Below are positions 1 through 64,000 of a DNA stretch of 64,000 nucleotides, in pieces (the first letter of the stretch is position 1; every line of letters begins with the position of its first letter). Below the pieces are notes generated by a model. That model had not been told where the DNA came from. It worked only from the letters and a program-made list of their open reading frames with translations, and ran no database searches. The stretch covers positions 3,329,488 through 3,393,487 of the forward strand of contig NZ_CP070608.1 of the NCBI RefSeq assembly GCF_017068455.1, written 5' to 3'. This DNA comes from Fulvivirga lutea. GTDB taxonomy: Bacteria > Bacteroidota > Bacteroidia > Cytophagales > Cyclobacteriaceae. Made by a program: the position numbers and the translations under genes.

Positions 1-1
1 T

Positions 2-508
2 TACGTTTTTGATGATGATCTATATATCATAGATCGTCCTGAAGTGCAAAAAGAAGCTCTCAAAGAACCTGAAACTGAATACAAAAAAGAGCTTGAAACC
101 AGCACTTCGGATGAACCTGTCACCAAAGATATTTCATGGCCTTCATCTTATAAAGGTGAAAATAATAAGCATATTACGATTCTAGTCAACTACCCTTCTG
201 AAGATCATATTTCAAATCAGGATGAAGAGTTTTTATTAAAAATTCTGTCAGCGGTAAACTTGTCTTTATCAGATGTAGCTATTATTAATTTAGCGAATAA
301 TCAATGTTCTCTGGAGCAATTAACTCAATTCAACACCACCAAAGTGCTTTTATTTGGATCATTAGAAAGTACTCCAGACCTAAGCAATTATCAACTAACC
401 GAACTTTCGGGCATTAAAATTCATAAAGCAAACAGCTTGGGAGAGATTCAAAATAATGTTGCTGAAAAGAAATTACTTTGGGGTAACCTGCAAAAGCTGT
501 TTTTGTAA
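2..508 (+). CDS. C-terminal part of an uncharacterised protein, possibly DNA polymerase III psi (HolD)-like
   Basis: The reading frame is open to the left edge, so this is the 3' end of a gene that starts outside the window. The visible 168 residues have a charged Glu/Lys-rich stretch (about residues 14-45) and then a compact alpha/beta domain with hydrophobic strands (ITILVNY, VAIINL, KVLLFGSL), ending in LLWGNLQKLFL. That order of strands, and the closing LW..L helix, resemble the psi subunit of the polymerase III clamp loader (HolD). This is an inference from pattern and not a firm family match. It could equally be another uracil-glycosylase-fold protein. A hairpin with a T run follows at 587-608. 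Confidence 0.4.
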   Translation, partial: YVFDDDLYIIDRPEVQKEALKEPETEYKKELETSTSDEPVTKDISWPSSYKGENNKHITILVNYPSEDHISNQDEEFLLKILSAVNLSLSDVAIINLANNQCSLEQLTQFNTTKVLLFGSLESTPDLSNYQLTELSGIKIHKANSLGEIQNNVAEKKLLWGNLQKLFL

Positions 509-565
509 CAGCCTTTCAATTGCGCATGTTTTACCTAGAATGTTTTAAAATAAGGTTTCTTATTT

Positions 566-573
566 TATATTTG
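566..573 (+). promoter_or_regulatory. candidate -7 element (TAnnTTTG) upstream of hppA
   Basis: TATATTTG matches the Bacteroidota -7 consensus exactly. The matching -33 box is weak (TTTT at 543-546, spacing 19). Transcription would begin near 578, just upstream of the hairpin at 587-608, giving hppA a leader of about 65 nt. Confidence 0.5.
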
Positions 574-586
574 TGCCGCTTTTAGC

Positions 587-608
587 AAAGGGGCTTTTTG
601 CCCTTTTT
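587..608 (+). terminator. hairpin plus T run between the first gene and hppA
   Basis: AAAGGGGC and GCCCTTT pair around a five-base TTTTT loop, and a T run follows. It may simply terminate the upstream gene, but it lies downstream of the candidate hppA promoter and so would be part of the hppA leader. Confidence 0.6.
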
Positions 609-644
609 CATTTTAAAATCAAAACAATTTATAAACTATTATCA

Positions 645-2924
645 ATGGATAATTTGATCTACGTACCGATTGGTCTTGCGCTTGTGGGACTCGTATTCAT
701 GCTCATTAAAATGGCATGGGTAAAAAAACAAAATCCAGGAAATGAGAAAATGCAGGAAATCTCTAAAAACATTAAGGATGGTGCTTTGGCATTCCTTAGT
801 GCAGAATACAGGTTACTTGCCGTTTTCGTTGTTATAGCAGCAATTGCATTGTTTGGTATATCAACTGTTGTTGATACCACAAGTTGGATGATTGTTCCTG
901 CCTTTGTAATAGGAGCTATTTTCTCAGCTGTTGCCGGAAATATTGGAATGAGAATAGCTACTGAGGCTAACGCCAGAACAACAGAAGCTGCCAGAACAAG
1001 TCTTCCTCAAGCTCTAAAAGTATCATTTGGTGGTGGAACAGTTATGGGCTTAGGTGTAGCTGGTTTAGCTGTATTAGGATTAAGCTTATTCTTTTTAATA
1101 TTCGTTGCTTCATTCGTTACTGGTGCAGATTCATTCTACAATGAAATGACAGTAGTTCTTGAGGCACTTGCAGGCTTCTCATTAGGCGCAGAGTCAATTG
1201 CACTTTTTGCACGTGTTGGCGGTGGTATATACACCAAAGCTGCTGACGTAGGTGCCGACCTTGTAGGTAAGGTAGAAGCTGGTATTCCTGAAGATGATCC
1301 TAGAAACCCTGCTACTATTGCCGATAACGTAGGTGATAACGTAGGTGACGTTGCTGGTATGGGAGCTGACCTTTTCGGTTCTTATGTGGCGACAGTATTA
1401 GCCTCAATGGTATTAGGTAACTACATCATCAAAGATATGGCAGATGCAGGGCTAGTAATTGAAGAGTTTAATGGAATGGGCCCTATCCTACTTCCAATCA
1501 TGATCGCTGGTGTTGGTATTATTTCCTCAATCATTGGAACATTCTTAGTAAGTGTAAAAGACAATACAGCAAAAGAAGCTGAAGTTCAAAAAGCATTAAA
1601 TATTGGAAATATTACTTCTATCATATTAACTGCAATAGCAGGTTGGTTTCTGATCGATTGGATGCTTCCTGAAACTATTGTTGGTATGAAATTTTTTGGT
1701 GAAGGAACATTCAATATTCCAAGCAGACATGTGTTCTACGCAACTCTTGTTGGTCTTGGTGTAGGTTACTTAATTTCATACTTCACTGAATATTATACTG
1801 CTCTAGGCAAAAAACCTGTTTTGGATATCGTTCAAAACTCTTCAACTGGTGCAGCTACTAACATTATTGCTGGTTTAGCAACGGGTATGATCTCAACGTT
1901 CTCTTCAGTAATTCTATTTGCTGTTGCTATCTGGGGATCGTACGAATTGGCTGGTTTCTATGGTGTTGCTATTGCAGCTTCTGCCATGATGGCTACTACT
2001 GCAATGCAGTTAGCTATTGACGCTTTCGGACCAATTGCTGATAATGCGGGTGGTGTTGCTGAAATGAGTGAATGCCCAGCTGAAGTAAGAGAAAGAACAG
2101 ATATTCTTGATTCAGTAGGAAACACTACTGCTGCTGTAGGTAAAGGGTTTGCTATTGCATCTGCTGCACTTACTGCGCTTGCATTATTTGCTGCTTATGT
2201 AACATTTACTGGAATTGACGGAATCAACATATTTAAAGCTGATGTATTAGCTGCTTTATTCATAGGTGGTATGATTCCGGTTGTATTTTCAGCTTTAGCT
2301 ATGAAATCTGTTGGTAAAGCCGCCATGGACATGGTAATGGAAGTAAGACGTCAGTTCAAAGAAATTCCAGGTATCATGGAAGGAACGGGCAAGCCTGATT
2401 ATAGTAAATGTGTAGAAATTTCTACTAAAGCTGCCCTAAGAGAAATGATGTTGCCGGGCGCAATTACAATCATTACTCCAATTATAATTGGTTTTGTAAT
2501 GGGGCCTGAAGCTTTAGGCAGTTATATGGCAGGTGTAGCAGTTTCTGGTGTAGTTTGGGCTATCTTCCAAAATAATGCCGGTGGTGCTTGGGACAATGCT
2601 AAAAAATCATTTGAAGCCGGTGTTATGATCAACGGAGAAATGACTTACAAAGGTTCTGATGCGCACAAAGCGGCTGTTACTGGTGATACTGTTGGTGATC
2701 CATTCAAAGATACATCTGGTCCATCTATGAACATCTTAATTAAGTTAACTTGCCTTGTAGGCTTAGTGATAGCACCTATCTTAGGTCAAATAAGCGGAAA
2801 AGGTCATGGTGAAACAACTGATAAAGAAGCTTTAGAAGCAACAAAAAATTCAGTAGAACTAACCACAGATGCTCCGAAGGCTGAAAAATTAACAAGAAAG
2901 ATCACGGCTGAAGCATCTAACTAA
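645..2924 (+). CDS. hppA: membrane-bound (K+-dependent type) ion-pumping pyrophosphatase
   Basis: Hydrolyses PPi and uses the energy to move H+ and/or Na+ out of the cytoplasm. The 759-residue, roughly 16-helix protein carries the family's substrate loops: [11 protein letters not shown] (about 200), [20 protein letters not shown] (about 215-235) and DNAGGVAEM (about 465). In GNTTAA (about 490) the alanine marks the K+-requiring subfamily; K+-independent enzymes have lysine there. Whether it pumps H+, Na+ or both cannot be settled by eye. ATG 645 was chosen over an upstream in-frame GTG at 573, because the latter overlaps the promoter and terminator hairpin and adds a non-homologous extension. 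The C-terminus has a short charged tail after the last helix. Confidence 0.95.
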
Positions 2925-2946
2925 TAGTTAGAAAAATACATTATTT

Positions 2947-2974
2947 AAAAGCCTCATCATCGATGGGGCTTTTT
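2947..2974 (+). terminator. intrinsic terminator after hppA
   Basis: AAAAGCCTCATC pairs with GATGGGGCTTTT (one G-T wobble, ATC loop) and runs into a T tract, 22 bases after the hppA stop. Confidence 0.85.
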
Positions 2975-3021
2975 ATGTTTATAGGTAATTGAATATATTT
3001 ATCTATACTTGATTAAATACT

Positions 3022-3462
3022 ATGAAAATAATCAACACACTCACTCTCACTTTAATTGTATTATTCTGCTATTCAGCGGCTTCAGCCCAAACTGAGGTAA
3101 CTGGCAAGTGGAAAACAATTGATGATGAAACTGGCGAAGCTAAATCCGTTGTTGAAATCTATGAAAAGGACGGTGCCATTTACGGTAAAATTGTGAAATT
3201 ATTCGACCGTGAAGGTTTAGACCCCGATCCGGTTTGTGACAAATGCCCTACCGATGACCCTCGCTACAATAAAAAGGTGATTGGTATGGAAATTATGAAA
3301 AATCTTAAAAAGGATGGAAATGAATATGCCGGAGGTACTGTTCTTAAACCAGACGAAGGAAAGATTTATAAATGTAAAATTTGGCTGGAAAACGATAAAT
3401 TGTACGTGCGTGGCTATTGGGGCTTTTTCTATCGAACACAAACATGGGAACGTTACAATTAA
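3022..3462 (+). CDS. secreted DUF2147 family protein
   Basis: 146 residues. Residues 1-22 form a signal peptide ending ASA-Q. The mature part matches the DUF2147 pattern: GKWKTIDDETG, then SVVEIYEKDG, IYGKIVKL, a Cys-x-x-Cys (CDKC), and a C-terminal RGYWGFFYRTQTW. The family is a small lipocalin-like beta barrel exported to the periplasm or outer membrane. Its function is not established. It is monocistronic, with the hppA terminator on its left. TATACTTG at 3004-3011 is a near-consensus -7 element. Confidence 0.85.
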   Translation: MKIINTLTLTLIVLFCYSAASAQTEVTGKWKTIDDETGEAKSVVEIYEKDGAIYGKIVKLFDREGLDPDPVCDKCPTDDPRYNKKVIGMEIMKNLKKDGNEYAGGTVLKPDEGKIYKCKIWLENDKLYVRGYWGFFYRTQTWERYN

Positions 3463-3574
3463 AGGCTTATAATTCAATCTATCTTGAATATTTACCGCTT
3501 AAACGATAAAAGTAGAATCACTTCAAACACCTTGGTTACCTCCAATAAACAAATTGTATAAAACGAAGAGCTCC

Positions 3575-4114
3575 ATGAACGAAAAGGATATATTCGAAAA
3601 GATATGTAAGGGAGATGAACGAGCTCTGGAAATTCTGTATAAAAAGTATTACAGAATGATGACCCAAATGGTCATGAAAAATAGTGGCACGGAGCAAGAG
3701 GCCAAGGATATATACCAGGAAGCTCTTGTTGTATTTTGGCAAAAGTCAATAAGTGGAAACTTAACGTTGACTTCGAAAATAAGTACGTATATCTATAGTA
3801 TTTGCCAAAATCTCTGGCGCAAAGAGTTAGATAGAAAAAGGAGGCTTTCTTCTGAAGAAAAAGATTCTGTTGAATATCAGGAGCATGACAAAGAAGAAAG
3901 AGCCAAACTAATAAATGAGTGTATTAACCAAATGGGCGATACATGCAGAAAAGTTTTAATGTATTACTATTTCGATGGTTTATCCATGCAAGATATTGCC
4001 GATAAACTAGGTTTTGCTAATACTAATACCGCTAAAACCAAGAAATATAAGTGCAAACAAAAATTGGATGAATTGGTCAAATCTCTGTATTCAGAGAAAG
4101 ACTTTTTGGATTAA
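3575..4114 (+). CDS. ECF-type RNA polymerase sigma factor
   Basis: 179 residues. Region 2 is near the N-terminus (YKKYYRMM, then EQEAKDIYQEALVVFW, which fits the -10 recognition helix) and region 4 near the C-terminus (CRKVLMYYYFDGLSMQDIADKLG, a helix-turn-helix). It directs RNA polymerase to a dedicated regulon. ATG 3575 is preferred to an in-frame TTG at 3554 because a GAAGAG ribosome site lies just upstream. It is followed five bases later by a membrane protein that looks like its anti-sigma factor. The region 4 HTH is slightly extended (NTNTAKTKKYKCKQKL). Confidence 0.9.
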   Translation: MNEKDIFEKICKGDERALEILYKKYYRMMTQMVMKNSGTEQEAKDIYQEALVVFWQKSISGNLTLTSKISTYIYSICQNLWRKELDRKRRLSSEEKDSVEYQEHDKEERAKLINECINQMGDTCRKVLMYYYFDGLSMQDIADKLGFANTNTAKTKKYKCKQKLDELVKSLYSEKDFLD

Positions 4115-4119
4115 GATAT

Positions 4120-4977
4120 ATGAAAAACACAGAATTAATTAACGCCTACTTTGACGGGGAGTTGAGTGAAGTTGATAAAGAGACGTTTATTAAAAGGCTC
4201 AACGCAGAGCCCGATCTAAAAAAGGAATTTGATTTCCATTCTGATATTATAGAAGGTATCAAGAGTGCAAGAAAGGCTGAATTAAAAGCTAAGCTTGATG
4301 CTGTTTCCGTTGGTGCAGGAGGTATGTCTGAGGGAATTTCCGTTACAAAACTTGTCGCTATCATCAGTGGAGCGGCCTTAATTGCTACTGTTTCTTATTT
4401 TACCTTAACGAAAAGTGAGAATACGCAGGAGATTTTGGCTCCAAAAGAAATTTCTGAGCCTATTGAAAATCTTCTTCCAGCTAACTCTGAAGATGAAACT
4501 GATAATAATCTAGAAGAGTCAATTGCAGGAAAAGAAAAACAAGTGCTGGACAAAACACAAAGCATTTCTAAGAATGCTTCTTCACAGGCAGAAATAAGAA
4601 AACCTGAAATACATAAACCTACGCTTGTTGAGCCTTTGGAAATTGAAGAAGAATCAGACGAAGAAGTAGCACCTGTATCTGGGTTGGAAGAAAAGCCTTC
4701 AATAGCTCCATCTTCAATTGATATTAGTGTTGATGACAGTAAGAGGAAATACGATTTCCATTATCAACTTAAAGAAGGCAAACTTTACTTATTTGGCTCA
4801 TTTGATAAAGGATTGTATGAAATCCTGGAATTCAATTCTTCTGAAGGAAAGATTCTCTATTTGTTCTACAAAGGCAATTATTACGACATCAAACAGAATT
4901 CTGAAGAGATTCAGGAGTTGAAAGAAGTTAACGAACCTAGCCTTATAAAAAGTTTAGAATCTGTAAGACAAAAATAA
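4120..4977 (+). CDS. probable anti-sigma factor, single-pass membrane protein
   Basis: 285 residues. The N-terminus (LINAYFDGELSEVDKETFIKRL) is the Bacteroidota anti-sigma type without a zinc-binding Cys/His set. One transmembrane helix lies at about 70-95. A long acidic, Pro/Glu-rich periplasmic linker follows, then a small C-terminal domain (YDFHYQLKEGKLYLFGSF) that may sense an envelope signal. It starts five bases after the sigma gene, so the two are surely co-transcribed. The role is inferred from position and topology. The terminal domain is not one I recognise. Confidence 0.75.
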   Translation: MKNTELINAYFDGELSEVDKETFIKRLNAEPDLKKEFDFHSDIIEGIKSARKAELKAKLDAVSVGAGGMSEGISVTKLVAIISGAALIATVSYFTLTKSENTQEILAPKEISEPIENLLPANSEDETDNNLEESIAGKEKQVLDKTQSISKNASSQAEIRKPEIHKPTLVEPLEIEEESDEEVAPVSGLEEKPSIAPSSIDISVDDSKRKYDFHYQLKEGKLYLFGSFDKGLYEILEFNSSEGKILYLFYKGNYYDIKQNSEEIQELKEVNEPSLIKSLESVRQK

Positions 4978-5004
4978 AAAGATAGTTTTTTCTATTTAGT
5001 GTGC

Positions 5005-5041
5005 ACCCCTGGATGATCCGCCTTTCATTCAGGGGTTTTTT
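5005..5041 (+). terminator. intrinsic terminator after the sigma/anti-sigma operon
   Basis: ACCCCTGGATGA pairs with TCATTCAGGGGT (one G-T), followed by TTTTTT. Confidence 0.9.
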
Positions 5042-5100
5042 ATGCCCGCTCACAATCGAGAAGAAAGAATAATTTACTTACTTTTGATCTTCTTAAAATT

Positions 5101-6000
5101 ATGGGCGACAAAGACAGTAAATCAAGAAAGAAAAAGAAACTAGGTAGCTACCCATCTTTTAGCGTAATCTTCAGCATTACCTTATCTCTATTTGTTATTG
5201 GCCTGTTTGGTTTGCTTATATTACATGCCAACAGACTTTCAGAAATAGTAAGGGAAAATGTAGAAATTCAGGTCTATCTGAACAAAGACATTTCTCAGAA
5301 TCAAAAAATACAAGTCTTTAAAACACTATCATCAAAAGAGTATGTAGCCAAGCAGAACGATGAAGTACAGATTTCATTCATATCAAAGGAAGAGGCCGAA
5401 AAACAATTTATAGAAGACACAGGAGAAGATTTTAAAGAATTTCTGGGTGAGAACCCACTGAGAGATGCTTACATAGTAAAAATAGCTCCTGAGCAACAAC
5501 AGACTGCTAATCTAAAAACAATTAAAAAAGAGCTGGAAAAGCTAAGTGGTGTTTTTGAAGTGGTCTATGTCGAAAACCTGGTTGACTCAATCAATGAAAA
5601 CATGACCAAAATTGCGCTCTTTTTACTAGGTTTCGCTGTTATTTTGCTGTTAGTGGTAATCATACTTATTAATAATACCATAAAACTGGCGTTATTCTCC
5701 CAGCGATTTTTAATCAGAAGTATGCAACTGGTTGGGGCTACCTCCGGGTTTATTCAAAGGCCTTTTCTTATGAGGTCTATTTTCAATGGTATTTTGGCAG
5801 GTATACTTTCTTCTGTCCTACTCTATTCTTTAATGAATTTTGCAAACAGCAAAATACAAGACCTTGAAACGCTTCAGGAAATCGATAAAATTTTAATATT
5901 ATTTATGTCACTGCTCGTAATTGGCGGTGTAATTGGACTGCTAAGTACTTACCGCTCTGTAAGGAAGTATCTTAAAATGTCATTAGACGAACTTTACTAA
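5101..6000 (+). CDS. ftsX: cell division ABC-transporter-like permease FtsX
   Basis: 299 residues. A basic cytoplasmic N-terminus (KSRKKKKLG) is followed by TM1 at about 22-43, a periplasmic domain at about 45-165 containing the family's strand VEIQVYLNKDIS and the ISKEEAEKQF motif, and three C-terminal helices ending in LSTYRSVRKYLKMSLDELY. FtsX with FtsE controls septal peptidoglycan hydrolases. ftsE is not adjacent here, as is usual in Bacteroidota. This is the first gene of a tight operon, four bases before the next gene. TACTTTTG at 5079-5086 is a perfect -7 element, though its -33 box is poor. Confidence 0.93.
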   Translation: MGDKDSKSRKKKKLGSYPSFSVIFSITLSLFVIGLFGLLILHANRLSEIVRENVEIQVYLNKDISQNQKIQVFKTLSSKEYVAKQNDEVQISFISKEEAEKQFIEDTGEDFKEFLGENPLRDAYIVKIAPEQQQTANLKTIKKELEKLSGVFEVVYVENLVDSINENMTKIALFLLGFAVILLLVVIILINNTIKLALFSQRFLIRSMQLVGATSGFIQRPFLMRSIFNGILAGILSSVLLYSLMNFANSKIQDLETLQEIDKILILFMSLLVIGGVIGLLSTYRSVRKYLKMSLDELY

Positions 6001-6003
6001 CAA

Positions 6004-6213
6004 ATGGAAAAAAATAACAAAATGCCTTTTGGCACTAAGAATTATAAAATCATGCTTTTTGGCCTTGCACTTCTCGTTGTAGGGTTTATTGTAATGAGTT
6101 CTGATTCTGAGCCTTTTGGTTTTGGATTTCTCGGACTTACACTGGGTCCTATCTTGGTATTTTTAGGATTCTTAGTTGAAATAGCAGCAATTCTATACAA
6201 TCCTAAAAAGTAA
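6004..6213 (+). CDS. small DUF3098 membrane protein
   Basis: 69 residues: a short polar start (KMPFGTKNYKIML), two hydrophobic helices (about 17-32 and 40-63), and a Lys-Lys end. It matches DUF3098, which in Bacteroidota sits between ftsX and uppP. Its function is unknown. The conserved position suggests a link to division or wall-precursor recycling, but that is inference. It is followed directly by uppP with no spacing. Confidence 0.88.
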   Translation: MEKNNKMPFGTKNYKIMLFGLALLVVGFIVMSSDSEPFGFGFLGLTLGPILVFLGFLVEIAAILYNPKK

Positions 6214-7011
6214 ATGTCTGCAATTGAAGCGCTTGTATTAGGCATTATACAAGGTCTAACAGAATTCCTGCCTGTAAGTAGTAGCGGCCATTTGGAACTA
6301 GGGGCACTGCTGTTGAATATAAAACCAGGCAATAATCTACTTTTTGCCATCATAGTGCATGGTGCGACTGCACTTAGTACAATTGTCGTTTTTAGAAATA
6401 CTATTTGGCAGTTAATTAAAAGCCTATTTCAATTCAAGCTCAATGAAGATACTAAGCTTATCATCCAGATCGTAATATCGATGATACCCGTTGGTGTGGT
6501 TGGGCTCTTCTTCGAGAAAGAGATTGAATCTTTCTTTTCAGGAAATGTAGTTTTAGTAGCATCCATGCTCGGTATAACAGGCATTTTATTATTGCTGACA
6601 TACTATGCTAAAAATACAACCAAAGAATTATCTTACACCAAAGCTTTCATTATCGGCATTGCACAGGCAATAGCTATCATGCCGGGAATATCAAGATCAG
6701 GGGCTACTATCTCAACTGCACTTCTACTTGGAGTAAACAGAGAGAAAGCTGCCAAATTTTCTTTTTTAATGGTTCTGCCCCCAATTTTAGGTGCAACGCT
6801 ATTAAAAGTGAAAGATTACTTCGAAGCACCTTCAGCCACTGACAATTCATTGGCTATTCTACCAATGATACTTGGGTTTTTGGCTGCTTTTATATCCGGT
6901 CTACTGGCATGTACCTGGATGATTAACCTTGTTAAGCGAGGCAAGCTCATCTATTTTGCAATTTATTGTATCCTAATTTCAATTATTGCTTTATCTGTAA
7001 CCTTGTTCTAA
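6214..7011 (+). CDS. uppP: undecaprenyl-diphosphatase UppP (BacA family)
   Basis: Recycles undecaprenyl pyrophosphate to the monophosphate carrier used for peptidoglycan and other glycans; overexpressed homologues give bacitracin tolerance. The 265-residue polytopic protein has the catalytic segment GLTEFLPVSSSGH (14-26) and the second conserved loop MPGISRSGATI (about 156-166). Length and helix pattern are normal. The stop codon overlaps the truB start (TAATG). Confidence 0.95.
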   Translation: MSAIEALVLGIIQGLTEFLPVSSSGHLELGALLLNIKPGNNLLFAIIVHGATALSTIVVFRNTIWQLIKSLFQFKLNEDTKLIIQIVISMIPVGVVGLFFEKEIESFFSGNVVLVASMLGITGILLLLTYYAKNTTKELSYTKAFIIGIAQAIAIMPGISRSGATISTALLLGVNREKAAKFSFLMVLPPILGATLLKVKDYFEAPSATDNSLAILPMILGFLAAFISGLLACTWMINLVKRGKLIYFAIYCILISIIALSVTLF

Positions 7012-7679
7012 TGGACCCAAATGCAGCACCACAAGATCCCGGAGAAGTATTGCTTGTCGACAAGCCATTAGAATGGACATCTTTTGATGTTGTAAAAAAG
7101 CTAAGGTATCACCTGAAAGTTAAAAAAATAGGACATGCAGGCACATTAGATCCACTAGCTACCGGACTATTGATTTTGTGTACTGGTAAGAAAACAAAGC
7201 AGATTGAAAGTTTCCAGGCACAGGAAAAGGAATATACAGGAACATTTACTATTGGTAGCACAACTCCCTCTTACGACCTTGAAACTGAAATTGAAAACAC
7301 ACAACCTATCAACCATATAACAAGGGAAGATCTTATAAATGCTGCCACTAAATTAACAGGCATAATCGATCAGGTTCCACCTACATTTTCAGCTATAAAA
7401 GTGGACGGCAAGCGTGCGTATAAGGGAGCTCGAGCAGGCGAAAAAGTAGAACTCAAATCTCGTAAAGTTGAAATAAAGGACTTTGAGATAGTAAATAGTA
7501 ACGAACAGGTAATTGAATTTAGAATTGTTTGTTCCAAGGGCACCTATATTCGTAGTATTGCTCGTGACTTTGGTGAGCTATTAGGCGTTGGTGCTTATTT
7601 ATCTTCACTTAGAAGAACAAGAATTGGCGATTATCATGTTAGTGATGCTAAAACCATTGAAGAATTAACTTCTAAATGA
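7011..7679 (+). CDS. truB: tRNA pseudouridine(55) synthase TruB
   Basis: Makes the pseudouridine in the T loop of tRNAs. 222 residues. The catalytic aspartate is D47 in [12 protein letters not shown], and other family blocks are present: [43 protein letters not shown] and [13 protein letters not shown]. It is a short form without a long PUA tail. ATG 7011, overlapping the uppP stop, was chosen over an upstream non-ATG start at 6966, because the preferred start gives the normal N-terminus. The end overlaps ribF by four bases (ATGA). Confidence 0.95.
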
Positions 7680-8611
7680 ATATCTATCATAAACTAGAAG
7701 ATTTTAAACCATTAGACTACGCTGTTGTAACTAGCGGTACGTTTGACGGTGTGCACATTGGCCATCAAAAGATTCTTGCTCGCGTTAACGAAATCGCCAG
7801 AAAAAATAATGGTGAAAGTGTATTAATTACCTTTTGGCCACACCCACGGCTAGTTTTATATCCTGATGATTCCACTCTCAAGCTTCTCAACACGTTTGAA
7901 GAAAAGGCCGAACTACTCAGAGAACAAGGTATCGATCATTTGCTTAGAATTCCATTTACCAAGGAATTTTCAAAACTTAGCTCGGAAGAATTTATTCAAA
8001 AAGTGCTGGTAGAAACCATTGCCACCAAAAAATTGGTTATTGGCTACGACCATCGTTTTGGAAATAATAGAGAAGGCAGATTTGAGCAATTAAAAGCGAA
8101 TTCTTCCAGATATGGCTTTGATGTGGAAGAAATTTCAAAGCAAGAGGTTGATCATATAGGTGTAAGCTCTACTAAAATAAGGCAGTCATTGTTCAATGGT
8201 GAGGTACACATTGCGCGTGATTTACTCGGCAGTGATTACTCAATAACCGGAAGAGTAGTGAAGGGAGAAAAAATTGGGAGAATTATTGGTTTTCCTACAG
8301 CCAATTTGGAAATAGATTCTAAACATAAATTAATACCAGCCGATGGCTCTTACGCTGTGATGGTAAATATTGATCATTCACAATACAAAGGAATGATGAA
8401 TATAGGCTACAGACCAACAGTGAACGGTAAAACAAAAACTATAGAAGTTCATATCTTTGATTTTGATAAAGATATTTATGGCGAAAGCTTAAAAGTTTCT
8501 TTTAAAAAGATGATCCGGGAAGAAAAGAAGTTTGAAGATATTGAGTCACTCAAATTTCAACTTGAACTGGATAAAAAAATTGCATTAACTATACTAAATG
8601 ATTCACTATGA
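7676..8611 (+). CDS. ribF: bifunctional riboflavin kinase / FAD synthetase
   Basis: Converts riboflavin to FMN and FMN to FAD. 311 residues. The N-terminal nucleotidyltransferase domain has [11 protein letters not shown] (21-31) and [10 protein letters not shown]. The C-terminal kinase domain has [20 protein letters not shown] (about 192-211) with the PTAN motif, and a late [13 protein letters not shown] helix. It overlaps truB and scoA by four bases on each side, so translation is probably coupled. The truB-ribF pairing is common across bacteria. Confidence 0.95.
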
Positions 8612-9306
8612 TTAATAAAGTAGTTAAAGATGCTGATGAAGCAGTAAAAGATATTCATGACAATGCAGTTCTAATGCTAGGCGGCTTCGGCCTTTGTGGT
8701 ATACCAGAAAATAGCATTTCTGCTTTGCTTAAAACTGGTGTTAAAGGCCTTACGTGCATTTCTAATAATGCCGGTGTCGATGATTTTGGTATAGGGCTTA
8801 TGCTAAAGACACGCCAGGTAAAAAAGATGATTTCTTCGTATGTAGGAGAAAATGCAGAGTTTGAAAGGCAACTACTTGCAGGCGAACTGGAAGTAGACCT
8901 TATACCTCAGGGAACTTTGGCGGAAAGAATTAGAGCCGGAGGTGCTGGAATTCCTGCCTTCTTTACACCTGCGGGTTACGGAACAGAAGTGGCTGAAGGT
9001 AAAGAGGTAAGAGAATTTCACGGCAAAAAGTATTTGATGGAAGAATGGCTTCAGGCAGATTTCTCTTTAGTGAAAGCATGGAAAGGCGATTCTGCTGGAA
9101 ATCTTATATTTAAAGGTACTGCCAGAAATTTTAACCCCATGATGGCTGCAGCTGGGAAAATTACCATTGCTGAAGTGGAAGAATTAGTTCCTCTTGGTGA
9201 ATTGAATCCAAATGAAATTCACACACCGGGCATTTACGTTCAGAGAATTTTTGAAGGTAAGAATTACGAAAAGAGAATTGAACAACTCACTGTAACGCAA
9301 AAGTAA
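8608..9306 (+). CDS. scoA: 3-oxoacid (succinyl-CoA:acetoacetate) CoA-transferase subunit A
   Basis: 232 residues. It shows the CoA-transferase family I alpha-subunit blocks: [15 protein letters not shown] (about 23-37), [12 protein letters not shown], and [21 protein letters not shown], followed by the TPAGYGT turn. With ScoB it moves CoA between succinate and acetoacetate, for ketone-body or branched-chain amino acid catabolism. Normally scoB follows within a few bases. Here it is separated by a four-helix-bundle gene. Confidence 0.93.
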
Positions 9307-9334
9307 TTTGAAAATCAATTAATTTGAAAATGAG
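9305..9334 (+). repeat. left inverted flank of the four-helix-bundle cassette
   Basis: It contains two copies of ATTTGA (9306-9311 and 9322-9327) sixteen bases apart. The 30-base segment matches the reverse complement of 9686-9715 at about 19 of 30 positions. It begins just inside the scoA stop codon. Confidence 0.5.
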
Positions 9335-9749
9335 AAATGATAGACAAAATTTAATCGTTGAATTGACTTTCAATTTTTCTCTTAAAATTATTGATTTCTC
9401 AGAGAGCTTAAGAAAAGTGAATTACCACCTAGCAGATCAGATTTTCAGATCAGGAACTAGTATTGGTGCAAATGTTCGAGAAGCACAAAATGCAGAAAGT
9501 AAAAAAGATTTTATTCATAAATTAAAAATTGCAGCTAAAGAAGGTGATGAAGTACAATACTGGCTGGAATTGTGTTCAAAGTCTAGTCATCTTCCTTCAA
9601 ACAAAGAATTATTAAGTGATATTGAATCAATTATAAAAGTGCTTTCGAAAATCATAAGTACTTCAAAAAATGGGGCCAAAATTGGCCAATTGTCAAATCA
9701 TCAAATCATCAAATCGAAACAAAATGTTAGACAAGATTGGAATAGCTAA
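9330..9749 (+). CDS. four helix bundle protein (23S rRNA intervening-sequence protein family)
   Basis: 139 residues, nearly all helical. It matches the bacterial four-helix-bundle/IVS family through LIVELTFNFSLKIIDF near the start, then the hallmark LADQIFRSGTSIGANVREAQ (about 34-53), KDFIHKLKIAAKEGDEVQYWL (about 58-78) and a last helix IESIIKVLSKIISTSK. Relatives are found inside 23S rRNA intervening sequences and scattered through Bacteroidota genomes. Their role is unclear, possibly nucleic-acid or oligomer binding. It separates scoA from scoB. The last 20 or so residues come from flanking repeat DNA and the scoB start, and overlap scoB by 26 bases in another frame. ATG 9330 was chosen over TTG 9324. 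Confidence 0.88.
   Translation: MRNDRQNLIVELTFNFSLKIIDFSESLRKVNYHLADQIFRSGTSIGANVREAQNAESKKDFIHKLKIAAKEGDEVQYWLELCSKSSHLPSNKELLSDIESIIKVLSKIISTSKNGAKIGQLSNHQIIKSKQNVRQDWNS
9686..9715 (+). repeat. right inverted flank: three tandem TCAAATCA units
   Basis: TCAAATCA, TCAAATCA, TCAAATCG run from 9693 to 9716. They are complementary to the ATTTGA motifs at 9306 and 9322 and share the same 16-base spacing. The flank ends a few bases before the scoB start. Confidence 0.55.
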
Positions 9750-10383
9750 AAGAATAGCACAGGAAGTTCAAGATGGATGGTATATTAATTTAGGAATTGG
9801 TATTCCTACACTAGTGGCTAACTATATACCTGAAAAAATAGATGTGGTTCTTCAATCTGAGAACGGTTTATTGGGCATAGGGCCATTTCCTTTTGAAGAA
9901 GATGTGGATGCTGACTTAATAAATGCCGGAAAGCAAACAGTAAGTATGATGCCCGGCTCCGTATTATTCAATTCTTCTGAAAGTTTTGGTATGATACGAG
10001 GTGGCCATGTTGACCTGACCATTTTAGGTGCTATGGAAGTTTCTGAAAATGGTGATATAGCCAACTGGAAAATTCCTGGAAAAATGGTAAAAGGCATGGG
10101 TGGCGCCATGGATTTAGTAGCATCAGCCGAAAATATAATTGTTGCCATGCAACATAAAAGCCGTTCAGGGGATTCTAAGCTTTTAAAAGAATGTACCTTA
10201 CCAATAACTGGAATAAAGTGTGTTAAGAAAATAGTAACGGACATGGCCGTGATGGATGTGTTACCTGAAGGTGGTTTTAAACTTTTAGAAAGAGCGCCAG
10301 GCGTAAGTGTTGAAGATATTAAAGCTGCCACTGAAGGTAAACTTATAGTGGAAGGTGATATACCTGAAATGAAAATTAATTAG
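9724..10383 (+). CDS. scoB: 3-oxoacid CoA-transferase subunit B
   Basis: 219 residues. The catalytic glutamate that forms the CoA thioester is E46 in LQSENGLLGIG. Other family blocks are NLGIGIPTLVANYIP (22-36), SMMPGS, and MIRGGHVDLTILGAMEVS (about 95-112). It is the beta partner of ScoA. ATG 9724 was chosen over an upstream GTG-type start at 9670 because the extension would be read from the repeat flank. The start lies inside the 3' end of the four-helix-bundle gene, so the two may be translationally coupled. Confidence 0.93.
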   Translation: MLDKIGIAKRIAQEVQDGWYINLGIGIPTLVANYIPEKIDVVLQSENGLLGIGPFPFEEDVDADLINAGKQTVSMMPGSVLFNSSESFGMIRGGHVDLTILGAMEVSENGDIANWKIPGKMVKGMGGAMDLVASAENIIVAMQHKSRSGDSKLLKECTLPITGIKCVKKIVTDMAVMDVLPEGGFKLLERAPGVSVEDIKAATEGKLIVEGDIPEMKIN

Positions 10384-10458
10384 CATTAACAGAATTGCTT
10401 CTGACTATTAACCACCCCATTTACTAATTACCTGTTACAAAACCCCAATTACTAAACA

Positions 10459-10797
10459 ATGAAGAAATCTGAAATAAATTTCACCGTAGAGCTAGATGAT
10501 GAAAATGTTCCTGAAAAAATAACCTGGAACGCTTCTGAAAAAGGTAGTTCAGATCCTGATGAAACCAAATCTATAAGTATCTCACTTTGGGATCATGAAC
10601 AAAAAAATACAATGCGCATGGACCTTTGGACCAAGGAAATGCCAGTTGATGAAATGAAACGTTTTTATATTGACTGTCTAGGAGGCCTTGCTCAAAGTGT
10701 ATTGAACAGTACCGGTGATGAATTTATGTCTCAACAGATGAATGATCTTTGCGAAAAGCTGGTAGAGCACGTAAAGAAAGAATTCGGAATGCAGTAG
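10459..10797 (+). CDS. gldC: gliding motility protein GldC
   Basis: 112 residues, very close to the GldC family over its full length: EINFTVELDDENVPEKITWNA, then SISLWD, NTMRMDLWTKEMPVDEMKRF, and DEFMSQQMNDLCEKLVEHVK. In Flavobacterium johnsoniae GldC is a non-essential soluble component that improves gliding. It lies 75 bases after scoB and may be read from the same transcript or its own promoter. Together with the T9SS-type proteins elsewhere in the window it supports a gliding organism. Confidence 0.92.
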   Translation: MKKSEINFTVELDDENVPEKITWNASEKGSSDPDETKSISISLWDHEQKNTMRMDLWTKEMPVDEMKRFYIDCLGGLAQSVLNSTGDEFMSQQMNDLCEKLVEHVKKEFGMQ

Positions 10798-10964
10798 TAC
10801 AACCCCCACCCTTCATATTTCCCATTTACTGGCGATTTGAGCATTTAAATCGTATGCATGCTTACTATTTCCAATATTTTATTGTAGATTTAGTTGGTTT
10901 AATTTTTAACCAATTGACAAACTATAATCAACTTTCTATTCATTTAATGTAAATCAAAAATTAT

Positions 10965-13784
10965 ATGATGAAAATTTTTACTAAGTATGGATTCCTTCTC
11001 CTGTTTATTCTAGGAGCTTACGGGATTACCCTCGCACAGAATACTACTGTGTCAGGACAAGTGACAGAAGGCAGTTCGGGAGACCCACTGGCTGGTGTAA
11101 ACATTGTAGTTAAGGGAAAGGTAATAGGTACTATTTCTGATCCAAATGGTAACTACAATTTATCCGTTGATATGGCCCCTCCTTTTACTCTCGTGTTTTC
11201 TTTTATTGGGTTTAATACACAAGAAGTAGAAGTAACTCAAAGTGGTGCCACAATAAATGTACCTATGGAAGAAGCTGCTTTATTAGGACAAGAAGTAGTT
11301 GTTTCTGCCTCAAGAGTTGAAGAAAGCATTCTTGAATCCCCTGTTACCATCGAAAAGATGGATATCAGAGCCATTCGTGAATCTGCTGCGCCAAGCTTTT
11401 ATGACAACATCAAAACCTTAAAAGGTATAGACGTTTCAACTCAAAGTTTAACCTTTACCTCAATTAACCCAAGAGGATTCGGAGCAAACGGTAATACAAG
11501 AACTGTTCAGCTTATTGATGGTATCGATAACCAGGCGCCTGGTTTGAACTTCCCTGTAGGTAACATTGTAGGTATTAGTGAATTAGATCTTGAGAGCGTT
11601 GAAATCCTGCCAGGTGCGGCTTCTGCATTATACGGACCGAATGCTATTCAAGGTATCATCTTAATGAACAGTAAAAGTCCTTTCGAATATCAGGGTCTTA
11701 GTGCAACTGCTAAACTTGGTGTGAACCACATTGACGAGGAAGACGATGATATGTCAGCGTATCATAACTATGACTTCAGATATGCGAAAGCATTCAATAA
11801 TAAGTTCGCGTTCAAAGTAACTGCTTCTTATTTACGAGCGAATGACTTTAGAGCGGTTGACTACAGAGATTTTTCATCAGGGGTTGTAGAAAGAAGTGCG
11901 GAATATGATCCATCACAACCAGGTTACAGAGACGGAAATAGAACGTATAATGGTGTCAATGTATATGGAGAACCTACAGTTAATTTAGGTAGTGTGGCTG
12001 ACGGTGTAATTGCAGGTGGTGGAGCACTGGGAGCACAAATTGCTGCTATTAGACCATTAATTCCTAATGGAGAGGCTGGAAACTTCACTCCTCTTGGATG
12101 GACAGAACCAGAATTTGTTGATAATACAACTGAAAGTTTAAAATTGGGTTCTGCACTACATTATCGATTAAATGATGATTTAGAGCTTATCGGCCAGTAT
12201 AATATTGGATTTGGAAGCACGGTATATACTGCTAATGACAGATTCGTTCTAGATGATTTTTCAATTTGGACTGGAAAACTTGAGTTAAGAGGTTCTAATT
12301 TCTACGTTAGAGCTTATACAACGCAGGAAGAATCTGGTGATAGCTACGCAGCCAATACTTTAGCATCATTAATAAACGTTGAAACTTATATTCCACAGTA
12401 CTTTTCAAATTTTGCGGGAGCCAGAGCGGCTGGCCAATCAGTAGACGCCTCACATGCATTTGCAAGAGCAAACACTGAAAGATTAGATGTTAATGATCCT
12501 GATTTTAAAGAGAGGTTCGATAGATTGAGAAACACCCCTATTTCTGAAGGTGGTGCTAAATTCTTAGATCAGACTAGTCTCTATCAGGTGGAAGGTATGT
12601 ACAACTTCGCGGATAAAATAGATTTTGCTGAAGTAATAGTAGGAGGTAATTATCGAATCTACGACCTTAAATCTGACGGTACATTATTTGCGCTTGAAAA
12701 CATAGATTCAGGTGATGAATTTAATATGACCGAATGGGGTGGTTATGTACAAGTTAAAAAATCGGTATTTGATGAAAGATTAGATTTAACGGGTTCAGTT
12801 CGTTACGATAAAAACGAAAACTTTGACGGTCAGTTCTCACCAAGAATTTCAACTGTTTACAGCTTAGGAGCTGATAGAAATCATAACATTAGAGCTTCAT
12901 TCCAAAGAGGTTTTAGAATTCCAACAACTCAAGACCAGTATATAAATTTAGATGTTGTTACAAGAAGGTTGGTTGGAAGTAATCAGGCCTTAGTTGATCA
13001 ATTCAATTTTAGAACTAATCAGGTTTATACATTAACAAGTCTACAAAATGCTCAAGCCGGAACTGGATCTTTGCAAGCATGGACAGACTTTGATTTTGAA
13101 CCTGAAAAAGTGGGTACCGGAGAAATTGGTTACAAAGGATTAATTGGAAACAAACTACTTATAGATGGGTCTTACTTTTACAGTGAGTATTCTGATTTAG
13201 TGGTTGAAGTAGATTTGGTACAAACTGCTACTGGAAATACAAGCACTGGTCAAACCCCAATTTACGCTGGTCCAGCTGATCCCGCTGGTATAGTTAACGG
13301 CACCACACCTATTGCGAGATATGGTTTTGATGTTAATTCTAACAGAATCGTGAAAGTACAAGGATTTGCTATAGGTGCAGAATATTCATTACCTAAAGGC
13401 TATCAAATTGCCGCTAACGTAAGTTATAATGAATTACTTGATGCCGATGTATTAAGAGATGCTGGATTCAGAGCTCAATTCAACACACCTGAATATCGTT
13501 ACAACATTAAGTTTGCTAACAGAAAAGTTACCGATAAATTGGGATTCTCTGTAAACTATAGATGGCAGGACGCTTTCTTATGGGAATCTTCTTACGGTGT
13601 AGGCGTAGTACCTGCATTTGGTACAGTTGATGCTCAAGTGAGTTATAAACTTTCAAATTTAAAATCAATACTTAAGATTGGTGGTTCAAATATTACAAAT
13701 GAAAGATATACTACTTCATTTGGTAACCCTCAGTTAGGTGCCATCTATTATGTAAGCATCACGTTTGATCAATTCTTTAATTAA
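10965..13784 (+). CDS. TonB-dependent outer-membrane receptor
   Basis: 939 residues. Signal peptide at 1-25 (ending TLAQ). A carboxypeptidase-regulatory-like beta-sandwich follows (about 27-110: GQVTEGSSGDPLAGVNIVVK), then the plug domain (about 120-240: NPRGFGANGNTRTVQLIDG and VEILPGAASALYGPNAIQG), then a 22-strand-type barrel to the C-terminus (FDQFF). It imports an unidentified ligand using TonB-ExbBD energy. There is no SusD partner. The next gene, sixteen bases on, is an SGNH esterase-type lipoprotein, so the substrate may be an ester or lipid. Confidence 0.92.
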   Translation: MMKIFTKYGFLLLFILGAYGITLAQNTTVSGQVTEGSSGDPLAGVNIVVKGKVIGTISDPNGNYNLSVDMAPPFTLVFSFIGFNTQEVEVTQSGATINVPMEEAALLGQEVVVSASRVEESILESPVTIEKMDIRAIRESAAPSFYDNIKTLKGIDVSTQSLTFTSINPRGFGANGNTRTVQLIDGIDNQAPGLNFPVGNIVGISELDLESVEILPGAASALYGPNAIQGIILMNSKSPFEYQGLSATAKLGVNHIDEEDDDMSAYHNYDFRYAKAFNNKFAFKVTASYLRANDFRAVDYRDFSSGVVERSAEYDPSQPGYRDGNRTYNGVNVYGEPTVNLGSVADGVIAGGGALGAQIAAIRPLIPNGEAGNFTPLGWTEPEFVDNTTESLKLGSALHYRLNDDLELIGQYNIGFGSTVYTANDRFVLDDFSIWTGKLELRGSNFYVRAYTTQEESGDSYAANTLASLINVETYIPQYFSNFAGARAAGQSVDASHAFARANTERLDVNDPDFKERFDRLRNTPISEGGAKFLDQTSLYQVEGMYNFADKIDFAEVIVGGNYRIYDLKSDGTLFALENIDSGDEFNMTEWGGYVQVKKSVFDERLDLTGSVRYDKNENFDGQFSPRISTVYSLGADRNHNIRASFQRGFRIPTTQDQYINLDVVTRRLVGSNQALVDQFNFRTNQVYTLTSLQNAQAGTGSLQAWTDFDFEPEKVGTGEIGYKGLIGNKLLIDGSYFYSEYSDLVVEVDLVQTATGNTSTGQTPIYAGPADPAGIVNGTTPIARYGFDVNSNRIVKVQGFAIGAEYSLPKGYQIAANVSYNELLDADVLRDAGFRAQFNTPEYRYNIKFANRKVTDKLGFSVNYRWQDAFLWESSYGVGVVPAFGTVDAQVSYKLSNLKSILKIGGSNITNERYTTSFGNPQLGAIYYVSITFDQFFN

Positions 13785-13799
13785 TAAATAGGAATACAA

Positions 13800-15437
13800 A
13801 TGAAAAAATTAAGATATATTTTTTTCGGATTATTAAGCACTTCATTGATTATCACATCTTGTGATTCAGAAGATGACTTAATTGAAGAAAGACTGAATGA
13901 AACAGCGGTAGTTGAAGAGGATAGGGTATCTGGTAGTGCAGATTTCACTAATTATGTAGCTCTTGGAAACTCACTTACTGCCGGCTTCATGGATGGCGCC
14001 TTGTATAATGAAGGTCAGATGGCATCATTTCCAAATATTATTGGACAACAAATGGTTAGCGCTGGATTAACAGCGGATTTCAACCAACCTGACATTAACT
14101 CGGTTAATGGTTTCAATTCTACATTCTCCAATATAGGAGCAGGAGTTATTGCTGGTAAAACAATACTTGATACAAGCATTCCAGGACCAGTACCTACATT
14201 TCCAGGTGATTTAATCACTGCTTATACGGGAGATAAAAGTTCATTAAATAACTTTGGTGTTCCGGGAGCTCGAGTTGCCAGTTTAATTACCCCTGGATAT
14301 GGTTTCCCTGATGTTGGAAATCCTTATTTCTCAAGGTTTGCAACTGATCCTTCAACAACTTCAATATTAGCAGATGCCCTAGCCACAAACCCTACTTTCT
14401 ATACTTTATGGATTGGAAGTAATGATGTTCTTGGTTATGCTTTGGCTGGTGGTACAGGATCTGATCCATTAGATGCATATAGTCAAGCACAATTTACTGC
14501 AGATTACAGTAGTATAATTGGACAGCTTGCTGCTACTGGTTCTAAAGGGGTCGTAATTAATGTTCCCCCAGTATTATTGATCCCATTTTTAAGAGCTGTT
14601 CCTTATAATGCTATTACGTTAGACCAAGCAAGTGCAGATCAATTAAATACTAGCCTGGCTGGTGTAAATGCTGCATTAGATGCAATTGTTGCATTTGCAG
14701 GATATGATGCGTCTGATGCCGCTCGAAGGAAAATTAGCTATTCAGAAGGACCAAACCCAATTTTGGTAATTGATGAAGAATTAACTGATTTAGGTCCATT
14801 TTTTGATGCGATTACAGGTGTACCAGGAGGATTAACCCCAGAGCAAAGAGCTGCTTTAATGCCTTATGAGCAATCCAGACCGTTGGTAGAAGGTGAATTA
14901 GTTTTACTTTCCGCAGGTGCGGTATTGGGTACAGAGGCAGATGGCGATGATTCAGACATGACTGGCCCCACTCCTATAGGTGTGGCTGTTCCATTAGGTT
15001 TTGATGTATTTACTGGAAATTTAAGTGGTGATCAATGGTATTTAACCCTTGCTGAGCAAACTGCTATAGTTACAGCCAGAGCTACGTATTCTGGTGTAAT
15101 TGCAGGTATAGCTGCAGCAACACCAGGAGTTGAAATGTATGATATTCAACCATTGTTTGCTGACATAGCTGGATTAACTTCTGCAGAAGCTACCCAACTA
15201 GCCCTTTCTTCTGCAGCTATTTCTGCAGCTGATGGTGATCAGGGGATTACTTACGAAGGTGTAAATATTGCTCCTGATTTTAGTCCATCAGGTATTTTCT
15301 CAACGGACGGTGTTCATCCTAACCCTAGAGGTCATGCTATCCTAGCAAATGAGTTAATTAACTTTATAAATGAGAAGTTTGGTTCAAATATCCCTACGGT
15401 AAATACTACTGTATATAGAACCGTTTTATTTCAATAG
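13800..15437 (+). CDS. SGNH/GDSL-type hydrolase lipoprotein
   Basis: 545 residues. Lipoprotein signal with lipidated Cys21 (IITSC). SGNH block I is [10 protein letters not shown] with the candidate nucleophile at S58 (GNS replaces the usual GDS), block III is [10 protein letters not shown], and block V is [12 protein letters not shown], supplying Asp and His. It is therefore probably an active esterase or lipase facing the periplasm or cell surface. A long insertion between blocks III and V (about 260-430) is unusual for a minimal SGNH fold. It is co-transcribed with the TonB receptor and followed by a strong terminator. Confidence 0.85.
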
Positions 15438-15456
15438 TAAATAAAATCCTAATAGT

Positions 15457-15489
15457 AAAACGCCCATTGTTCAATGGGCGTTTTTTTTT
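15457..15489 (+). terminator. intrinsic terminator after the receptor/hydrolase operon
   Basis: CGCCCATTG and CAATGGGCG form a perfect nine-base stem, extended by AAAA/TTTT, followed by nine Ts. Confidence 0.95.
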
Positions 15490-15589
15490 GTTTAATTATC
15501 TTATTAATCTAAATAGAAAGAAAACCCTCAAAACTGTTAATTATCAATCAAAAAGATTAATTTGAACATAAATGCTATTTGGCTATTGA

Positions 15590-16390
15590 ATGAGTAAACT
15601 TCTTAAAACTCTAATACTGCTACTCTTCTCTCCTATTCTCCTGGCTCAAAGTAATGAAGAGAGCCAGCGCATTTCTGAATTATACGATTTACTTCCTATC
15701 AAAAATAACCTATATGGCAAAGAAGTACTGATTTATGATTACCGCTTAAAAAACAAAAACTCCATAAAAGACAGCTCACTTGTTACTCAAATCACCATTC
15801 TTGAACCGGAGTTCAAAGCTTCCACTTTCAGCTATGACACCAATGGTCTTGAAGTGATAAAATACGAGCATAACAATGGAACAAAACAGCCAGTACAAGT
15901 ATTTAAACTCAATTCAGAACATCAGGTACTAGAAGCATCGAACGTAGATAATGAAATGGAAGTACTATCTAAAACCTTCTACACATATGAGAATGATAAG
16001 CTGGTAAGTGAAGAAGCATATACAGGCTATGCATATCTGGATGAACCCAGGCGGCTGTCATTAATTAACTATAAGTATAAAGATGATAGGCTGTATGAGC
16101 GCTCGAAAAAATATAGTTTAAATGGCACCAATTGGATACAAACCTGGTGGAGTAAATATGATGAATATGGCAATGAAATTATGTTAGAAGAAAATGAGGG
16201 CGATATTAATATTACCTATAATAATGAATTCGATAAAGGTAAATTAATTAAAAGCACCATTCATAAAACCGGTGAAAAACCAATTATTCGCGAAATAAAG
16301 TACAATGAAAAAGGGCACCCCACTTCCGTATATCTCTATCATAAGAAAAAAAATAAACCTATTAGACTTACCCGGTTCTATTATCAATAA
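15590..16390 (+). CDS. secreted protein of unknown function with YD-like repeats
   Basis: 266 residues. Signal peptide at 1-20 (LLAQ). The mature part is rich in short Tyr/Asp/Gly-containing beta hairpins of the form YxYxxDxLxxE, for example FYTYENDKLVSEE, YKYKDDRLYERSK, KYDEYGNEIMLEE and KYNEKGHPTSVYLY. The pattern recalls the YD repeats of RHS-type proteins, but there is no toxin or core domain. I do not recognise a specific family. It stands alone. Confidence 0.6.
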   Translation: MSKLLKTLILLLFSPILLAQSNEESQRISELYDLLPIKNNLYGKEVLIYDYRLKNKNSIKDSSLVTQITILEPEFKASTFSYDTNGLEVIKYEHNNGTKQPVQVFKLNSEHQVLEASNVDNEMEVLSKTFYTYENDKLVSEEAYTGYAYLDEPRRLSLINYKYKDDRLYERSKKYSLNGTNWIQTWWSKYDEYGNEIMLEENEGDINITYNNEFDKGKLIKSTIHKTGEKPIIREIKYNEKGHPTSVYLYHKKKNKPIRLTRFYYQ

Positions 16391-16453
16391 TCTTATTGGA
16401 TAACTATATATTTATCTCTGGTAATTAATCTTAAGAAGTGATAAATTAAGATA

Positions 16454-17695
16454 ATGTCTCAATCAGAACATATTAAAGAAGGCATCCTCGCCAACAACGA
16501 ACGCATCAATAAATTGCTGTCTTTGGTTTCCAAGACTACGGATGCACCGTTAATGTCAGAATTAACAAGTGAGCTAAAAGAATTGCTTAAAAACAACATG
16601 GTAGTTGGTAAAGAAGCATTGGCAGAAATTAAAAAACAAGAATCACAGCTAAAGAAGATCGAGCAGCTTACCAAAGAAAATGAAACCATAGCCTCTGAGA
16701 ACTATCTACTCCAATATAAGAAGAAGGACTTACTGGTATTAGCTAATAATTTGGAGGATGCCTATGACGAGATTGCTGAAAAGAATAAAGAGATAACAAA
16801 AAAAGCGCAGGAGGTAATTGAAGCCAATGAGGAGATGCAGCGTCAAAAGGATGAAATTGAAGAGAAAACGAGAGAACTAGAGTCTCAAAAAGAGGCCTTA
16901 GAAGATCAAGCAGATTATTTGCATGAAGCCAATGAAAGAATCACTCAAATGCATACAGAGCTTCAAAATCAGAAGAACGAGATTCTTGAAAAAAATGAGG
17001 AGCTGATAAATTTAAATAATGAAAAGAACAATTTAATAGGCATTGTTGCTCACGACCTGAAAAGTCCTTTAAATCAGATTGAAGGATTAGTAAGCCTTAT
17101 AAAACTAACGAGTCAGCTGGAGGGGGAAACCCTTCAATTTGTGGAAACAATAAGCACCTCGGTAGGTCGATTGAATGCGATGATCACCAAAATATTGGAC
17201 ACTGAAGCGATTGAATCGAAGAAACTGAACCTCAAAATGGAAGAAGTGGATTTGGTAAAGATTCTTGAACGGCTCATTAAAAATTTTAAGCATACAGCTG
17301 AATCAAAGCAGCTAAAGATTGTAAATGAAATTAAAGTAAAAAAGGCCGTTACCACCCTGGATGAAAGCTACTGCAACCAGATTTTTGAAAACTTGATTTC
17401 TAATGCCATAAAATTTTCACCTACCAATCGCTCCATTTTTATAAGGCTAACCAAAGAAAAAGAAGGCTTCTTAGCAGAAGTAAAAGATGAAGGCCAGGGA
17501 TTGACGAAAAGCGATTTAAAGAAGCTCTTTGGTAAGTATCAAAAATTGAGTGCTCAACCTACGGGCAATGAAACCTCAACGGGTTTGGGGTTATCAATTG
17601 TAAAGAAATATGTAGAGGGAATGAAAGGCGAAATTTGGTGTGAAAGTGAGCATGGTCAGGGCGCCAGCTTCTTTGTTAAATTTCCCATTAAATGA
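16454..17695 (+). CDS. soluble sensor histidine kinase with a long coiled coil
   Basis: 413 residues with no signal or membrane helix. Residues about 20-190 are Glu/Lys/Gln-rich coiled coil (EIAEKNKEITKKAQE, DEIEEKTRELESQKEAL). HisKA follows with phospho-acceptor H200 in GIVAHDLKSPLNQI, then an HATPase domain with N box NLISNAIKFSP, G1 DEGQGLT and G2 STGLGLSIVKKY. It is cytoplasmic. No response regulator is adjacent, so partner and signal are unknown. The N-terminus suggests a signal passed by protein partners rather than a ligand-binding domain. Confidence 0.88.
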   Translation: MSQSEHIKEGILANNERINKLLSLVSKTTDAPLMSELTSELKELLKNNMVVGKEALAEIKKQESQLKKIEQLTKENETIASENYLLQYKKKDLLVLANNLEDAYDEIAEKNKEITKKAQEVIEANEEMQRQKDEIEEKTRELESQKEALEDQADYLHEANERITQMHTELQNQKNEILEKNEELINLNNEKNNLIGIVAHDLKSPLNQIEGLVSLIKLTSQLEGETLQFVETISTSVGRLNAMITKILDTEAIESKKLNLKMEEVDLVKILERLIKNFKHTAESKQLKIVNEIKVKKAVTTLDESYCNQIFENLISNAIKFSPTNRSIFIRLTKEKEGFLAEVKDEGQGLTKSDLKKLFGKYQKLSAQPTGNETSTGLGLSIVKKYVEGMKGEIWCESEHGQGASFFVKFPIK

Positions 17696-17727
17696 AAAAC
17701 CCTCTTAGCTTTCACTAAGAGGGTTTT
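17696..17727. terminator. bidirectional terminator between histidine kinase and tRNA-Glu
   Basis: AAAACCCTCTTAG and CTAAGAGGGTTTT form a perfect 13-base stem with a TTTCA-type loop. A/T tracts on both sides let it serve the kinase gene (+) and the tRNA gene (-). Confidence 0.92.
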
Positions 17728-17733
17728 CAGCTG

Positions 17734-17805
17734 TAGCCCGTAGGGGAATCGAACCCCTGTTACCAGGATGAAAACCTGGCGTCCTAACCCCTAGACGAAC
17801 GGGCC
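17734..17805 (-). tRNA. tRNA-Glu (anticodon TTC)
   Basis: Reading the minus strand, a 72-nt cloverleaf: acceptor GGCCCGT with ACGGGCT (terminal G-U), D arm with GGGGTTAGG, anticodon stem CCAGG/CCTGG around TTTTCAT with anticodon TTC, and T arm CAGGGGTTCGATTCCCCTA (GTTCGA loop). The discriminator is A and CCA is not encoded. It ends about seven bases before the shared terminator. Confidence 0.96.
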
Positions 17806-17823
17806 ATCTTTGTTTAGGAGGTG

Positions 17824-17854
17824 CAAATATATTACCGCCTTTTAATTTTGCAAA
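17824..17854 (-). promoter_or_regulatory. tRNA-Glu promoter (TTTG-N19-TATATTTG)
   Basis: On the minus strand, TTTG at 17854-17851 and TATATTTG at 17831-17824 are separated by exactly 19 bases, a perfect Bacteroidota housekeeping promoter. Transcription would start near 17819, about 14 bases before the mature tRNA. Confidence 0.85.
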
Positions 17855-18014
17855 ACCTTAGTCTCAATTTTTTTTAATATTTTTTCAAACTTACTCCTAT
17901 TTACTCATTACAAATATCATAGTTTGATCGTAAGTGCCTGATAATTAATGAGTTTTATATAGGTTATTGAATTTAATAGAACTACATTGTTGGTAAACAC
18001 AAACAATCAGAACT

Positions 18015-18749
18015 ATGAAAAAATTATTAATGATGGGGCTGTGCCTCGTAACTTCTTTTGCATTCTCACAAGAAACCAATGAGGATTATGTCATGTATGA
18101 AATGATCACTCTACAAATGAATGGGAAAGATAATGACAAACTTCAACAGGCCATGAAAGCACATAACGATGCTTTTCATTCTAAAAAGGGACATGAGGCA
18201 AGGGTTTACTCTATAAACAATGGCCCCAATGCTGGGAAAACCGTTTGGATGATGGGACCATTAACGTTTGCTGATTTAGATAATAGACCGCAAGGTAAAG
18301 CCCATGATGATGACTGGAAAAAAGTATCTATGCATGTTGAGTCCTTAATTTCTATAGAATACTGGAAAAGAGATGATAAGCTCTCTGTTGTAAAAGACAC
18401 GAATGCCAAAAATTTATTTGTCCGTTTTAGTAATGTATCTAATGAAACAGGTTTCCTTACTCAGGAATTTATGGAAAAAGTAAGTGCCGTTCAGAAAGCA
18501 TTAAACAGGGATCACTCCTGGACAGTTTGGGACAATCAGTTTCGCCAAGGCGAAAGAGGCAGACATATGGCTACAGTTGGTGGCTTCGATAAATGGGCTG
18601 ACCTGGATAAAGATATGGGGTTCAAGAAGAAATTCGAAGAAATTTATGGCGAAGACAAATGGGTGCCTTTTTGGAGAACAGCGGACTTAATATTTACAGA
18701 CCAATGGGATGAGATCTGGACTTACATGCCAGAAATGAGTTCCAAGTAA
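18015..18749 (+). CDS. secreted protein of unknown function with two repeated halves
   Basis: 244 residues. Signal peptide at 1-18 (FAFSQ). The mature protein seems to be a tandem duplication. The first half (about 22-128) has QQAMKAHNDAFH, then GPLTFADLDNRP and DDDWKKV. The second (about 133-240) has SAVQKALNRDH, then GGFDKWADLDKD and KKKFEEIYGED. The layout of each half would suit a dimeric alpha/beta-barrel (ABM/NIPSNAP-like) fold, but this is inference. It stands alone, with a terminator behind it. Confidence 0.6.
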   Translation: MKKLLMMGLCLVTSFAFSQETNEDYVMYEMITLQMNGKDNDKLQQAMKAHNDAFHSKKGHEARVYSINNGPNAGKTVWMMGPLTFADLDNRPQGKAHDDDWKKVSMHVESLISIEYWKRDDKLSVVKDTNAKNLFVRFSNVSNETGFLTQEFMEKVSAVQKALNRDHSWTVWDNQFRQGERGRHMATVGGFDKWADLDKDMGFKKKFEEIYGEDKWVPFWRTADLIFTDQWDEIWTYMPEMSSK

Positions 18750-18771
18750 TATCAAAAATCACATAAAATGT

Positions 18772-18798
18772 AAGGACGGGATCATATTCCGTCCTTTT
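18772..18798 (+). terminator. intrinsic terminator
   Basis: AAGGACGG and CCGTCCTT pair around a nine-base loop and are followed by TT, about 20 bases after the upstream stop codon. Confidence 0.85.
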
Positions 18799-18820
18799 CT
18801 ATTTAATCGATTTAAAAATA

Positions 18821-18851
18821 TTGGTTTTAGAAACCGCATCTCGTAGTTTTG
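18821..18851 (+). promoter_or_regulatory. gapA promoter
   Basis: TAGTTTTG at 18844-18851 is a perfect TAnnTTTG element. TTGG at 18821-18824 is a one-mismatch -33 box at the standard 19-base spacing. The leader would be about 33 nt. Confidence 0.65.
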
Positions 18852-18877
18852 CGACCTCAATTAAAGACTAACTATAA

Positions 18878-19876
<999 letters not shown>

Positions 19877-19898
19877 TCAGGATAGATAAAAATAAATT

Positions 19899-19932
19899 AA
19901 GGCTATCTGCTCATCAGCGGATGGCCTTTTTT
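19899..19932. terminator. terminator between gapA and the convergent DMT gene
   Basis: AAGGCTATCTGCT pairs with AGCGGATGGCCTT (two G-U pairs) around CATC, then TTTT. The 3' arm includes the last codons of the minus-strand transporter gene. Confidence 0.85.
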
Positions 19933-20780
19933 ATTTCTGCGTTCGTTAAATTATTCTTATACCAAACGTTAAGAATCACTCCTACAATCATAATGGTCAT
20001 TCCAAAATAGGTTATTAAATTGAAGGTCTCCTCGAAAAAGACATATCCGAACCCTAAGGCATAAATCAACCCTAAATATTTTAGGCTGGCTATTTTAGAA
20101 AGTTCTTCGGCCTGATATGCCTTTGTCATGAAGTACTGTGCCAATTGGGTAAACACGCCTACCAATAGCAAGATGAACCATTCATCTCCGTGTGGCATAT
20201 ACCAATCAAAAGCAGATATAATTCCTGTAACCGGAAGTGTTACTAATGGAAAATAAAACACAATAACCAGAGGGTGTTCCGTTTGCTTTAATTTTCTAAT
20301 AAAGTTATACGCCAACCCAGAGAAAAAAGCGGATACAATACCAATAGCAAACAACTCAGGTGTAATTCTAGGGTCGAAGCCCTTCACCAAAATAACCCCA
20401 GAAAATGCAAGCAAATAGAAAATCCATTGCCAGGGTTTTACTTTCTCTTTTACAATGTAAATACCTAAAATGGAAGAAAATATAGGTGACAAAAACTGAA
20501 TAGTTACCGCACTTGCCAGAGGTATTAACTGCAGGGTTGTAAAGTATAATATAAGTGCAACAGCCCCACTTACTCCTCGAAACAGCAACACTTTTTTATT
20601 ATTGCCCCAAATATTTACACTTTGAATCCGTAAAAAGAAAAAACTCAAAAACAGTGAAACTACTGATCTGAAGAATACTATTTCCACTGCCGGAATATCT
20701 GGCACCATTTTCACGAACACATTCATGAGCGAGAAAAAAAATGTAGCCAGCAGCATGTATCTAACGCCTGATGTAAACAT
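19914..20780 (-). CDS. EamA/DMT-family drug/metabolite transporter
   Basis: 288 residues and ten predicted helices in two EamA halves. The first half contains VEIVFFRSVVSLFLSFFFLR and ALILYFTTLQLIPLASAVTI; the second contains FTQLAQYFMTKAYQAEELSKIA and ends VGVILNVWYKN. These match the inner-membrane exporter family that includes RhaT- and YdcZ-like carriers. The substrate cannot be told from sequence. It is transcribed divergently from the Lgt-family gene, with 57 bases between the starts. Confidence 0.85.
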   Translation of the reverse strand: MFTSGVRYMLLATFFFSLMNVFVKMVPDIPAVEIVFFRSVVSLFLSFFFLRIQSVNIWGNNKKVLLFRGVSGAVALILYFTTLQLIPLASAVTIQFLSPIFSSILGIYIVKEKVKPWQWIFYLLAFSGVILVKGFDPRITPELFAIGIVSAFFSGLAYNFIRKLKQTEHPLVIVFYFPLVTLPVTGIISAFDWYMPHGDEWFILLLVGVFTQLAQYFMTKAYQAEELSKIASLKYLGLIYALGFGYVFFEETFNLITYFGMTIMIVGVILNVWYKNNLTNAEIKKAIR

Positions 20781-20837
20781 TTGGCAAATAACTTTTATTT
20801 TGGTGTATAGAGAAACTATTAACTAACTTATATTGCC

Positions 20838-21605
20838 ATGCACCCAGTTCTTTTTGAAATAGGAGATTTTTTCACAGTCTATTCATATGGTTTTTTTATT
20901 GTGATTGGTGCCATTGCAGGCATCACCTATGTTACTTACCAAACGCGGAAGCATTATAATACCAATTTCGATACTATCAATTCGCTCTTTTTGTTACTAT
21001 TAATTTCAGCGATTGTAGGCGGTAAAGTATTCTTATTCTTTGAAAACCCTTCTTATTATGCTGATAACTTCTCTAAACTACTAACAGGTAAAGGGTTCGT
21101 ATTCTATGGCTCTTTATTGTTTTGCATACCTGCAATGCTTTATTTTTTCAAGAAGAAAGGACTTCCCGTGCTTCCTATGTTAGACATTATGGCTATTACT
21201 ACGTGCATTGTTCATTTCTTTGGAAGGATAGGCTGCTTTATGGCTGGCTGTTGCCATGGTATTGAATGGCACGGCCCTTTAGCAGTAACCTTTACTGATC
21301 CGGCATGCCTGGCTCCATTAAATACTCCACTCCATCCTACCCAACTATACAGCGCCTCAATGATTGGATTTATAGGCTTGATACTTTTGATTTTAAAAAA
21401 TAAAAAATCTTTTGACGGACAAATTTTCATATCCTACCTCATACTCTATGCAATAGGTAGATCAATCATTGAAATTTTTAGAGGAGACATTAGCAGAGGC
21501 TATGTTATTGAAGGCTGGGTATCGCATTCACAGTTTATTTCATTTCTGGTTATATCAGCTTCTGTGTATTTTTATCTAAAACTTAGAAAAAGTCAAACTG
21601 GTTAA
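20838..21605 (+). CDS. lgt: prolipoprotein diacylglyceryl transferase family protein
   Basis: 255 residues, about seven helices. It has Lgt blocks: [12 protein letters not shown] near the N-terminus, [46 protein letters not shown] and [12 protein letters not shown]. Lgt moves diacylglycerol to the lipobox cysteine of lipoprotein precursors. The signature is atypical: classical enzymes have GRIGNF followed by a short loop, whereas this one has Cys in place of that Asn and a GCCHG turn, as in a diverged Lgt subfamily. It could be a paralogue with another acyl or lipid acceptor, with the main lgt elsewhere. The stop overlaps the next start (TAATG). Confidence 0.7.
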
Positions 21606-22828
21606 TGCTTAGTTATTATAAAATACTGGGAGTAGATCAACGCGCTTCATCAGAAGAAATTAAAAAAGCGTATAAAGCATTAGCATTAAAATATCATCCA
21701 GACAAAAATGGTGGTAATAAGGAGTTTGAAGAGCTTTTCAAACTTGTAAATGCTGCCTATCAGGTTTTAATAGATACTGATAAGCGCAGAAGGCACGACC
21801 TGGATATTGCATACACAACCCGTACGCATGAGGTGTATACCACACAACATCAACCGACTGCAAGAAAAGAGAAAACAGTATACAACCGATATGGGAAGTT
21901 CGATTGGAGAAAAGCTCCTAAATACAAAACTGCTCCCGTATATAAAGTTGATAAGAACTATTATCGAAATGTCATTATCTCATTAGGTGCGATGGCATTA
22001 ATGGCCGTTTTATCATTGGTTTATACAAATGTAAATGAACAATTAAAGGCTAAAGAAAAAGCGGAGCGCGAGGCACAGATAGAATTTCAAATAAAAAGAG
22101 CCGAACAACTTTTTGAAAATAAAGAATATAGATCGGCCCTGCTTTTAACAGAAGAACTCATAAAAAATAACCCAGTAGAGTATCGGTTTGCAGCTAAAAA
22201 AGATGATTTTATAGAACAACTTAATAATGTAGCTACTACTGAGTATAATCAGCAGTCCTATGCAACAGCTATTAATGATTTTAAAGTACTTACTGATTTT
22301 CAGAATCCGGTTAGAATAGCGAATTGGAAAATGATGGCCGAGTGCTATTTAAAACTAGGCAACCTTGAGAATGCGGCACATATATATGAGTACGTTTTAG
22401 AACGGGATGATGAGAACCTACAGCTCGTGCTGCAACTCGCAGAACTTTATAATAAAATCGGAAACTCAGAAAAAGAATTGGATTACTACAATGAGGCTCG
22501 GTACCTGTTTAAAAAATTTCAGGAAAGTTCTTATGGTGCGGCATTTGAGTTTATTATTGACCCAAAAGAAATGCCTGAGACCTACTACAATATGTTTAAA
22601 GCGAGAGCCCACCTGCAATTTGATAATGACAATATGGAAGAAGTTGTTAAAGATTGCAACTGGGGTATATTTTTACGACCTGAAAGGTCAGAGCTTTATT
22701 ATTTAAGAGCGCAAGCAAGAAAAAAATTGAATCAAAATAATAGAGCTTGCAACGATATAAAAAGAGCAATAGAAAGAGGATTTTCTAAGAATAGTATAAA
22801 AATTGACATAGATTGCGACTATTTATAA
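21605..22828 (+). CDS. J-domain protein with a membrane helix and TPR repeats
   Basis: 407 residues. An N-terminal J domain (1-66) carries the DnaK-stimulating HPD at 31-33. A transmembrane helix lies at about 122-142 ([18 protein letters not shown]). Helical TPR-like repeats follow from about 155 to the end ([63 protein letters not shown]). There is no G/F region or zinc finger, so it is not DnaJ itself; it probably recruits DnaK to a membrane site. The start overlaps the stop of the Lgt-family gene, so it is co-translated with it. Confidence 0.85.
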
Positions 22829-22871
22829 ATTAATTTTGTTAATTGTAAGTAGGCCGATATAAGTAAAGACA

Positions 22872-23306
22872 ATGAATTTAGCCAAAGAGGAACTTCAATC
22901 GATAAAACTTAGTTTTTTCAACATTTTAGCATTATTCCTGAGTCAGGAGAAAATTGAAAGTAAATATGTAGGGTGTCTTTTAAAGTGGAGTGCACAATTA
23001 GGACTTTCCCAAAAAGACCTTCATAAGATTGAGGGTGAGTTTGATAAAATGCAATTTCAAATGTTAGATAATCGTATTGAAAAAATGGAGGCTATCTATC
23101 ATTTAGTGCACATGATTTACCTTGATAATATCGTAGAAGATATCGAACTGGAAGTTGCTGCAGTGTATGCAGAGAAGCTGGGTTTTAAACCTGAGATCGT
23201 TGGTGAGCTCTTTAAAGCAATAGCTACCGCTGCATTTGACGGTAGTAATCCAGCAGCTGTTAAGCAAAATGTGGAAGAATTTCTTCAGCTACATGATGTA
23301 GACTAA
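22872..23306 (+). CDS. helical protein of unknown function, possibly TerB-like
   Basis: 144 residues, all helical by eye, with no signal peptide. The repeated pattern of about 40-residue helical pairs (YHLVHMIYLDNIVEDIELEVAAVYAEKLGF) resembles TerB-type domains, in which an acidic loop follows a hydrophobic helix. The match is weak. It sits 44 bases after the J-domain gene. Its stop overlaps the convergent PspC gene by four bases (CTAA). Confidence 0.55.
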   Translation: MNLAKEELQSIKLSFFNILALFLSQEKIESKYVGCLLKWSAQLGLSQKDLHKIEGEFDKMQFQMLDNRIEKMEAIYHLVHMIYLDNIVEDIELEVAAVYAEKLGFKPEIVGELFKAIATAAFDGSNPAAVKQNVEEFLQLHDVD

Positions 23307-23491
23307 TAAGAGGGCATAACAATCCACAAAATCAAGTACACTAATATTGGAGACCCTACTCCTACTAACGTGAGAATCACAAAAAGTATTCTTACCAATA
23401 CAGGATCCCAACCAAAATACTTTGCAAGGCCAGAGCATACGCCAGCCAAAATTGCATCTCCCTTTGAACGCGTTAATCTACTTGCAGACAT
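23303..23491 (-). CDS. PspC-domain small membrane protein
   Basis: 62 residues, essentially one PspC domain: RLTRSKGDAILAGVCSGLAKYFGWDPVLVRILFVIL, then the second hydrophobic half ending LILWIVMPSY. In enterobacteria PspC takes part in the phage-shock response to membrane stress. Stand-alone short forms are common in Bacteroidota and their role is uncertain. Its last codons overlap the end of the upstream plus-strand gene. Confidence 0.9.
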   Translation of the reverse strand: MSASRLTRSKGDAILAGVCSGLAKYFGWDPVLVRILFVILTLVGVGSPILVYLILWIVMPSY

Positions 23492-23823
23492 AGTTATTGT
23501 TTTTAAATACTGCTTTTAAAATACTACGATTGTTCAAAATTACCGCGTTTAATTAAGATAAAAATTGAGCTTATATGTAAGAATTGTTCAATATTACTAT
23601 AATTCTTATCTTAATATTATCGTTCGAAATACAATAAACAGCTCAAAATCAGCATTTTACCATGAATACTCTAATCTGGTATAATTAATGTAACATTTTG
23701 AAATTGAGGAGTTTACCATTCAGATTAATGTAGTATGTAGGTTTGATGATCAATTTTGTTTGATAAATTGTTAGATAAGAAATATCCTTGCAACTGAGAA
23801 ATTGTTTAAAAACAACAATTGTA
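23492..23823. other. 332-base AT-rich intergenic region
   Basis: No credible ORF on either strand. It holds a ten-base perfect inverted repeat, ATTAAGATAA (23552-23561) with TTATCTTAAT (23606-23615), partly extended inward. Two TTGTTCAA segments lie nearby (about 23530 and 23584). TAGGTTTG at 23738-23745 is a perfect -7 element for the OmpA-like gene. Otherwise I see nothing in it. Confidence 0.5.
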
Positions 23824-24678
23824 GTGAAAAGAACAGTATTATATATGTTTATGATCGCAGTGCTTGCACTGCTTTTCTCTTCGTGTTCAAGCCAGCGGGG
23901 CGGTCATAGCAGTTATAATAAGCTAAACAGAAGTTTCTATAAAAGAAGATATGCAACCAATACTATATCATCTGATGCGCAATGTTCGCGTTTACGAAAG
24001 AAGAAGTTCCGCAAGAAGAATAGAAATGTTCCAGTACTAGCTTCGGCTAAAAATAGTAAATCCGTTCCGATGGCCGAGTATGACCCTAGTGATACTCCTG
24101 CCTCTACTCCTGCGCCTAAGCCGAAACCTAAGCCAAAGCCAGCACCTAAACCCGAGCCGAAACCGGAACCAAAAGCTGAGCCAGTAGCCAAAAATACCAG
24201 TGGTCGTGATATCGACAATATGAATGATGAAGAGAAACATCTTGTGGAAGATATTGTACTCTTAGAGAACGACCTGCCCGCTCCTACTTCTGAAGAACAC
24301 GAAAAGGTGCGTAAAGAAGTAGAAAAGCATTTAAAAAACTTTGACAAAGAAAAGCCCATAAAACTGGAACCTTTGTATTTCATAACAGGTCAAGACGAAT
24401 TCGCTTTTGTTGATATGGAGCCTTTTCTAGTTGCCGTTGAATACGCTCTCCAGGGTAAGCATATACTTATAGAAGGTCATACAGATCATGTAGGGGACTT
24501 TGAAGCGAATGTAGCATTATCAATTAAGCGTGTAGAAAAAATACGCGAACTCATGATTCAAATGGGTGTGCATGACGATCATATTTCTGTAATAGGCTAT
24601 GGAGAAGAACATTCATCCGAGGCCAAAGCAGCTGATAAAAAGCAAGAAGAACGAAGAGTAGATTTTACTGTATTTTAA
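23824..24678 (+). CDS. OmpA-family peptidoglycan-binding lipoprotein
   Basis: 284 residues from a GTG start. The start was chosen because it gives a normal lipoprotein signal (basic KR, hydrophobic stretch, LLFSSC lipobox). An upstream TTG at 23788 and a later ATG at 23845 are alternatives. A basic region follows (RLRKKKFRKKNR), then a Pro/Lys/Glu linker of PKPKP type (about 103-125), then an OmpA C-terminal domain (about 185-284) with IEGHTDHVGDFEANVALS and the usual closing RRVDFTVF. It probably anchors the outer membrane to peptidoglycan. Confidence 0.85.
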   Translation: MKRTVLYMFMIAVLALLFSSCSSQRGGHSSYNKLNRSFYKRRYATNTISSDAQCSRLRKKKFRKKNRNVPVLASAKNSKSVPMAEYDPSDTPASTPAPKPKPKPKPAPKPEPKPEPKAEPVAKNTSGRDIDNMNDEEKHLVEDIVLLENDLPAPTSEEHEKVRKEVEKHLKNFDKEKPIKLEPLYFITGQDEFAFVDMEPFLVAVEYALQGKHILIEGHTDHVGDFEANVALSIKRVEKIRELMIQMGVHDDHISVIGYGEEHSSEAKAADKKQEERRVDFTVF

Positions 24679-24705
24679 ATCAGATTCTAACCTTAATTTA
24701 GTGGC

Positions 24706-25890
24706 ATGAATTTCAGCCACACTACCTTTCTAAAACACATAGCGCAAACCACTGGCTCGCCATTTCTAATTGATATAGAAAGAGCTGAAGGGGTTTATTT
24801 ATTCGGGCCAGATGGTAAAAGATACATTGATTTAATATCTGGTATCGGTGTGAGTAATGTGGGACATAGTCATCCTAAAATTATTGAGGCAATAAAGGCT
24901 CAGGCAGAAAAGCACCTGCATGTGATGGTGTATGGCGAATATGTTCAGTCATCCCCGAATATGCTGGCTGAAGCACTCGTTGATCTGCTACCTGATAATC
25001 TAAACTGTTGTTACTTTACCAATAGTGGAACAGAAGCCAATGAAGGTGCGCTTAAGCTTGCAAAAAGATATACCGGCCGTACTGAAATAATCTCATTTCG
25101 AGGAGCTTATCATGGTAGTACACATGGCTCTTTGAGTGTATCTGGAAATGAGGTGAAGAAGGCTGCATTTAGACCTCTCCTGCCCGATGTGAGATTTTTA
25201 ACATTCAATGACATTAATAGTCTTGAAGCAATTTCTGACAAAACAGCGTGTGTTATTATAGAACCCATTCAAGGCGATGCAGGTGTTAGAATAGCTACTC
25301 AAGAATTTTTAGAAGGGTTAAGAAATAAATGTACAGAAACGGGAGCATTACTCATATTTGATGAAATCCAGTCTGGTATCGGCAGAACAGGAAAAATGTT
25401 CGCCTTTGAGCATTATGGGATAGTTCCGGACATTCTTACTTCGGCCAAAGCACTAGGTGGTGGTTTACCTATAGGTGCATTCATTTCTTCCTATGAAATA
25501 ATGAATTCGTTAACTCATGATCCTATGCTTGGGCATATTACAACCTTTGGAGGCAATCCTGTTTGCTGTGCATCGGCTTTGGCGACATTAGAAATAATTG
25601 AAGAAGAACGTTTACTTTCTACCGTGGAAGAAAAAGGCCAGCTTTTTGAAACGTTATTGCAACACCCCAGAATCAAAGAAATCAGAAGAAAAGGGTTGCT
25701 ATTTGCTTTTGAATTTGAAATAGCAGAGGAAGTAGCGAAAATTGTGAGCTATTGTTTAGAAAAAGGTGTTATCTGCTTTTGGTTTCTATCATGTCCTAAC
25801 AGTTTTAGAATTGCACCGCCATTAAATATTAGCAACAAGGATATTAAGTACTCCTGCAACATAATCATTGAAGCTATTAACACATTATAG
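24706..25890 (+). CDS. class III aminotransferase (acetylornithine/ornithine-like)
   Basis: 394 residues. PLP-dependent class III blocks: ISGIGVSNVGHSHP (about 45-58), NSGTEANEGALKLAKRY with the cofactor-phosphate loop (about 106-122), FRGAYHGSTHG, LIFDEIQSGIGRTG (about 222-235), and the Schiff-base lysine in SAKALGGGLPIGAF. The exact substrate (acetylornithine, ornithine, 4-aminobutyrate or other) cannot be assigned. There is no arginine operon around it. It starts 27 bases after the OmpA-like gene. Confidence 0.88.
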   Translation: MNFSHTTFLKHIAQTTGSPFLIDIERAEGVYLFGPDGKRYIDLISGIGVSNVGHSHPKIIEAIKAQAEKHLHVMVYGEYVQSSPNMLAEALVDLLPDNLNCCYFTNSGTEANEGALKLAKRYTGRTEIISFRGAYHGSTHGSLSVSGNEVKKAAFRPLLPDVRFLTFNDINSLEAISDKTACVIIEPIQGDAGVRIATQEFLEGLRNKCTETGALLIFDEIQSGIGRTGKMFAFEHYGIVPDILTSAKALGGGLPIGAFISSYEIMNSLTHDPMLGHITTFGGNPVCCASALATLEIIEEERLLSTVEEKGQLFETLLQHPRIKEIRRKGLLFAFEFEIAEEVAKIVSYCLEKGVICFWFLSCPNSFRIAPPLNISNKDIKYSCNIIIEAINTL

Positions 25891-26054
25891 CATTTAGAAT
25901 CTTCACACTCTCTGTATAAGTTATTACCACAATTCAGAACGAAGTGAACCTTGTTAATTATCAAATAATTATTGCATAACAAACTATGAATGAATAACTT
26001 ATCAAACATTCAATGTATAAACATTTATTGCTCTTCAGCTTTTAATTAATACGT

Positions 26055-27104
26055 ATGATTTTAGTAGGGTATATAATAGCTCTGATTACTTCATTTTACC
26101 TGTTGGCTCGTATCAGCGATGTCTATTTTGTCAACTCACTGGATAAAATAGCTGAAAAACTAAACTTATCTCATGAAATGGCGGGCGCCACCTTAATGGC
26201 CATTGGCTCCAGTGCACCTGAACTCTTCGTTGCCATAATTTCATTTGTACGTGTAGGAAATCACGAGGCAATAGGTGTAGGAACAATTGTAGGTTCAGCA
26301 CTCTTTAATATACTTGTTATTATTGGTGCCTCAGCAATGGTCAGAAGTGCGAAACTCGTGTGGCAACCTGTAATGAGGGATCTCATTTTCTATTTAATCG
26401 CTGTTATATTATTGTTCATTGTAATGTATAGTGGTGAAGTATCCGCTATAGAAGGATTTATACTGGTAGGTACATATGGATTATACCTGCTAGCGGTTGT
26501 CTATGGTAGAAAAATCTTCAAATTCAAAGATGGCGATACAATGGACGAAGACGAACCAGAAGAAGAACTTAAAGGTTGGAGATTAATATTTAAGCCTTTA
26601 CACATTATACTGGAAAATATTTTTCCTTCTTCCAAGCATTACTGGCTTACATTTTTCTTCTCTATTGGCTCAATAGCCATATTATGTTGGGTTTTGGTGG
26701 AATCTGCAATAGGTTTATCTCATATTCTTAACATACCAGAAGTTATCATAGCCTTAACTGTATTAGCCATAGGTACATCTATACCAGATATGATGTCTTC
26801 AGTTATTGTTGCAAAACAAGGCCGTGGTGGCATGGCAGTTAGCAACGCTATTGGATCCAATATTTTTGACATTCTTATTGGCCTCGGGCTGCCTTGGTTT
26901 ATAATAATCTTATTCACGAACAAGCAAATCGATACATCAACAAATGACCTAATCGAATCAGTGATATTATTGATAATATCCGTTGTATTTATTTTTGTAG
27001 TTCTATTAATAGGTAAGTGGAAGATAAACCGTAAAACCGGAATGTTTCTTATAGCTTTATATGTTATCTATTTGGTAAGAGAAATTTACTTTGTTTACAA
27101 TTAA
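26055..27104 (+). CDS. calcium/sodium antiporter (CaCA family, YrbG-like)
   Basis: 349 residues, ten helices. Two inverted alpha-repeats carry the ion-binding motifs: GATLMAIGSSAPELFVA (about 44-60, with EAIGVGTIVGSALFN after it) and ALTVLAIGTSIPDMMSS (about 233-249, with AVSNAIGSNIFDILIG after it). The second repeat has Asp where the first has Glu. An acidic cytoplasmic loop (DGDTMDEDEPEEEL) separates the halves. It probably exchanges Ca2+ for Na+ or H+ across the inner membrane. Confidence 0.9.
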   Translation: MILVGYIIALITSFYLLARISDVYFVNSLDKIAEKLNLSHEMAGATLMAIGSSAPELFVAIISFVRVGNHEAIGVGTIVGSALFNILVIIGASAMVRSAKLVWQPVMRDLIFYLIAVILLFIVMYSGEVSAIEGFILVGTYGLYLLAVVYGRKIFKFKDGDTMDEDEPEEELKGWRLIFKPLHIILENIFPSSKHYWLTFFFSIGSIAILCWVLVESAIGLSHILNIPEVIIALTVLAIGTSIPDMMSSVIVAKQGRGGMAVSNAIGSNIFDILIGLGLPWFIIILFTNKQIDTSTNDLIESVILLIISVVFIFVVLLIGKWKINRKTGMFLIALYVIYLVREIYFVYN

Positions 27105-27211
27105 AAGGTTGAGGTTCTCGCATAAATAACCATCATTTGATTGGAGTAAGTAACATTCAACATTCTATCACTATTTACTGCCAATATAACTCCTCAGTAA
27201 CTGCTATAGAC

Positions 27212-27242
27212 TTTATAATGGTGAACCCTTTACTTATATTGG
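27212..27242 (+). promoter_or_regulatory. candidate promoter for the GAF histidine kinase
   Basis: TTTA (27212-27215) and TATATTGG (27235-27242) are each one mismatch from consensus, at the standard 19-base spacing. The start codon is 19 bases further on. Confidence 0.4.
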
Positions 27243-27260
27243 CCCGATAAAGATTTACGC

Positions 27261-28472
27261 ATGTCAGCACCGTATCCTGAAAACGAAGAACAAAGACTGA
27301 AAGACCTTCAGAATTATAATATATTAGATGCTATCGAAGAACCTGCGTTTAATGAAATTGTAGATCTGGCATCTTTTATATGTAATACTCCTATTAGTCT
27401 TGTAAGCTTTGTTGATAAAGAAAGGCAATGGTTTATGGCAGAAAAAGGCCTTGATGCAAAAGAGACACCTAGAGAATATTCATTTTGTGCACATGCCATT
27501 CTTGATGACGAAATATTTGAAATTGAGGACGCCAAAAAAGATGCTCGATTTGAAAATAACCCACTGGTAACCGGCAATCCTAACATACGCTTTTATGCCG
27601 GTGTGCCATTAAAATCCAGGCAAGGTCATAACTTAGGCTCACTTTGTGTGATTGATAAAACACCAAAAAAATTAAATAAAGAACAAAAAAAAGCGCTCAG
27701 AATTCTTGGCAATAGAGTGATTAATGAGCTCGAGTTAAGAAAACATTTGAAAATTACTCAGGAACAGAAAAATGAATTAGAAAAAGTAATTCATTTCAAA
27801 GATCGATTGCTTTCTATTATTTCACATGATTTACGAAGCCCATTGAATTCCATTAAATCAACAGTGAGTATGTTTGAGGGGGGTATGTTGTCAAATGAAG
27901 ATATTCAGCAATTAATGCAATATCTTAAGATTGAGGCAAGTACCACCAGCCAATTGCTAGATAACTTGTTACAATGGGCTAAAACTAAACTCGAAAATTT
28001 CGAAATAATTAAAGAACCGTTTATTGTTAACAGTATTATTGAGGAAACAATACAACTCTACAGTCCTGAAGCCAAACGAAAGGGAATTAGCTTATCGTAT
28101 ACAAATGGAAATAATAAGATAGAACTGTTAGGTGACAAGGAAATGATTAAGCTTGCCATTAGAAACCTAATTAACAATTCTATTAAATTTTGCCGAGAAG
28201 GTGACTCTATCAAAATCAGCTCTATGTCAAAAGGTAAAAAAGGAATTATCTTATTAGAAGATACTGGTGTTGGAATGACTGCTGAAAAAGTAAATCAGAT
28301 CTTAGGTGAAAATAAACTGGAATCAGTACCGGGTACTTCCAAAGAAAAAGGCATAGGTCTAGGCCTTATCCTTATCAATGAGTTTATAAAGTCGAATGAT
28401 GGTAAGATAATGGGCTCTAGTCAACCTGAAGTGGGAACAACTTTTAAAGTGGAACTACCTTTGGCTAATTAG
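27261..28472 (+). CDS. GAF-domain sensor histidine kinase
   Basis: 403 residues, soluble. The N-terminal GAF domain (about 20-165) has the family pattern ISLVSFVDKERQWFMAEKGL, YSFCAHAIL and FYAGVPLKSRQGHNLGSLCV. HisKA has H189 in IISHDLRSPLNSI. The ATPase domain has NLINNSIKFC, EDTGVGMT and GIGLGLILINEF. The input may be a small ligand or redox state bound by GAF. No response regulator is adjacent. Its stop overlaps the convergent arsC-like gene (TTAG). Confidence 0.9.
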   Translation: MSAPYPENEEQRLKDLQNYNILDAIEEPAFNEIVDLASFICNTPISLVSFVDKERQWFMAEKGLDAKETPREYSFCAHAILDDEIFEIEDAKKDARFENNPLVTGNPNIRFYAGVPLKSRQGHNLGSLCVIDKTPKKLNKEQKKALRILGNRVINELELRKHLKITQEQKNELEKVIHFKDRLLSIISHDLRSPLNSIKSTVSMFEGGMLSNEDIQQLMQYLKIEASTTSQLLDNLLQWAKTKLENFEIIKEPFIVNSIIEETIQLYSPEAKRKGISLSYTNGNNKIELLGDKEMIKLAIRNLINNSIKFCREGDSIKISSMSKGKKGIILLEDTGVGMTAEKVNQILGENKLESVPGTSKEKGIGLGLILINEFIKSNDGKIMGSSQPEVGTTFKVELPLAN

Positions 28473-28816
28473 ATAATTTCTAGCACATTTTCTGGAGGCC
28501 TTCCTATCACAGCCTTATCTCCTACTATAACGATTGGCCTTTCAATTAAGATAGGATTATCCACCATGGCTCTAATCCACTCATCATCAGAAAGAGATTT
28601 GCCCTTATAATTTTCTTTAAAAACAGATTCGCCTTTTCTTAATAATTCTTCGGGCTTAATTTTAAGTTTCTTAACAACAGATTTCAACTCACCGAATGTT
28701 GGCGGGGTTTTTAAATACTCAACCACGTTATTTTCTACATTCTTTTCTTCAAGAATTTTGAGTGTATTTCTACTCTTTCCGCATCTAGGATTATGGTATA
28801 TAGTTGCTTTGGCCAT
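28469..28816 (-). CDS. arsC: ArsC/Spx-family arsenate reductase-like protein
   Basis: 115 residues of thioredoxin-like ArsC fold. The active cysteine is C12 in YHNPRCGKSRNT, and the later block NPILIERPIVIVGDKAVIGRPPENV contains the Arg residues that bind the oxyanion in glutaredoxin-coupled arsenate reductases. No arsenite pump or regulator is nearby, so a general thiol-redox role is also possible. It lies two bases after hslV on the same strand, so the two are likely co-transcribed. Confidence 0.85.
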   Translation of the reverse strand: MAKATIYHNPRCGKSRNTLKILEEKNVENNVVEYLKTPPTFGELKSVVKKLKIKPEELLRKGESVFKENYKGKSLSDDEWIRAMVDNPILIERPIVIVGDKAVIGRPPENVLEII

Positions 28817-28818
28817 TA

Positions 28819-29358
28819 TTACTTAATCTTTTCAATTACTAAGTTATGATTGGTATAAATGCATATATCTGCAGCAATATTCAGGCTTTCGCGCACCATT
28901 TCTTCTGCAGATAAGCCAGGAGCATGCTTTTTTAAAGCCAGTGCAGCAGACTGGGCATACATGGAACCAGAGCCAATGGCCGCAATTTGATTATCAGGCT
29001 CAAGAACATCTCCGGTACCTGATATCACTAATAACTCATCTTTATCAGCAGTTATAAGCATGGCCTCAAGTTTTCTTAAATAACGGTCCATACGCCAATC
29101 TTTTGCCAATTCAATAGCAGCGCGCTTCATATTGCCACCATAAGCGTTCAGTTTTTCATCAAACCGTTCCAACAAAGTAAAAGCATCTGCCGTAGAACCA
29201 GCAAAACCCGTAACAATCTTACCTTCTTGTAGCTTTCTAATCTTTTTTACATTGCTCTTAGCAACGTAATTTCCCATGGTAGCTTGTCCATCCGCTCCAA
29301 TTGCCACTTCTCCATTATGTATCACCGCTAAGACGGTTGTTGATTTTACTTTAGTCAT
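28819..29358 (-). CDS. hslV: ATP-dependent protease peptidase subunit HslV
   Basis: 179 residues. The catalytic N-terminal threonine is exposed after removal of a short leader (MTKVKS, then TTVLAV). [15 protein letters not shown]-type basic segment VKKIRKL, and [20 protein letters not shown] are all diagnostic. It forms the proteolytic rings of HslUV; hslU is not in the window. ATG 29358 was preferred to ATG 29367 because it gives the usual leader length. The start overlaps the end of the upstream membrane-protein gene by eight bases. Confidence 0.95.
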
Positions 29359-29968
29359 TCTTTTCATCTAATATTTGGAGTGCTAATTCATATTGTTCCA
29401 GCAGCTCAAGTTCGTAGCCACCTAAATCTTGTCGAATCCGCCACATTAACCTCAGTACATCCGCATAAGTGGTATTCGAATTAATGGCATAAAATTGATT
29501 GATAAAATATTCGCTCAAATCGTTATATAATTGTTGCGTGTTGTATGCCTTTGATAACACTTTGACTAATTCAAAATCCATCTCTGGAATAACATTACTA
29601 AATTTAGCCGTTTCATACATAGAATCGTCCAGTCTACCTCCTCCAGTGCCTTTCCACCCTGGCAATCTATTTTCAAATGAATTAGCATGAAAAGGTTCTT
29701 GATAAACTTCTTCAGAGAAAGCTTTATTCAAAGTATCTAGTGACTTCCAAAAAGGATTCTTTCGCTGTATTGAAGATTCCAATAATGCTTTGTTGGACAA
29801 GATTTCTAGCCTAATTTGCTCGGTAATAATCTCAATTTTATTCGAAGTTTTGCGTGTTGTATTCCATTCAGTCAGTAACATCCCAAGAAATACACCGGCC
29901 ATTACAATGAGTAATTGCGCCAGGTTTTGAGAGATTTTTAGTTTGAACGATTTTTTCTTATCTGCCAT
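29351..29968 (-). CDS. single-pass membrane protein of unknown function
   Basis: 205 residues. After a basic start ([10 protein letters not shown]) comes one helix at about 17-36 ([17 protein letters not shown]), then a largely helical region. EWN after the helix and [14 protein letters not shown] (about 105-118) resemble a recurrent Bacteroidota/Proteobacteria family of small DUF6090-like membrane proteins, but I cannot name it with certainty. ATG 29968 was used. An upstream in-frame codon at 29986 falls inside the preceding terminator hairpin. It overlaps hslV. Confidence 0.6.
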
Positions 29969-29977
29969 AATAATTGA

Positions 29978-30002
29978 AAAAAGCACGACCAGCGTGCTTT
30001 TT
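29978..30002 (-). terminator. terminator after the PDH E2 gene
   Basis: AAAAAGCACG and CGTGCTTTTT form a perfect ten-base stem around a five-base loop. It is 12 bases past the E2 stop on the minus strand. Confidence 0.85.
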
Positions 30003-30013
30003 ATTAACCTATC

Positions 30014-31660
30014 TTATACCAATATTCTAACCGGATCTTCCAGTAGTCCTTTCAGTGTTTTAAGGAATGCGGCACCTAATGCACCATCTACCACTCTATG
30101 GTCGCATGAAAGCGTTACCTTCATTACGTTACCTGGAACTAATTGACCATCCTTCACAACAGCCGTTTGCTTAATACCTCCAACAGCAAGAATGCAGGAG
30201 TCAGGTGGGTTAACAATAGCTGTAAACTCCTCAATACCAAACATCCCTAAGTTGGAAATGGTAAATGTATTGCCTTCCCAGTCAGATGGTTGAAGTTGTT
30301 TATTCTGTGCCTTAGTGGCCAAATCTTTTACCTCTGTAGAAATGTGTGATAATGACTTGTTATCAGCAAAACGCACTACTGGAACAAGCAAACCTTCATC
30401 TACAGCCACTGCTACACCAATATGAATGTGTTTATTATATCTAATCTTATCACCTAACCAAGATGAATTGATTTTCGGATGTTGTCTTAAAGCTGCTGCT
30501 ACTGCTTTAATCACAATGTCGTTGAAGCTAATCTTAACAGGAGAAAAATCATTCATCCCTTTTCTGGCTTCCATGGCTTTATCCATGTTAATTTCCATAG
30601 TAAGGTAGAAATGAGGTGCAGTAAACTTACTTTCGGCCAATCGCTTGGCAATTGTTTTTCTCATTTGAGAAACGTTCACCTCCTCATAAGACTCCTCAAC
30701 TACCACTGCAGGTATAGAGATTTGCTGTTCATCTCCACCTTTAGCAGGTTGTGCAGATGGTTCATAATCTTCAACATCTCTTTTAACAATTCTGCCGTTG
30801 TCTCCTGAACCTTGAATTTTTGAAATATCGTAACCCAACTCATCGGCCATTTTTTTGGCTAATGGCGAAGCCTTAATTCTACCATTTGAGCTGGTATTGG
30901 ATTCACTTGATTTTTTCTGATCTGCCTGTGGAGAGGGTGATTTAGATTCAGCAGTTACTGCTTTTTCTTCTTTCTTAGGCTCATCTTTCTTCTCATCCTT
31001 ACCTGATGATTTCGATTTATGTGCCTTTAAAAGCTTCTCATAGTCCGCCCCTTTTTCTCCAACAATCGCAATTACACCGTCAACAGGCACTGACTCGCCC
31101 TCTTTGATGCCAATGTAAAGCAGTGTACCGTCTTCATAAGCCTCCAGCTCCATAGTTGCCTTATCAGTCTCAACTTCGGCTAGAATATCGCCAGAGCTCA
31201 CTTTATCACCTTCTTTTTTCAACCATGAAGCAATAGTTCCTTCTTCCATGGTGTCACTCATCTTGGGCATTGTGATGAGAGAAGCATTTACATCAGATGT
31301 GTCAACTTCTTCTGTTTCTTCCTTTTCCTCTTTCTCATTCTCTTCAGTTTTGCTTTCTTCCTTCTTTTCATCGGAAGAACTGCCATTAGAAGCTTCTTCT
31401 AATAACCCTGAGATATCTTCTCCTTTTTCCCCTATAATAGCAATCACTCCATCAACCGGAACTGCCTCTTTTTCTTTTACGCCAATATGTAGGAGCACTC
31501 CATCTTCATATGACTCCAGCTCCATTGTGGCTTTATCAGTTTCTACTTCTGCAAGTATATCTCCAGACTTTACCGTATCCCCTTCCTTTACTAACCATGA
31601 GGCTATTACACCTTCTTCCATGGTATCACTCATCTTGGGCATTCTTATTACTTCGGCCAT
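30014..31660 (-). CDS. pyruvate dehydrogenase E2 (dihydrolipoamide acetyltransferase), two lipoyl domains
   Basis: 548 residues. Two N-terminal lipoyl domains (about 1-78 and 130-207), each with the lipoylated Lys in ETDKATMELE. They are joined by long Glu/Lys/Ser linkers. A peripheral-subunit-binding domain (about 262-298: KASPLAKKMADELGYDISKIQGSG) follows, then the catalytic domain with its active His in SCDHRVVDGALGAAF (about 520). It transfers acetyl groups to CoA in the pyruvate dehydrogenase complex. E1 and E3 genes are not adjacent. Two lipoyl domains with closely similar sequence indicate an internal duplication. Confidence 0.95.
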   Translation of the reverse strand: MAEVIRMPKMSDTMEEGVIASWLVKEGDTVKSGDILAEVETDKATMELESYEDGVLLHIGVKEKEAVPVDGVIAIIGEKGEDISGLLEEASNGSSSDEKKEESKTEENEKEEKEETEEVDTSDVNASLITMPKMSDTMEEGTIASWLKKEGDKVSSGDILAEVETDKATMELEAYEDGTLLYIGIKEGESVPVDGVIAIVGEKGADYEKLLKAHKSKSSGKDEKKDEPKKEEKAVTAESKSPSPQADQKKSSESNTSSNGRIKASPLAKKMADELGYDISKIQGSGDNGRIVKRDVEDYEPSAQPAKGGDEQQISIPAVVVEESYEEVNVSQMRKTIAKRLAESKFTAPHFYLTMEINMDKAMEARKGMNDFSPVKISFNDIVIKAVAAALRQHPKINSSWLGDKIRYNKHIHIGVAVAVDEGLLVPVVRFADNKSLSHISTEVKDLATKAQNKQLQPSDWEGNTFTISNLGMFGIEEFTAIVNPPDSCILAVGGIKQTAVVKDGQLVPGNVMKVTLSCDHRVVDGALGAAFLKTLKGLLEDPVRILV

Positions 31661-31732
31661 AGTATAGTTTCTAATTTAAGCAGTCAAAAATAGACGTTAA
31701 TCCGAGTTTATTCAAAATAACAGGGTGATAAA

Positions 31733-34700
31733 TTAAAAGTTAACACCAGCAAAAATTATTTCAATGGAAGAGCCTCCTTCATTCCACACATTGCTCTCTG
31801 TTGTAACCCATCTAACACCAACTTCCAGATCCAACGGAAAACGCATTAAATTAATGTCAAAAGTTAATTCCGTACCGTAGGATATGTATTGACTTGAAAC
31901 TGAACCGCTATCAATTAAATCATTTGGCTGGAAGTTATTGAACGGCTCAGCTGTATATAAATATTCTATGACGTTATCCTCTCCAAAATCAAAAAACGTA
32001 TTAAGTCGTATTCGTTTAATATTCAAGACTGGTCCTAAGGCCAAATCAGGGTATAGTAGTGGAAATTCATAATTAGTCATTACAGTTCTAAATACTTCTT
32101 CGTTGGGATAGGAATAACCACGAGGTTTAAATATTACATTCTGGAAAGAATATAAATTTATATCTGCATCTACATTTCTTTTCTGATAACCGAGTCTAAA
32201 ATTAAGTGAGTGTGTTTTGAAGAGGTTTCTGTCGAACCAATTAATTGGACTCGGGAAATATAATACTGCCCTAACCCCAGTTAAACTACCCGTAAAGTCA
32301 CCAGAAATGGCATTTTTCTGCTCAAAAACAAATGATTGCCCCCAAAGGCTTTCAAAGTTTCTAGGGCTTCGCTTTAAGAAATTCGAGTATCTAACAGTGA
32401 AAGTATTAAATATCATTTCACCATTATCCAATTCTCGCGTATCAACCTGATAAACTCGAATTGTGTCTAGCGGAACATCGTTTTCATCAACTAATTGTAC
32501 ATTAAAGAACCTGTCTCGCCCACCCAAAGTCCCTGACCTTCTTTCAAAATTTGATATCTCCCTGATCCCAATTGAATTGGAGAATGTAAGAGACTCAAAA
32601 AACTTATTATTGGTAAGATTTAAAGGAATTGATAACCCTACATTCGTAGTTTTCTCCTCCCACTCATAGGTAGATGTTCTTCTAGTTCCAAAGTCATACT
32701 GCAAATCAATGACCGGAAACCAGCCTTGATAACTAATATTCGCACTAGTAAATCCTGTACCATCTACGGCATCATAGGTATAGCCAACGGAAGCTCTGGT
32801 GGTACTTAACACATCTCTTGAAAATAATCCGGCTTTTAAGGTATTAGCATCCGTATTCAAAAACGGACCCCAGCTATGCAGGTTAAACATATGCCCCATT
32901 TTCGAGTATTTCTTTGATGTGTGTTCTTTGTCTGGCACCTCATCCATTATATGTTCATTGTTCTCCTGCTCCACATAAGACGATGAAATGTCAATATTTC
33001 TATCAGTGGCCTGATCAATAGGAGTCCATAATGATGGGTTAAATTCCATTTCAACAGTATTTAAACCATAAAGAGAATGATTGCTATAGACAATCGAATT
33101 ATCGGTTAAATCAGGACTATATGCACCATACTTACTTCTAGTTATCTGGAATTTCTCATTAGTATTAATGTCCATCGCATAAAGGTTGTCAATGCCATTA
33201 TAAGGAGAACTATAGACTAAATAATTATCCTTTAACACAGGGTTTCCTATGTTCTCAGCACCTTCTTCAATTAACGTGGTTGCTAAACCGCTTTTAACGT
33301 TTACTTTAATCACCGACTTCCCTCCATCGGTGATCTTCAATGAAACAATAGAATTCCCATCTGCTGACCAAGTTGCCATACCATATTCAGCAGCTGGGTC
33401 CAAATCGAACCTTTTCACTTCGTTACCGCTCATTGCATCTAATACAACCAGATAATTTTCACCAGATTCTGTATTTAGTGTGGTGACAAGCTGATAGCCA
33501 TCCGGAGAAACAGAAACTCCAGAATACCTGGTTTTCTTGGTGACCCTGTTAAGCTCCTTGCTTGCAAAATCATAACTTTTGATTACTGAATAGGTTTTTG
33601 CCCCCCAACGCGGATGAAACTCATACTCATTCCAGTACACTTTGTATTGCACGGCACTTAGCATACCTGTAGTGTTCATAACACCAGTAACTACTCTGTC
33701 CAATTCATTTCCTTCTTTATCGAGCCTCACAATTTGGCCGATGTCATTTAATCCAGATTTAAAGGCTACAATTGTTCCATCTTCTAAATACTGCGGTGTA
33801 GCATAATCAGTATAAATATTTCGCTCCCTTTGAGATACTTCGTGATGTTCAGTTGGTTGCAAGTCAGCAATTTGTTCACTCCAAACTCCATACATGTCAT
33901 CCATCATACTTTCATAGTTGTTCACAAGAAAGCTATCAGTGTGTTTATTAAGTGAATTAGAGAAAGTAAATGGCACAAAAGGTAAACTAAAAGCACTTTT
34001 ACTAACCTTATTAAAAATATCTGCATCACCCGTTCGATTACGAATGTGAGCATTCATATAATAACCCAAGCGATAATGGTCAGGAACAAAGTCTCTGAAG
34101 GATTGTAAGTGCTGCTTATTATAATTAAATCGTTTGCCTTCGAGCAAATTCGTTCTAAACACCCTATTCCAAGAGGGAATTCGCCCTCTACCACTTTGTG
34201 TCATGGCTGTTTCGATAAGCACGGCATCTCCTTCCCAAAACCATCTTGGTGCGGATACCACCGCTGCTGCAGCTTGAGTATTTTCTCCGAACAAATAGTA
34301 AAACAATTTATTAACACCCGATTTACTTCTATTAAATTGAGCTATATGTCGATACTCATGAACAGCCAAAAGAGGCAGCCACTTATTGGACCCAATGAAA
34401 TTATAGTCTTGAGGTGGCATAGTAAAAAACTCAGATCGCCTGGGACCTAATGTGACAAACCCGTTAGAAATCGAATTATTAGTTTGAAGAATAATGGGAA
34501 TTCTTTTGGGCAACTTATCGCCCATCGTTTTGGCTGCCGGTTCTCTAATGGTTTCAAGAATAGTAGCCACCTCATTAGCCTTCGATTCAAAACCTTCCGG
34601 ATAAATTACTTTGAAGCCATCTGTTTTAATTTGTTTCCACTTGGTAGATGCCGGGTTGGTGTCCATAACATCCTGAGCAGAGATATTAACTGATGTAAAG

Positions 34701-34750
34701 AGAAAAAAAGCCAATGACAGTATGGCTAATTGTGCTGACTTAAAATGCAT
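31733..34750 (-). CDS. exported metalloprotease-like / beta-propeller / outer-membrane barrel protein
   Basis: 1005 residues. Signal peptide at 1-25 (ISAQ). A gluzincin-type zinc site follows: HEYRH at 131-135 and a downstream acidic candidate, E173, in RWFWEGDAVLIE, as in peptidase MA-like proteins. Residues about 300-560 hold TolB/WD-like blades (SVSPDGYQLVTTLN, ATWSADGNSIVSLK, YSPDLTDNSIVYSN). The C-terminal third (about 640-1005) is alternating aromatic beta-strands ending IEIIFAGVNF, the usual terminus of an outer-membrane barrel. It is probably a surface- or periplasm-facing protease tethered by its own barrel. Substrate unknown. It is monocistronic. Confidence 0.7.
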   Translation of the reverse strand: MHFKSAQLAILSLAFFLFTSVNISAQDVMDTNPASTKWKQIKTDGFKVIYPEGFESKANEVATILETIREPAAKTMGDKLPKRIPIILQTNNSISNGFVTLGPRRSEFFTMPPQDYNFIGSNKWLPLLAVHEYRHIAQFNRSKSGVNKLFYYLFGENTQAAAAVVSAPRWFWEGDAVLIETAMTQSGRGRIPSWNRVFRTNLLEGKRFNYNKQHLQSFRDFVPDHYRLGYYMNAHIRNRTGDADIFNKVSKSAFSLPFVPFTFSNSLNKHTDSFLVNNYESMMDDMYGVWSEQIADLQPTEHHEVSQRERNIYTDYATPQYLEDGTIVAFKSGLNDIGQIVRLDKEGNELDRVVTGVMNTTGMLSAVQYKVYWNEYEFHPRWGAKTYSVIKSYDFASKELNRVTKKTRYSGVSVSPDGYQLVTTLNTESGENYLVVLDAMSGNEVKRFDLDPAAEYGMATWSADGNSIVSLKITDGGKSVIKVNVKSGLATTLIEEGAENIGNPVLKDNYLVYSSPYNGIDNLYAMDINTNEKFQITRSKYGAYSPDLTDNSIVYSNHSLYGLNTVEMEFNPSLWTPIDQATDRNIDISSSYVEQENNEHIMDEVPDKEHTSKKYSKMGHMFNLHSWGPFLNTDANTLKAGLFSRDVLSTTRASVGYTYDAVDGTGFTSANISYQGWFPVIDLQYDFGTRRTSTYEWEEKTTNVGLSIPLNLTNNKFFESLTFSNSIGIREISNFERRSGTLGGRDRFFNVQLVDENDVPLDTIRVYQVDTRELDNGEMIFNTFTVRYSNFLKRSPRNFESLWGQSFVFEQKNAISGDFTGSLTGVRAVLYFPSPINWFDRNLFKTHSLNFRLGYQKRNVDADINLYSFQNVIFKPRGYSYPNEEVFRTVMTNYEFPLLYPDLALGPVLNIKRIRLNTFFDFGEDNVIEYLYTAEPFNNFQPNDLIDSGSVSSQYISYGTELTFDINLMRFPLDLEVGVRWVTTESNVWNEGGSSIEIIFAGVNF

Positions 34751-34831
34751 AGCCGCTAAAATAATTGATTATTGTTATCGCCCGTTAGATTTAGAAAAAA
34801 ACCTTATCGATATTATGCCAGTTGACAATTT

Positions 34832-34987
34832 TTAAAATATCATGAAGTATAAAAATAGCAGTATTAAAAGTATTGCTGTGATTTTCAGCCAAAGATCTGT
34901 TTGAGGGAATTCATACCCACAAATTGGGCATTCTTTGGCACGCTTATCAATTTCCATAGCGCAAGAAGGGCATTCTTTCTTATCCAT
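34832..34987 (-). CDS. 51-residue zinc-ribbon membrane protein
   Basis: A small gene. MDKKECPSCAMEID, then AKECPICGYEFP, gives two CPxC knuckles of a zinc ribbon (Cys6, Cys9, Cys20, Cys23). It is followed by one transmembrane helix (about 33-51, ITAILLILLFLYFMIF). The start codon lies upstream of murB on the opposite strand. The four cysteines in register with a hydrophobic tail, and a clean start and stop, make it credible despite its size. Function unknown. Confidence 0.75.
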   Translation of the reverse strand: MDKKECPSCAMEIDKRAKECPICGYEFPQTDLWLKITAILLILLFLYFMIF

Positions 34988-35063
34988 AGCCTAAACTATT
35001 AAATAGTGTTTATCTTAAGAAATTATTGAGGATAACTGTTGCCATTTTCGTTAATTCGTATTC

Positions 35064-36074
35064 GTGGAAATTATTAAAGAAGCATCTCTTAAGTCATACA
35101 ATACATTTGGATTAGAGGCCAAAGCCAAATTCTTCCAAGAAGTAAAATCAGAAGAAGCGTTGAAAAATGTCCTCCAAAATAATCAAGAAGAATTACTCAT
35201 ACTTGGCGGTGGTAGCAACATACTTCTTACCAAAGATTTTGATGGGCTAGTTTTAAAAAATAGTATTGAAGGTATTGATGTCATTAAAGAGTCTGATGAT
35301 TATGTGATAGTTAAAGTAGGTGCAGGCGTCATCTGGCATGATTTTGTGCTCTATGCTATTGAAAAAAATTGGGGTGGAATTGAGAACCTATCTTTGATAC
35401 CAGGCACAGTGGGTGCAGCCCCCATGCAAAATATAGGTGCATACGGTGTGGAGATAAAAGAAGTATTTGAATCGCTAGAAGCTATCCATATCAAAACACT
35501 TGACAAAAAAGTTTTTCTAAAAGATGAATGTGAGTTTGGTTATAGAGAAAGTGTTTTCAAACATACTGCTAAAGGGCAGTACATCATCACATCAGTTACT
35601 TTTAAACTCACAAAAAAGGAACATACTTTAAACACCAGTTATGGTGCTATAAAAGAGATTCTAAACCAAAATGGAATTAGCCACCCCACTATCAAAGATG
35701 TGAGTGATGCTGTAATTCAAATAAGACAAAGCAAGTTGCCTGATCCTAAAAAAATAGGTAATGCCGGTAGCTTCTTTAAAAATCCAACGATTGATAAGCT
35801 AGATTATGAAATGTTAAAGCTTGAATACCAGGATATACCCGGATATGTTGTATCTGAAAATGAAGTAAAAGTTCCTGCCGGTTGGTTAATTGAAAAATGC
35901 GGCTGGAAAGGAGAGAAACGCGGTAATATTGGCGTTCATAAAAACCAGGCGCTTGTGTTAGTGAACTATGGTAATGGCAGCGGTGATGAGATTAAACAAT
36001 TAGCCATAGATATTAGAGAATCGGTTATTAGCAAATTTGGCATACACCTAATGCCTGAAGTGAACTTTATCTAA
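35064..36074 (+). CDS. murB: UDP-N-acetylenolpyruvoylglucosamine reductase MurB
   Basis: Reduces the enolpyruvyl group to make UDP-MurNAc, using NADPH and FAD. 336 residues from a GTG start that gives the usual N-terminus (SLKSYNTFGLEAKA). FAD-binding blocks LLILGGGSNILLT and LSLIPGTVGAAPMQNIGAYGVE are present, then the long-form (E. coli-like) features EFGYRESVFK, GNAGSFFKNP with the catalytic serine, and the final MPEVNF glutamate. The stop overlaps the convergent deaminase (CTAA). Confidence 0.95.
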   Translation: MEIIKEASLKSYNTFGLEAKAKFFQEVKSEEALKNVLQNNQEELLILGGGSNILLTKDFDGLVLKNSIEGIDVIKESDDYVIVKVGAGVIWHDFVLYAIEKNWGGIENLSLIPGTVGAAPMQNIGAYGVEIKEVFESLEAIHIKTLDKKVFLKDECEFGYRESVFKHTAKGQYIITSVTFKLTKKEHTLNTSYGAIKEILNQNGISHPTIKDVSDAVIQIRQSKLPDPKKIGNAGSFFKNPTIDKLDYEMLKLEYQDIPGYVVSENEVKVPAGWLIEKCGWKGEKRGNIGVHKNQALVLVNYGNGSGDEIKQLAIDIRESVISKFGIHLMPEVNFI

Positions 36075-36556
36075 ATCATGTGCGTGACATTGGATAACTC
36101 CCCTTTGTAGCGCTCAACTTGCACACCAAATTTTAGAAGAAAATCCACACCTTCATCGCTTTTAATGCCTTTGTATTCTGCATATGACTTAAGGTAAATA
36201 ACCTTTTTCACACCCATAGTATAAATTATTCTTGAGCATGCCAGACACGGAGCTAAAGTGACATACATGGTAGCCCCTGTTACTTCTGTTTTATTCTTTA
36301 CTGCATACAACAATGCATTTTGTTCGGCATGTATCGCTAATGAACAACCTCCTTTCGAATCTCTAGGACAACCCTGCTCTGGCCACTCAATATCACAATT
36401 GTGCGTGCCTGAAGGTGGCCCGTTATAACCAATGGAGATGATTCGTGTATCTTTTGTAAGCACTGCCCCAACATGACGTTTGATACAATGGGATCTTTTA
36501 GCCAGATTTACAGCTAATTCCATATATATATCGTCAAACTCAGGTTTTGTATTCAT
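36071..36556 (-). CDS. deoxycytidylate (dCMP) deaminase
   Basis: 161 residues. Zinc-dependent deaminase motif: H76-A-E78 in AIHAEQNALLY and C104-L-A-C107 in APCLACSRII. The NCDIEWPEQGC segment with extra Cys/His is the second zinc or structural loop of dCMP deaminases (ComEB type). It makes dUMP for thymidylate synthesis. It ends convergently on murB with a four-base overlap. Confidence 0.93.
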   Translation of the reverse strand: MNTKPEFDDIYMELAVNLAKRSHCIKRHVGAVLTKDTRIISIGYNGPPSGTHNCDIEWPEQGCPRDSKGGCSLAIHAEQNALLYAVKNKTEVTGATMYVTLAPCLACSRIIYTMGVKKVIYLKSYAEYKGIKSDEGVDFLLKFGVQVERYKGELSNVTHMI

Positions 36557-36626
36557 GGTAATGCAACGGTATGATATTTGGTTATAACATCCAAAAAATA
36601 AGTTAAACCTTTATACCCTCATAAGA

Positions 36627-37163
36627 ATGAAAGTAGTTTTTCTATTAGCCTTGAGTACCGTTTTATTTTGCAACACTTTATTAGCTCAAGAAGCGGTGAC
36701 ACCACGACCAAGCCCATTGGCGATTCAAACAATGAAATATGAAGACTCTTATGTGAAAGTGACCTACTCCCAGCCCCATAAAAGAGATCGTGAAATTTTC
36801 GGAAACCTAGTGCCTTATGGACAGGTTTGGCGAACAGGCGCAAATGAAGCTACTGAAATAACGCTCACAGGTGATTTGATTGTAGGTAGCGATACTCTGG
36901 AAAAAGGCACATATTCTATTTTTACCATTCCAAACCCCGATAAATGGACAATCATTTTTAATAATAATTTAGGCCAATGGGGAAGTTATAATTACACTGA
37001 AAAAGCAGATGAATTGCGTGTTGAAGTGCCCACTTCTATATTGGAAGATGTTGTTTATGAGCCATTTACGATAAGCTTCGATCAAAAAAATGAAAAAGCG
37101 GAAATGAATTTTATTTGGGATGATGTAAAAGTATCGCTACCAATTAAATTCATAACCGATTAA
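36627..37163 (+). CDS. secreted DUF2911 protein
   Basis: 178 residues. Signal peptide at 1-20 (LLAQ). The mature part matches DUF2911: RPSPLAIQTMKYEDSYVKVTYSQPHKRDREIFG, then VPYGQVWRTGANEATEI and KGTYSIFTIPNPDKWTIIFN. The family is a small periplasmic beta-sandwich protein of unknown function, frequent in Bacteroidota. It has an AT-rich upstream region and a 47-base gap to the AraC gene, so the two may be co-transcribed. Confidence 0.9.
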   Translation: MKVVFLLALSTVLFCNTLLAQEAVTPRPSPLAIQTMKYEDSYVKVTYSQPHKRDREIFGNLVPYGQVWRTGANEATEITLTGDLIVGSDTLEKGTYSIFTIPNPDKWTIIFNNNLGQWGSYNYTEKADELRVEVPTSILEDVVYEPFTISFDQKNEKAEMNFIWDDVKVSLPIKFITD

Positions 37164-37210
37164 GCCAAAATTCGTAACTTAAATGAGTAATTGAATTTAA
37201 CTCATCAGTT

Positions 37211-38224
37211 ATGGATTACTTTGAATTGAGTGGTTGGATCATTTTTTTTCTTGTGGCATCTGCTCAGGGCATTTTCCTTTCCATTTTACTGTATTTAAAA
37301 GATGCCAATAGGCTAGCTTACCTGGCAGCGTCAATACTTCTCTACTCTTTTATGATTGGGTATTATGTAACCTATTGGAGTGGTTACAATACCGAGATTC
37401 CAAGGGCGCTGGGGGTTTCTATGGGCTTCACCTTTTTAATTGGGCCATTCCTACTTTTTTACGTACAGCAAAAAGCCAAAAATATAACACTCCATATTTC
37501 ACCTTTTCTGTTGAATGCAGCTGTGTTTCTAATACTTCCTCAATTCCCCAATGAGCGAGCAATTGTATCCTCCCTATTAGCAGTTGCGCAATGTATACAC
37601 TTGATTGTTTATTGTATTTTAATTAAAAATTCGTCCAAAGAATCTAAATGGGCAAAGATCATTTTTTTCGCGTTTTCTGGCTACACAATTACATTCCTGA
37701 CCTATTATGTTTTGGTATGGACAGGCACACTCAAATTGGAATATGACTACTTTATTTCATTGGCTTCATCATTGTTTATCTACTACACAGGTTATAAGGC
37801 AGTAATTTCACCAAAAGAATTAATTTTCTCTTCAGATAAAAAATATCAAAAGTCTGCGCTTTCACTATCTGCAAGCAGATCAATATTAAAAACCATACGC
37901 ACTCATATGGATGAAAATAAAGCGTATAGAGATAATGAACTTAAATTAACCACATTGGCAGACCAGCTTGGCTTATCCCCTAACCACATATCGCAAGTAA
38001 TCAATGAGTTAACTCAATATAATTTTTCTGATTTTGTAAATAAGTACCGTATCGAAGAAGCTAAATCACTAATTGAAACTTCTGAAAACAAACCTGTATT
38101 TATTGAAATAGCGTTTGATGTTGGGTTCAATAATAAGGCTTCGTTTAATAATGCATTTAAGAAGTTTACACAAATGTCTCCCTCCTCCTATTATAATTCT
38201 TTGACTCAGAAAATGAGTGCTTAG
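37211..38224 (+). CDS. membrane-bound AraC-type transcriptional regulator
   Basis: 337 residues. The N-terminal half (about 8-205) has seven hydrophobic helices. The C-terminal half (about 228-337) is an AraC/XylS double helix-turn-helix: LTTLADQLGLSPNHISQVINE, then FIEIAFDVGFNNKASFNNAFKKFT and the closing PSSYY. It therefore links a membrane-embedded sensor to DNA binding in one chain, a layout seen in many Bacteroidota. Target and ligand are unknown. Its neighbour DUF2911 gene is a possible target. Confidence 0.88.
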   Translation: MDYFELSGWIIFFLVASAQGIFLSILLYLKDANRLAYLAASILLYSFMIGYYVTYWSGYNTEIPRALGVSMGFTFLIGPFLLFYVQQKAKNITLHISPFLLNAAVFLILPQFPNERAIVSSLLAVAQCIHLIVYCILIKNSSKESKWAKIIFFAFSGYTITFLTYYVLVWTGTLKLEYDYFISLASSLFIYYTGYKAVISPKELIFSSDKKYQKSALSLSASRSILKTIRTHMDENKAYRDNELKLTTLADQLGLSPNHISQVINELTQYNFSDFVNKYRIEEAKSLIETSENKPVFIEIAFDVGFNNKASFNNAFKKFTQMSPSSYYNSLTQKMSA

Positions 38225-38281
38225 AAAATTAAATTCTCTCCATTATTCCTGCTCTTTACTAGAAATATGAAAATGGCCTTC

Positions 38282-38289
38282 TACCTTTG
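38282..38289 (+). promoter_or_regulatory. candidate -7 element next to the ABC-F start
   Basis: TACCTTTG is a perfect TAnnTTTG element only six bases before the ATG. The best -33-like match (TTTA at 38255) has 23-base spacing. If used, the transcript would have almost no leader. Confidence 0.35.
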
Positions 38290-38294
38290 CAGCC

Positions 38295-40196
38295 ATGTTA
38301 GCGATCAATAATTTATCATATTTTATAGGAGGAAGAGCTTTATATGAGAATGCCTCATTACATATTAAGCCCAAGGACAAGATAGGCCTCATAGGCCAAA
38401 ATGGGAAGGGAAAGTCTACCCTACTAAAATTAATTAATGGTGAGCTAACCATAGATGGCGGAGAAATTAGCCGTAGTAAAGAAGTGTCGCTTGGTTTTCT
38501 TAATCAGGACTTACTTTCATACCAATCTGAAGATAGCATAGTAGACGTAGCGATGATGGCCTTTGAAGAGGCTGTGGATGCACATAAAAAAATTGAGGCC
38601 ATCCTAAAAAAACTTGAAACTGAATATTCTGATGAACTGATAGAAAAGCTAACTAAACTACAGGAAAAGTTTGAGCGCTTAGAAGGCTATTCTATGCAAG
38701 CCAAGGCTGAAGAGATATTGGAAGGTATTGGCTTTAAGACATCTGATTTAAACAGGCCTTTAAAAGAATTTTCAGGGGGTTGGAGAATGCGAGTTATGCT
38801 TGCTAAGCTTCTCCTAGAAAAACCGTCTCTGCTGATGCTGGATGAGCCTACCAACCACTTAGACTTACCATCTATAGAATGGATAGAAAATTATTTGAGA
38901 ACTTATGAAGGGGCTGTAATCGTTGTCTCTCACGACAGACATTTTCTAAATAATACGATCAACAAGATAGTTGAAGTTTCGAACGCACAGTTAACCATGT
39001 ATGAAGGAAATTATGATTTCTACCTTCAAGAGAAAGAAATGCGTTCTGAGATTCAAAAAAATGCATTTGAAAATCAACAGCAAAAAATAAAGCAGACAGA
39101 ACAATTTATAGACCGATTTAGAGCGAAAGCTACTAAGGCCAGACAGGTGCAATCCAGAGTAAAGGCTTTGGAAAAGATGGATGTGATTGAAGATGTTGTG
39201 GATGAAAATGCGGTTGTTAATTTCAAATTTGAATTCAAACAGAAATCTGGAAGGCATGTAATTCGTTTGGAAAATGTTAGTAAGAGCTATGGCGATCTTG
39301 AGATTTTAAGATCTACAACTGCTAATATTGAACGAGGCGATAAAATAGCGTTGATTGGCGCCAATGGAAAGGGTAAATCTACTTTACTTAGAATTATTGC
39401 CGGCACTGAAAAAATTGAGGGTAAAAGAGAGCAAGGCCATAATGTGCAAATGGGTTTTTATGCACAGCACCAACTAGAATCTCTAAATATCAATAATGAA
39501 ATTTTAGATGAACTAAAACAGGCTGGTTCAAACAAAAGTGATCTTGAACTGAGGCAGATTTTAGGCTGTTTCCTTTTTGGTGGGGATGATGTTTTCAAGA
39601 AAATAAAAGTACTGTCGGGCGGTGAGAAATCGCGAGTAGCCCTGGCCAGAACCCTAATTGATGAGTCTAACTTTTTGCTGTTAGATGAACCGACCAACCA
39701 CTTAGATTTTCAGTCAGAGAATATATTAATTCAAGCGCTACAGCAATATACGGGTACCTTTATAACCGTTTCTCACAACAGGCATTTTATTAAGCAAACT
39801 GCCAATAAAATTTGGTATATAGAAAATAAGCAAATTAAAGAGTACCCGGGCACTTATGATGAGTACCTTTATTGGCAATCTTTGCAGGAGGATAAAAAAG
39901 AAGAGCCTAAACCTGAAAAAATTGAGAAAAAGGAAAAGCCAAAAACGGAAAGACGTGATAAAAACGAGGACCAGCTAAAGCAATATCAAAAAGAGCTTAA
40001 CAAATTGGAAAATGATATTGAGAAAGAAGAGGTCTTAATATCGGAACTAGAAGCAAAAATGGCAAAACCAGATGTGTACGGAAATCCTGATGAGCTGCTA
40101 AAAGTGAATACAAGCTATCAAAATAGCAAGGACAAACTAGAGCAGCTCACCAAGGAATGGGAATCGTTAATGGAAATGATTGACGAACTCAGTTAA
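38295..40196 (+). CDS. ABC-F family ATPase (ribosome-associated type)
   Basis: 633 residues with two ABC domains in one chain and no membrane segment. Domain 1: Walker A GQNGKGKST (34-42), signature FSGGWRMRV (about 158), Walker B LLMLDEPTNHLD. Domain 2: Walker A GANGKGKST (about 355), signature LSGGEKSRV (about 440), Walker B FLLLDEPTNHLDF. The interdomain linker is a basic coiled coil (FRAKATKARQVQSRVKALEK). A charged C-terminal coiled coil (about 535-633) follows. This matches the Uup/EttA-like translation-factor family. Its stop overlaps the convergent gene (TTAA). Confidence 0.93.
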   Translation: MLAINNLSYFIGGRALYENASLHIKPKDKIGLIGQNGKGKSTLLKLINGELTIDGGEISRSKEVSLGFLNQDLLSYQSEDSIVDVAMMAFEEAVDAHKKIEAILKKLETEYSDELIEKLTKLQEKFERLEGYSMQAKAEEILEGIGFKTSDLNRPLKEFSGGWRMRVMLAKLLLEKPSLLMLDEPTNHLDLPSIEWIENYLRTYEGAVIVVSHDRHFLNNTINKIVEVSNAQLTMYEGNYDFYLQEKEMRSEIQKNAFENQQQKIKQTEQFIDRFRAKATKARQVQSRVKALEKMDVIEDVVDENAVVNFKFEFKQKSGRHVIRLENVSKSYGDLEILRSTTANIERGDKIALIGANGKGKSTLLRIIAGTEKIEGKREQGHNVQMGFYAQHQLESLNINNEILDELKQAGSNKSDLELRQILGCFLFGGDDVFKKIKVLSGGEKSRVALARTLIDESNFLLLDEPTNHLDFQSENILIQALQQYTGTFITVSHNRHFIKQTANKIWYIENKQIKEYPGTYDEYLYWQSLQEDKKEEPKPEKIEKKEKPKTERRDKNEDQLKQYQKELNKLENDIEKEEVLISELEAKMAKPDVYGNPDELLKVNTSYQNSKDKLEQLTKEWESLMEMIDELS

Positions 40197-40807
40197 AATT
40201 CAATCGTAAATTTAAAATGCATTCTTTCTAAGTGCCAATGGGTAACTTCTTTGTAACCCTGTGTGGGCGCAAAGGAAGATAGCGCATCCCAATACCAGAT
40301 ATCACTATTTTTACTTACTGAAGTAAACTTCTGATCTCTAAAACCTGCACTTAGTTTTAACTTAAGATTTTCTGCTTTCCATTGGTAGCCAATACCTGCT
40401 TCCCAATACTCACCACTGCTTACACTTTGCAATTCATTTCTACTGTTTTTCCACATGGCAGTTTTGCCTAATTGAGCATAATAAAAAGCCGAATTAGTAG
40501 TTGGATTGAAGTTACCCTGCAGCTGAACTGCCACAGGCATGCTTTCAAACAACCGGTACTCTTCATAGCCTATATAAACTCCTGGTTGAAACAAGTGATG
40601 CAATTCATATCCAATTCCAAAGCCTGCAGCGGGTCTGTAATCTTTTGTATCATTCGACTCTGAGGCAATTATTCCCACCTGAAGCTGAAGGTACATCTTA
40701 TCAAGTAGGCTCCTTTTAGAAACCGCAGAGGTTGAATCATTTTGTGCTTGCGTATTCACCGCTAGCAAGATGGCTAGCACTAAGAGTATTCCGGTCAGCT
40801 TATTCAT
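40193..40807 (-). CDS. probable outer-membrane beta-barrel protein, function unknown
   Basis: 204 residues. Signal peptide at 1-21 (NTQAQ). The rest alternates polar and aromatic residues in barrel-like strands (AAGFGIGYELHHLFQPGVYIGYEEY, AFYYAQLGKTAMW, YWEAGIGYQWKAENLKLKLSAGF) and ends in FKFTIEF, a typical outer-membrane C-terminus. No family name is clear. It overlaps the LVIVD lipoprotein gene by eight bases, suggesting a co-translated pair. Confidence 0.6.
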   Translation of the reverse strand: MNKLTGILLVLAILLAVNTQAQNDSTSAVSKRSLLDKMYLQLQVGIIASESNDTKDYRPAAGFGIGYELHHLFQPGVYIGYEEYRLFESMPVAVQLQGNFNPTTNSAFYYAQLGKTAMWKNSRNELQSVSSGEYWEAGIGYQWKAENLKLKLSAGFRDQKFTSVSKNSDIWYWDALSSFAPTQGYKEVTHWHLERMHFKFTIEF

Positions 40808-42119
40808 GAGTGAAGGAAATTTTGCTTAGAAATTTAATATCATTTAGGTCAGAATAATCGTATTGATACAAACCATCTTGAGCGATCATTAATGCGATAT
40901 TATTGTATGGAATGATATCAAAGGCAAATAAATCTTTATAGTTTTTAATCAGATTTTGATCGATTGTTGCATTATCAGAAGCATCGAATATTTTTAATCC
41001 TGCATCTCCATCACAGATAAAAAGTGTATTTCCATCCTTACCTAAGCCATGCGGGTTAGACATTTCGTACACATACAACTGCTTAGGGCTAGTTAAATCC
41101 GAAATATCAATCACTTCAAGCTGATTAGTAAAATTCTGACATTCCATACCTGACCGTAATGTTACATAGGCCATATCACCATCAACAATTACAGGGTCAC
41201 AGCTATTTATATGTTGATAGGTTGATACATGTTGTGGTGACAATGGCTGAGACACATCAAGAATATGCATTCCATCATTTGCCCCTACAAAAAGGTTTGC
41301 GTTATTAGGAAATAGTGTTTCTAATCCCCAGCCCAGGTTTAATCTATTCCCCTCTGCCATGCTCGCTGGTGAGTTTATGTTCACCGGAATTATTTCAGGT
41401 ACGGACATCGCAAATAAAGTATTTTGGGCAATGGTTATTCGTGCCATAGAGCCGCCCATTCCGGGGTTGTTTGGAGCCACTGCAGAGGCCGCATCAAACG
41501 CTATACTTGCCGCTTCATTGACTAGTATACCAGCACGGTAAACAGAATAGTTATCACGGGTAGCACATTCCGACTCTGAAACGGATACCGATTCAACCGC
41601 TACCCAATCTGTAACCACACCCAAGGCAGCATCTACATAATAGCCATAGGAGTTGTAGTCTCCATACAAATTTTCAAGTCGGCCTATTTCTTTCACTTCT
41701 TGAATATTGCTAATGTCGATTGCCACTAAATCCATGTAGCTATCAGCAAAAAGAGTATTTCCATTCACTGCCATATCAAAAGTTCCAGGGATCGATATAA
41801 AGGTCAAATTAATAGGTGCTGCCTGGTTTGAATTATCATATACATGCACCCCTTTATTAGGTTCAGTGATAAAGAGATATTTACCCTTTATATACAACTT
41901 ACCCATCGTATTAATTTCCTGTGGAGCCTCGCTACTAACAGACGATCTTATCTCATCGAGCGTAGTATAAACAGGTTCGTAGTATGTATAACTATATTCA
42001 GTCTCACAAGTGTCTGAACAGGCTGGTAAGCCCACGCCAAGAAGTATTAGAATAACAGAATAGATAAGGATATATAACCCTATTTCAACTTTGACGAATA
42101 ATTGTGTAAATTTTTTCAT
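40800..42119 (-). CDS. LVIVD-repeat lipoprotein
   Basis: 439 residues. The N-terminus has a long hydrophobic stretch ending LLGVGLPAC (lipobox with Cys at about 34). The body is a beta-propeller of LVIVD-like repeats: KYLFITEPNKGVHVYDNSN, LFADSYMDLVAIDISNIQEVKEIG, LFVGANDGMHILDVSQPLSPQHV, LEVIDISDLTSPKQLYVYE, LFICDGDAGLKIFDASD. LVIVD proteins are surface or periplasmic propellers of unknown binding role. It overlaps the barrel gene, so it may sit on the outer membrane with it. Confidence 0.85.
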   Translation of the reverse strand: MKKFTQLFVKVEIGLYILIYSVILILLGVGLPACSDTCETEYSYTYYEPVYTTLDEIRSSVSSEAPQEINTMGKLYIKGKYLFITEPNKGVHVYDNSNQAAPINLTFISIPGTFDMAVNGNTLFADSYMDLVAIDISNIQEVKEIGRLENLYGDYNSYGYYVDAALGVVTDWVAVESVSVSESECATRDNYSVYRAGILVNEAASIAFDAASAVAPNNPGMGGSMARITIAQNTLFAMSVPEIIPVNINSPASMAEGNRLNLGWGLETLFPNNANLFVGANDGMHILDVSQPLSPQHVSTYQHINSCDPVIVDGDMAYVTLRSGMECQNFTNQLEVIDISDLTSPKQLYVYEMSNPHGLGKDGNTLFICDGDAGLKIFDASDNATIDQNLIKNYKDLFAFDIIPYNNIALMIAQDGLYQYDYSDLNDIKFLSKISFTHE

Positions 42120-42213
42120 GTGCCTTCCTTTTTTCTTTAAGACACCTCATCTTTTAATATGGTTGGAATGACAATCAACTATCTTTTGACATTTTGTCAG
42201 TATGAAATAAAAT

Positions 42214-42252
42214 AACTCTTTATATATCTGTAATTCAGATATATAAAGAGTT
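42214..42252 (-). terminator. perfect 17-base AT-rich hairpin after the barrel/anti-sigma gene
   Basis: AACTCTTTATATATCTG and CAGATATATAAAGAGTT pair perfectly around a five-base loop, 22 bases after the minus-strand stop. The T-rich tail (ATTTTATTT) is weak, so it could terminate transcription or protect the 3' end. TGACATTTTGTCA (42187-42199) is a second small palindrome between it and the LVIVD gene. Confidence 0.6.
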
Positions 42253-42273
42253 CTAATTAAATTTTTAGATGAA

Positions 42274-43707
42274 TTATTTTAGGCGATAATTAAACCTAAA
42301 TCCCACTTCAAAGGACGATACTCTATTACCTTCAGGTGTAAACGAATTAAGCATTTGTTTGTATTGTGGTTGTATAGCCAGGCTGTAATTCTCACCAATA
42401 TCATAGCTAAATTGAGAGCCTATAACTCCTCCTACTGTATACAAAGTATAACCCGATTCACCTGATGAAATAGTGTTGCTTGAGAAGCCTCCCGACTCGG
42501 CATAAATGCTTTGTTTTATAAAAAAATCGTTAGCAACACCAGCCGTTAGAAGTATGTTAAATTTTCTATCCAGAAGATAATAACCTGCCTGCACAGGTAT
42601 GGAAACTGACTCATAAGTATTCTCAATTTCATAATCATTCGTAATTGCCAAACTCTGCGAACTACTCAACTGATTGTAAGAACTAACCGCTCTTGCTTGC
42701 CCTGCATTGGCTACTACATTTGACGAACTGGAAGTAGTTTGCTGGAGATAATTCAAGCCACTGAAAATAACAACCTTCTCACTAATTTGTGAGCCAATAT
42801 TTACCCCTACTCCAAGCGATGTACCACTGCGTTCTTGTCCAATTGTCAATGGCACATTTTCATTTCCAGTTGTATTTTCTACATCAGAAACAATGCCACT
42901 TGGCTGAACACTTGATGAAGAATTACTACTTACATTAGGATCAAAAGTTCCGGCCGACATATTAATGCCCGTCCATAACGATTTGCCTGAAGTCTTCTTT
43001 TTTGTTTGTGCCTGCGAATACCAAGGCACCATTCTCAGGTCGGCCATTTCAGGTTCTTCCTGGCTCAAATCTGCCTGAAGAGATGTTATCTTCTCTGGAG
43101 ATTCTTCTGACTCAGATAAGGTAAATAGATTTCTTAACTCGGTTAATAATGTACCATCATCCTGAATGTTTGTGGCTGCAACCTGGTTGTCTGATTGATT
43201 TGTTTCTTCATTGGACTTAATCAATGAGCCACTTTTTGTTTTTGATAGGTTCTTCTCCTTTCCAATCATGGAAGAGCCGGAATTATCAGCATTTCCATTA
43301 TAGATATTATCTTTAGAGATATTTTCGTTATCTCGAGCGTCATTGCTGGCTATTATAGTGTTAGCGCTATTGCCTTCCCGTTCAGTATTTGATGAATCAT
43401 TTGATGTTGAGCTTTCAACTTTCTCAGAAGTACCAACAGCTGATTCCTTTTTAGCAGAATAAGTTGAATTCGACTGATCACTTGTATAGTACTTATACCC
43501 TTCCCAGGTGCCCACAATCATGGCGAAGGAGATAGATGCTGCGGCCATCAGTTTAAAAAACAAGAGCCTTCTCTTATTACCTTCATTTTCATTTCTTGCC
43601 AAGTGAAGCTCAATACCATCCCACAACTTATCTGATGGCGATATTTCTTTGCCCTCAAAAGCCATTTCCCATTCTTTTTCGAATCGTCTATTGTCTGGCG
43701 CGTTCAT
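42274..43707 (-). CDS. anti-sigma-like membrane protein fused to an outer-membrane-barrel-type domain
   Basis: 477 residues. A cytoplasmic N-terminus (EKEWEMAFEGKEISPSDKLWDGIELHLARNEN) precedes one transmembrane helix (about 50-70). A long Ser/Asn-rich linker (about 75-190) follows, then a beta-strand-rich C-terminus (about 240-477) whose strands and end (GFRFNYRLK) look like an outer-membrane barrel. The gene starts inside the end of an ECF sigma gene (20-base overlap), so it is probably its anti-sigma partner. Spanning both membranes in one chain is unusual. The barrel assignment is by pattern only. Confidence 0.65.
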   Translation of the reverse strand: MNAPDNRRFEKEWEMAFEGKEISPSDKLWDGIELHLARNENEGNKRRLLFFKLMAAASISFAMIVGTWEGYKYYTSDQSNSTYSAKKESAVGTSEKVESSTSNDSSNTEREGNSANTIIASNDARDNENISKDNIYNGNADNSGSSMIGKEKNLSKTKSGSLIKSNEETNQSDNQVAATNIQDDGTLLTELRNLFTLSESEESPEKITSLQADLSQEEPEMADLRMVPWYSQAQTKKKTSGKSLWTGINMSAGTFDPNVSSNSSSSVQPSGIVSDVENTTGNENVPLTIGQERSGTSLGVGVNIGSQISEKVVIFSGLNYLQQTTSSSSNVVANAGQARAVSSYNQLSSSQSLAITNDYEIENTYESVSIPVQAGYYLLDRKFNILLTAGVANDFFIKQSIYAESGGFSSNTISSGESGYTLYTVGGVIGSQFSYDIGENYSLAIQPQYKQMLNSFTPEGNRVSSFEVGFRFNYRLK

Positions 43708-44242
43708 AACTTACTTTTTGTTCCTTTTCAATTCGTTCCTTTAAAAGCATTTTTGCCCTTGAATACTGAGATTTTGATGTACCCACACTAATGTTTAGCA
43801 TCTCTGCTATCTCCTGGTGATTGTATCCTTCTATCGCATATAGGTTAAAAATTGCCTGACATCCGGTAGGTAATTCCTGAATCATCTGCAATAACTCCTT
43901 AAAATGATATGATGATAGCGATATTTCTGAATAAAAATCATTGTGCATACCCTCCACATCTACCATTGGAAACATATACAGCTTACTTCGCTGATGATTT
44001 AAAGCTGTATTCACCACAATTCTTTTTATCCAATACTTAATATCAGACTCACCTTTGTAGGTTTTAATCTTATCAAAAACTTTTATGAATGATTCCTGAA
44101 TAATATCCTCTGCCTCCTGTCGGGCTTTTGAATAACGCAGTGCAACCACTAGCATAGCGGACACATGACGATCGTAAAGCTCTTTCTGGGCTTTACGATC
44201 ACCTTTAACACATCTTTCAATCAGATCCTTTTCAGAATGCAT
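43688..44242 (-). CDS. ECF-type RNA polymerase sigma factor
   Basis: 184 residues. Region 2 (RHVSAMLVVALRYSKARQEAEDIIQESFIKVF), with a conserved IKYWIKRIVVNTALN after it, and region 4 (LPTGCQAIFNLYAIEGYNHQEIAEMLNISVGTSKSQYSRAKMLL) are both clear. It matches the common Bacteroidota ECF group. The ATG is in a region divergent from the T9SS plug-domain gene (84 bases between starts). Its 3' end overlaps the putative anti-sigma gene, so translation is coupled. Confidence 0.93.
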   Translation of the reverse strand: MHSEKDLIERCVKGDRKAQKELYDRHVSAMLVVALRYSKARQEAEDIIQESFIKVFDKIKTYKGESDIKYWIKRIVVNTALNHQRSKLYMFPMVDVEGMHNDFYSEISLSSYHFKELLQMIQELPTGCQAIFNLYAIEGYNHQEIAEMLNISVGTSKSQYSRAKMLLKERIEKEQKVSYERARQ

Positions 44243-44326
44243 TACAATATTTTACCGCGGTGCATGTTTTAAAGACACAGCTTTCTATAAAAGAGTTGGA
44301 ATAGGTATCTTCGTTTTTTCATAATT

Positions 44327-45607
44327 ATGATAAATACTGGTATATCAACATTATTTCTTTTCTGCTCTCTCTTAATAGGCTCTAAAATATCCCCACAACA
44401 ATCGGGCAAGAAATTATTGTATGAGGATGCCACCTATGAAGAAGAGATAAGAACCGTTTTATTGTATCCGAATTCAGGTAATCCTGGGGATGTTTTTTTA
44501 TCTCCTGTAGATAGAGTGGGATCACGCAGGTTAACACTTGAATTTGATGATTTAGTTGAAGCACATGAGCAATATCGTGTGAAGTTAATTCATTGTAATC
44601 GTGATTGGACACCTTCAGGTTTAAGGACTTTAGACTATTTATATGACTTTAACGAGTTTAACATCACACAATACGAATACTCTACAGATACTAAAATCGG
44701 TTACATTCACTACACCTTTCGCCTCCCACCAGTAAAGCAATCAGGTAATTATCTACTTGTTGCCTACAGAGGTTCCGATGAAAAGGATATAATTCTTACT
44801 AAACGGTTTATGATTTATAATCAATCAGTAAGTATTGAAATACTTTCAAACCTTAATGGCCTGACCTCTATGAAAAGAGATAATCAGCAGATAGATTTTA
44901 AAATAAATTATGAAGATATTGAGCTTATCAATCCGCTAGAAAGAATTCGTGTAGTGCTCAGGCAAAATCAGCAATGGTATAATGCGATAACAATTAAAAA
45001 ACCTTCCTTCTTCAGAAACCTTGAACTGGAATATCGATTTTTCAATTTTGAAAATAATTTTAGTGCTGGAAATGAGTATCGGTTTTTTGATATGAGGTCG
45101 CTGAGGTATCCCGGTCAAAATATTGAAAAGGTAGATTTACTAGTGAGGCCATCAAAAGCATATATTATGACCGATGGCCCTCGAATTTATCAGGCGTACG
45201 CACAATATGATGATATTAATGGTAACTTCTACATTCAAAACCAGGACACAGGAGGAAGCTCTGAATCGGACTATCTCTATACTAAATTTTCTCTTGCCTT
45301 GAGGGAACCAATTGGAGGAACGATACACGTAGTTGGTAAAATGAACGATTATAAACTTGATGAAACAACTCAATTAACCCTAGATAACCGTACTAGAACT
45401 TATACTAATACACAGTTATTGAAGCAGGGATTTTATAATTATAAGTATGTTGTAAAAAGCGATACCCTCAATTATAATTATCTGGAGGGAAACCATTTCG
45501 AGACTGAAAATCAGTATGAAATCTTTGTTTATTACAGCCCTCCTGATTTAAGAGGAGATTTACTTGTAGGGTATTCGGAATTAACTTTAAACGAACGCCT
45601 CAATTAG
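44327..45607 (+). CDS. type IX secretion system plug-domain protein (DUF5103)
   Basis: 426 residues with a hydrophobic export signal at the N-terminus. It matches the Bacteroidota DUF5103 family: IRTVLLYPNSGNPGD near the start, LEFDDLVEAHEQYRVKLIHCNRDW, YEYSTDTKIGYIHYTFRLP, and a carboxy-terminal YKYVVKSDTLNYNYLEGNHFETENQYEIFVYY. A member of this family plugs the periplasmic side of the T9SS translocon SprA. TATCTTCG at 44306-44313 with TTTC 20 bases upstream is a near-consensus promoter. It ends convergently on the Cas6 gene (TTAG). Confidence 0.85.
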   Translation: MINTGISTLFLFCSLLIGSKISPQQSGKKLLYEDATYEEEIRTVLLYPNSGNPGDVFLSPVDRVGSRRLTLEFDDLVEAHEQYRVKLIHCNRDWTPSGLRTLDYLYDFNEFNITQYEYSTDTKIGYIHYTFRLPPVKQSGNYLLVAYRGSDEKDIILTKRFMIYNQSVSIEILSNLNGLTSMKRDNQQIDFKINYEDIELINPLERIRVVLRQNQQWYNAITIKKPSFFRNLELEYRFFNFENNFSAGNEYRFFDMRSLRYPGQNIEKVDLLVRPSKAYIMTDGPRIYQAYAQYDDINGNFYIQNQDTGGSSESDYLYTKFSLALREPIGGTIHVVGKMNDYKLDETTQLTLDNRTRTYTNTQLLKQGFYNYKYVVKSDTLNYNYLEGNHFETENQYEIFVYYSPPDLRGDLLVGYSELTLNERLN

Positions 45608-46404
45608 GCATAAGAAAATTCGTAATTCAAAACGCGTTGGCTAGGGTTAGAGTTGGCCACATCGAGCATACCAAATCCCTTATGAGTGAATTGTCCTAAA
45701 CCACTGTGAAAAACAAATTCCTGAACTTTAGGTGCTGCATACATTGTGAAAGGAAAGGTATAGCCCCGCACTTCATATTTAACATCCTGATCAAATACAG
45801 GGTAAATGCGTGCAAACTTCTTTTGAGCAGCTGTTAGCCTGGCCAAATAGCTTTTGTCCGGCACTATTTGAAATTTATAAAAGCTCTTTAGTTCCTCTTC
45901 AGTAAACCTGCCCGTTTCCTGCATACGCTGAATGGTAGAATCGTACAACATATCTGAAAACGAATCTGTATCAGGCTGAATAAATCGTTTAGCAGTGCTA
46001 TCATTAAACGAGGAGCTTAACAACACCAAAGGGCTAATGCAGATAAATTTAATTGAATCTTCAAATTCAATAGACTCCTCCAATTCAACTGCTTCAGGCT
46101 TTAAGAAAAGTGTTCCTATTTCCACCTGTTCAAAGTTGAAGAGGTTTTTCAGGAAATAATCAATAAAATCTTTATTAGGACTGGATAAAACCAACGTAAC
46201 TCTAGAAGAATAAAAATGCAGTCCCTTACGGCTTACTTTTGTCTGACCTTTAAGCCCTGAGAAATTATAAAGGGTATAGTTGATCATCTCGGAGTTTTGA
46301 CCTTTCATCAATATGCCCTTGATCATCTGCGCAAGCATAAATTGATGATGAAAAGGGACATGACTCCCCCTATTTTTTAATGCAAAAACAATACGGACTC
46401 TCAA
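45604..46404 (-). CDS. cas6: Cas6-family CRISPR endoribonuclease, without a CRISPR locus
   Basis: 266 residues. The N-terminal RAMP (ferredoxin-like) fold starts RVRIVFALKN with a His-rich loop (SHVPFHHQF, about 14-22). The mid region FSGLKGQTKVSRKGLHFYSSRVTLVLSSP is typical of Cas6. The C-terminal glycine-rich loop GLGQFTHKGFGMLDV (about 236-250) is the family hallmark. Cas6 cuts precursor crRNA in the repeat. Here no other cas gene and no array are within the window, so a different RNA substrate or action on a remote array must be considered. It ends convergently on the plug-domain gene. Confidence 0.8.
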   Translation of the reverse strand: MRVRIVFALKNRGSHVPFHHQFMLAQMIKGILMKGQNSEMINYTLYNFSGLKGQTKVSRKGLHFYSSRVTLVLSSPNKDFIDYFLKNLFNFEQVEIGTLFLKPEAVELEESIEFEDSIKFICISPLVLLSSSFNDSTAKRFIQPDTDSFSDMLYDSTIQRMQETGRFTEEELKSFYKFQIVPDKSYLARLTAAQKKFARIYPVFDQDVKYEVRGYTFPFTMYAAPKVQEFVFHSGLGQFTHKGFGMLDVANSNPSQRVLNYEFSYA

Positions 46405-46586
46405 CTGTCTAAAAATTACCGTTAAAAAAATAGGTACCGGTTCAAAAAAAGAGGTATCTCTAAAAACTCGCTATCTCAAAAATCTGCCGCTTTATTAAAT
46501 AAACCAGTTATTACAACTGCAAATAGTTATTAAAAATAAAATTAAAAAATCAAATCTGAAAGCCAAAACGGCATTATCTGCTCAAA

Positions 46587-47684
46587 TTAGACGTTAAATC
46601 TGAAGTGCATAATATCGCCATCATGCACAACATATTCCTTACCTTCCACTGCCATCTTACCTGCTTCTTTGCAGGCTACTTCAGTTTTATATTTTTGATA
46701 GTCTTCCAGCTTAATTACTTCAGCCCTAATAAAGCCTTTTTCAAAATCAGTATGAATAACACCAGCCGCTTGTGGAGCCTTCCATCCTTTTCTGATGGTC
46801 CATGCTCGTACCTCAGTAGGTCCTGCGGTAAAGTATGTAATTAAATTTAAGATTGAATAAGCCGCCTTAATTAACTTATTTAATCCAGACTCCTTTAATC
46901 CATACTCTGATAGAAACATTTCTCGTTCCTCAGCATCCTCCAATTCTGCAATTTGGGCTTCAATTGAGGCAGAGACTACCACTACTTCTGCGTTCTCATC
47001 TTTAACGCCTTCTTTCAACCTTTCAGAATGCTCATTTCCATTAGGTAAGGCAGTTTCCTCCACATTAGCCACGTAGATTACTGGCTTCGCTGTGAGTAGC
47101 TGAAGGTCTGCCACTGACTTTTTATCTTCAGCATCTAAATCAATAGTTCTGGCATTATTACCTGACTCAAGGTGCTGTTTATATTTCTGAAGTATTGCCA
47201 AATCCTTTTTAGATTTCGCATCACCTGATTTAGCCTGCTTTTCTATTCTGGAAATCTTCTTATCGATAGACTCCAGGTCTTTCAACTGCAACTCTATATC
47301 AATAACTTCTTTATCTGTTAAAGGGTCTACCTTACCATCAACGTGTACGATATTATCATCATTGAAGCACCTTACCACATGAGCAATGGCATCAACCTCT
47401 CTGATATTGGCTAAAAATTGATTACCCAATCCCTCTCCTTTGCTTGCACCTTTTACAAGGCCAGCAATATCTACAAACTCAATGGTGGTAGGTAATACTT
47501 TCTGAGGGTTTACAAGATCTTCTAAAATATGAAGACGCTCATCTGGAACTGTAATTACGCCTACATTTGGCTCGATTGTACAAAAAGGAAAATTAGCTGC
47601 CTCAGCCTTATTATTAGAGATTGCATTAAATAAAGTAGATTTTCCAACATTAGGAAGACCAACGATACCACATTTGAGTGCCAT
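46587..47684 (-). CDS. ychF: redox-regulated ribosome-binding ATPase YchF
   Basis: 365 residues. Obg-like P-loop domain: Walker [15 protein letters not shown] (about 8-21), switch [21 protein letters not shown], and the ATP-specifying G4 variant NVEE in [13 protein letters not shown] (GTPases have NKxD). A C-terminal TGS domain ends in [14 protein letters not shown]. YchF binds ribosomes and takes part in stress and translation control. The start codon overlaps the stop of the AI-2E permease gene (TAATG). Confidence 0.96.
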
Positions 47685-48784
47685 TAAATAGTGTTTTTCT
47701 GCGTTTTAAAAATTTTATAGCTTCTGTATCCTTCGTACAACTCTGTAAACGAAACTCGAAGTACGGTGTAACAAGGAATAGCAGCTACCATACCTGGTAT
47801 GCCTGCCAGCGAAGCGCCCGCAAATATAATTATAAAAATCTCCAAAGGATGAGCTTTTACACTTTTAGAAAAGATTATAGGCTGGAGAAATACATTATCA
47901 ACAACTTGAACCCCCGCAAAGACAGATACAATCTTCAAAATAAGAAAAATCACTTCTTGAAAGTTTGTTAAATCTATGCCAGTAGATATTCCAACAATAA
48001 TACCAAAGCTGGCGCCTAATATTGGGCCTAAATAAGGAATAAGGTTAGCCACTGCCGCGAATAAGGCTATCGTCAACGAATATTTAACACCTACAATGCT
48101 CAGCCCTAGTGCTGCCAGGCTAAACACAGAAAACATCTGTATCAATAAACCTGTCAGGTAATTCGATAACAATTTTTCGATTTTATTATACGCTGTAATG
48201 GTAACCTCAAAGTATTTATTTGGAATAAAGGAGATCAATTTTTTACGCATACTTCCCATTTCATATAACAAGAAAAAAGAGATAAATGTAACTGCTAATA
48301 TGCCAATAAAGAATTTACCTGTGAGGGCAATAATTGCATTCAAAATATTAGAAAACTGAATTTCAGATAATAAGTTTAATATATTGGTCTTAAGATTATT
48401 TACGATAAACCCTGGCTCCTGAGATGTCAATTCGTTGGCAATCATGAACGTTTCCAGGTTTTGGAGTGGTATTGTTAGTTTCTGATAGAGATCGTCATAA
48501 TTGAGTGACGAAAGTACTTCTACCTGCTCCGATATGAGTGGTATAAATAAAATAAAAAATGACACCAACAGTGCTACAAGAATACCGAAAGACAAAATAA
48601 CTGCAACCAGCCTGGGAAGTCTTAGCCCAAAAAATTGTGCAGTGGTTAGATAGCGCATGAGAGGCCGCAGGATGGCACTCAGCACAATAGAGAAGGCAAC
48701 ATAGAGGAAAATATCAGAGAATATCCATCCTGCCAATATAAATAGTGCTGCGAACAGCAAAATATAAATAATTGTATTACGCAT
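47684..48784 (-). CDS. AI-2E family transporter (permease)
   Basis: 366 residues, about eight helices. Family features: a long N-terminal pair ([19 protein letters not shown]), a polar central region, [70 protein letters not shown] and [18 protein letters not shown]. The family includes autoinducer-2 exporters and Na+/H+ antiporters; the substrate here is open. It is transcribed with ychF, which starts within its stop codon. Confidence 0.9.
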
Positions 48785-48806
48785 AAAGCCTTATCCAACA
48801 AACATA

Positions 48807-48842
48807 ATAAAAAACCCCGTTTCAGGTGTACCAAAACGGGGT
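48807..48842 (-). terminator. terminator after the PUR-like gene
   Basis: ACCCCGTTT and AAACGGGGT pair perfectly around an 11-base loop; on the minus strand a T run follows. It separates the PUR-like gene from the AI-2E/ychF operon. Confidence 0.85.
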
Positions 48843-48863
48843 CTCATAAGTTCTTCTATAATT

Positions 48864-49199
48864 TTAATCCCACTTCAATTCTGTATCTACACTTGCAGTG
48901 GTTTCATCTTCGTTATTTCTATCAAACTGTTCAAAATCTACATCTGGAAGCAACTCTTCCTTCACATGATTAACAGTGTTGTTTAATGCATCCTGAAATT
49001 TATTAAAGTCCTCTTTGTAAAGAAAAATCTTATGTTTTTCGTAGGTGTAACCATCATCTTTATACCTTCTTTTGCTTTCTGTGATGGTTAAATAGTAATC
49101 ATTTGATTTAGTTGCTTTAACATCAAAAAAATAAGTTCTTTTACCCGCTCTTACTCTCTCCGAATAAATTTCTTCTCTTTCATTGTTATTCTCTTCCAC
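48864..49199 (-). CDS. DUF3276 PUR-family nucleic-acid-binding protein
   Basis: 111 residues. It matches DUF3276, the bacterial PUR-alpha-like fold: YSERVRAGKRTYFFDVKATKSNDYYLTITESKR, then YTYEKHKIFLYKEDFNKFQDAL. The C-terminus is acidic. Homologues (for example the Borrelia PUR protein) bind single-stranded DNA or RNA and regulate expression. It is highly conserved in Bacteroidota and probably abundant. It has its own terminator. Confidence 0.9.
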   Translation of the reverse strand: MEENNNEREEIYSERVRAGKRTYFFDVKATKSNDYYLTITESKRRYKDDGYTYEKHKIFLYKEDFNKFQDALNNTVNHVKEELLPDVDFEQFDRNNEDETTASVDTELKWD

Positions 49200-49349
49200 A
49201 ATCCTAAAGTTTAGTTAACAAATTTTGCCCTCTTTTTAATTAAACAGAAGCTAAATATAGTATAATATTTATATTTAAAGCAAACACACCTTATTAATTG
49301 TAAAACATTTTCGAGAATATTACGTTGTGCTACCCATTTATAAAATGCA

Positions 49350-50255
49350 ATGAAGTTAGAGCTCGCAAAAATTCGTGAAGTTGGTGATCTGAATATTTTA
49401 GCCAGACAATTGGTCGAGGGTTTTGTAACCGGACTTCACAAATCCCCATATCATGGTTTTAGTGTAGAATTCTCTGAACATAGACTTTATAATACTGGTG
49501 AGAGCACAAAACATATTGACTGGAAAGTTTTTGCCAAAACAGACAGGCTTTACACCAAACGCTTTGAAGAAGAAACCAATTTACGTTGTTTAATAGTATT
49601 GGATGATAGCTCTTCTATGCATTACCCTGTAGAATCTAAGGCAAAAATACAGTTTAGCATTATTGCAGCGGCCTCTTTGGCTTACCTACTTCAGAAGCAA
49701 CGGGATGCAGTGGGTATATGCACCTTCAGTAATGAAATTGAACTGATAACAGAGCAAAAGTCAACATCGACCCACCTCAACAAAATATTAAGCGAGCTAC
49801 AAAACCTGTACGATAACCCCTCGGATCTGAAGAAAACTCAAACTGCCAAGGTTTTACACGAGATTGCCGGCAAAACACCACGTAGATCACTAATTATTTT
49901 GTTTACGGATATGTTTGATAGCGAGGAAAATCTCGATGAAATATTCTCAGGACTTCAGCATTTAAAACATAATAAGCACGAGGTGCTATTGTTTCATGTA
50001 ACGGATAAAAAAACTGAGTTTAATTTTGAGTTCGAAGACCGACCTCATGAATTTATCGATTTGGAAAGTGGTGAAAAGATAAAATTACAACCCTCAGAAG
50101 TGAAGGATCATTTTAAAAAATCAGCTGCCGAATTTTATCAAAACCTTAAACTTAAATGTGCACAAATGAAAATCGACCTCATTGAGGCCGATGTAGAAAT
50201 TGATTATAATGAGATTCTTAAAGCGTATTTGATCAAAAGATCAAAAATGCGTTAG
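49350..50255 (+). CDS. DUF58 domain protein (von Willebrand A-like)
   Basis: 301 residues, soluble. The DUF58 core is STKHIDWKVFAKTDRLYTKRFEEETN (about 52-77) followed by a vWA-type metal site, LIVLDDSSSMHYP (about 82-94, DxSxS), then IGICTF-like DAVGICTFSNEIELI and LIILFTDMFDSE. Such proteins usually travel with MoxR ATPases and Bat proteins in aerotolerance operons, but none is next to it here. It is probably a chaperone or scaffold. Three bases separate its stop from the convergent ferredoxin gene. Confidence 0.88.
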   Translation: MKLELAKIREVGDLNILARQLVEGFVTGLHKSPYHGFSVEFSEHRLYNTGESTKHIDWKVFAKTDRLYTKRFEEETNLRCLIVLDDSSSMHYPVESKAKIQFSIIAAASLAYLLQKQRDAVGICTFSNEIELITEQKSTSTHLNKILSELQNLYDNPSDLKKTQTAKVLHEIAGKTPRRSLIILFTDMFDSEENLDEIFSGLQHLKHNKHEVLLFHVTDKKTEFNFEFEDRPHEFIDLESGEKIKLQPSEVKDHFKKSAAEFYQNLKLKCAQMKIDLIEADVEIDYNEILKAYLIKRSKMR

Positions 50256-50258
50256 TTT

Positions 50259-50627
<369 letters not shown>

Positions 50628-50648
50628 TCAGTTAATTTTAGAACTTTG

Positions 50649-50679
50649 CAAAAGTATAAACTATCTACATGTCTACAAA
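50649..50679 (-). promoter_or_regulatory. ferredoxin promoter (TTTG-N19-TACTTTTG)
   Basis: On the minus strand, TTTG at 50679-50676 and TACTTTTG at 50656-50649 are spaced exactly 19 bases, a perfect match to the Bacteroidota consensus. The leader would be about 37 nt. Confidence 0.8.
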
Positions 50680-50715
50680 CAACAACCTTAATGGTTTAGT
50701 TTAAAATAAAACAGA

Positions 50716-51723
50716 ATGACTTTAGAAGAAAGAATAAATGCGTTTAGTCAACTTGGTGACAAGTTAAAATCACTGTCTGAAGATGAATTTGAAAACCTTG
50801 CTCTCAATGCACAAAATGGTAATTCATGGTTTACACCAACGAGTGTTCGTTTAGCGCTAAATGGTATAATTAAATTTCTTGATAAATCGGTGCTCCAAAA
50901 TTGGGTGTCTAATTATCAGTTAAATCAAGAATCTAAAACCATAGGTATAGTAATGGCAGGCAACATCCCTTTAGTTGGCTTTCACGATTTGTTATGCATA
51001 TTAATCTGTGGCCATTCTATCAAAGTAAAAATGAGCTCACAAGATTCTGTTCTGATGACGTTCATACTTGAGTCTCTGATAAAAATAGAACCACGACTGG
51101 AAAAAAATATTATCGTAGTAGATCGATTAAAAGATATTGATGCAATTATTGCCACTGGAAGTGATAATTCTGCCAGATACTTTGAATACTACTTTTCAAA
51201 ATACCCTCATATTATAAGAAAAAACAGAACTTCTATCGGGATTCTCAATGGCGAAGAAAAAGAGGATGATCTATCCAGTTTAGGCAAAGATATTTTTCAA
51301 TATTACGGGTTAGGATGTAGAAATGTATCAAAAATTTATGTTCCCAATGGCTATAATTTTAATACTTTCTTCGAATCGATACAATCTTACCAAAGCGTAG
51401 GTGACCATCATAAATACAATAATAATTATGAATACAATAAGTCCATATACCTTGTGAATGGTGATAAACATTTAGACAACGGGTTTTTATTGTTACGAGA
51501 AAGTAAAAATATAGCCTCACCACTTGCCGTTTTATTTTATGAGGAATATAATGACGATAACACATTAAAAGAACGATTAGAAAAAGACCAAGAGAAAATA
51601 CAGTGTGTTGTTAGTAATAATCAGTGGTACGAGAATTCATTCGATTTTGGTGAGGCACAATCACCAGGAATTGATGATTACGCTGATCATGTAGATACAA
51701 TGAAATTTTTAACATCCTTATAA
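50716..51723 (+). CDS. LuxC-like acyl-CoA reductase
   Basis: 335 residues. It matches the LuxC/aldehyde-dehydrogenase-like acyl-CoA reductase family: a nucleotide-binding GIVMAGNIPLVGFHDLLCILICGH, IIVVDRLKDIDAIIATGSDNSARYFEYY, and the catalytic cysteine, C201, in YYGLGCRNVSKIYVP. It would reduce an acyl-CoA (or acyl-phosphate) to an aldehyde. There are no luxD or luxE partners. The divergent ferredoxin gene is a regular neighbour in Bacteroidota, so the two may share a pathway, but the substrate is unknown. Confidence 0.8.
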   Translation: MTLEERINAFSQLGDKLKSLSEDEFENLALNAQNGNSWFTPTSVRLALNGIIKFLDKSVLQNWVSNYQLNQESKTIGIVMAGNIPLVGFHDLLCILICGHSIKVKMSSQDSVLMTFILESLIKIEPRLEKNIIVVDRLKDIDAIIATGSDNSARYFEYYFSKYPHIIRKNRTSIGILNGEEKEDDLSSLGKDIFQYYGLGCRNVSKIYVPNGYNFNTFFESIQSYQSVGDHHKYNNNYEYNKSIYLVNGDKHLDNGFLLLRESKNIASPLAVLFYEEYNDDNTLKERLEKDQEKIQCVVSNNQWYENSFDFGEAQSPGIDDYADHVDTMKFLTSL

Positions 51724-51724
51724 T

Positions 51725-51752
51725 AAAAGAGGCGCTTAAAGCGCCTCTTTTG
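51725..51752. terminator. bidirectional terminator between reductase and giant gene
   Basis: AAAAGAGGCGC and GCGCCTCTTTT form a perfect stem around TTAAA-type loop. It serves the reductase gene (+) and the giant T9SS cargo (-). Confidence 0.92.
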
Positions 51753-51773
51753 GTTTTATATAATCTTTAGTAT

Positions 51774-54700
51774 CTAAGGAGAATTACCCCGTATTATTTC
51801 GACCCACCCAGTATACGCCTGTCCGTTTGACTCAACCTTATAGAAGTATATTCCATCAGGAGTATCTCCTCCAGACCAGAAATCTGCTTCTGTTGTACCG
51901 CCATAGCTATCTGATGAAAATACAGTTTTACCCCATCTGTTATTAATGATTAATTGCGTATTACCCTGATCGATATTAATCATTCTGAAAGTATCATTAA
52001 CTCCATCTCCGTTTGGCGTGAATACATTTGGTATGATAACGGTAGAATCTCTAGGGATTTCAATATCTAATTCAATTTCACAACCAAGGGCGTCTGTCAC
52101 AAATAAATCATAATTACCTATTCCTAGACCTTCGTAATCTAGCAGGTAATTATTATTGAATGGATCAAATGGTATTTCATCAGGACCTAAACCAAAGAAT
52201 CCGTCAGCATCCCCTTCTAGAACGGCCTCATAAGGCTCAACCCCACCAGACACTCCAGTTATACTGAATCCACCTGTAGTGTTATCTGGGAATGAACTTG
52301 AAATGTTATCAATAGTTACATTTAATGGCGCAACCACATCAGGAATTTCAAGAGAGTTAGGATGATCAAATATTATTGGATCAACGCATATAGTTTGCGT
52401 TTGCGATAACCTTAGCCTGAAAATCCTGTCAGGTGTTTGTAGGAATGAACGCTCAGTTACTCTGATCTCATCACCAATAGTTAGTGTTAAAGGAACTTGA
52501 TCCACAACCTGCTGCTGATCATTGAATACAAATAAAGTATAATCCGTACCTAACTCGCCAGTGATACCAGTTAGTACCAACTCATTCACATACTCTTTGG
52601 TAGTATTTAAACATCTCTGTTGAAGCTCATAATCAAAAGAAACAGGAATTGGCCCACCAATAATGGAGAAATTACTTTCAAGTGAACATACACCTTCAGT
52701 TTCTGAAGAAACAATCACGGTATAATCACCAGACACCAAACCAGTCTCATTACTTCTCGGGAACAGCCCTGTAATATCATCACCATCCCAGCCATCGTTA
52801 TTCTCATAGATAATATTGGCGGGATCGTTAGCATCCACTATTGTAACAATGTATGGTGGTGGTGGAGAATTAGCAAAATCCACTCTCATTGTAATTCTTC
52901 CTGCACTAGGATTACTACAATTTGCACTTGACGTATTTAACTGAGATAAGTTGATTTGACCAGGAGACGAAACAGCTACTGTTTCCATTACAGTGCAACC
53001 ATTCGCATCTCGCACATAAACATCATAATCACCCGCATCTAAACTACTGAGGCTATTTGTATCGCTGAACTGACCATCGACTACAGTATTTCCACTTATT
53101 ACAAATGCGAAAGTAAAATCTCCACCAGACCCGCCAGCAGCAGTTACTTCGATAGCTCCATCACCGGAGTCACATCCCTCTAAATCTGTAATACTGAAGT
53201 TCACATCAATCTCAGGAGTATTAGAACCAATAAGTATATTTTCAAATCTTTGCGGACATGGGTCATTCTCAATTTCCCCTAGTCTGATTAAGTTATTTCC
53301 TTCTGTTAATCCATTAGGATCAGATGCATTTGGAATAACCAGCGCATTTAATTCAACCCAATCTCCGCCATTAATTGAATAAAAGTAGTCTCCTGTAGTA
53401 GAACCAATCAAGTTTTCAATTTCTATACTACCTGTAGATTCACCAAAACATTCAACATTACTTGTTCCAACAAGGTCTGCTGTAACAGTTGTTTCAGTAC
53501 TAATTGCAACTATTCGTTCAGGTGTGGTAGTGCGGCCATCACAAATATCACCAGATACAACATCTTCTACTATAACATAATATGACCCCGCTCTTAAGTT
53601 ACTTACAGTAACATCACCGTCATTATCCTGACTGAATCGAGAGTAGGTATTATCTGTAATATCAATCAAGGTTACAGCATATGTACCACTACCACCATCA
53701 ATTTCATATGTAATACTACCAGCTTCTGGGTTTTGACAAGTTGGTAATGTTGTAGCACCAGTTACTTCATTAATTGTAGTAAATACAGCACAATCTACAG
53801 CACACCCTGGAGGTAAGCTAATGACAGCTGATTCACTAGCAGAACACCCACTAACATTATCAGTAACAGTTACAGTGTAAGTCCCCTGATTAGAAAGGTT
53901 AGTTAAATCTTCAGTGTCTGCAGTAAAGCTTCCTGGTCCATCCCATGCGAATGTAAAATCACCACTTCCACCGGTCACTGTCAAGTCGATTAAGCCATCA
54001 TCATTACCACATACTGTTACATCAGATGACACAACAGCAAGTGTAAAGTCTACCGGCTCGGTAATAGTAACCACATCTGAATCAGAGCAACCACTATCAT
54101 TGTCTGTGATTGTATATGTATAATCTCCTTGTTCTAGTCCATTTATACTAACTCCAGTACCTACAAATCCATTGGGCCCTACCCAATCCACATCAGTATT
54201 CGGACCTTGTCCTGTTAGTGTGAGATCAATACTTCCATCATTCGCACCACAAGAAGTAATATTGGTTGAAGCCACTGCCACAGTAAAGTTTAAAGGCTCA
54301 TTAATGGTATATGTATCGCTTACTGTACAACCTGTGTCATCATCAGTGACAAGTACATCATAATCACCACCTTCTAAGCCACTTATATCCTCCGAAGTCG
54401 ATGTAAATCCATTAGGACCTGTCCAATCAAATGAATAGTTACCGCTACCACCGTTTATAGTAATTGCTATTTCACCATCACTTGTTCCACAACCTGTTGC
54501 ATCAGTTTGAGTATCTACTGTAATCGTAGGTGCTGGATCAGTCAATGTAGCATCCGGATCATCAACTGAAGTACAAGTTGCAACCGTAATATTTAAATCA
54601 GTATATGTGCCAGCCGGAGCATTAATAGATGCTGCATTTGAAGAAACAACTACACCACTGAAGGTGCCATCTGCATAATTGATATCATAGGTATTATCAG

Positions 54701-57700
54701 GCACACCGGTAAATGTAAGGTTAATTGTTCCGTTTCCTCCACAATCTGTAGGATCTACAACTGAAGCAACTGCTATTGTTGGTACTGGGTCTGTAATAAT
54801 AATTTCAGAATCTTCTGTTGAAGTACAAGCTCCAACTGAAATTCTTAAATCAGTGTAAGTCCCTACAGGCGCTACAACGGTAGCAGCGTTTGAGACAACA
54901 TTGACACCAGTGAATGAACCTGTTGCATAAGTTATAGTATAGGTATTATCCGGAACATTTGTGAAGGTAAAATCAATTGATCCATCTCCACCGCAAGTTA
55001 CTGGGGAAATGCCCACTGCGGCAATTGTTGGTAATGCAGGCTCTGTTAAAACAGCAGCTGGATTATCTACAGATACACATCCATTTTCAGTTATACTTAG
55101 GTCATTATATGCTCCGGCAGCAGCGCTAATAGTAGCCGTGCCGCCTGTGATATTTACATTTGTAAATGAGCCACCATCGAAGTCAATAGTTGCTGCTGCA
55201 TTATCCGCAACTCCTGTAAAACTAAGTTCTATTGTACCATCATCTCCACAATCTGTAGGTTGAGTTACATTGTCTACAGAAATTGTAGGTATTGTAGGAT
55301 CTACTAATGTTGGCCCAACTATTGGTGCAGAGGAACACCCTCCTTCTTCTACTTGTATATCAGTATAATTTCCTGCAAACAAACCATCAATTAATAATAA
55401 TCCACCTGCATCACTTGTTATACCGAATGGACCTTCAGCACCGCCATTAAAATTATAAGTCACATTATACAAAGTAGATATATCAAGACCTGATAACACT
55501 ATTTCTCCTTCATCGCCACCACAAGTTGATGGATTGGTAGAACCATTAATGGCAATCGTAACTGAACCAGGGTCAGACAATGTGAATGGACCGATTAATG
55601 GATCAGAAGTACAATTACTTTCTGTAACCGTAATATCAGAATAGCTACCTGCTATTAACCCTGGAATTGTTAATTCTCCTATACCATTACTTGAAATACT
55701 TACTGGAGCCTCCGGGTTACTATTAAGATTGTAATTGACATCGTATAGTGTATTGTTAGCAAGACCGTTTATAACAATACTCCCGTCAGAATCTCCACAA
55801 GTTGCTGGGTCATTATTACCAACGTGCGCTATGGTAACTGGCGTTGGATCAACCAAATCAAATGGTCCATTCAACGTATTTGAAGTACATCCACTTTCTG
55901 TTACTCTAATATCAGTGTATGAACCTGCATTAAGGCCATTAATTACAATTTCACCTGTAGGAGTGCTAACCTCTCCAGTTAATGATATAGGATTTCCATC
56001 ATCATTAAAGTTTACATCATATGCTGTACTATTTGCCAGACCTGTAATTTCTATTGAACCATCCGTTCCTCCACATGAGTTTGGATTAGATAATGTTCCT
56101 ATCACTATTGTAACTGAACCCGGATCAACTAATACAACCGTTGAGTTCAACGTATTTGAAATACAATTATCTGTACCTGTAACTGTAAAATTATTATAAC
56201 TGCCGGCCACTAATCCAGGAATAATTAAATTACCTGCTCCATCACTTGTCAATAATGGTTCATTAGTTGGAGCTCCATTTACTTCAAAATCAACAGAAAA
56301 ATCACTTGAAGCTGTTAGTCCTGTCAATTGTATTTCACCATCATCTAAACCACAATTAGTAGGGTTATTACCAGAAGCCCCCGTAATAGTCTCACCACCT
56401 GGATCAGATAAAGTAATTGGACCTGCCACGGTATTAGAGGTACACCCAGAAACTACATCTGTTACCACAAAATTCGTATAGCTTCCAGCATTTAAACTGA
56501 TGATAGTAAACTCACCGCCAGGAGTACTTGTAATACTCTCATCTACTTGAATTCCGTCATCAAAATATGTTAATTCATAATCAGTTGATGCATTAAACCC
56601 AACAAGAACAATGGAGCCTTCATCGCCACCACAAGTTGATGGATTACTTTGATTAAAAATGGATAGTGTAATCGCACCAGGATCGGACAAACTGAATGGA
56701 CCGTTTAATGTATTCGAAGAGCAACCTGTTCCTTGGTCAGTAACTGTAATATTAGTGTAGCTTCCTGCGTCAAGCCCTCCTATGTTAAATTCACCACTAA
56801 CATTAGATGTCCCTGTACGAGTATCAGGTGTTCCATCATCAAGAAAATTTACATCAAAATTGGTTGAGGGAGTTAATCCACTTAATAATATACTACCAGT
56901 ACTTACTCCACATGAGGCAGGGTTATTTGGTGTTGCATTAATAACCAATGCCGTTGGTTCCGTTATCGTTATTGTTGCCTGGTCAGTACAGCCATTCGCA
57001 TCTGTTACTGTTACCGTTACCTCTCCTACTGAACCTCCGGTAAAATCTAATGTCGTAGCTGTTGTACTTGTAGTTGCTGTCGCTGTATTACTATCTATCG
57101 TAAATCCATACGGTGCTGTGCCACCGGATGCTGTAAATGTTCCTGCTGCATCCGAATCTCCATTACAATCTAATGCAACATCTGCCGTAGGTGTTAATAC
57201 CAAGACTGCTGGTTCGGTTATCGTTATTGTTGCCTGGTCAGTACAACCATTCGCATCTGTTACTGTTACCGTTACCTCTCCTACTGAACCTCCGGTAAAA
57301 TCTAATGTCGTAGCTGTTGTACTTGTAGTTGCTGTCGCTGTATTACTATCTATCGTAAATCCATACGGTGCCGTGCCACCGGATGCTGTAAATGTTCCTG
57401 CTGCATCCGAATCTCCATTACAATCTAATGCAACATCTGCTGTTGGAGTTAACACTAATGATGGTGGTGCCGTTATCGTTATTGTTGCCTGGTCAGTACA
57501 GCCATTCGCATCTGTTACTGTTACCGTTACTTCTCCTGCTGAACCTCCGGTAAAATCTAATGTCGTAGCTGTTGTACTTGTAGTTGCTGTCGCTGTATTA
57601 CTATCTATCGTAAATCCATACGGTGCCGTGCCACCGGATGCTGTAAATGTTCCTGTTGCATCTGCGTCTCCCGCACAATCTAACACAACATCTGCTGTAG

Positions 57701-60700
57701 GTGTAAGTGTAGTTGCTGTTGCCGGTTCGGTTATCGTTATTGTTGCCTGGTCAGTACAGCCATTCGCATCTGTTACTGTTACCGTTACCTCTCCTACTGA
57801 ACCTCCGGTAAAATCTAATGTCGTAGCTGTTGTACTTGTAGTTGCTGTAGCTGTATTACTATCTATCGTAAATCCATACGGTGCTGTGCCACCGGATGCT
57901 GTAAATGTTCCTGCTGCATCCGAATCTCCATTACAATCTAATGCAACATCTGCCGTAGGTGTTAATACCAAGACTGCTGGTTCGGTTATCGTTATTGTTG
58001 CCTGGTCAGTACAACCATTCGCATCTGTTACTGTTACCGTTACCTCTCCTACTGAACCTCCGGTAAAATCTAATGTCGTAGCTGTTGTACTTGTAGTTGC
58101 TGTAGCTGTATTACTATCTATCGTAAATCCATACGGTGCCGTGCCACCGGATGCTGTAAATGTTCCTGCTGCATCCGAATCTCCATTACAATCTAATGCA
58201 ACATCTGCTGTTGGAGTTAACACTAATGATGGTGGTGCCGTTATCGTTATTGTTGCCTGGTCAGTACAGCCATTCGCATCTGTTACTGTTACCGTTACCT
58301 CTCCTACTGAACCTCCGGTAAAATCTAATGTCGTAGCTGTTGTACTTGTAGTTGCTGTCGCTGTATTACTATCTATCGTAAATCCATACGGTGCTGTGCC
58401 ACCGGATGCTGTAAATGTTCCTGCTGCATCCGAATCTCCATTACAATCTAATGCAACATCTGCCGTAGGTGTTAATACCAAGACTGCTGGTTCGGTTATC
58501 GTTATTGTTGCCTGGTCAGTACAACCATTCGCATCTGTTACTGTTACCGTTACCTCTCCTACTGAACCTCCGGTAAAATCTAATGTCGTAGCTGTTGTAC
58601 TTGTAGTTGCTGTCGCTGTATTACTATCTATCGTAAATCCATACGGTGCCGTGCCACCGGATGCTGTAAATGTTCCTGCTGCATCCGAATCTCCATTACA
58701 ATCTAATGCAACATCTGCCGTAGGTGTTAATACCAAGACTGCTGGTTCGGTTATCGTTATTGTTGCCTGGTCAGTACAACCATTCGCATCTGTTACTGTT
58801 ACCGTTACCTCTCCTACTGAACCTCCGGTAAAATCTAATGTCGTAGCTGTTGTACTTGTAGTTGCTGTCGCTGTATTACTATCTATCGTAAATCCATACG
58901 GTGCCGTGCCACCGGATGCTGTAAATGTTCCTGCTGCATCCGAATCTCCATTACAATCTAATGCAACATCTGCTGTTGGAGTTAACACTAATGATGGTGG
59001 TGCCGTTATCGTTATTGTTGCCTGGTCAGTACAGCCATTCGCATCTGTTACTGTTACCGTTACTTCTCCTACTGAACCTCCGGTAAAATCTAATGTCGTA
59101 GCTGTTGTACTTGTAGTTGCTGTCGCTGTATTACTATCTATCGTAAATCCATACGGTGCCGTGCCACCGGATGCTGTAAATGTTCCTGTTGCATCTGCGT
59201 CTCCCGCACAATCTAACACAACATCTGCTGTAGGTGTAAGTGTAGTTGCTGTTGCCGGTTCGGTTATCGTTATTGTTGCCTGGTCAGTACAGCCATTCGC
59301 ATCTGTTACTGTTACCGTTACCTCTCCTACTGAACCTCCGGTAAAATCTAATGTCGTAGCTGTTGTACTTGTAGTTGCTGTAGCTGTATTACTATCTATC
59401 GTAAATCCATACGGTGCTGTGCCACCGGATGCTGTAAATGTTCCTGCTGCATCCGAATCTCCATTACAATCTAATGCAACATCTGCCGTAGGTGTTAATA
59501 CCAAGACTGCTGGTTCGGTTATCGTTATTGTTGCCTGGTCAGTACAACCATTCGCATCTGTTACTGTTACCGTTACCTCTCCTACTGAACCTCCGGTAAA
59601 ATCTAATGTCGTAGCTGTTGTACTTGTAGTTGCTGTCGCTGTATTACTATCTATCGTAAATCCATACGGTGCCGTGCCACCGGATGCTGTAAATGTTCCT
59701 GCTGCATCCGAATCTCCATTACAATCTAATGCAACATCTGCTGTTGGAGTTAACACTAATGATGGTGGTGCCGTTATCGTTATTGTTGCCTGGTCAGTAC
59801 AGCCATTCGCATCTGTTACTGTTACCGTTACTTCTCCTGCTGAACCTCCGGTAAAATCTAATGTCGTAGCTGTTGTACTTGTAGTTGCTGTCGCTGTATT
59901 ACTATCTATCGTAAATCCATACGGTGCCGTGCCACCGGATGCTGTAAATGTTCCTGTTGCATCTGCGTCTCCCGCACAATCTAACACAACATCTGCTGTA
60001 GGTGTAAGTGTAGTTGCTGTTGCCGGTTCCGTTATCGTTATTGTTGCCTGGTCAGTACAGCCATTCGCATCTGTTACTGTTACCGTTACCTCTCCTACTG
60101 AACCTCCGGTAAAATCTAATGTCGTAGCTGTTGTACTTGTAGTTGCTGTCGCTGTATTACTATCTATCGTAAATCCATACGGTGCTGTGCCACCGGATGC
60201 TGTAAATGTTCCTGCTGCATCCGAATCTCCATTACAATCTAATGCAACATCTGCCGTAGGTGTTAATACCAAGACTGCTGGTTCGGTTATCGTTATTGTT
60301 GCCTGGTCAGTACAGCCATCAGCATCTGTTACTGTTACCGTTACCTCTCCTACTGAACCTCCGGTAAAATCTAATGTCGTAGCTGTTGTACTTGTAGTTG
60401 CTGTCGCTGTATTACTATCTATCGTAAATCCATACGGTGCCGTGCCACCGGATGCTGTAAACGTTCCTGACGCATCCGAATCTCCATTGCAATCTAATGC
60501 AACATCCGCTGTTGGAGTTAATTGTAAATTATTCCAGACCACATCAACATCATCAAAAACACCTGGACAAACCATATTGTCATCTGTAATTGTCCATCTA
60601 AATGTATTGGTTCCAACAGACAAGCCCGTTGCAGTGGTATTTGGAGAATTAGGACTTGCTATCACACCTGAACCTGCTACCACAGACCATTCGCCAGTTT

Positions 60701-61403
60701 CTGTTGACAAAGGCACACTACCCACTAATCCAATGGTTCCATCGCAACTCAATGGAGGGGTTCCTGATGCATCTGGAACTGATGCCACAGATACAACAAT
60801 ATTAGATTCAATAGCCTGACATCCTTCAGAATCTGTCACTGTAACTTCATAGACTCCAGCATCTAATCCTGTCGGATTATCAGTATCCCCAATAGCCGTT
60901 GGGCCTGTCCAAGCAAATGAGTTACCTCCATTTCCTCCAGTAGTTGATATTTGTATTTCACCAGTACCAGCTGTGCAGGCAGGTGTGATGTCATCCACTG
61001 AAATTAAAAGTTCGTCAGGTTCAGTTACTGTTCTAAAATCAAATAGTATTAGTGAAGTGCATGGTGCATCCAAATTAATAACTCTGGCTGTATAAGTAGA
61101 AGGAATTAAACCTGTGAATGTAAATGATGAAGCCGTTGTTGGCGCAGAGTCAATATCGCCACCGTTAATAAAGTCAGTTATTCTATACGTGTAATTTCCT
61201 GCATATCCATTAGGATTATCAACCACAATAGTCATCTGCCCATCATTGAAGCCATTACAGGTTACAGGTGTTGGAGTAACGGTTATGGAATTAACTGGAC
61301 ATTGAGCATATGAATCCCCTAAAGCAATAAACAATAATAGCGTTGCGACTAAGAGAACTTTAGAATGTAAAAGGTTGATACTTTTAAATAACAGTTTTAT
61401 CAT
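51774..61403 (-). CDS. giant SprB-like secreted protein, T9SS type B cargo (gliding-motility C-terminal domain)
   Basis: 3209 residues. Signal peptide at 1-33 (GDSYAQC). N-terminal Ig-like domains reach about 294. A tandem array of 14 near-identical 85-86-residue SprB-type repeats occupies about 295-1487. Three further repeat families follow: six copies of a CGxxxGSI..GL..GSY type, three of a DCGxxGTI..FTGV type, and three of a CGxxDGxI..GGSGxYxFxW type. Irregular beta domains fill about 2480-3110. The end (VFTPNGDGVNDTFRMINID, then NRWGKTVFSSD and DGIYFYKVE) is the type B sorting signal used by T9SS to export and anchor surface proteins. It is probably an adhesin for gliding or attachment. 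Confidence 0.93.
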   Translation of the reverse strand: MIKLLFKSINLLHSKVLLVATLLLFIALGDSYAQCPVNSITVTPTPVTCNGFNDGQMTIVVDNPNGYAGNYTYRITDFINGGDIDSAPTTASSFTFTGLIPSTYTARVINLDAPCTSLILFDFRTVTEPDELLISVDDITPACTAGTGEIQISTTGGNGGNSFAWTGPTAIGDTDNPTGLDAGVYEVTVTDSEGCQAIESNIVVSVASVPDASGTPPLSCDGTIGLVGSVPLSTETGEWSVVAGSGVIASPNSPNTTATGLSVGTNTFRWTITDDNMVCPGVFDDVDVVWNNLQLTPTADVALDCNGDSDASGTFTASGGTAPYGFTIDSNTATATTSTTATTLDFTGGSVGEVTVTVTDADGCTDQATITITEPAVLVLTPTADVALDCNGDSDAAGTFTASGGTAPYGFTIDSNTATATTSTTATTLDFTGGSVGEVTVTVTDANGCTDQATITITEPATATTLTPTADVVLDCAGDADATGTFTASGGTAPYGFTIDSNTATATTSTTATTLDFTGGSAGEVTVTVTDANGCTDQATITITAPPSLVLTPTADVALDCNGDSDAAGTFTASGGTAPYGFTIDSNTATATTSTTATTLDFTGGSVGEVTVTVTDANGCTDQATITITEPAVLVLTPTADVALDCNGDSDAAGTFTASGGTAPYGFTIDSNTATATTSTTATTLDFTGGSVGEVTVTVTDANGCTDQATITITEPATATTLTPTADVVLDCAGDADATGTFTASGGTAPYGFTIDSNTATATTSTTATTLDFTGGSVGEVTVTVTDANGCTDQATITITAPPSLVLTPTADVALDCNGDSDAAGTFTASGGTAPYGFTIDSNTATATTSTTATTLDFTGGSVGEVTVTVTDANGCTDQATITITEPAVLVLTPTADVALDCNGDSDAAGTFTASGGTAPYGFTIDSNTATATTSTTATTLDFTGGSVGEVTVTVTDANGCTDQATITITEPAVLVLTPTADVALDCNGDSDAAGTFTASGGTAPYGFTIDSNTATATTSTTATTLDFTGGSVGEVTVTVTDANGCTDQATITITAPPSLVLTPTADVALDCNGDSDAAGTFTASGGTAPYGFTIDSNTATATTSTTATTLDFTGGSVGEVTVTVTDANGCTDQATITITEPAVLVLTPTADVALDCNGDSDAAGTFTASGGTAPYGFTIDSNTATATTSTTATTLDFTGGSVGEVTVTVTDANGCTDQATITITEPATATTLTPTADVVLDCAGDADATGTFTASGGTAPYGFTIDSNTATATTSTTATTLDFTGGSAGEVTVTVTDANGCTDQATITITAPPSLVLTPTADVALDCNGDSDAAGTFTASGGTAPYGFTIDSNTATATTSTTATTLDFTGGSVGEVTVTVTDANGCTDQATITITEPAVLVLTPTADVALDCNGDSDAAGTFTASGGTAPYGFTIDSNTATATTSTTATTLDFTGGSVGEVTVTVTDANGCTDQATITITEPTALVINATPNNPASCGVSTGSILLSGLTPSTNFDVNFLDDGTPDTRTGTSNVSGEFNIGGLDAGSYTNITVTDQGTGCSSNTLNGPFSLSDPGAITLSIFNQSNPSTCGGDEGSIVLVGFNASTDYELTYFDDGIQVDESITSTPGGEFTIISLNAGSYTNFVVTDVVSGCTSNTVAGPITLSDPGGETITGASGNNPTNCGLDDGEIQLTGLTASSDFSVDFEVNGAPTNEPLLTSDGAGNLIIPGLVAGSYNNFTVTGTDNCISNTLNSTVVLVDPGSVTIVIGTLSNPNSCGGTDGSIEITGLANSTAYDVNFNDDGNPISLTGEVSTPTGEIVINGLNAGSYTDIRVTESGCTSNTLNGPFDLVDPTPVTIAHVGNNDPATCGDSDGSIVINGLANNTLYDVNYNLNSNPEAPVSISSNGIGELTIPGLIAGSYSDITVTESNCTSDPLIGPFTLSDPGSVTIAINGSTNPSTCGGDEGEIVLSGLDISTLYNVTYNFNGGAEGPFGITSDAGGLLLIDGLFAGNYTDIQVEEGGCSSAPIVGPTLVDPTIPTISVDNVTQPTDCGDDGTIELSFTGVADNAAATIDFDGGSFTNVNITGGTATISAAAGAYNDLSITENGCVSVDNPAAVLTEPALPTIAAVGISPVTCGGDGSIDFTFTNVPDNTYTITYATGSFTGVNVVSNAATVVAPVGTYTDLRISVGACTSTEDSEIIITDPVPTIAVASVVDPTDCGGNGTINLTFTGVPDNTYDINYADGTFSGVVVSSNAASINAPAGTYTDLNITVATCTSVDDPDATLTDPAPTITVDTQTDATGCGTSDGEIAITINGGSGNYSFDWTGPNGFTSTSEDISGLEGGDYDVLVTDDDTGCTVSDTYTINEPLNFTVAVASTNITSCGANDGSIDLTLTGQGPNTDVDWVGPNGFVGTGVSINGLEQGDYTYTITDNDSGCSDSDVVTITEPVDFTLAVVSSDVTVCGNDDGLIDLTVTGGSGDFTFAWDGPGSFTADTEDLTNLSNQGTYTVTVTDNVSGCSASESAVISLPPGCAVDCAVFTTINEVTGATTLPTCQNPEAGSITYEIDGGSGTYAVTLIDITDNTYSRFSQDNDGDVTVSNLRAGSYYVIVEDVVSGDICDGRTTTPERIVAISTETTVTADLVGTSNVECFGESTGSIEIENLIGSTTGDYFYSINGGDWVELNALVIPNASDPNGLTEGNNLIRLGEIENDPCPQRFENILIGSNTPEIDVNFSITDLEGCDSGDGAIEVTAAGGSGGDFTFAFVISGNTVVDGQFSDTNSLSSLDAGDYDVYVRDANGCTVMETVAVSSPGQINLSQLNTSSANCSNPSAGRITMRVDFANSPPPPYIVTIVDANDPANIIYENNDGWDGDDITGLFPRSNETGLVSGDYTVIVSSETEGVCSLESNFSIIGGPIPVSFDYELQQRCLNTTKEYVNELVLTGITGELGTDYTLFVFNDQQQVVDQVPLTLTIGDEIRVTERSFLQTPDRIFRLRLSQTQTICVDPIIFDHPNSLEIPDVVAPLNVTIDNISSSFPDNTTGGFSITGVSGGVEPYEAVLEGDADGFFGLGPDEIPFDPFNNNYLLDYEGLGIGNYDLFVTDALGCEIELDIEIPRDSTVIIPNVFTPNGDGVNDTFRMINIDQGNTQLIINNRWGKTVFSSDSYGGTTEADFWSGGDTPDGIYFYKVESNGQAYTGWVEIIRGNSP
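56943..60521 (-). repeat. 14-copy tandem array, 255/258-base units (SprB-type)
   Basis: Each unit codes for 85 residues (86 in three copies): LTPTADVALDCNGD near the start, then SGGTAPYGFTIDSN, a Thr-rich strand, GEVTVTVTDANGC and TITITEP. Two Cys per unit may form a disulfide. Units differ mainly at the linker (EPAV, EPAT, APPS or EPTA) and at a VVLDCAGDADAT variant. Linker order from the N-terminus is V, T, S, V, T, S, V, V, S, V, T, S, V, final, so a three-unit super-repeat (V-T-S) recurs. Identity is very high at nucleotide level. Confidence 0.95.
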
Positions 61404-61649
61404 GACTCGGTCAGTCGAAAAAATTTATTATATATATAGTCTAAAAAATCAAAGTAACCGCTAGTTTAAAATTGATTATTAGAGTATTTACACCAATAAG
61501 CAAAGATGAACGATTCTTTGTACAATTCAAATACGATCTTGTCGTAATAAGGCAATTTAGGGATTCAAGTAATATTTCAATAGAAAAAACACTTTTTTGA
61601 TTGAATCAGCCTTTATTTGGCCAATAAAATAAAATTATTTAAAGTTATT

Positions 61650-62135
61650 TTAATATTTTCTGTTGATTATCTCACTTAAGATAATAGCATTTTTTGCAGA
61701 ATCCTCATCTTGCAACAACTTAGCGTATTCACTTTCCTCTTCTGCAACGTCTTCTTCTGAATAATGCTCGAAATGTTTGAACTTTCCAGAGTGCTTATCA
61801 TCATGACGATTTCGAGATTCTTCATATTTCTGCGATGCCCTTACAGATTCTTCATAAATCCGCTTTATCTCTTCATCATCATTAACATCGAATTCTTGCT
61901 CGTATGATTCCGGCTCAGCATATTCAGGCTCTGACCTTTTCGTGCCGCTTTGCTCTTCAGTAAACTCTTTTAATAGTTCCTCAAACGTAAGTTGCTTTTG
62001 TGGGGCAGGTTTACTCTGGTTTTGACTAGCAGGGCGGGCTGGCTTTTTCTGGGGTTCCTTCTTCTTTTTTAATGCGCGCGAGATGATCGCAAAAAGAACG
62101 AAGATTATGTAGATTATAATTTGAATATCATCCAT
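61650..62135 (-). CDS. membrane-anchored acidic protein of unknown function
   Basis: 161 residues. One N-terminal transmembrane helix (about 5-21, IIIYIIFVLFAIISRAL) is followed by a basic Lys/Pro/Gln segment (KKKKEPQKKPARPAS), a short helix TFEELLKEFTEEQ, and an acidic Glu/Tyr-rich tail. The last part (NAIILSEIINRKY) may form a helix. I do not recognise a function; similar proteins are found in other Cytophagales. It is divergent from smc. Confidence 0.6.
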   Translation of the reverse strand: MDDIQIIIYIIFVLFAIISRALKKKKEPQKKPARPASQNQSKPAPQKQLTFEELLKEFTEEQSGTKRSEPEYAEPESYEQEFDVNDDEEIKRIYEESVRASQKYEESRNRHDDKHSGKFKHFEHYSEEDVAEEESEYAKLLQDEDSAKNAIILSEIINRKY

Positions 62136-62141
62136 GGTATG

Positions 62142-62172
62142 ACAAATTTATCAATATATCTTATAAATTTGT
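62142..62172. promoter_or_regulatory. inverted repeat with paired -7 elements between the acidic protein and smc
   Basis: ACAAATTTAT (62142-62151) and ATAAATTTGT (62163-62172) are a perfect ten-base inverted repeat. Each arm contains TAAATTTG reading outward: minus strand at 62150-62143, plus strand at 62164-62171. Correctly spaced -33 boxes are not evident. Confidence 0.45.
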
Positions 62173-62276
62173 TTCCCTTTCTTCTTTCTGTTTTGGAAAT
62201 GTAAGAAGCATTCGGTTTCTACTAGATTACAGCTAAATTAGGCCGATAAATATTCAATTAAATTTAAGCAGTATTA

Positions 62277-64000
62277 ATGCAATTAGCTAAACTTGAGATA
62301 AAAGGCTTTAAAAGTTTTGGTGATCGGGTTGTTATCAACTTTGATGAAGGCATTACCGGAATTGTTGGCCCTAATGGTTGTGGCAAATCCAATATTGTTG
62401 ATTCCATAAGATGGGTGCTTGGAGAACAGAGTAGTAGAACACTTCGCTCTGAGAAAATGGAAAATGTTATTTTCAATGGAACCAAAAAACGTAAACCCAC
62501 ACAGCTAGCTGAAGTTTCGCTTACTTTTAATAATACTAAAAATTTACTGCCGACAGAATATTCTCAAGTTACGCTTACCAGAAGATATTACAGATCTGGT
62601 GAAAGTGAATACCTTCTAAATGGAGTCACCTGCAGGTTAAAAGATATTACCAACTTATTTCTTGACACAGGAATTGCCTCTAACAGCTATGCCATTATTG
62701 AGCTTAAAATGGTGGATGATCTGTTAAACGATAAGGACAATTCCAGAAGAGGTTTATTTGAGGAAGCTGCCGGAATATCGAAGTTTAAAAAGCGTAAAAA
62801 AGAGACACTTAAGAAGCTGTCCGATACTGATGCAGATTTAGAACGAGTTGAAGATCTGCTCTATGAGATAGAAAAAAACATGAAATCGCTTGAGCGACAA
62901 GCCAAGCAAACAGAGAAGTATTATCAGCTCAAAGAAGAATATAAAGAGGTCAGTATTCAACTTGCGAGAAAAACTATCCAAAAATCTACAGGACTATTTA
63001 ATTCTCTCTCTAAACAAATTGAAGCAGAGAATGATAAAAAAATAAGTCTGAACAAGCAGGTAAAAGAAAAAGAGGCTGAGTTAGAGAAATCGAAATCTGA
63101 ATTAGTGCTAAAAGAAAAGGCTTTGAGCGTCCGCCAAAAAGCACTGAACGAGCATGTAAATAAAATCCGCCAGTACGAAAGTGAGAAAAAGATTAAAAAT
63201 GAGCGCCTAAGGTTTCTTAACGACAAATCTGAGAATTTAAGAGATCAAATTCAGCAAGATAGAAAGAGTAATGAAAGAGCTGCTTTTAGTATTGAGAGTT
63301 TGACTCATGAAAAAAGTAGTGCTCAAAAGCTTTTGGCTGAGATAGAGTTAAAAGTAAATTCTCTCAAAGAAGATCATGATGCTCAGAAATCTAAAACCAA
63401 TAGAATTCAGGAGGAGCAGGAAACAGTAAGAAGGATTCTTAAGAGCAAGCAGGAAGAAGTTTATCAGCTTAAAAAATCTGTAGAAATACAGGAATTACAG
63501 CTTTCATCTTTAAAACAGGAACTAGAAAAAACTGCCACCGATACAAGCGAACAAAATGCAAGCTTAATTGAGTTTGATAAAAAGGTTCAGGTACTTGAAG
63601 AAGAGTTGGCTGTTAAAAATAAGGAGCTAAAAAAGAAGAAAGATGCTCAGCAGGAAATTGAAAGTAGAATTGAGTCTACGGAAAAAACCATCTCTGTTAT
63701 TCGAGAAGAGTTAACTCAGACAAACCGAAAGCTTGACGCCAGGCAAAACGAATTCAACCTTACAAAGTCGTTAGTTGAGAACCTGGAAGGATTCCCCGAA
63801 GCAATAAAGTTTTTAAAGAAAAAGGCTGGCTGGAAAAAGAATGCCCCTCTCCTTTCTGATATTCTTACTTGTGACGAAGAATATCGGGTAACCGTAGAAA
63901 ACTATTTAGAACCTTACCTTAACTATTACATTGTTGAAAAAGAAGCTGAGGCCTATGAAGCCATCAATATATTAAGTGATGCTGCCAAAGGTAAGGCTAA
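62277..64000 (+). CDS. smc: chromosome segregation protein SMC (5' part)
   Basis: The gene runs off the right edge; 574 codons are visible. The N-terminal ATPase half has LAKLEIKGFKSFGDRV and Walker A GIVGPNGCGKSNI (about 31-43), then IRWVLGEQ, a long coiled coil (about 170-500), and the start of the hinge domain (about 505 on: ENLEGFPEAIKFLKKKAGW, then SDILTCDEEYRVTVENYLEPYL). SMC with ScpA/ScpB compacts and segregates chromosomes. ATG 62277 gives the normal N-terminus. It lies about 105 bases downstream of the inverted repeat above. Confidence 0.93.
   Translation, partial: MQLAKLEIKGFKSFGDRVVINFDEGITGIVGPNGCGKSNIVDSIRWVLGEQSSRTLRSEKMENVIFNGTKKRKPTQLAEVSLTFNNTKNLLPTEYSQVTLTRRYYRSGESEYLLNGVTCRLKDITNLFLDTGIASNSYAIIELKMVDDLLNDKDNSRRGLFEEAAGISKFKKRKKETLKKLSDTDADLERVEDLLYEIEKNMKSLERQAKQTEKYYQLKEEYKEVSIQLARKTIQKSTGLFNSLSKQIEAENDKKISLNKQVKEKEAELEKSKSELVLKEKALSVRQKALNEHVNKIRQYESEKKIKNERLRFLNDKSENLRDQIQQDRKSNERAAFSIESLTHEKSSAQKLLAEIELKVNSLKEDHDAQKSKTNRIQEEQETVRRILKSKQEEVYQLKKSVEIQELQLSSLKQELEKTATDTSEQNASLIEFDKKVQVLEEELAVKNKELKKKKDAQQEIESRIESTEKTISVIREELTQTNRKLDARQNEFNLTKSLVENLEGFPEAIKFLKKKAGWKKNAPLLSDILTCDEEYRVTVENYLEPYLNYYIVEKEAEAYEAINILSDAAKGKA

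Follow-up and report, generated by a model that had tools for sequence, protein, structure and literature searches.

Members of the Cas6 family are known for making CRISPR guide RNAs, and Cas6 is treated as a marker of CRISPR; a near-core Cas6 free of CRISPR and present across an order of Bacteroidota would, if true, be a clear case in which the host's RNA metabolism has taken over a crRNA nuclease. The nearest precedent is solo-Cas4, a gene of a cas family that is often found outside CRISPR loci (PMC5704561). A lone Cas6 distributed throughout an order is reported neither in the titles and opening abstract lines of the literature searched (preprints and most subscription journals lie outside it) nor in the passages of PMC3150331, PMC12669027 and PMC10600005, and no paper in the literature searched, with the same two exclusions, holds cas6 and ychF together as whole words.

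Identification of a Cas6-family gene beside ychF

The window, a stretch of 64,000 nucleotides of Fulvivirga lutea, belongs to a genome of one contig (4,137,993 bases, 99.8% complete). NCBI taxonomy places Fulvivirga in the Fulvivirgaceae, order Cytophagales, while the family used in our genome searches is presumably the GTDB family Cyclobacteriaceae. The features of the locus are as follows.

45604..46404, minus strand: Cas6-family gene, 266 aa, TTG start, intact ORF, with a predicted fold
46402..46404, minus strand: TTG start codon of the Cas6-family gene, the codon aligned with residue 1
46345..46350, minus strand: His19-His20 codons (PFHHQ), from the alignment of orthologs; candidate catalytic residue
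45664..45702, minus strand: glycine-rich loop GLGQFTHKGFGML (residues 235-247), from translation and alignment
46405..46586, no strand assigned: ychF-cas6 spacer, with a T-run; a covarying hairpin was not found
46587..47684, minus strand: ychF, upstream on the same strand (PF06071, E 8.9e-41)
44327..45607, plus strand: T9SS plug-domain gene, convergent, with a 4-base overlap with the end of cas6 (PF17116, E 4.2e-34)

A sequence-only reading of this DNA had described an intact Cas6-type gene with a His-rich stretch and a glycine loop, lying between a plug-domain gene and ychF, and profile searches bore out both the gene and its two neighbours. The gene product matches Pfam PF01881 (E 1.8e-19; 71 bits, cut-off 23) and the PADLOC Cas6b profile (8.7e-30), and it passes NCBIfam TIGR01877 narrowly (60.4 bits, cut-off 58.65); Pfam PF10040 matched neither the gene product nor anything else in the window genome. 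The closest proteins among named records are those of Fulvivirga lutimaris (88%), a Flammeovirgaceae MAG (88%) and an uncultured Fulvivirga (85%). An AlphaFold model made from 21 orthologs (pLDDT 80.2, pTM 0.80, poor at residues 194-214) matched 24 PDB chains at E up to 0.001, of which 20 are titled Cas6, Cas6-related or CRISPR RNA-processing endoribonuclease, two are the RAMP protein 3qjj and two belong to a type I-B CAST Cascade; the best fold matches were 3ufc and 3qjj (TM 0.74-0.75 by query length, 19% identity). The gene product is thus Cas6 by sequence and by predicted fold.

The His-rich stretch, PFHHQ, spans residues 17-21, and the glycine loop covers residues 235-247, in which Gly235, Gly237, Gly243 and Gly245 are invariant in all 51 aligned orthologs and all 20 comparison Cas6. 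His20 is invariant in 51/51 orthologs, with Tyr at that position in 18/20 comparison Cas6, and His19 is kept in 41/51 orthologs; Lys52, Tyr186, Lys195, Arg199, Pro218 and Asp248 never vary among the orthologs but do so among the comparison Cas6, and an LHxxG[YHF]-like motif is present in 16/20 comparison Cas6 and in 0/51 orthologs. Because the orthologs all hold a His where the comparison Cas6 mostly hold a Tyr, an active RNase would be expected, and we infer a metal-independent enzyme in which His20 may be a key residue and which may have an RNA specificity of its own. The same alignment bears on the idea that the protein uses its Cas6 fold to bind RNA or to act as a chaperone, without catalysis. 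This idea would agree with the missing LHxxG[YHF]-type His in 51/51 orthologs and with the closest folds, 3ufc and 3qjj, since we take these two Pyrococcus Cas6-related proteins to be non-catalytic; however, a binder need not keep a His such as the invariant His20, which is accompanied by invariant Lys52, Lys195 and Arg199, and we regard this reading as unlikely.

Distribution, inheritance and selection

By protein search, orthologs were present in 169 of the 196 genomes of the family and in 75 of its 84 genera, with a weakest best E of 5e-72. Across the order, 121/194 genomes (these 194 include 16 of the family, the window genome among them) had a match of any kind, and 115/194, from 13 of 22 families, had one at ortholog level, a count from which the genomes with a weak match only (G240, G291, G333, G336, G360 and G374) were left out. 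The scores in the order were bimodal, with orthologs at E 4e-43 or better and other Cas6 at E 5e-9 or worse (20-26% identity), and only one 55-residue piece at a contig edge (G350) fell between both groups. In the class, 12/295 genomes carried an ortholog, in four families outside the order (32-40% identity, E 6e-36 or better), and in the search of the phylum (247 genomes) seven genomes of the family were matched, and the 27 remaining genomes with a match reached no better than E 8.5e-15.

When 51 ortholog rows and 20 comparison Cas6 were placed in one tree, the orthologs fell on one side of a branch with support 99/99 and grouped mostly by family within their clade; close orthologs had been thinned, L075 and L117 denote a single gene, and the comparison Cas6 had been chosen as weak hits. 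The ortholog was lost in several genera and is therefore not essential. The gene is best read from these comparisons as vertically inherited, resident and conserved, and it is not a stray leftover; the word orphan, used for it in the sequence-only reading, holds in that the tests made revealed no CRISPR partners and undersells a conserved resident gene.

Purifying selection on the gene is strong in the five measurable pairs of 12 (dN/dS 0.013-0.043; the seven others were saturated). Over 12 loci with nine genes present, median identity was 87% for ferredoxin, 78% for ychF, 75% for DUF3276, 71% for the Cas6-family gene, 65% for DUF58 and 49% for the plug gene. A relic of a lost CRISPR locus would fit a window genome with no Cas1 and, by the patterns used, no array, yet the selection data contradict it, as do the retention throughout the order and the conserved active-site region, and such a relic is hardly credible.

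A stand-alone anti-phage RNase would suit a family known for defence and the losses in some genera; against it stand the housekeeping locus, the vertical pattern and the strong purifying selection, together with the absence of any match in 50,697 phage records and a single one in 72,556 plasmid records, on a 602-kb replicon of Bernardetia. We hold this role to be quite improbable. The Bernardetia ortholog (L222:9001-9813, 53% identity) lies near purQ, with mostly metabolic genes around it on the 602-kb plasmid.

The codon at residue 1 was TTG in 53, GTG in 34, ATG in 10 and TTA in 1 (start unclear) of 98 distinct loci of the order, while all 12 orthologs of other orders start with ATG and the ychF start was ATG in 80/80 loci read. 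Such a weak start codon likely gives a low dose of the enzyme.

Position of the gene relative to ychF and the plug gene

The gene ychF lies directly upstream in 80/100 ortholog loci of the order (98 of them distinct) and in 4/12 loci of other orders, counted with one locus per set having less than 1.3 kb of flank, in a sample that leans to close relatives. The plug gene is convergent in 72 of the 100 loci of the order. Among the family genomes, 27 had no match; in seven of these (G008, G046, G056, G062, G119, G188 and G189) the assembly has no complete ychF either, so that they could not be assessed. Of the 20 ortholog-less genomes with ychF, 11 have the plug gene 7-201 nt after ychF, and a search at E 0.01 detected no remains of cas6 at these empty sites; in the other nine the plug gene is absent within 1.5 kb. 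Since the link with ychF also occurs in other orders, the empty sites are best read as losses. As for a connection with translation, the ychF neighbourhood is a hint only.

The sequence-only reading had also proposed that the enzyme might process a 3' overlap transcript from the convergent plug gene. The 4-base gene overlap found here and the convergent plug gene in most loci of the order would accord with this proposal, but the plug gene was not detected beside the ortholog in 28/100 loci of the order (some with a flank of at most 1.5 kb) or in any of the 12 loci of other orders, and we consider such a target extremely improbable.

CRISPR systems in the window genome and in relatives

For CRISPR INDEPENDENCE, the window genome had no match to Cas1 (PF01867), DevR/Cas7 (PF01905), RAMP (PF03787) or PF10040. 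These profile searches cover the named families only, the PDLC01381 Cas6 and the class 2 effectors being outside the genome-wide search; on 14 control genomes the same profiles were positive in nine for Cas1, four for RAMP, two for DevR and two for PF10040, and because few control genomes were positive, DevR and RAMP alone are weak negatives. No array was found in the window by an array scan and a search for direct repeats of at least 20 nt with copies within 200 nt. Three families of direct repeats were present, one being a 20-nt pair at 1238 and two lying inside a gene for 3209 aa (51774-61403, minus strand), which contains repeats of about 129 nt and whose product ends in what we take to be a C-terminus of the gliding-motility (CHU_C) type. 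Genome-wide, the paired ATTGAAAY pattern gave three isolated matches, equal to the three of the reversed control, and the CATCC...GGATTRARAC pattern gave 0 copies; these two repeat patterns were searched in the whole genome, and the general scan covered the window and a 400-kb sample. The earlier statement that the window has no CRISPR repeats was upheld by both the repeat search and the array scan, and the companion statement that it has no other cas genes was extended to the whole genome for Cas1, DevR, RAMP and PF10040 and, for the window too, is covered for these families only.

Neither an array nor a match to any of 11 cas proteins from relatives was present in the 117 ortholog loci, most of which had flanks of 1.5-6 kb. 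Among the 20 comparison Cas6 loci (up to 9 kb per side) we found an array in 11, a cas gene in 14 and one or the other in 15, the exceptions being L123, L125, L126, L127 and L139. Considered by role, the gene thus lies in no cas operon and next to no array at the 117 loci, and the window genome holds no CRISPR system as far as the cas families and the two repeat patterns tested can tell. L123, L126 and L127, all of family f19, are divergent Cas6-like genes with no array or tested-cas match in 12-19 kb, and are possibly other solo Cas6.

In the family, 70 genomes had both the ortholog and Cas1, 99 the ortholog and no Cas1, five Cas1 and no ortholog, and 22 neither. Cas1 and the ortholog are thus linked in a weakly positive way (odds ratio 3.1, p 0.03 in 196 genomes; 4.0, p 0.03 in the 189 assessable), uncorrected for relatedness, and the Cas1 counts may include type II systems, which need no Cas6. 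RAMP was present in 15/196 genomes, all of them with the ortholog (p 0.23), and at least five copies of the CATCC...GGATTRARAC repeat were present in 17/196, of which 16 had the ortholog and the 17th was G056, which has no ychF in its assembly; neither the RAMP nor the repeat association was significant (p 0.23-0.48).

Most CRISPR loci examined in the relatives had a Cas6 of their own. A first HMM, which was insensitive, detected a local Cas6 in one of 14 type III loci (L195), and a rescan after PADLOC added 10 more, giving 11/14; the three without (L200-L202) are on contigs of 8-18 kb. The idea that the ortholog might process RNA in trans for type III loci lacking Cas6 was therefore rejected. 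Six further Cas1 loci all have a local Cas6, five by HMM and the sixth, L204 (type I-B), by PADLOC. A third, divergent Cas6 family (PDLC01381/PDLC02104) was recognised at L192:2738-3400 (plus strand) and L204:9605-10285 (minus strand), in type III-D and type I-B loci, and the loci of these two types in the family share similar 36-37-nt repeats with CATCC...GGATTRARAC. These Cas6 occur in the same bacteria as the ortholog and, like it, under Cas6-named profiles; unlike it they lie among cas genes near arrays, and the HMMs of the orthologs or of the 20 comparison Cas6 miss them. The CRISPR systems examined here thus usually come with a different Cas6 of their own, and at least two kinds of it occur. 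In one CRISPR locus, L130 (G234:C2:356862-357967), two adjacent Cas6-like matches were observed, one of which has DHQ (compare HHQ in the orthologs) and, in the tree, joins next to the orthologs by a very long branch.

These counts bear on the possibility of a resident crRNA processor working for CRISPR systems, chiefly those of type III, as they come and go. It would explain why all 15 RAMP-positive and 16 of the 17 repeat-rich genomes carry the ortholog and why the association with Cas1 is weakly positive, but RAMP is confined to 15/196 genomes, its association and that of the repeat are not significant, a local Cas6 is present in 11/14 type III and 6/6 other Cas1 loci, and 98 of the 169 ortholog-bearing genomes have neither Cas1 nor RAMP. 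We think this role improbable. Service to a remote array in the window genome itself, which the sequence-only reading had put forward, was not borne out either, as Cas1, DevR, RAMP and the two repeat patterns were negative and the loci of relatives mostly have their own Cas6. That reading had called for a test of conservation in relatives lacking CRISPR, and the same 98 genomes retain the gene without Cas1 or RAMP. Its other suggestion was adoption of the enzyme to process a cellular RNA; this has become the preferred explanation, on the evolutionary grounds that nearly the whole family has the gene and that it is retained in many genomes without Cas1 or RAMP.

Search for a possible host RNA target

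A k-mer scan of 31.9 kb of intergenic sequence, from the window and a 400-kb sample (11% of the genome), recognised no dispersed hairpin family; the top words were the CCAGCAACC group with 6-7 copies, and Rfam found one tRNA only in the window. A scan of synonymous sites in 47 sequences, thinned from 74, showed no continuous RNA element inside the gene: Ser58 and codon 2 (AGR in 46/47) stood out, followed by scattered codons, and the Ser58 signal may be an AGY/TCN split and that of codon 2 the start context. A run of at least five T within 50 nt upstream is present in 68/73 ortholog loci, against 4/13 genes of the window, and in an alignment of 79 leaders conservation was limited to the T-run and the start. 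An RNA element in the leader was considered and rejected, since RNAalifold on eight close leaders gave seven pairs, 0 of them changed on both sides. On the minus strand at 45500-46700, a pattern scan, limited to the sigma-70 type for promoters, found no promoter-like or terminator-like site.

Discussion

We consider it rather probable, from the evolutionary evidence, that the gene encodes a resident Cas6-family endoribonuclease that is independent of CRISPR and would act on a host RNA. The proposed mechanism is that a Cas6-family endoribonuclease, inherited vertically, may no longer serve CRISPR; it would cut without metal, probably by means of His20 and nearby conserved Lys and Arg residues; its targets would be one or a few structured host transcripts, either a non-coding RNA or an element of an mRNA; and the weak start codon would keep its dose low. 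To a bolder proposal, that one ancient Cas6 lineage turned on a single occasion into a housekeeping RNA processor of the class Bacteroidia with a dedicated host RNA, perhaps tied to the ribosome-associated ATPase gene ychF, we give an even chance. This would be the first order-wide domestication of a crRNA-processing nuclease known to us.

If such a near-core Cas6 is indeed free of CRISPR, annotation mislabels the genomes that have it as carriers of a CRISPR gene: the Bernardetia ortholog bears the RefSeq label 'CRISPR-associated endoribonuclease Cas6', and the gene product studied here is over the TIGR01877 cut-off. Moreover, the question of which cellular RNA is cut by a Cas6 in the absence of CRISPR is made testable, and the enzyme could yield a new sequence-specific RNA cutter.

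Compared with the CRISPR-associated Cas6 and Cas6b (PF01881, TIGR01877 and PADLOC Cas6b), the orthologs are alike in profile, predicted fold, glycine loop and length; they differ in having His20 in place of Tyr and in being without the LHxxG[YHF]-type His, and also in that their 117 loci are without an array or cas gene, often with a fixed place beside ychF, and that they are near-core in the family. The Pyrococcus Cas6-related proteins 3ufc and 3qjj are nearest in predicted fold; however, these are archaeal and come from hosts with CRISPR, and neither is encoded by a gene resident in a bacterial order. Solo-Cas4, finally, differs in that Cas4 is a nuclease that belongs to the adaptation module, whereas the gene described here belongs to a family of RNA-processing enzymes.
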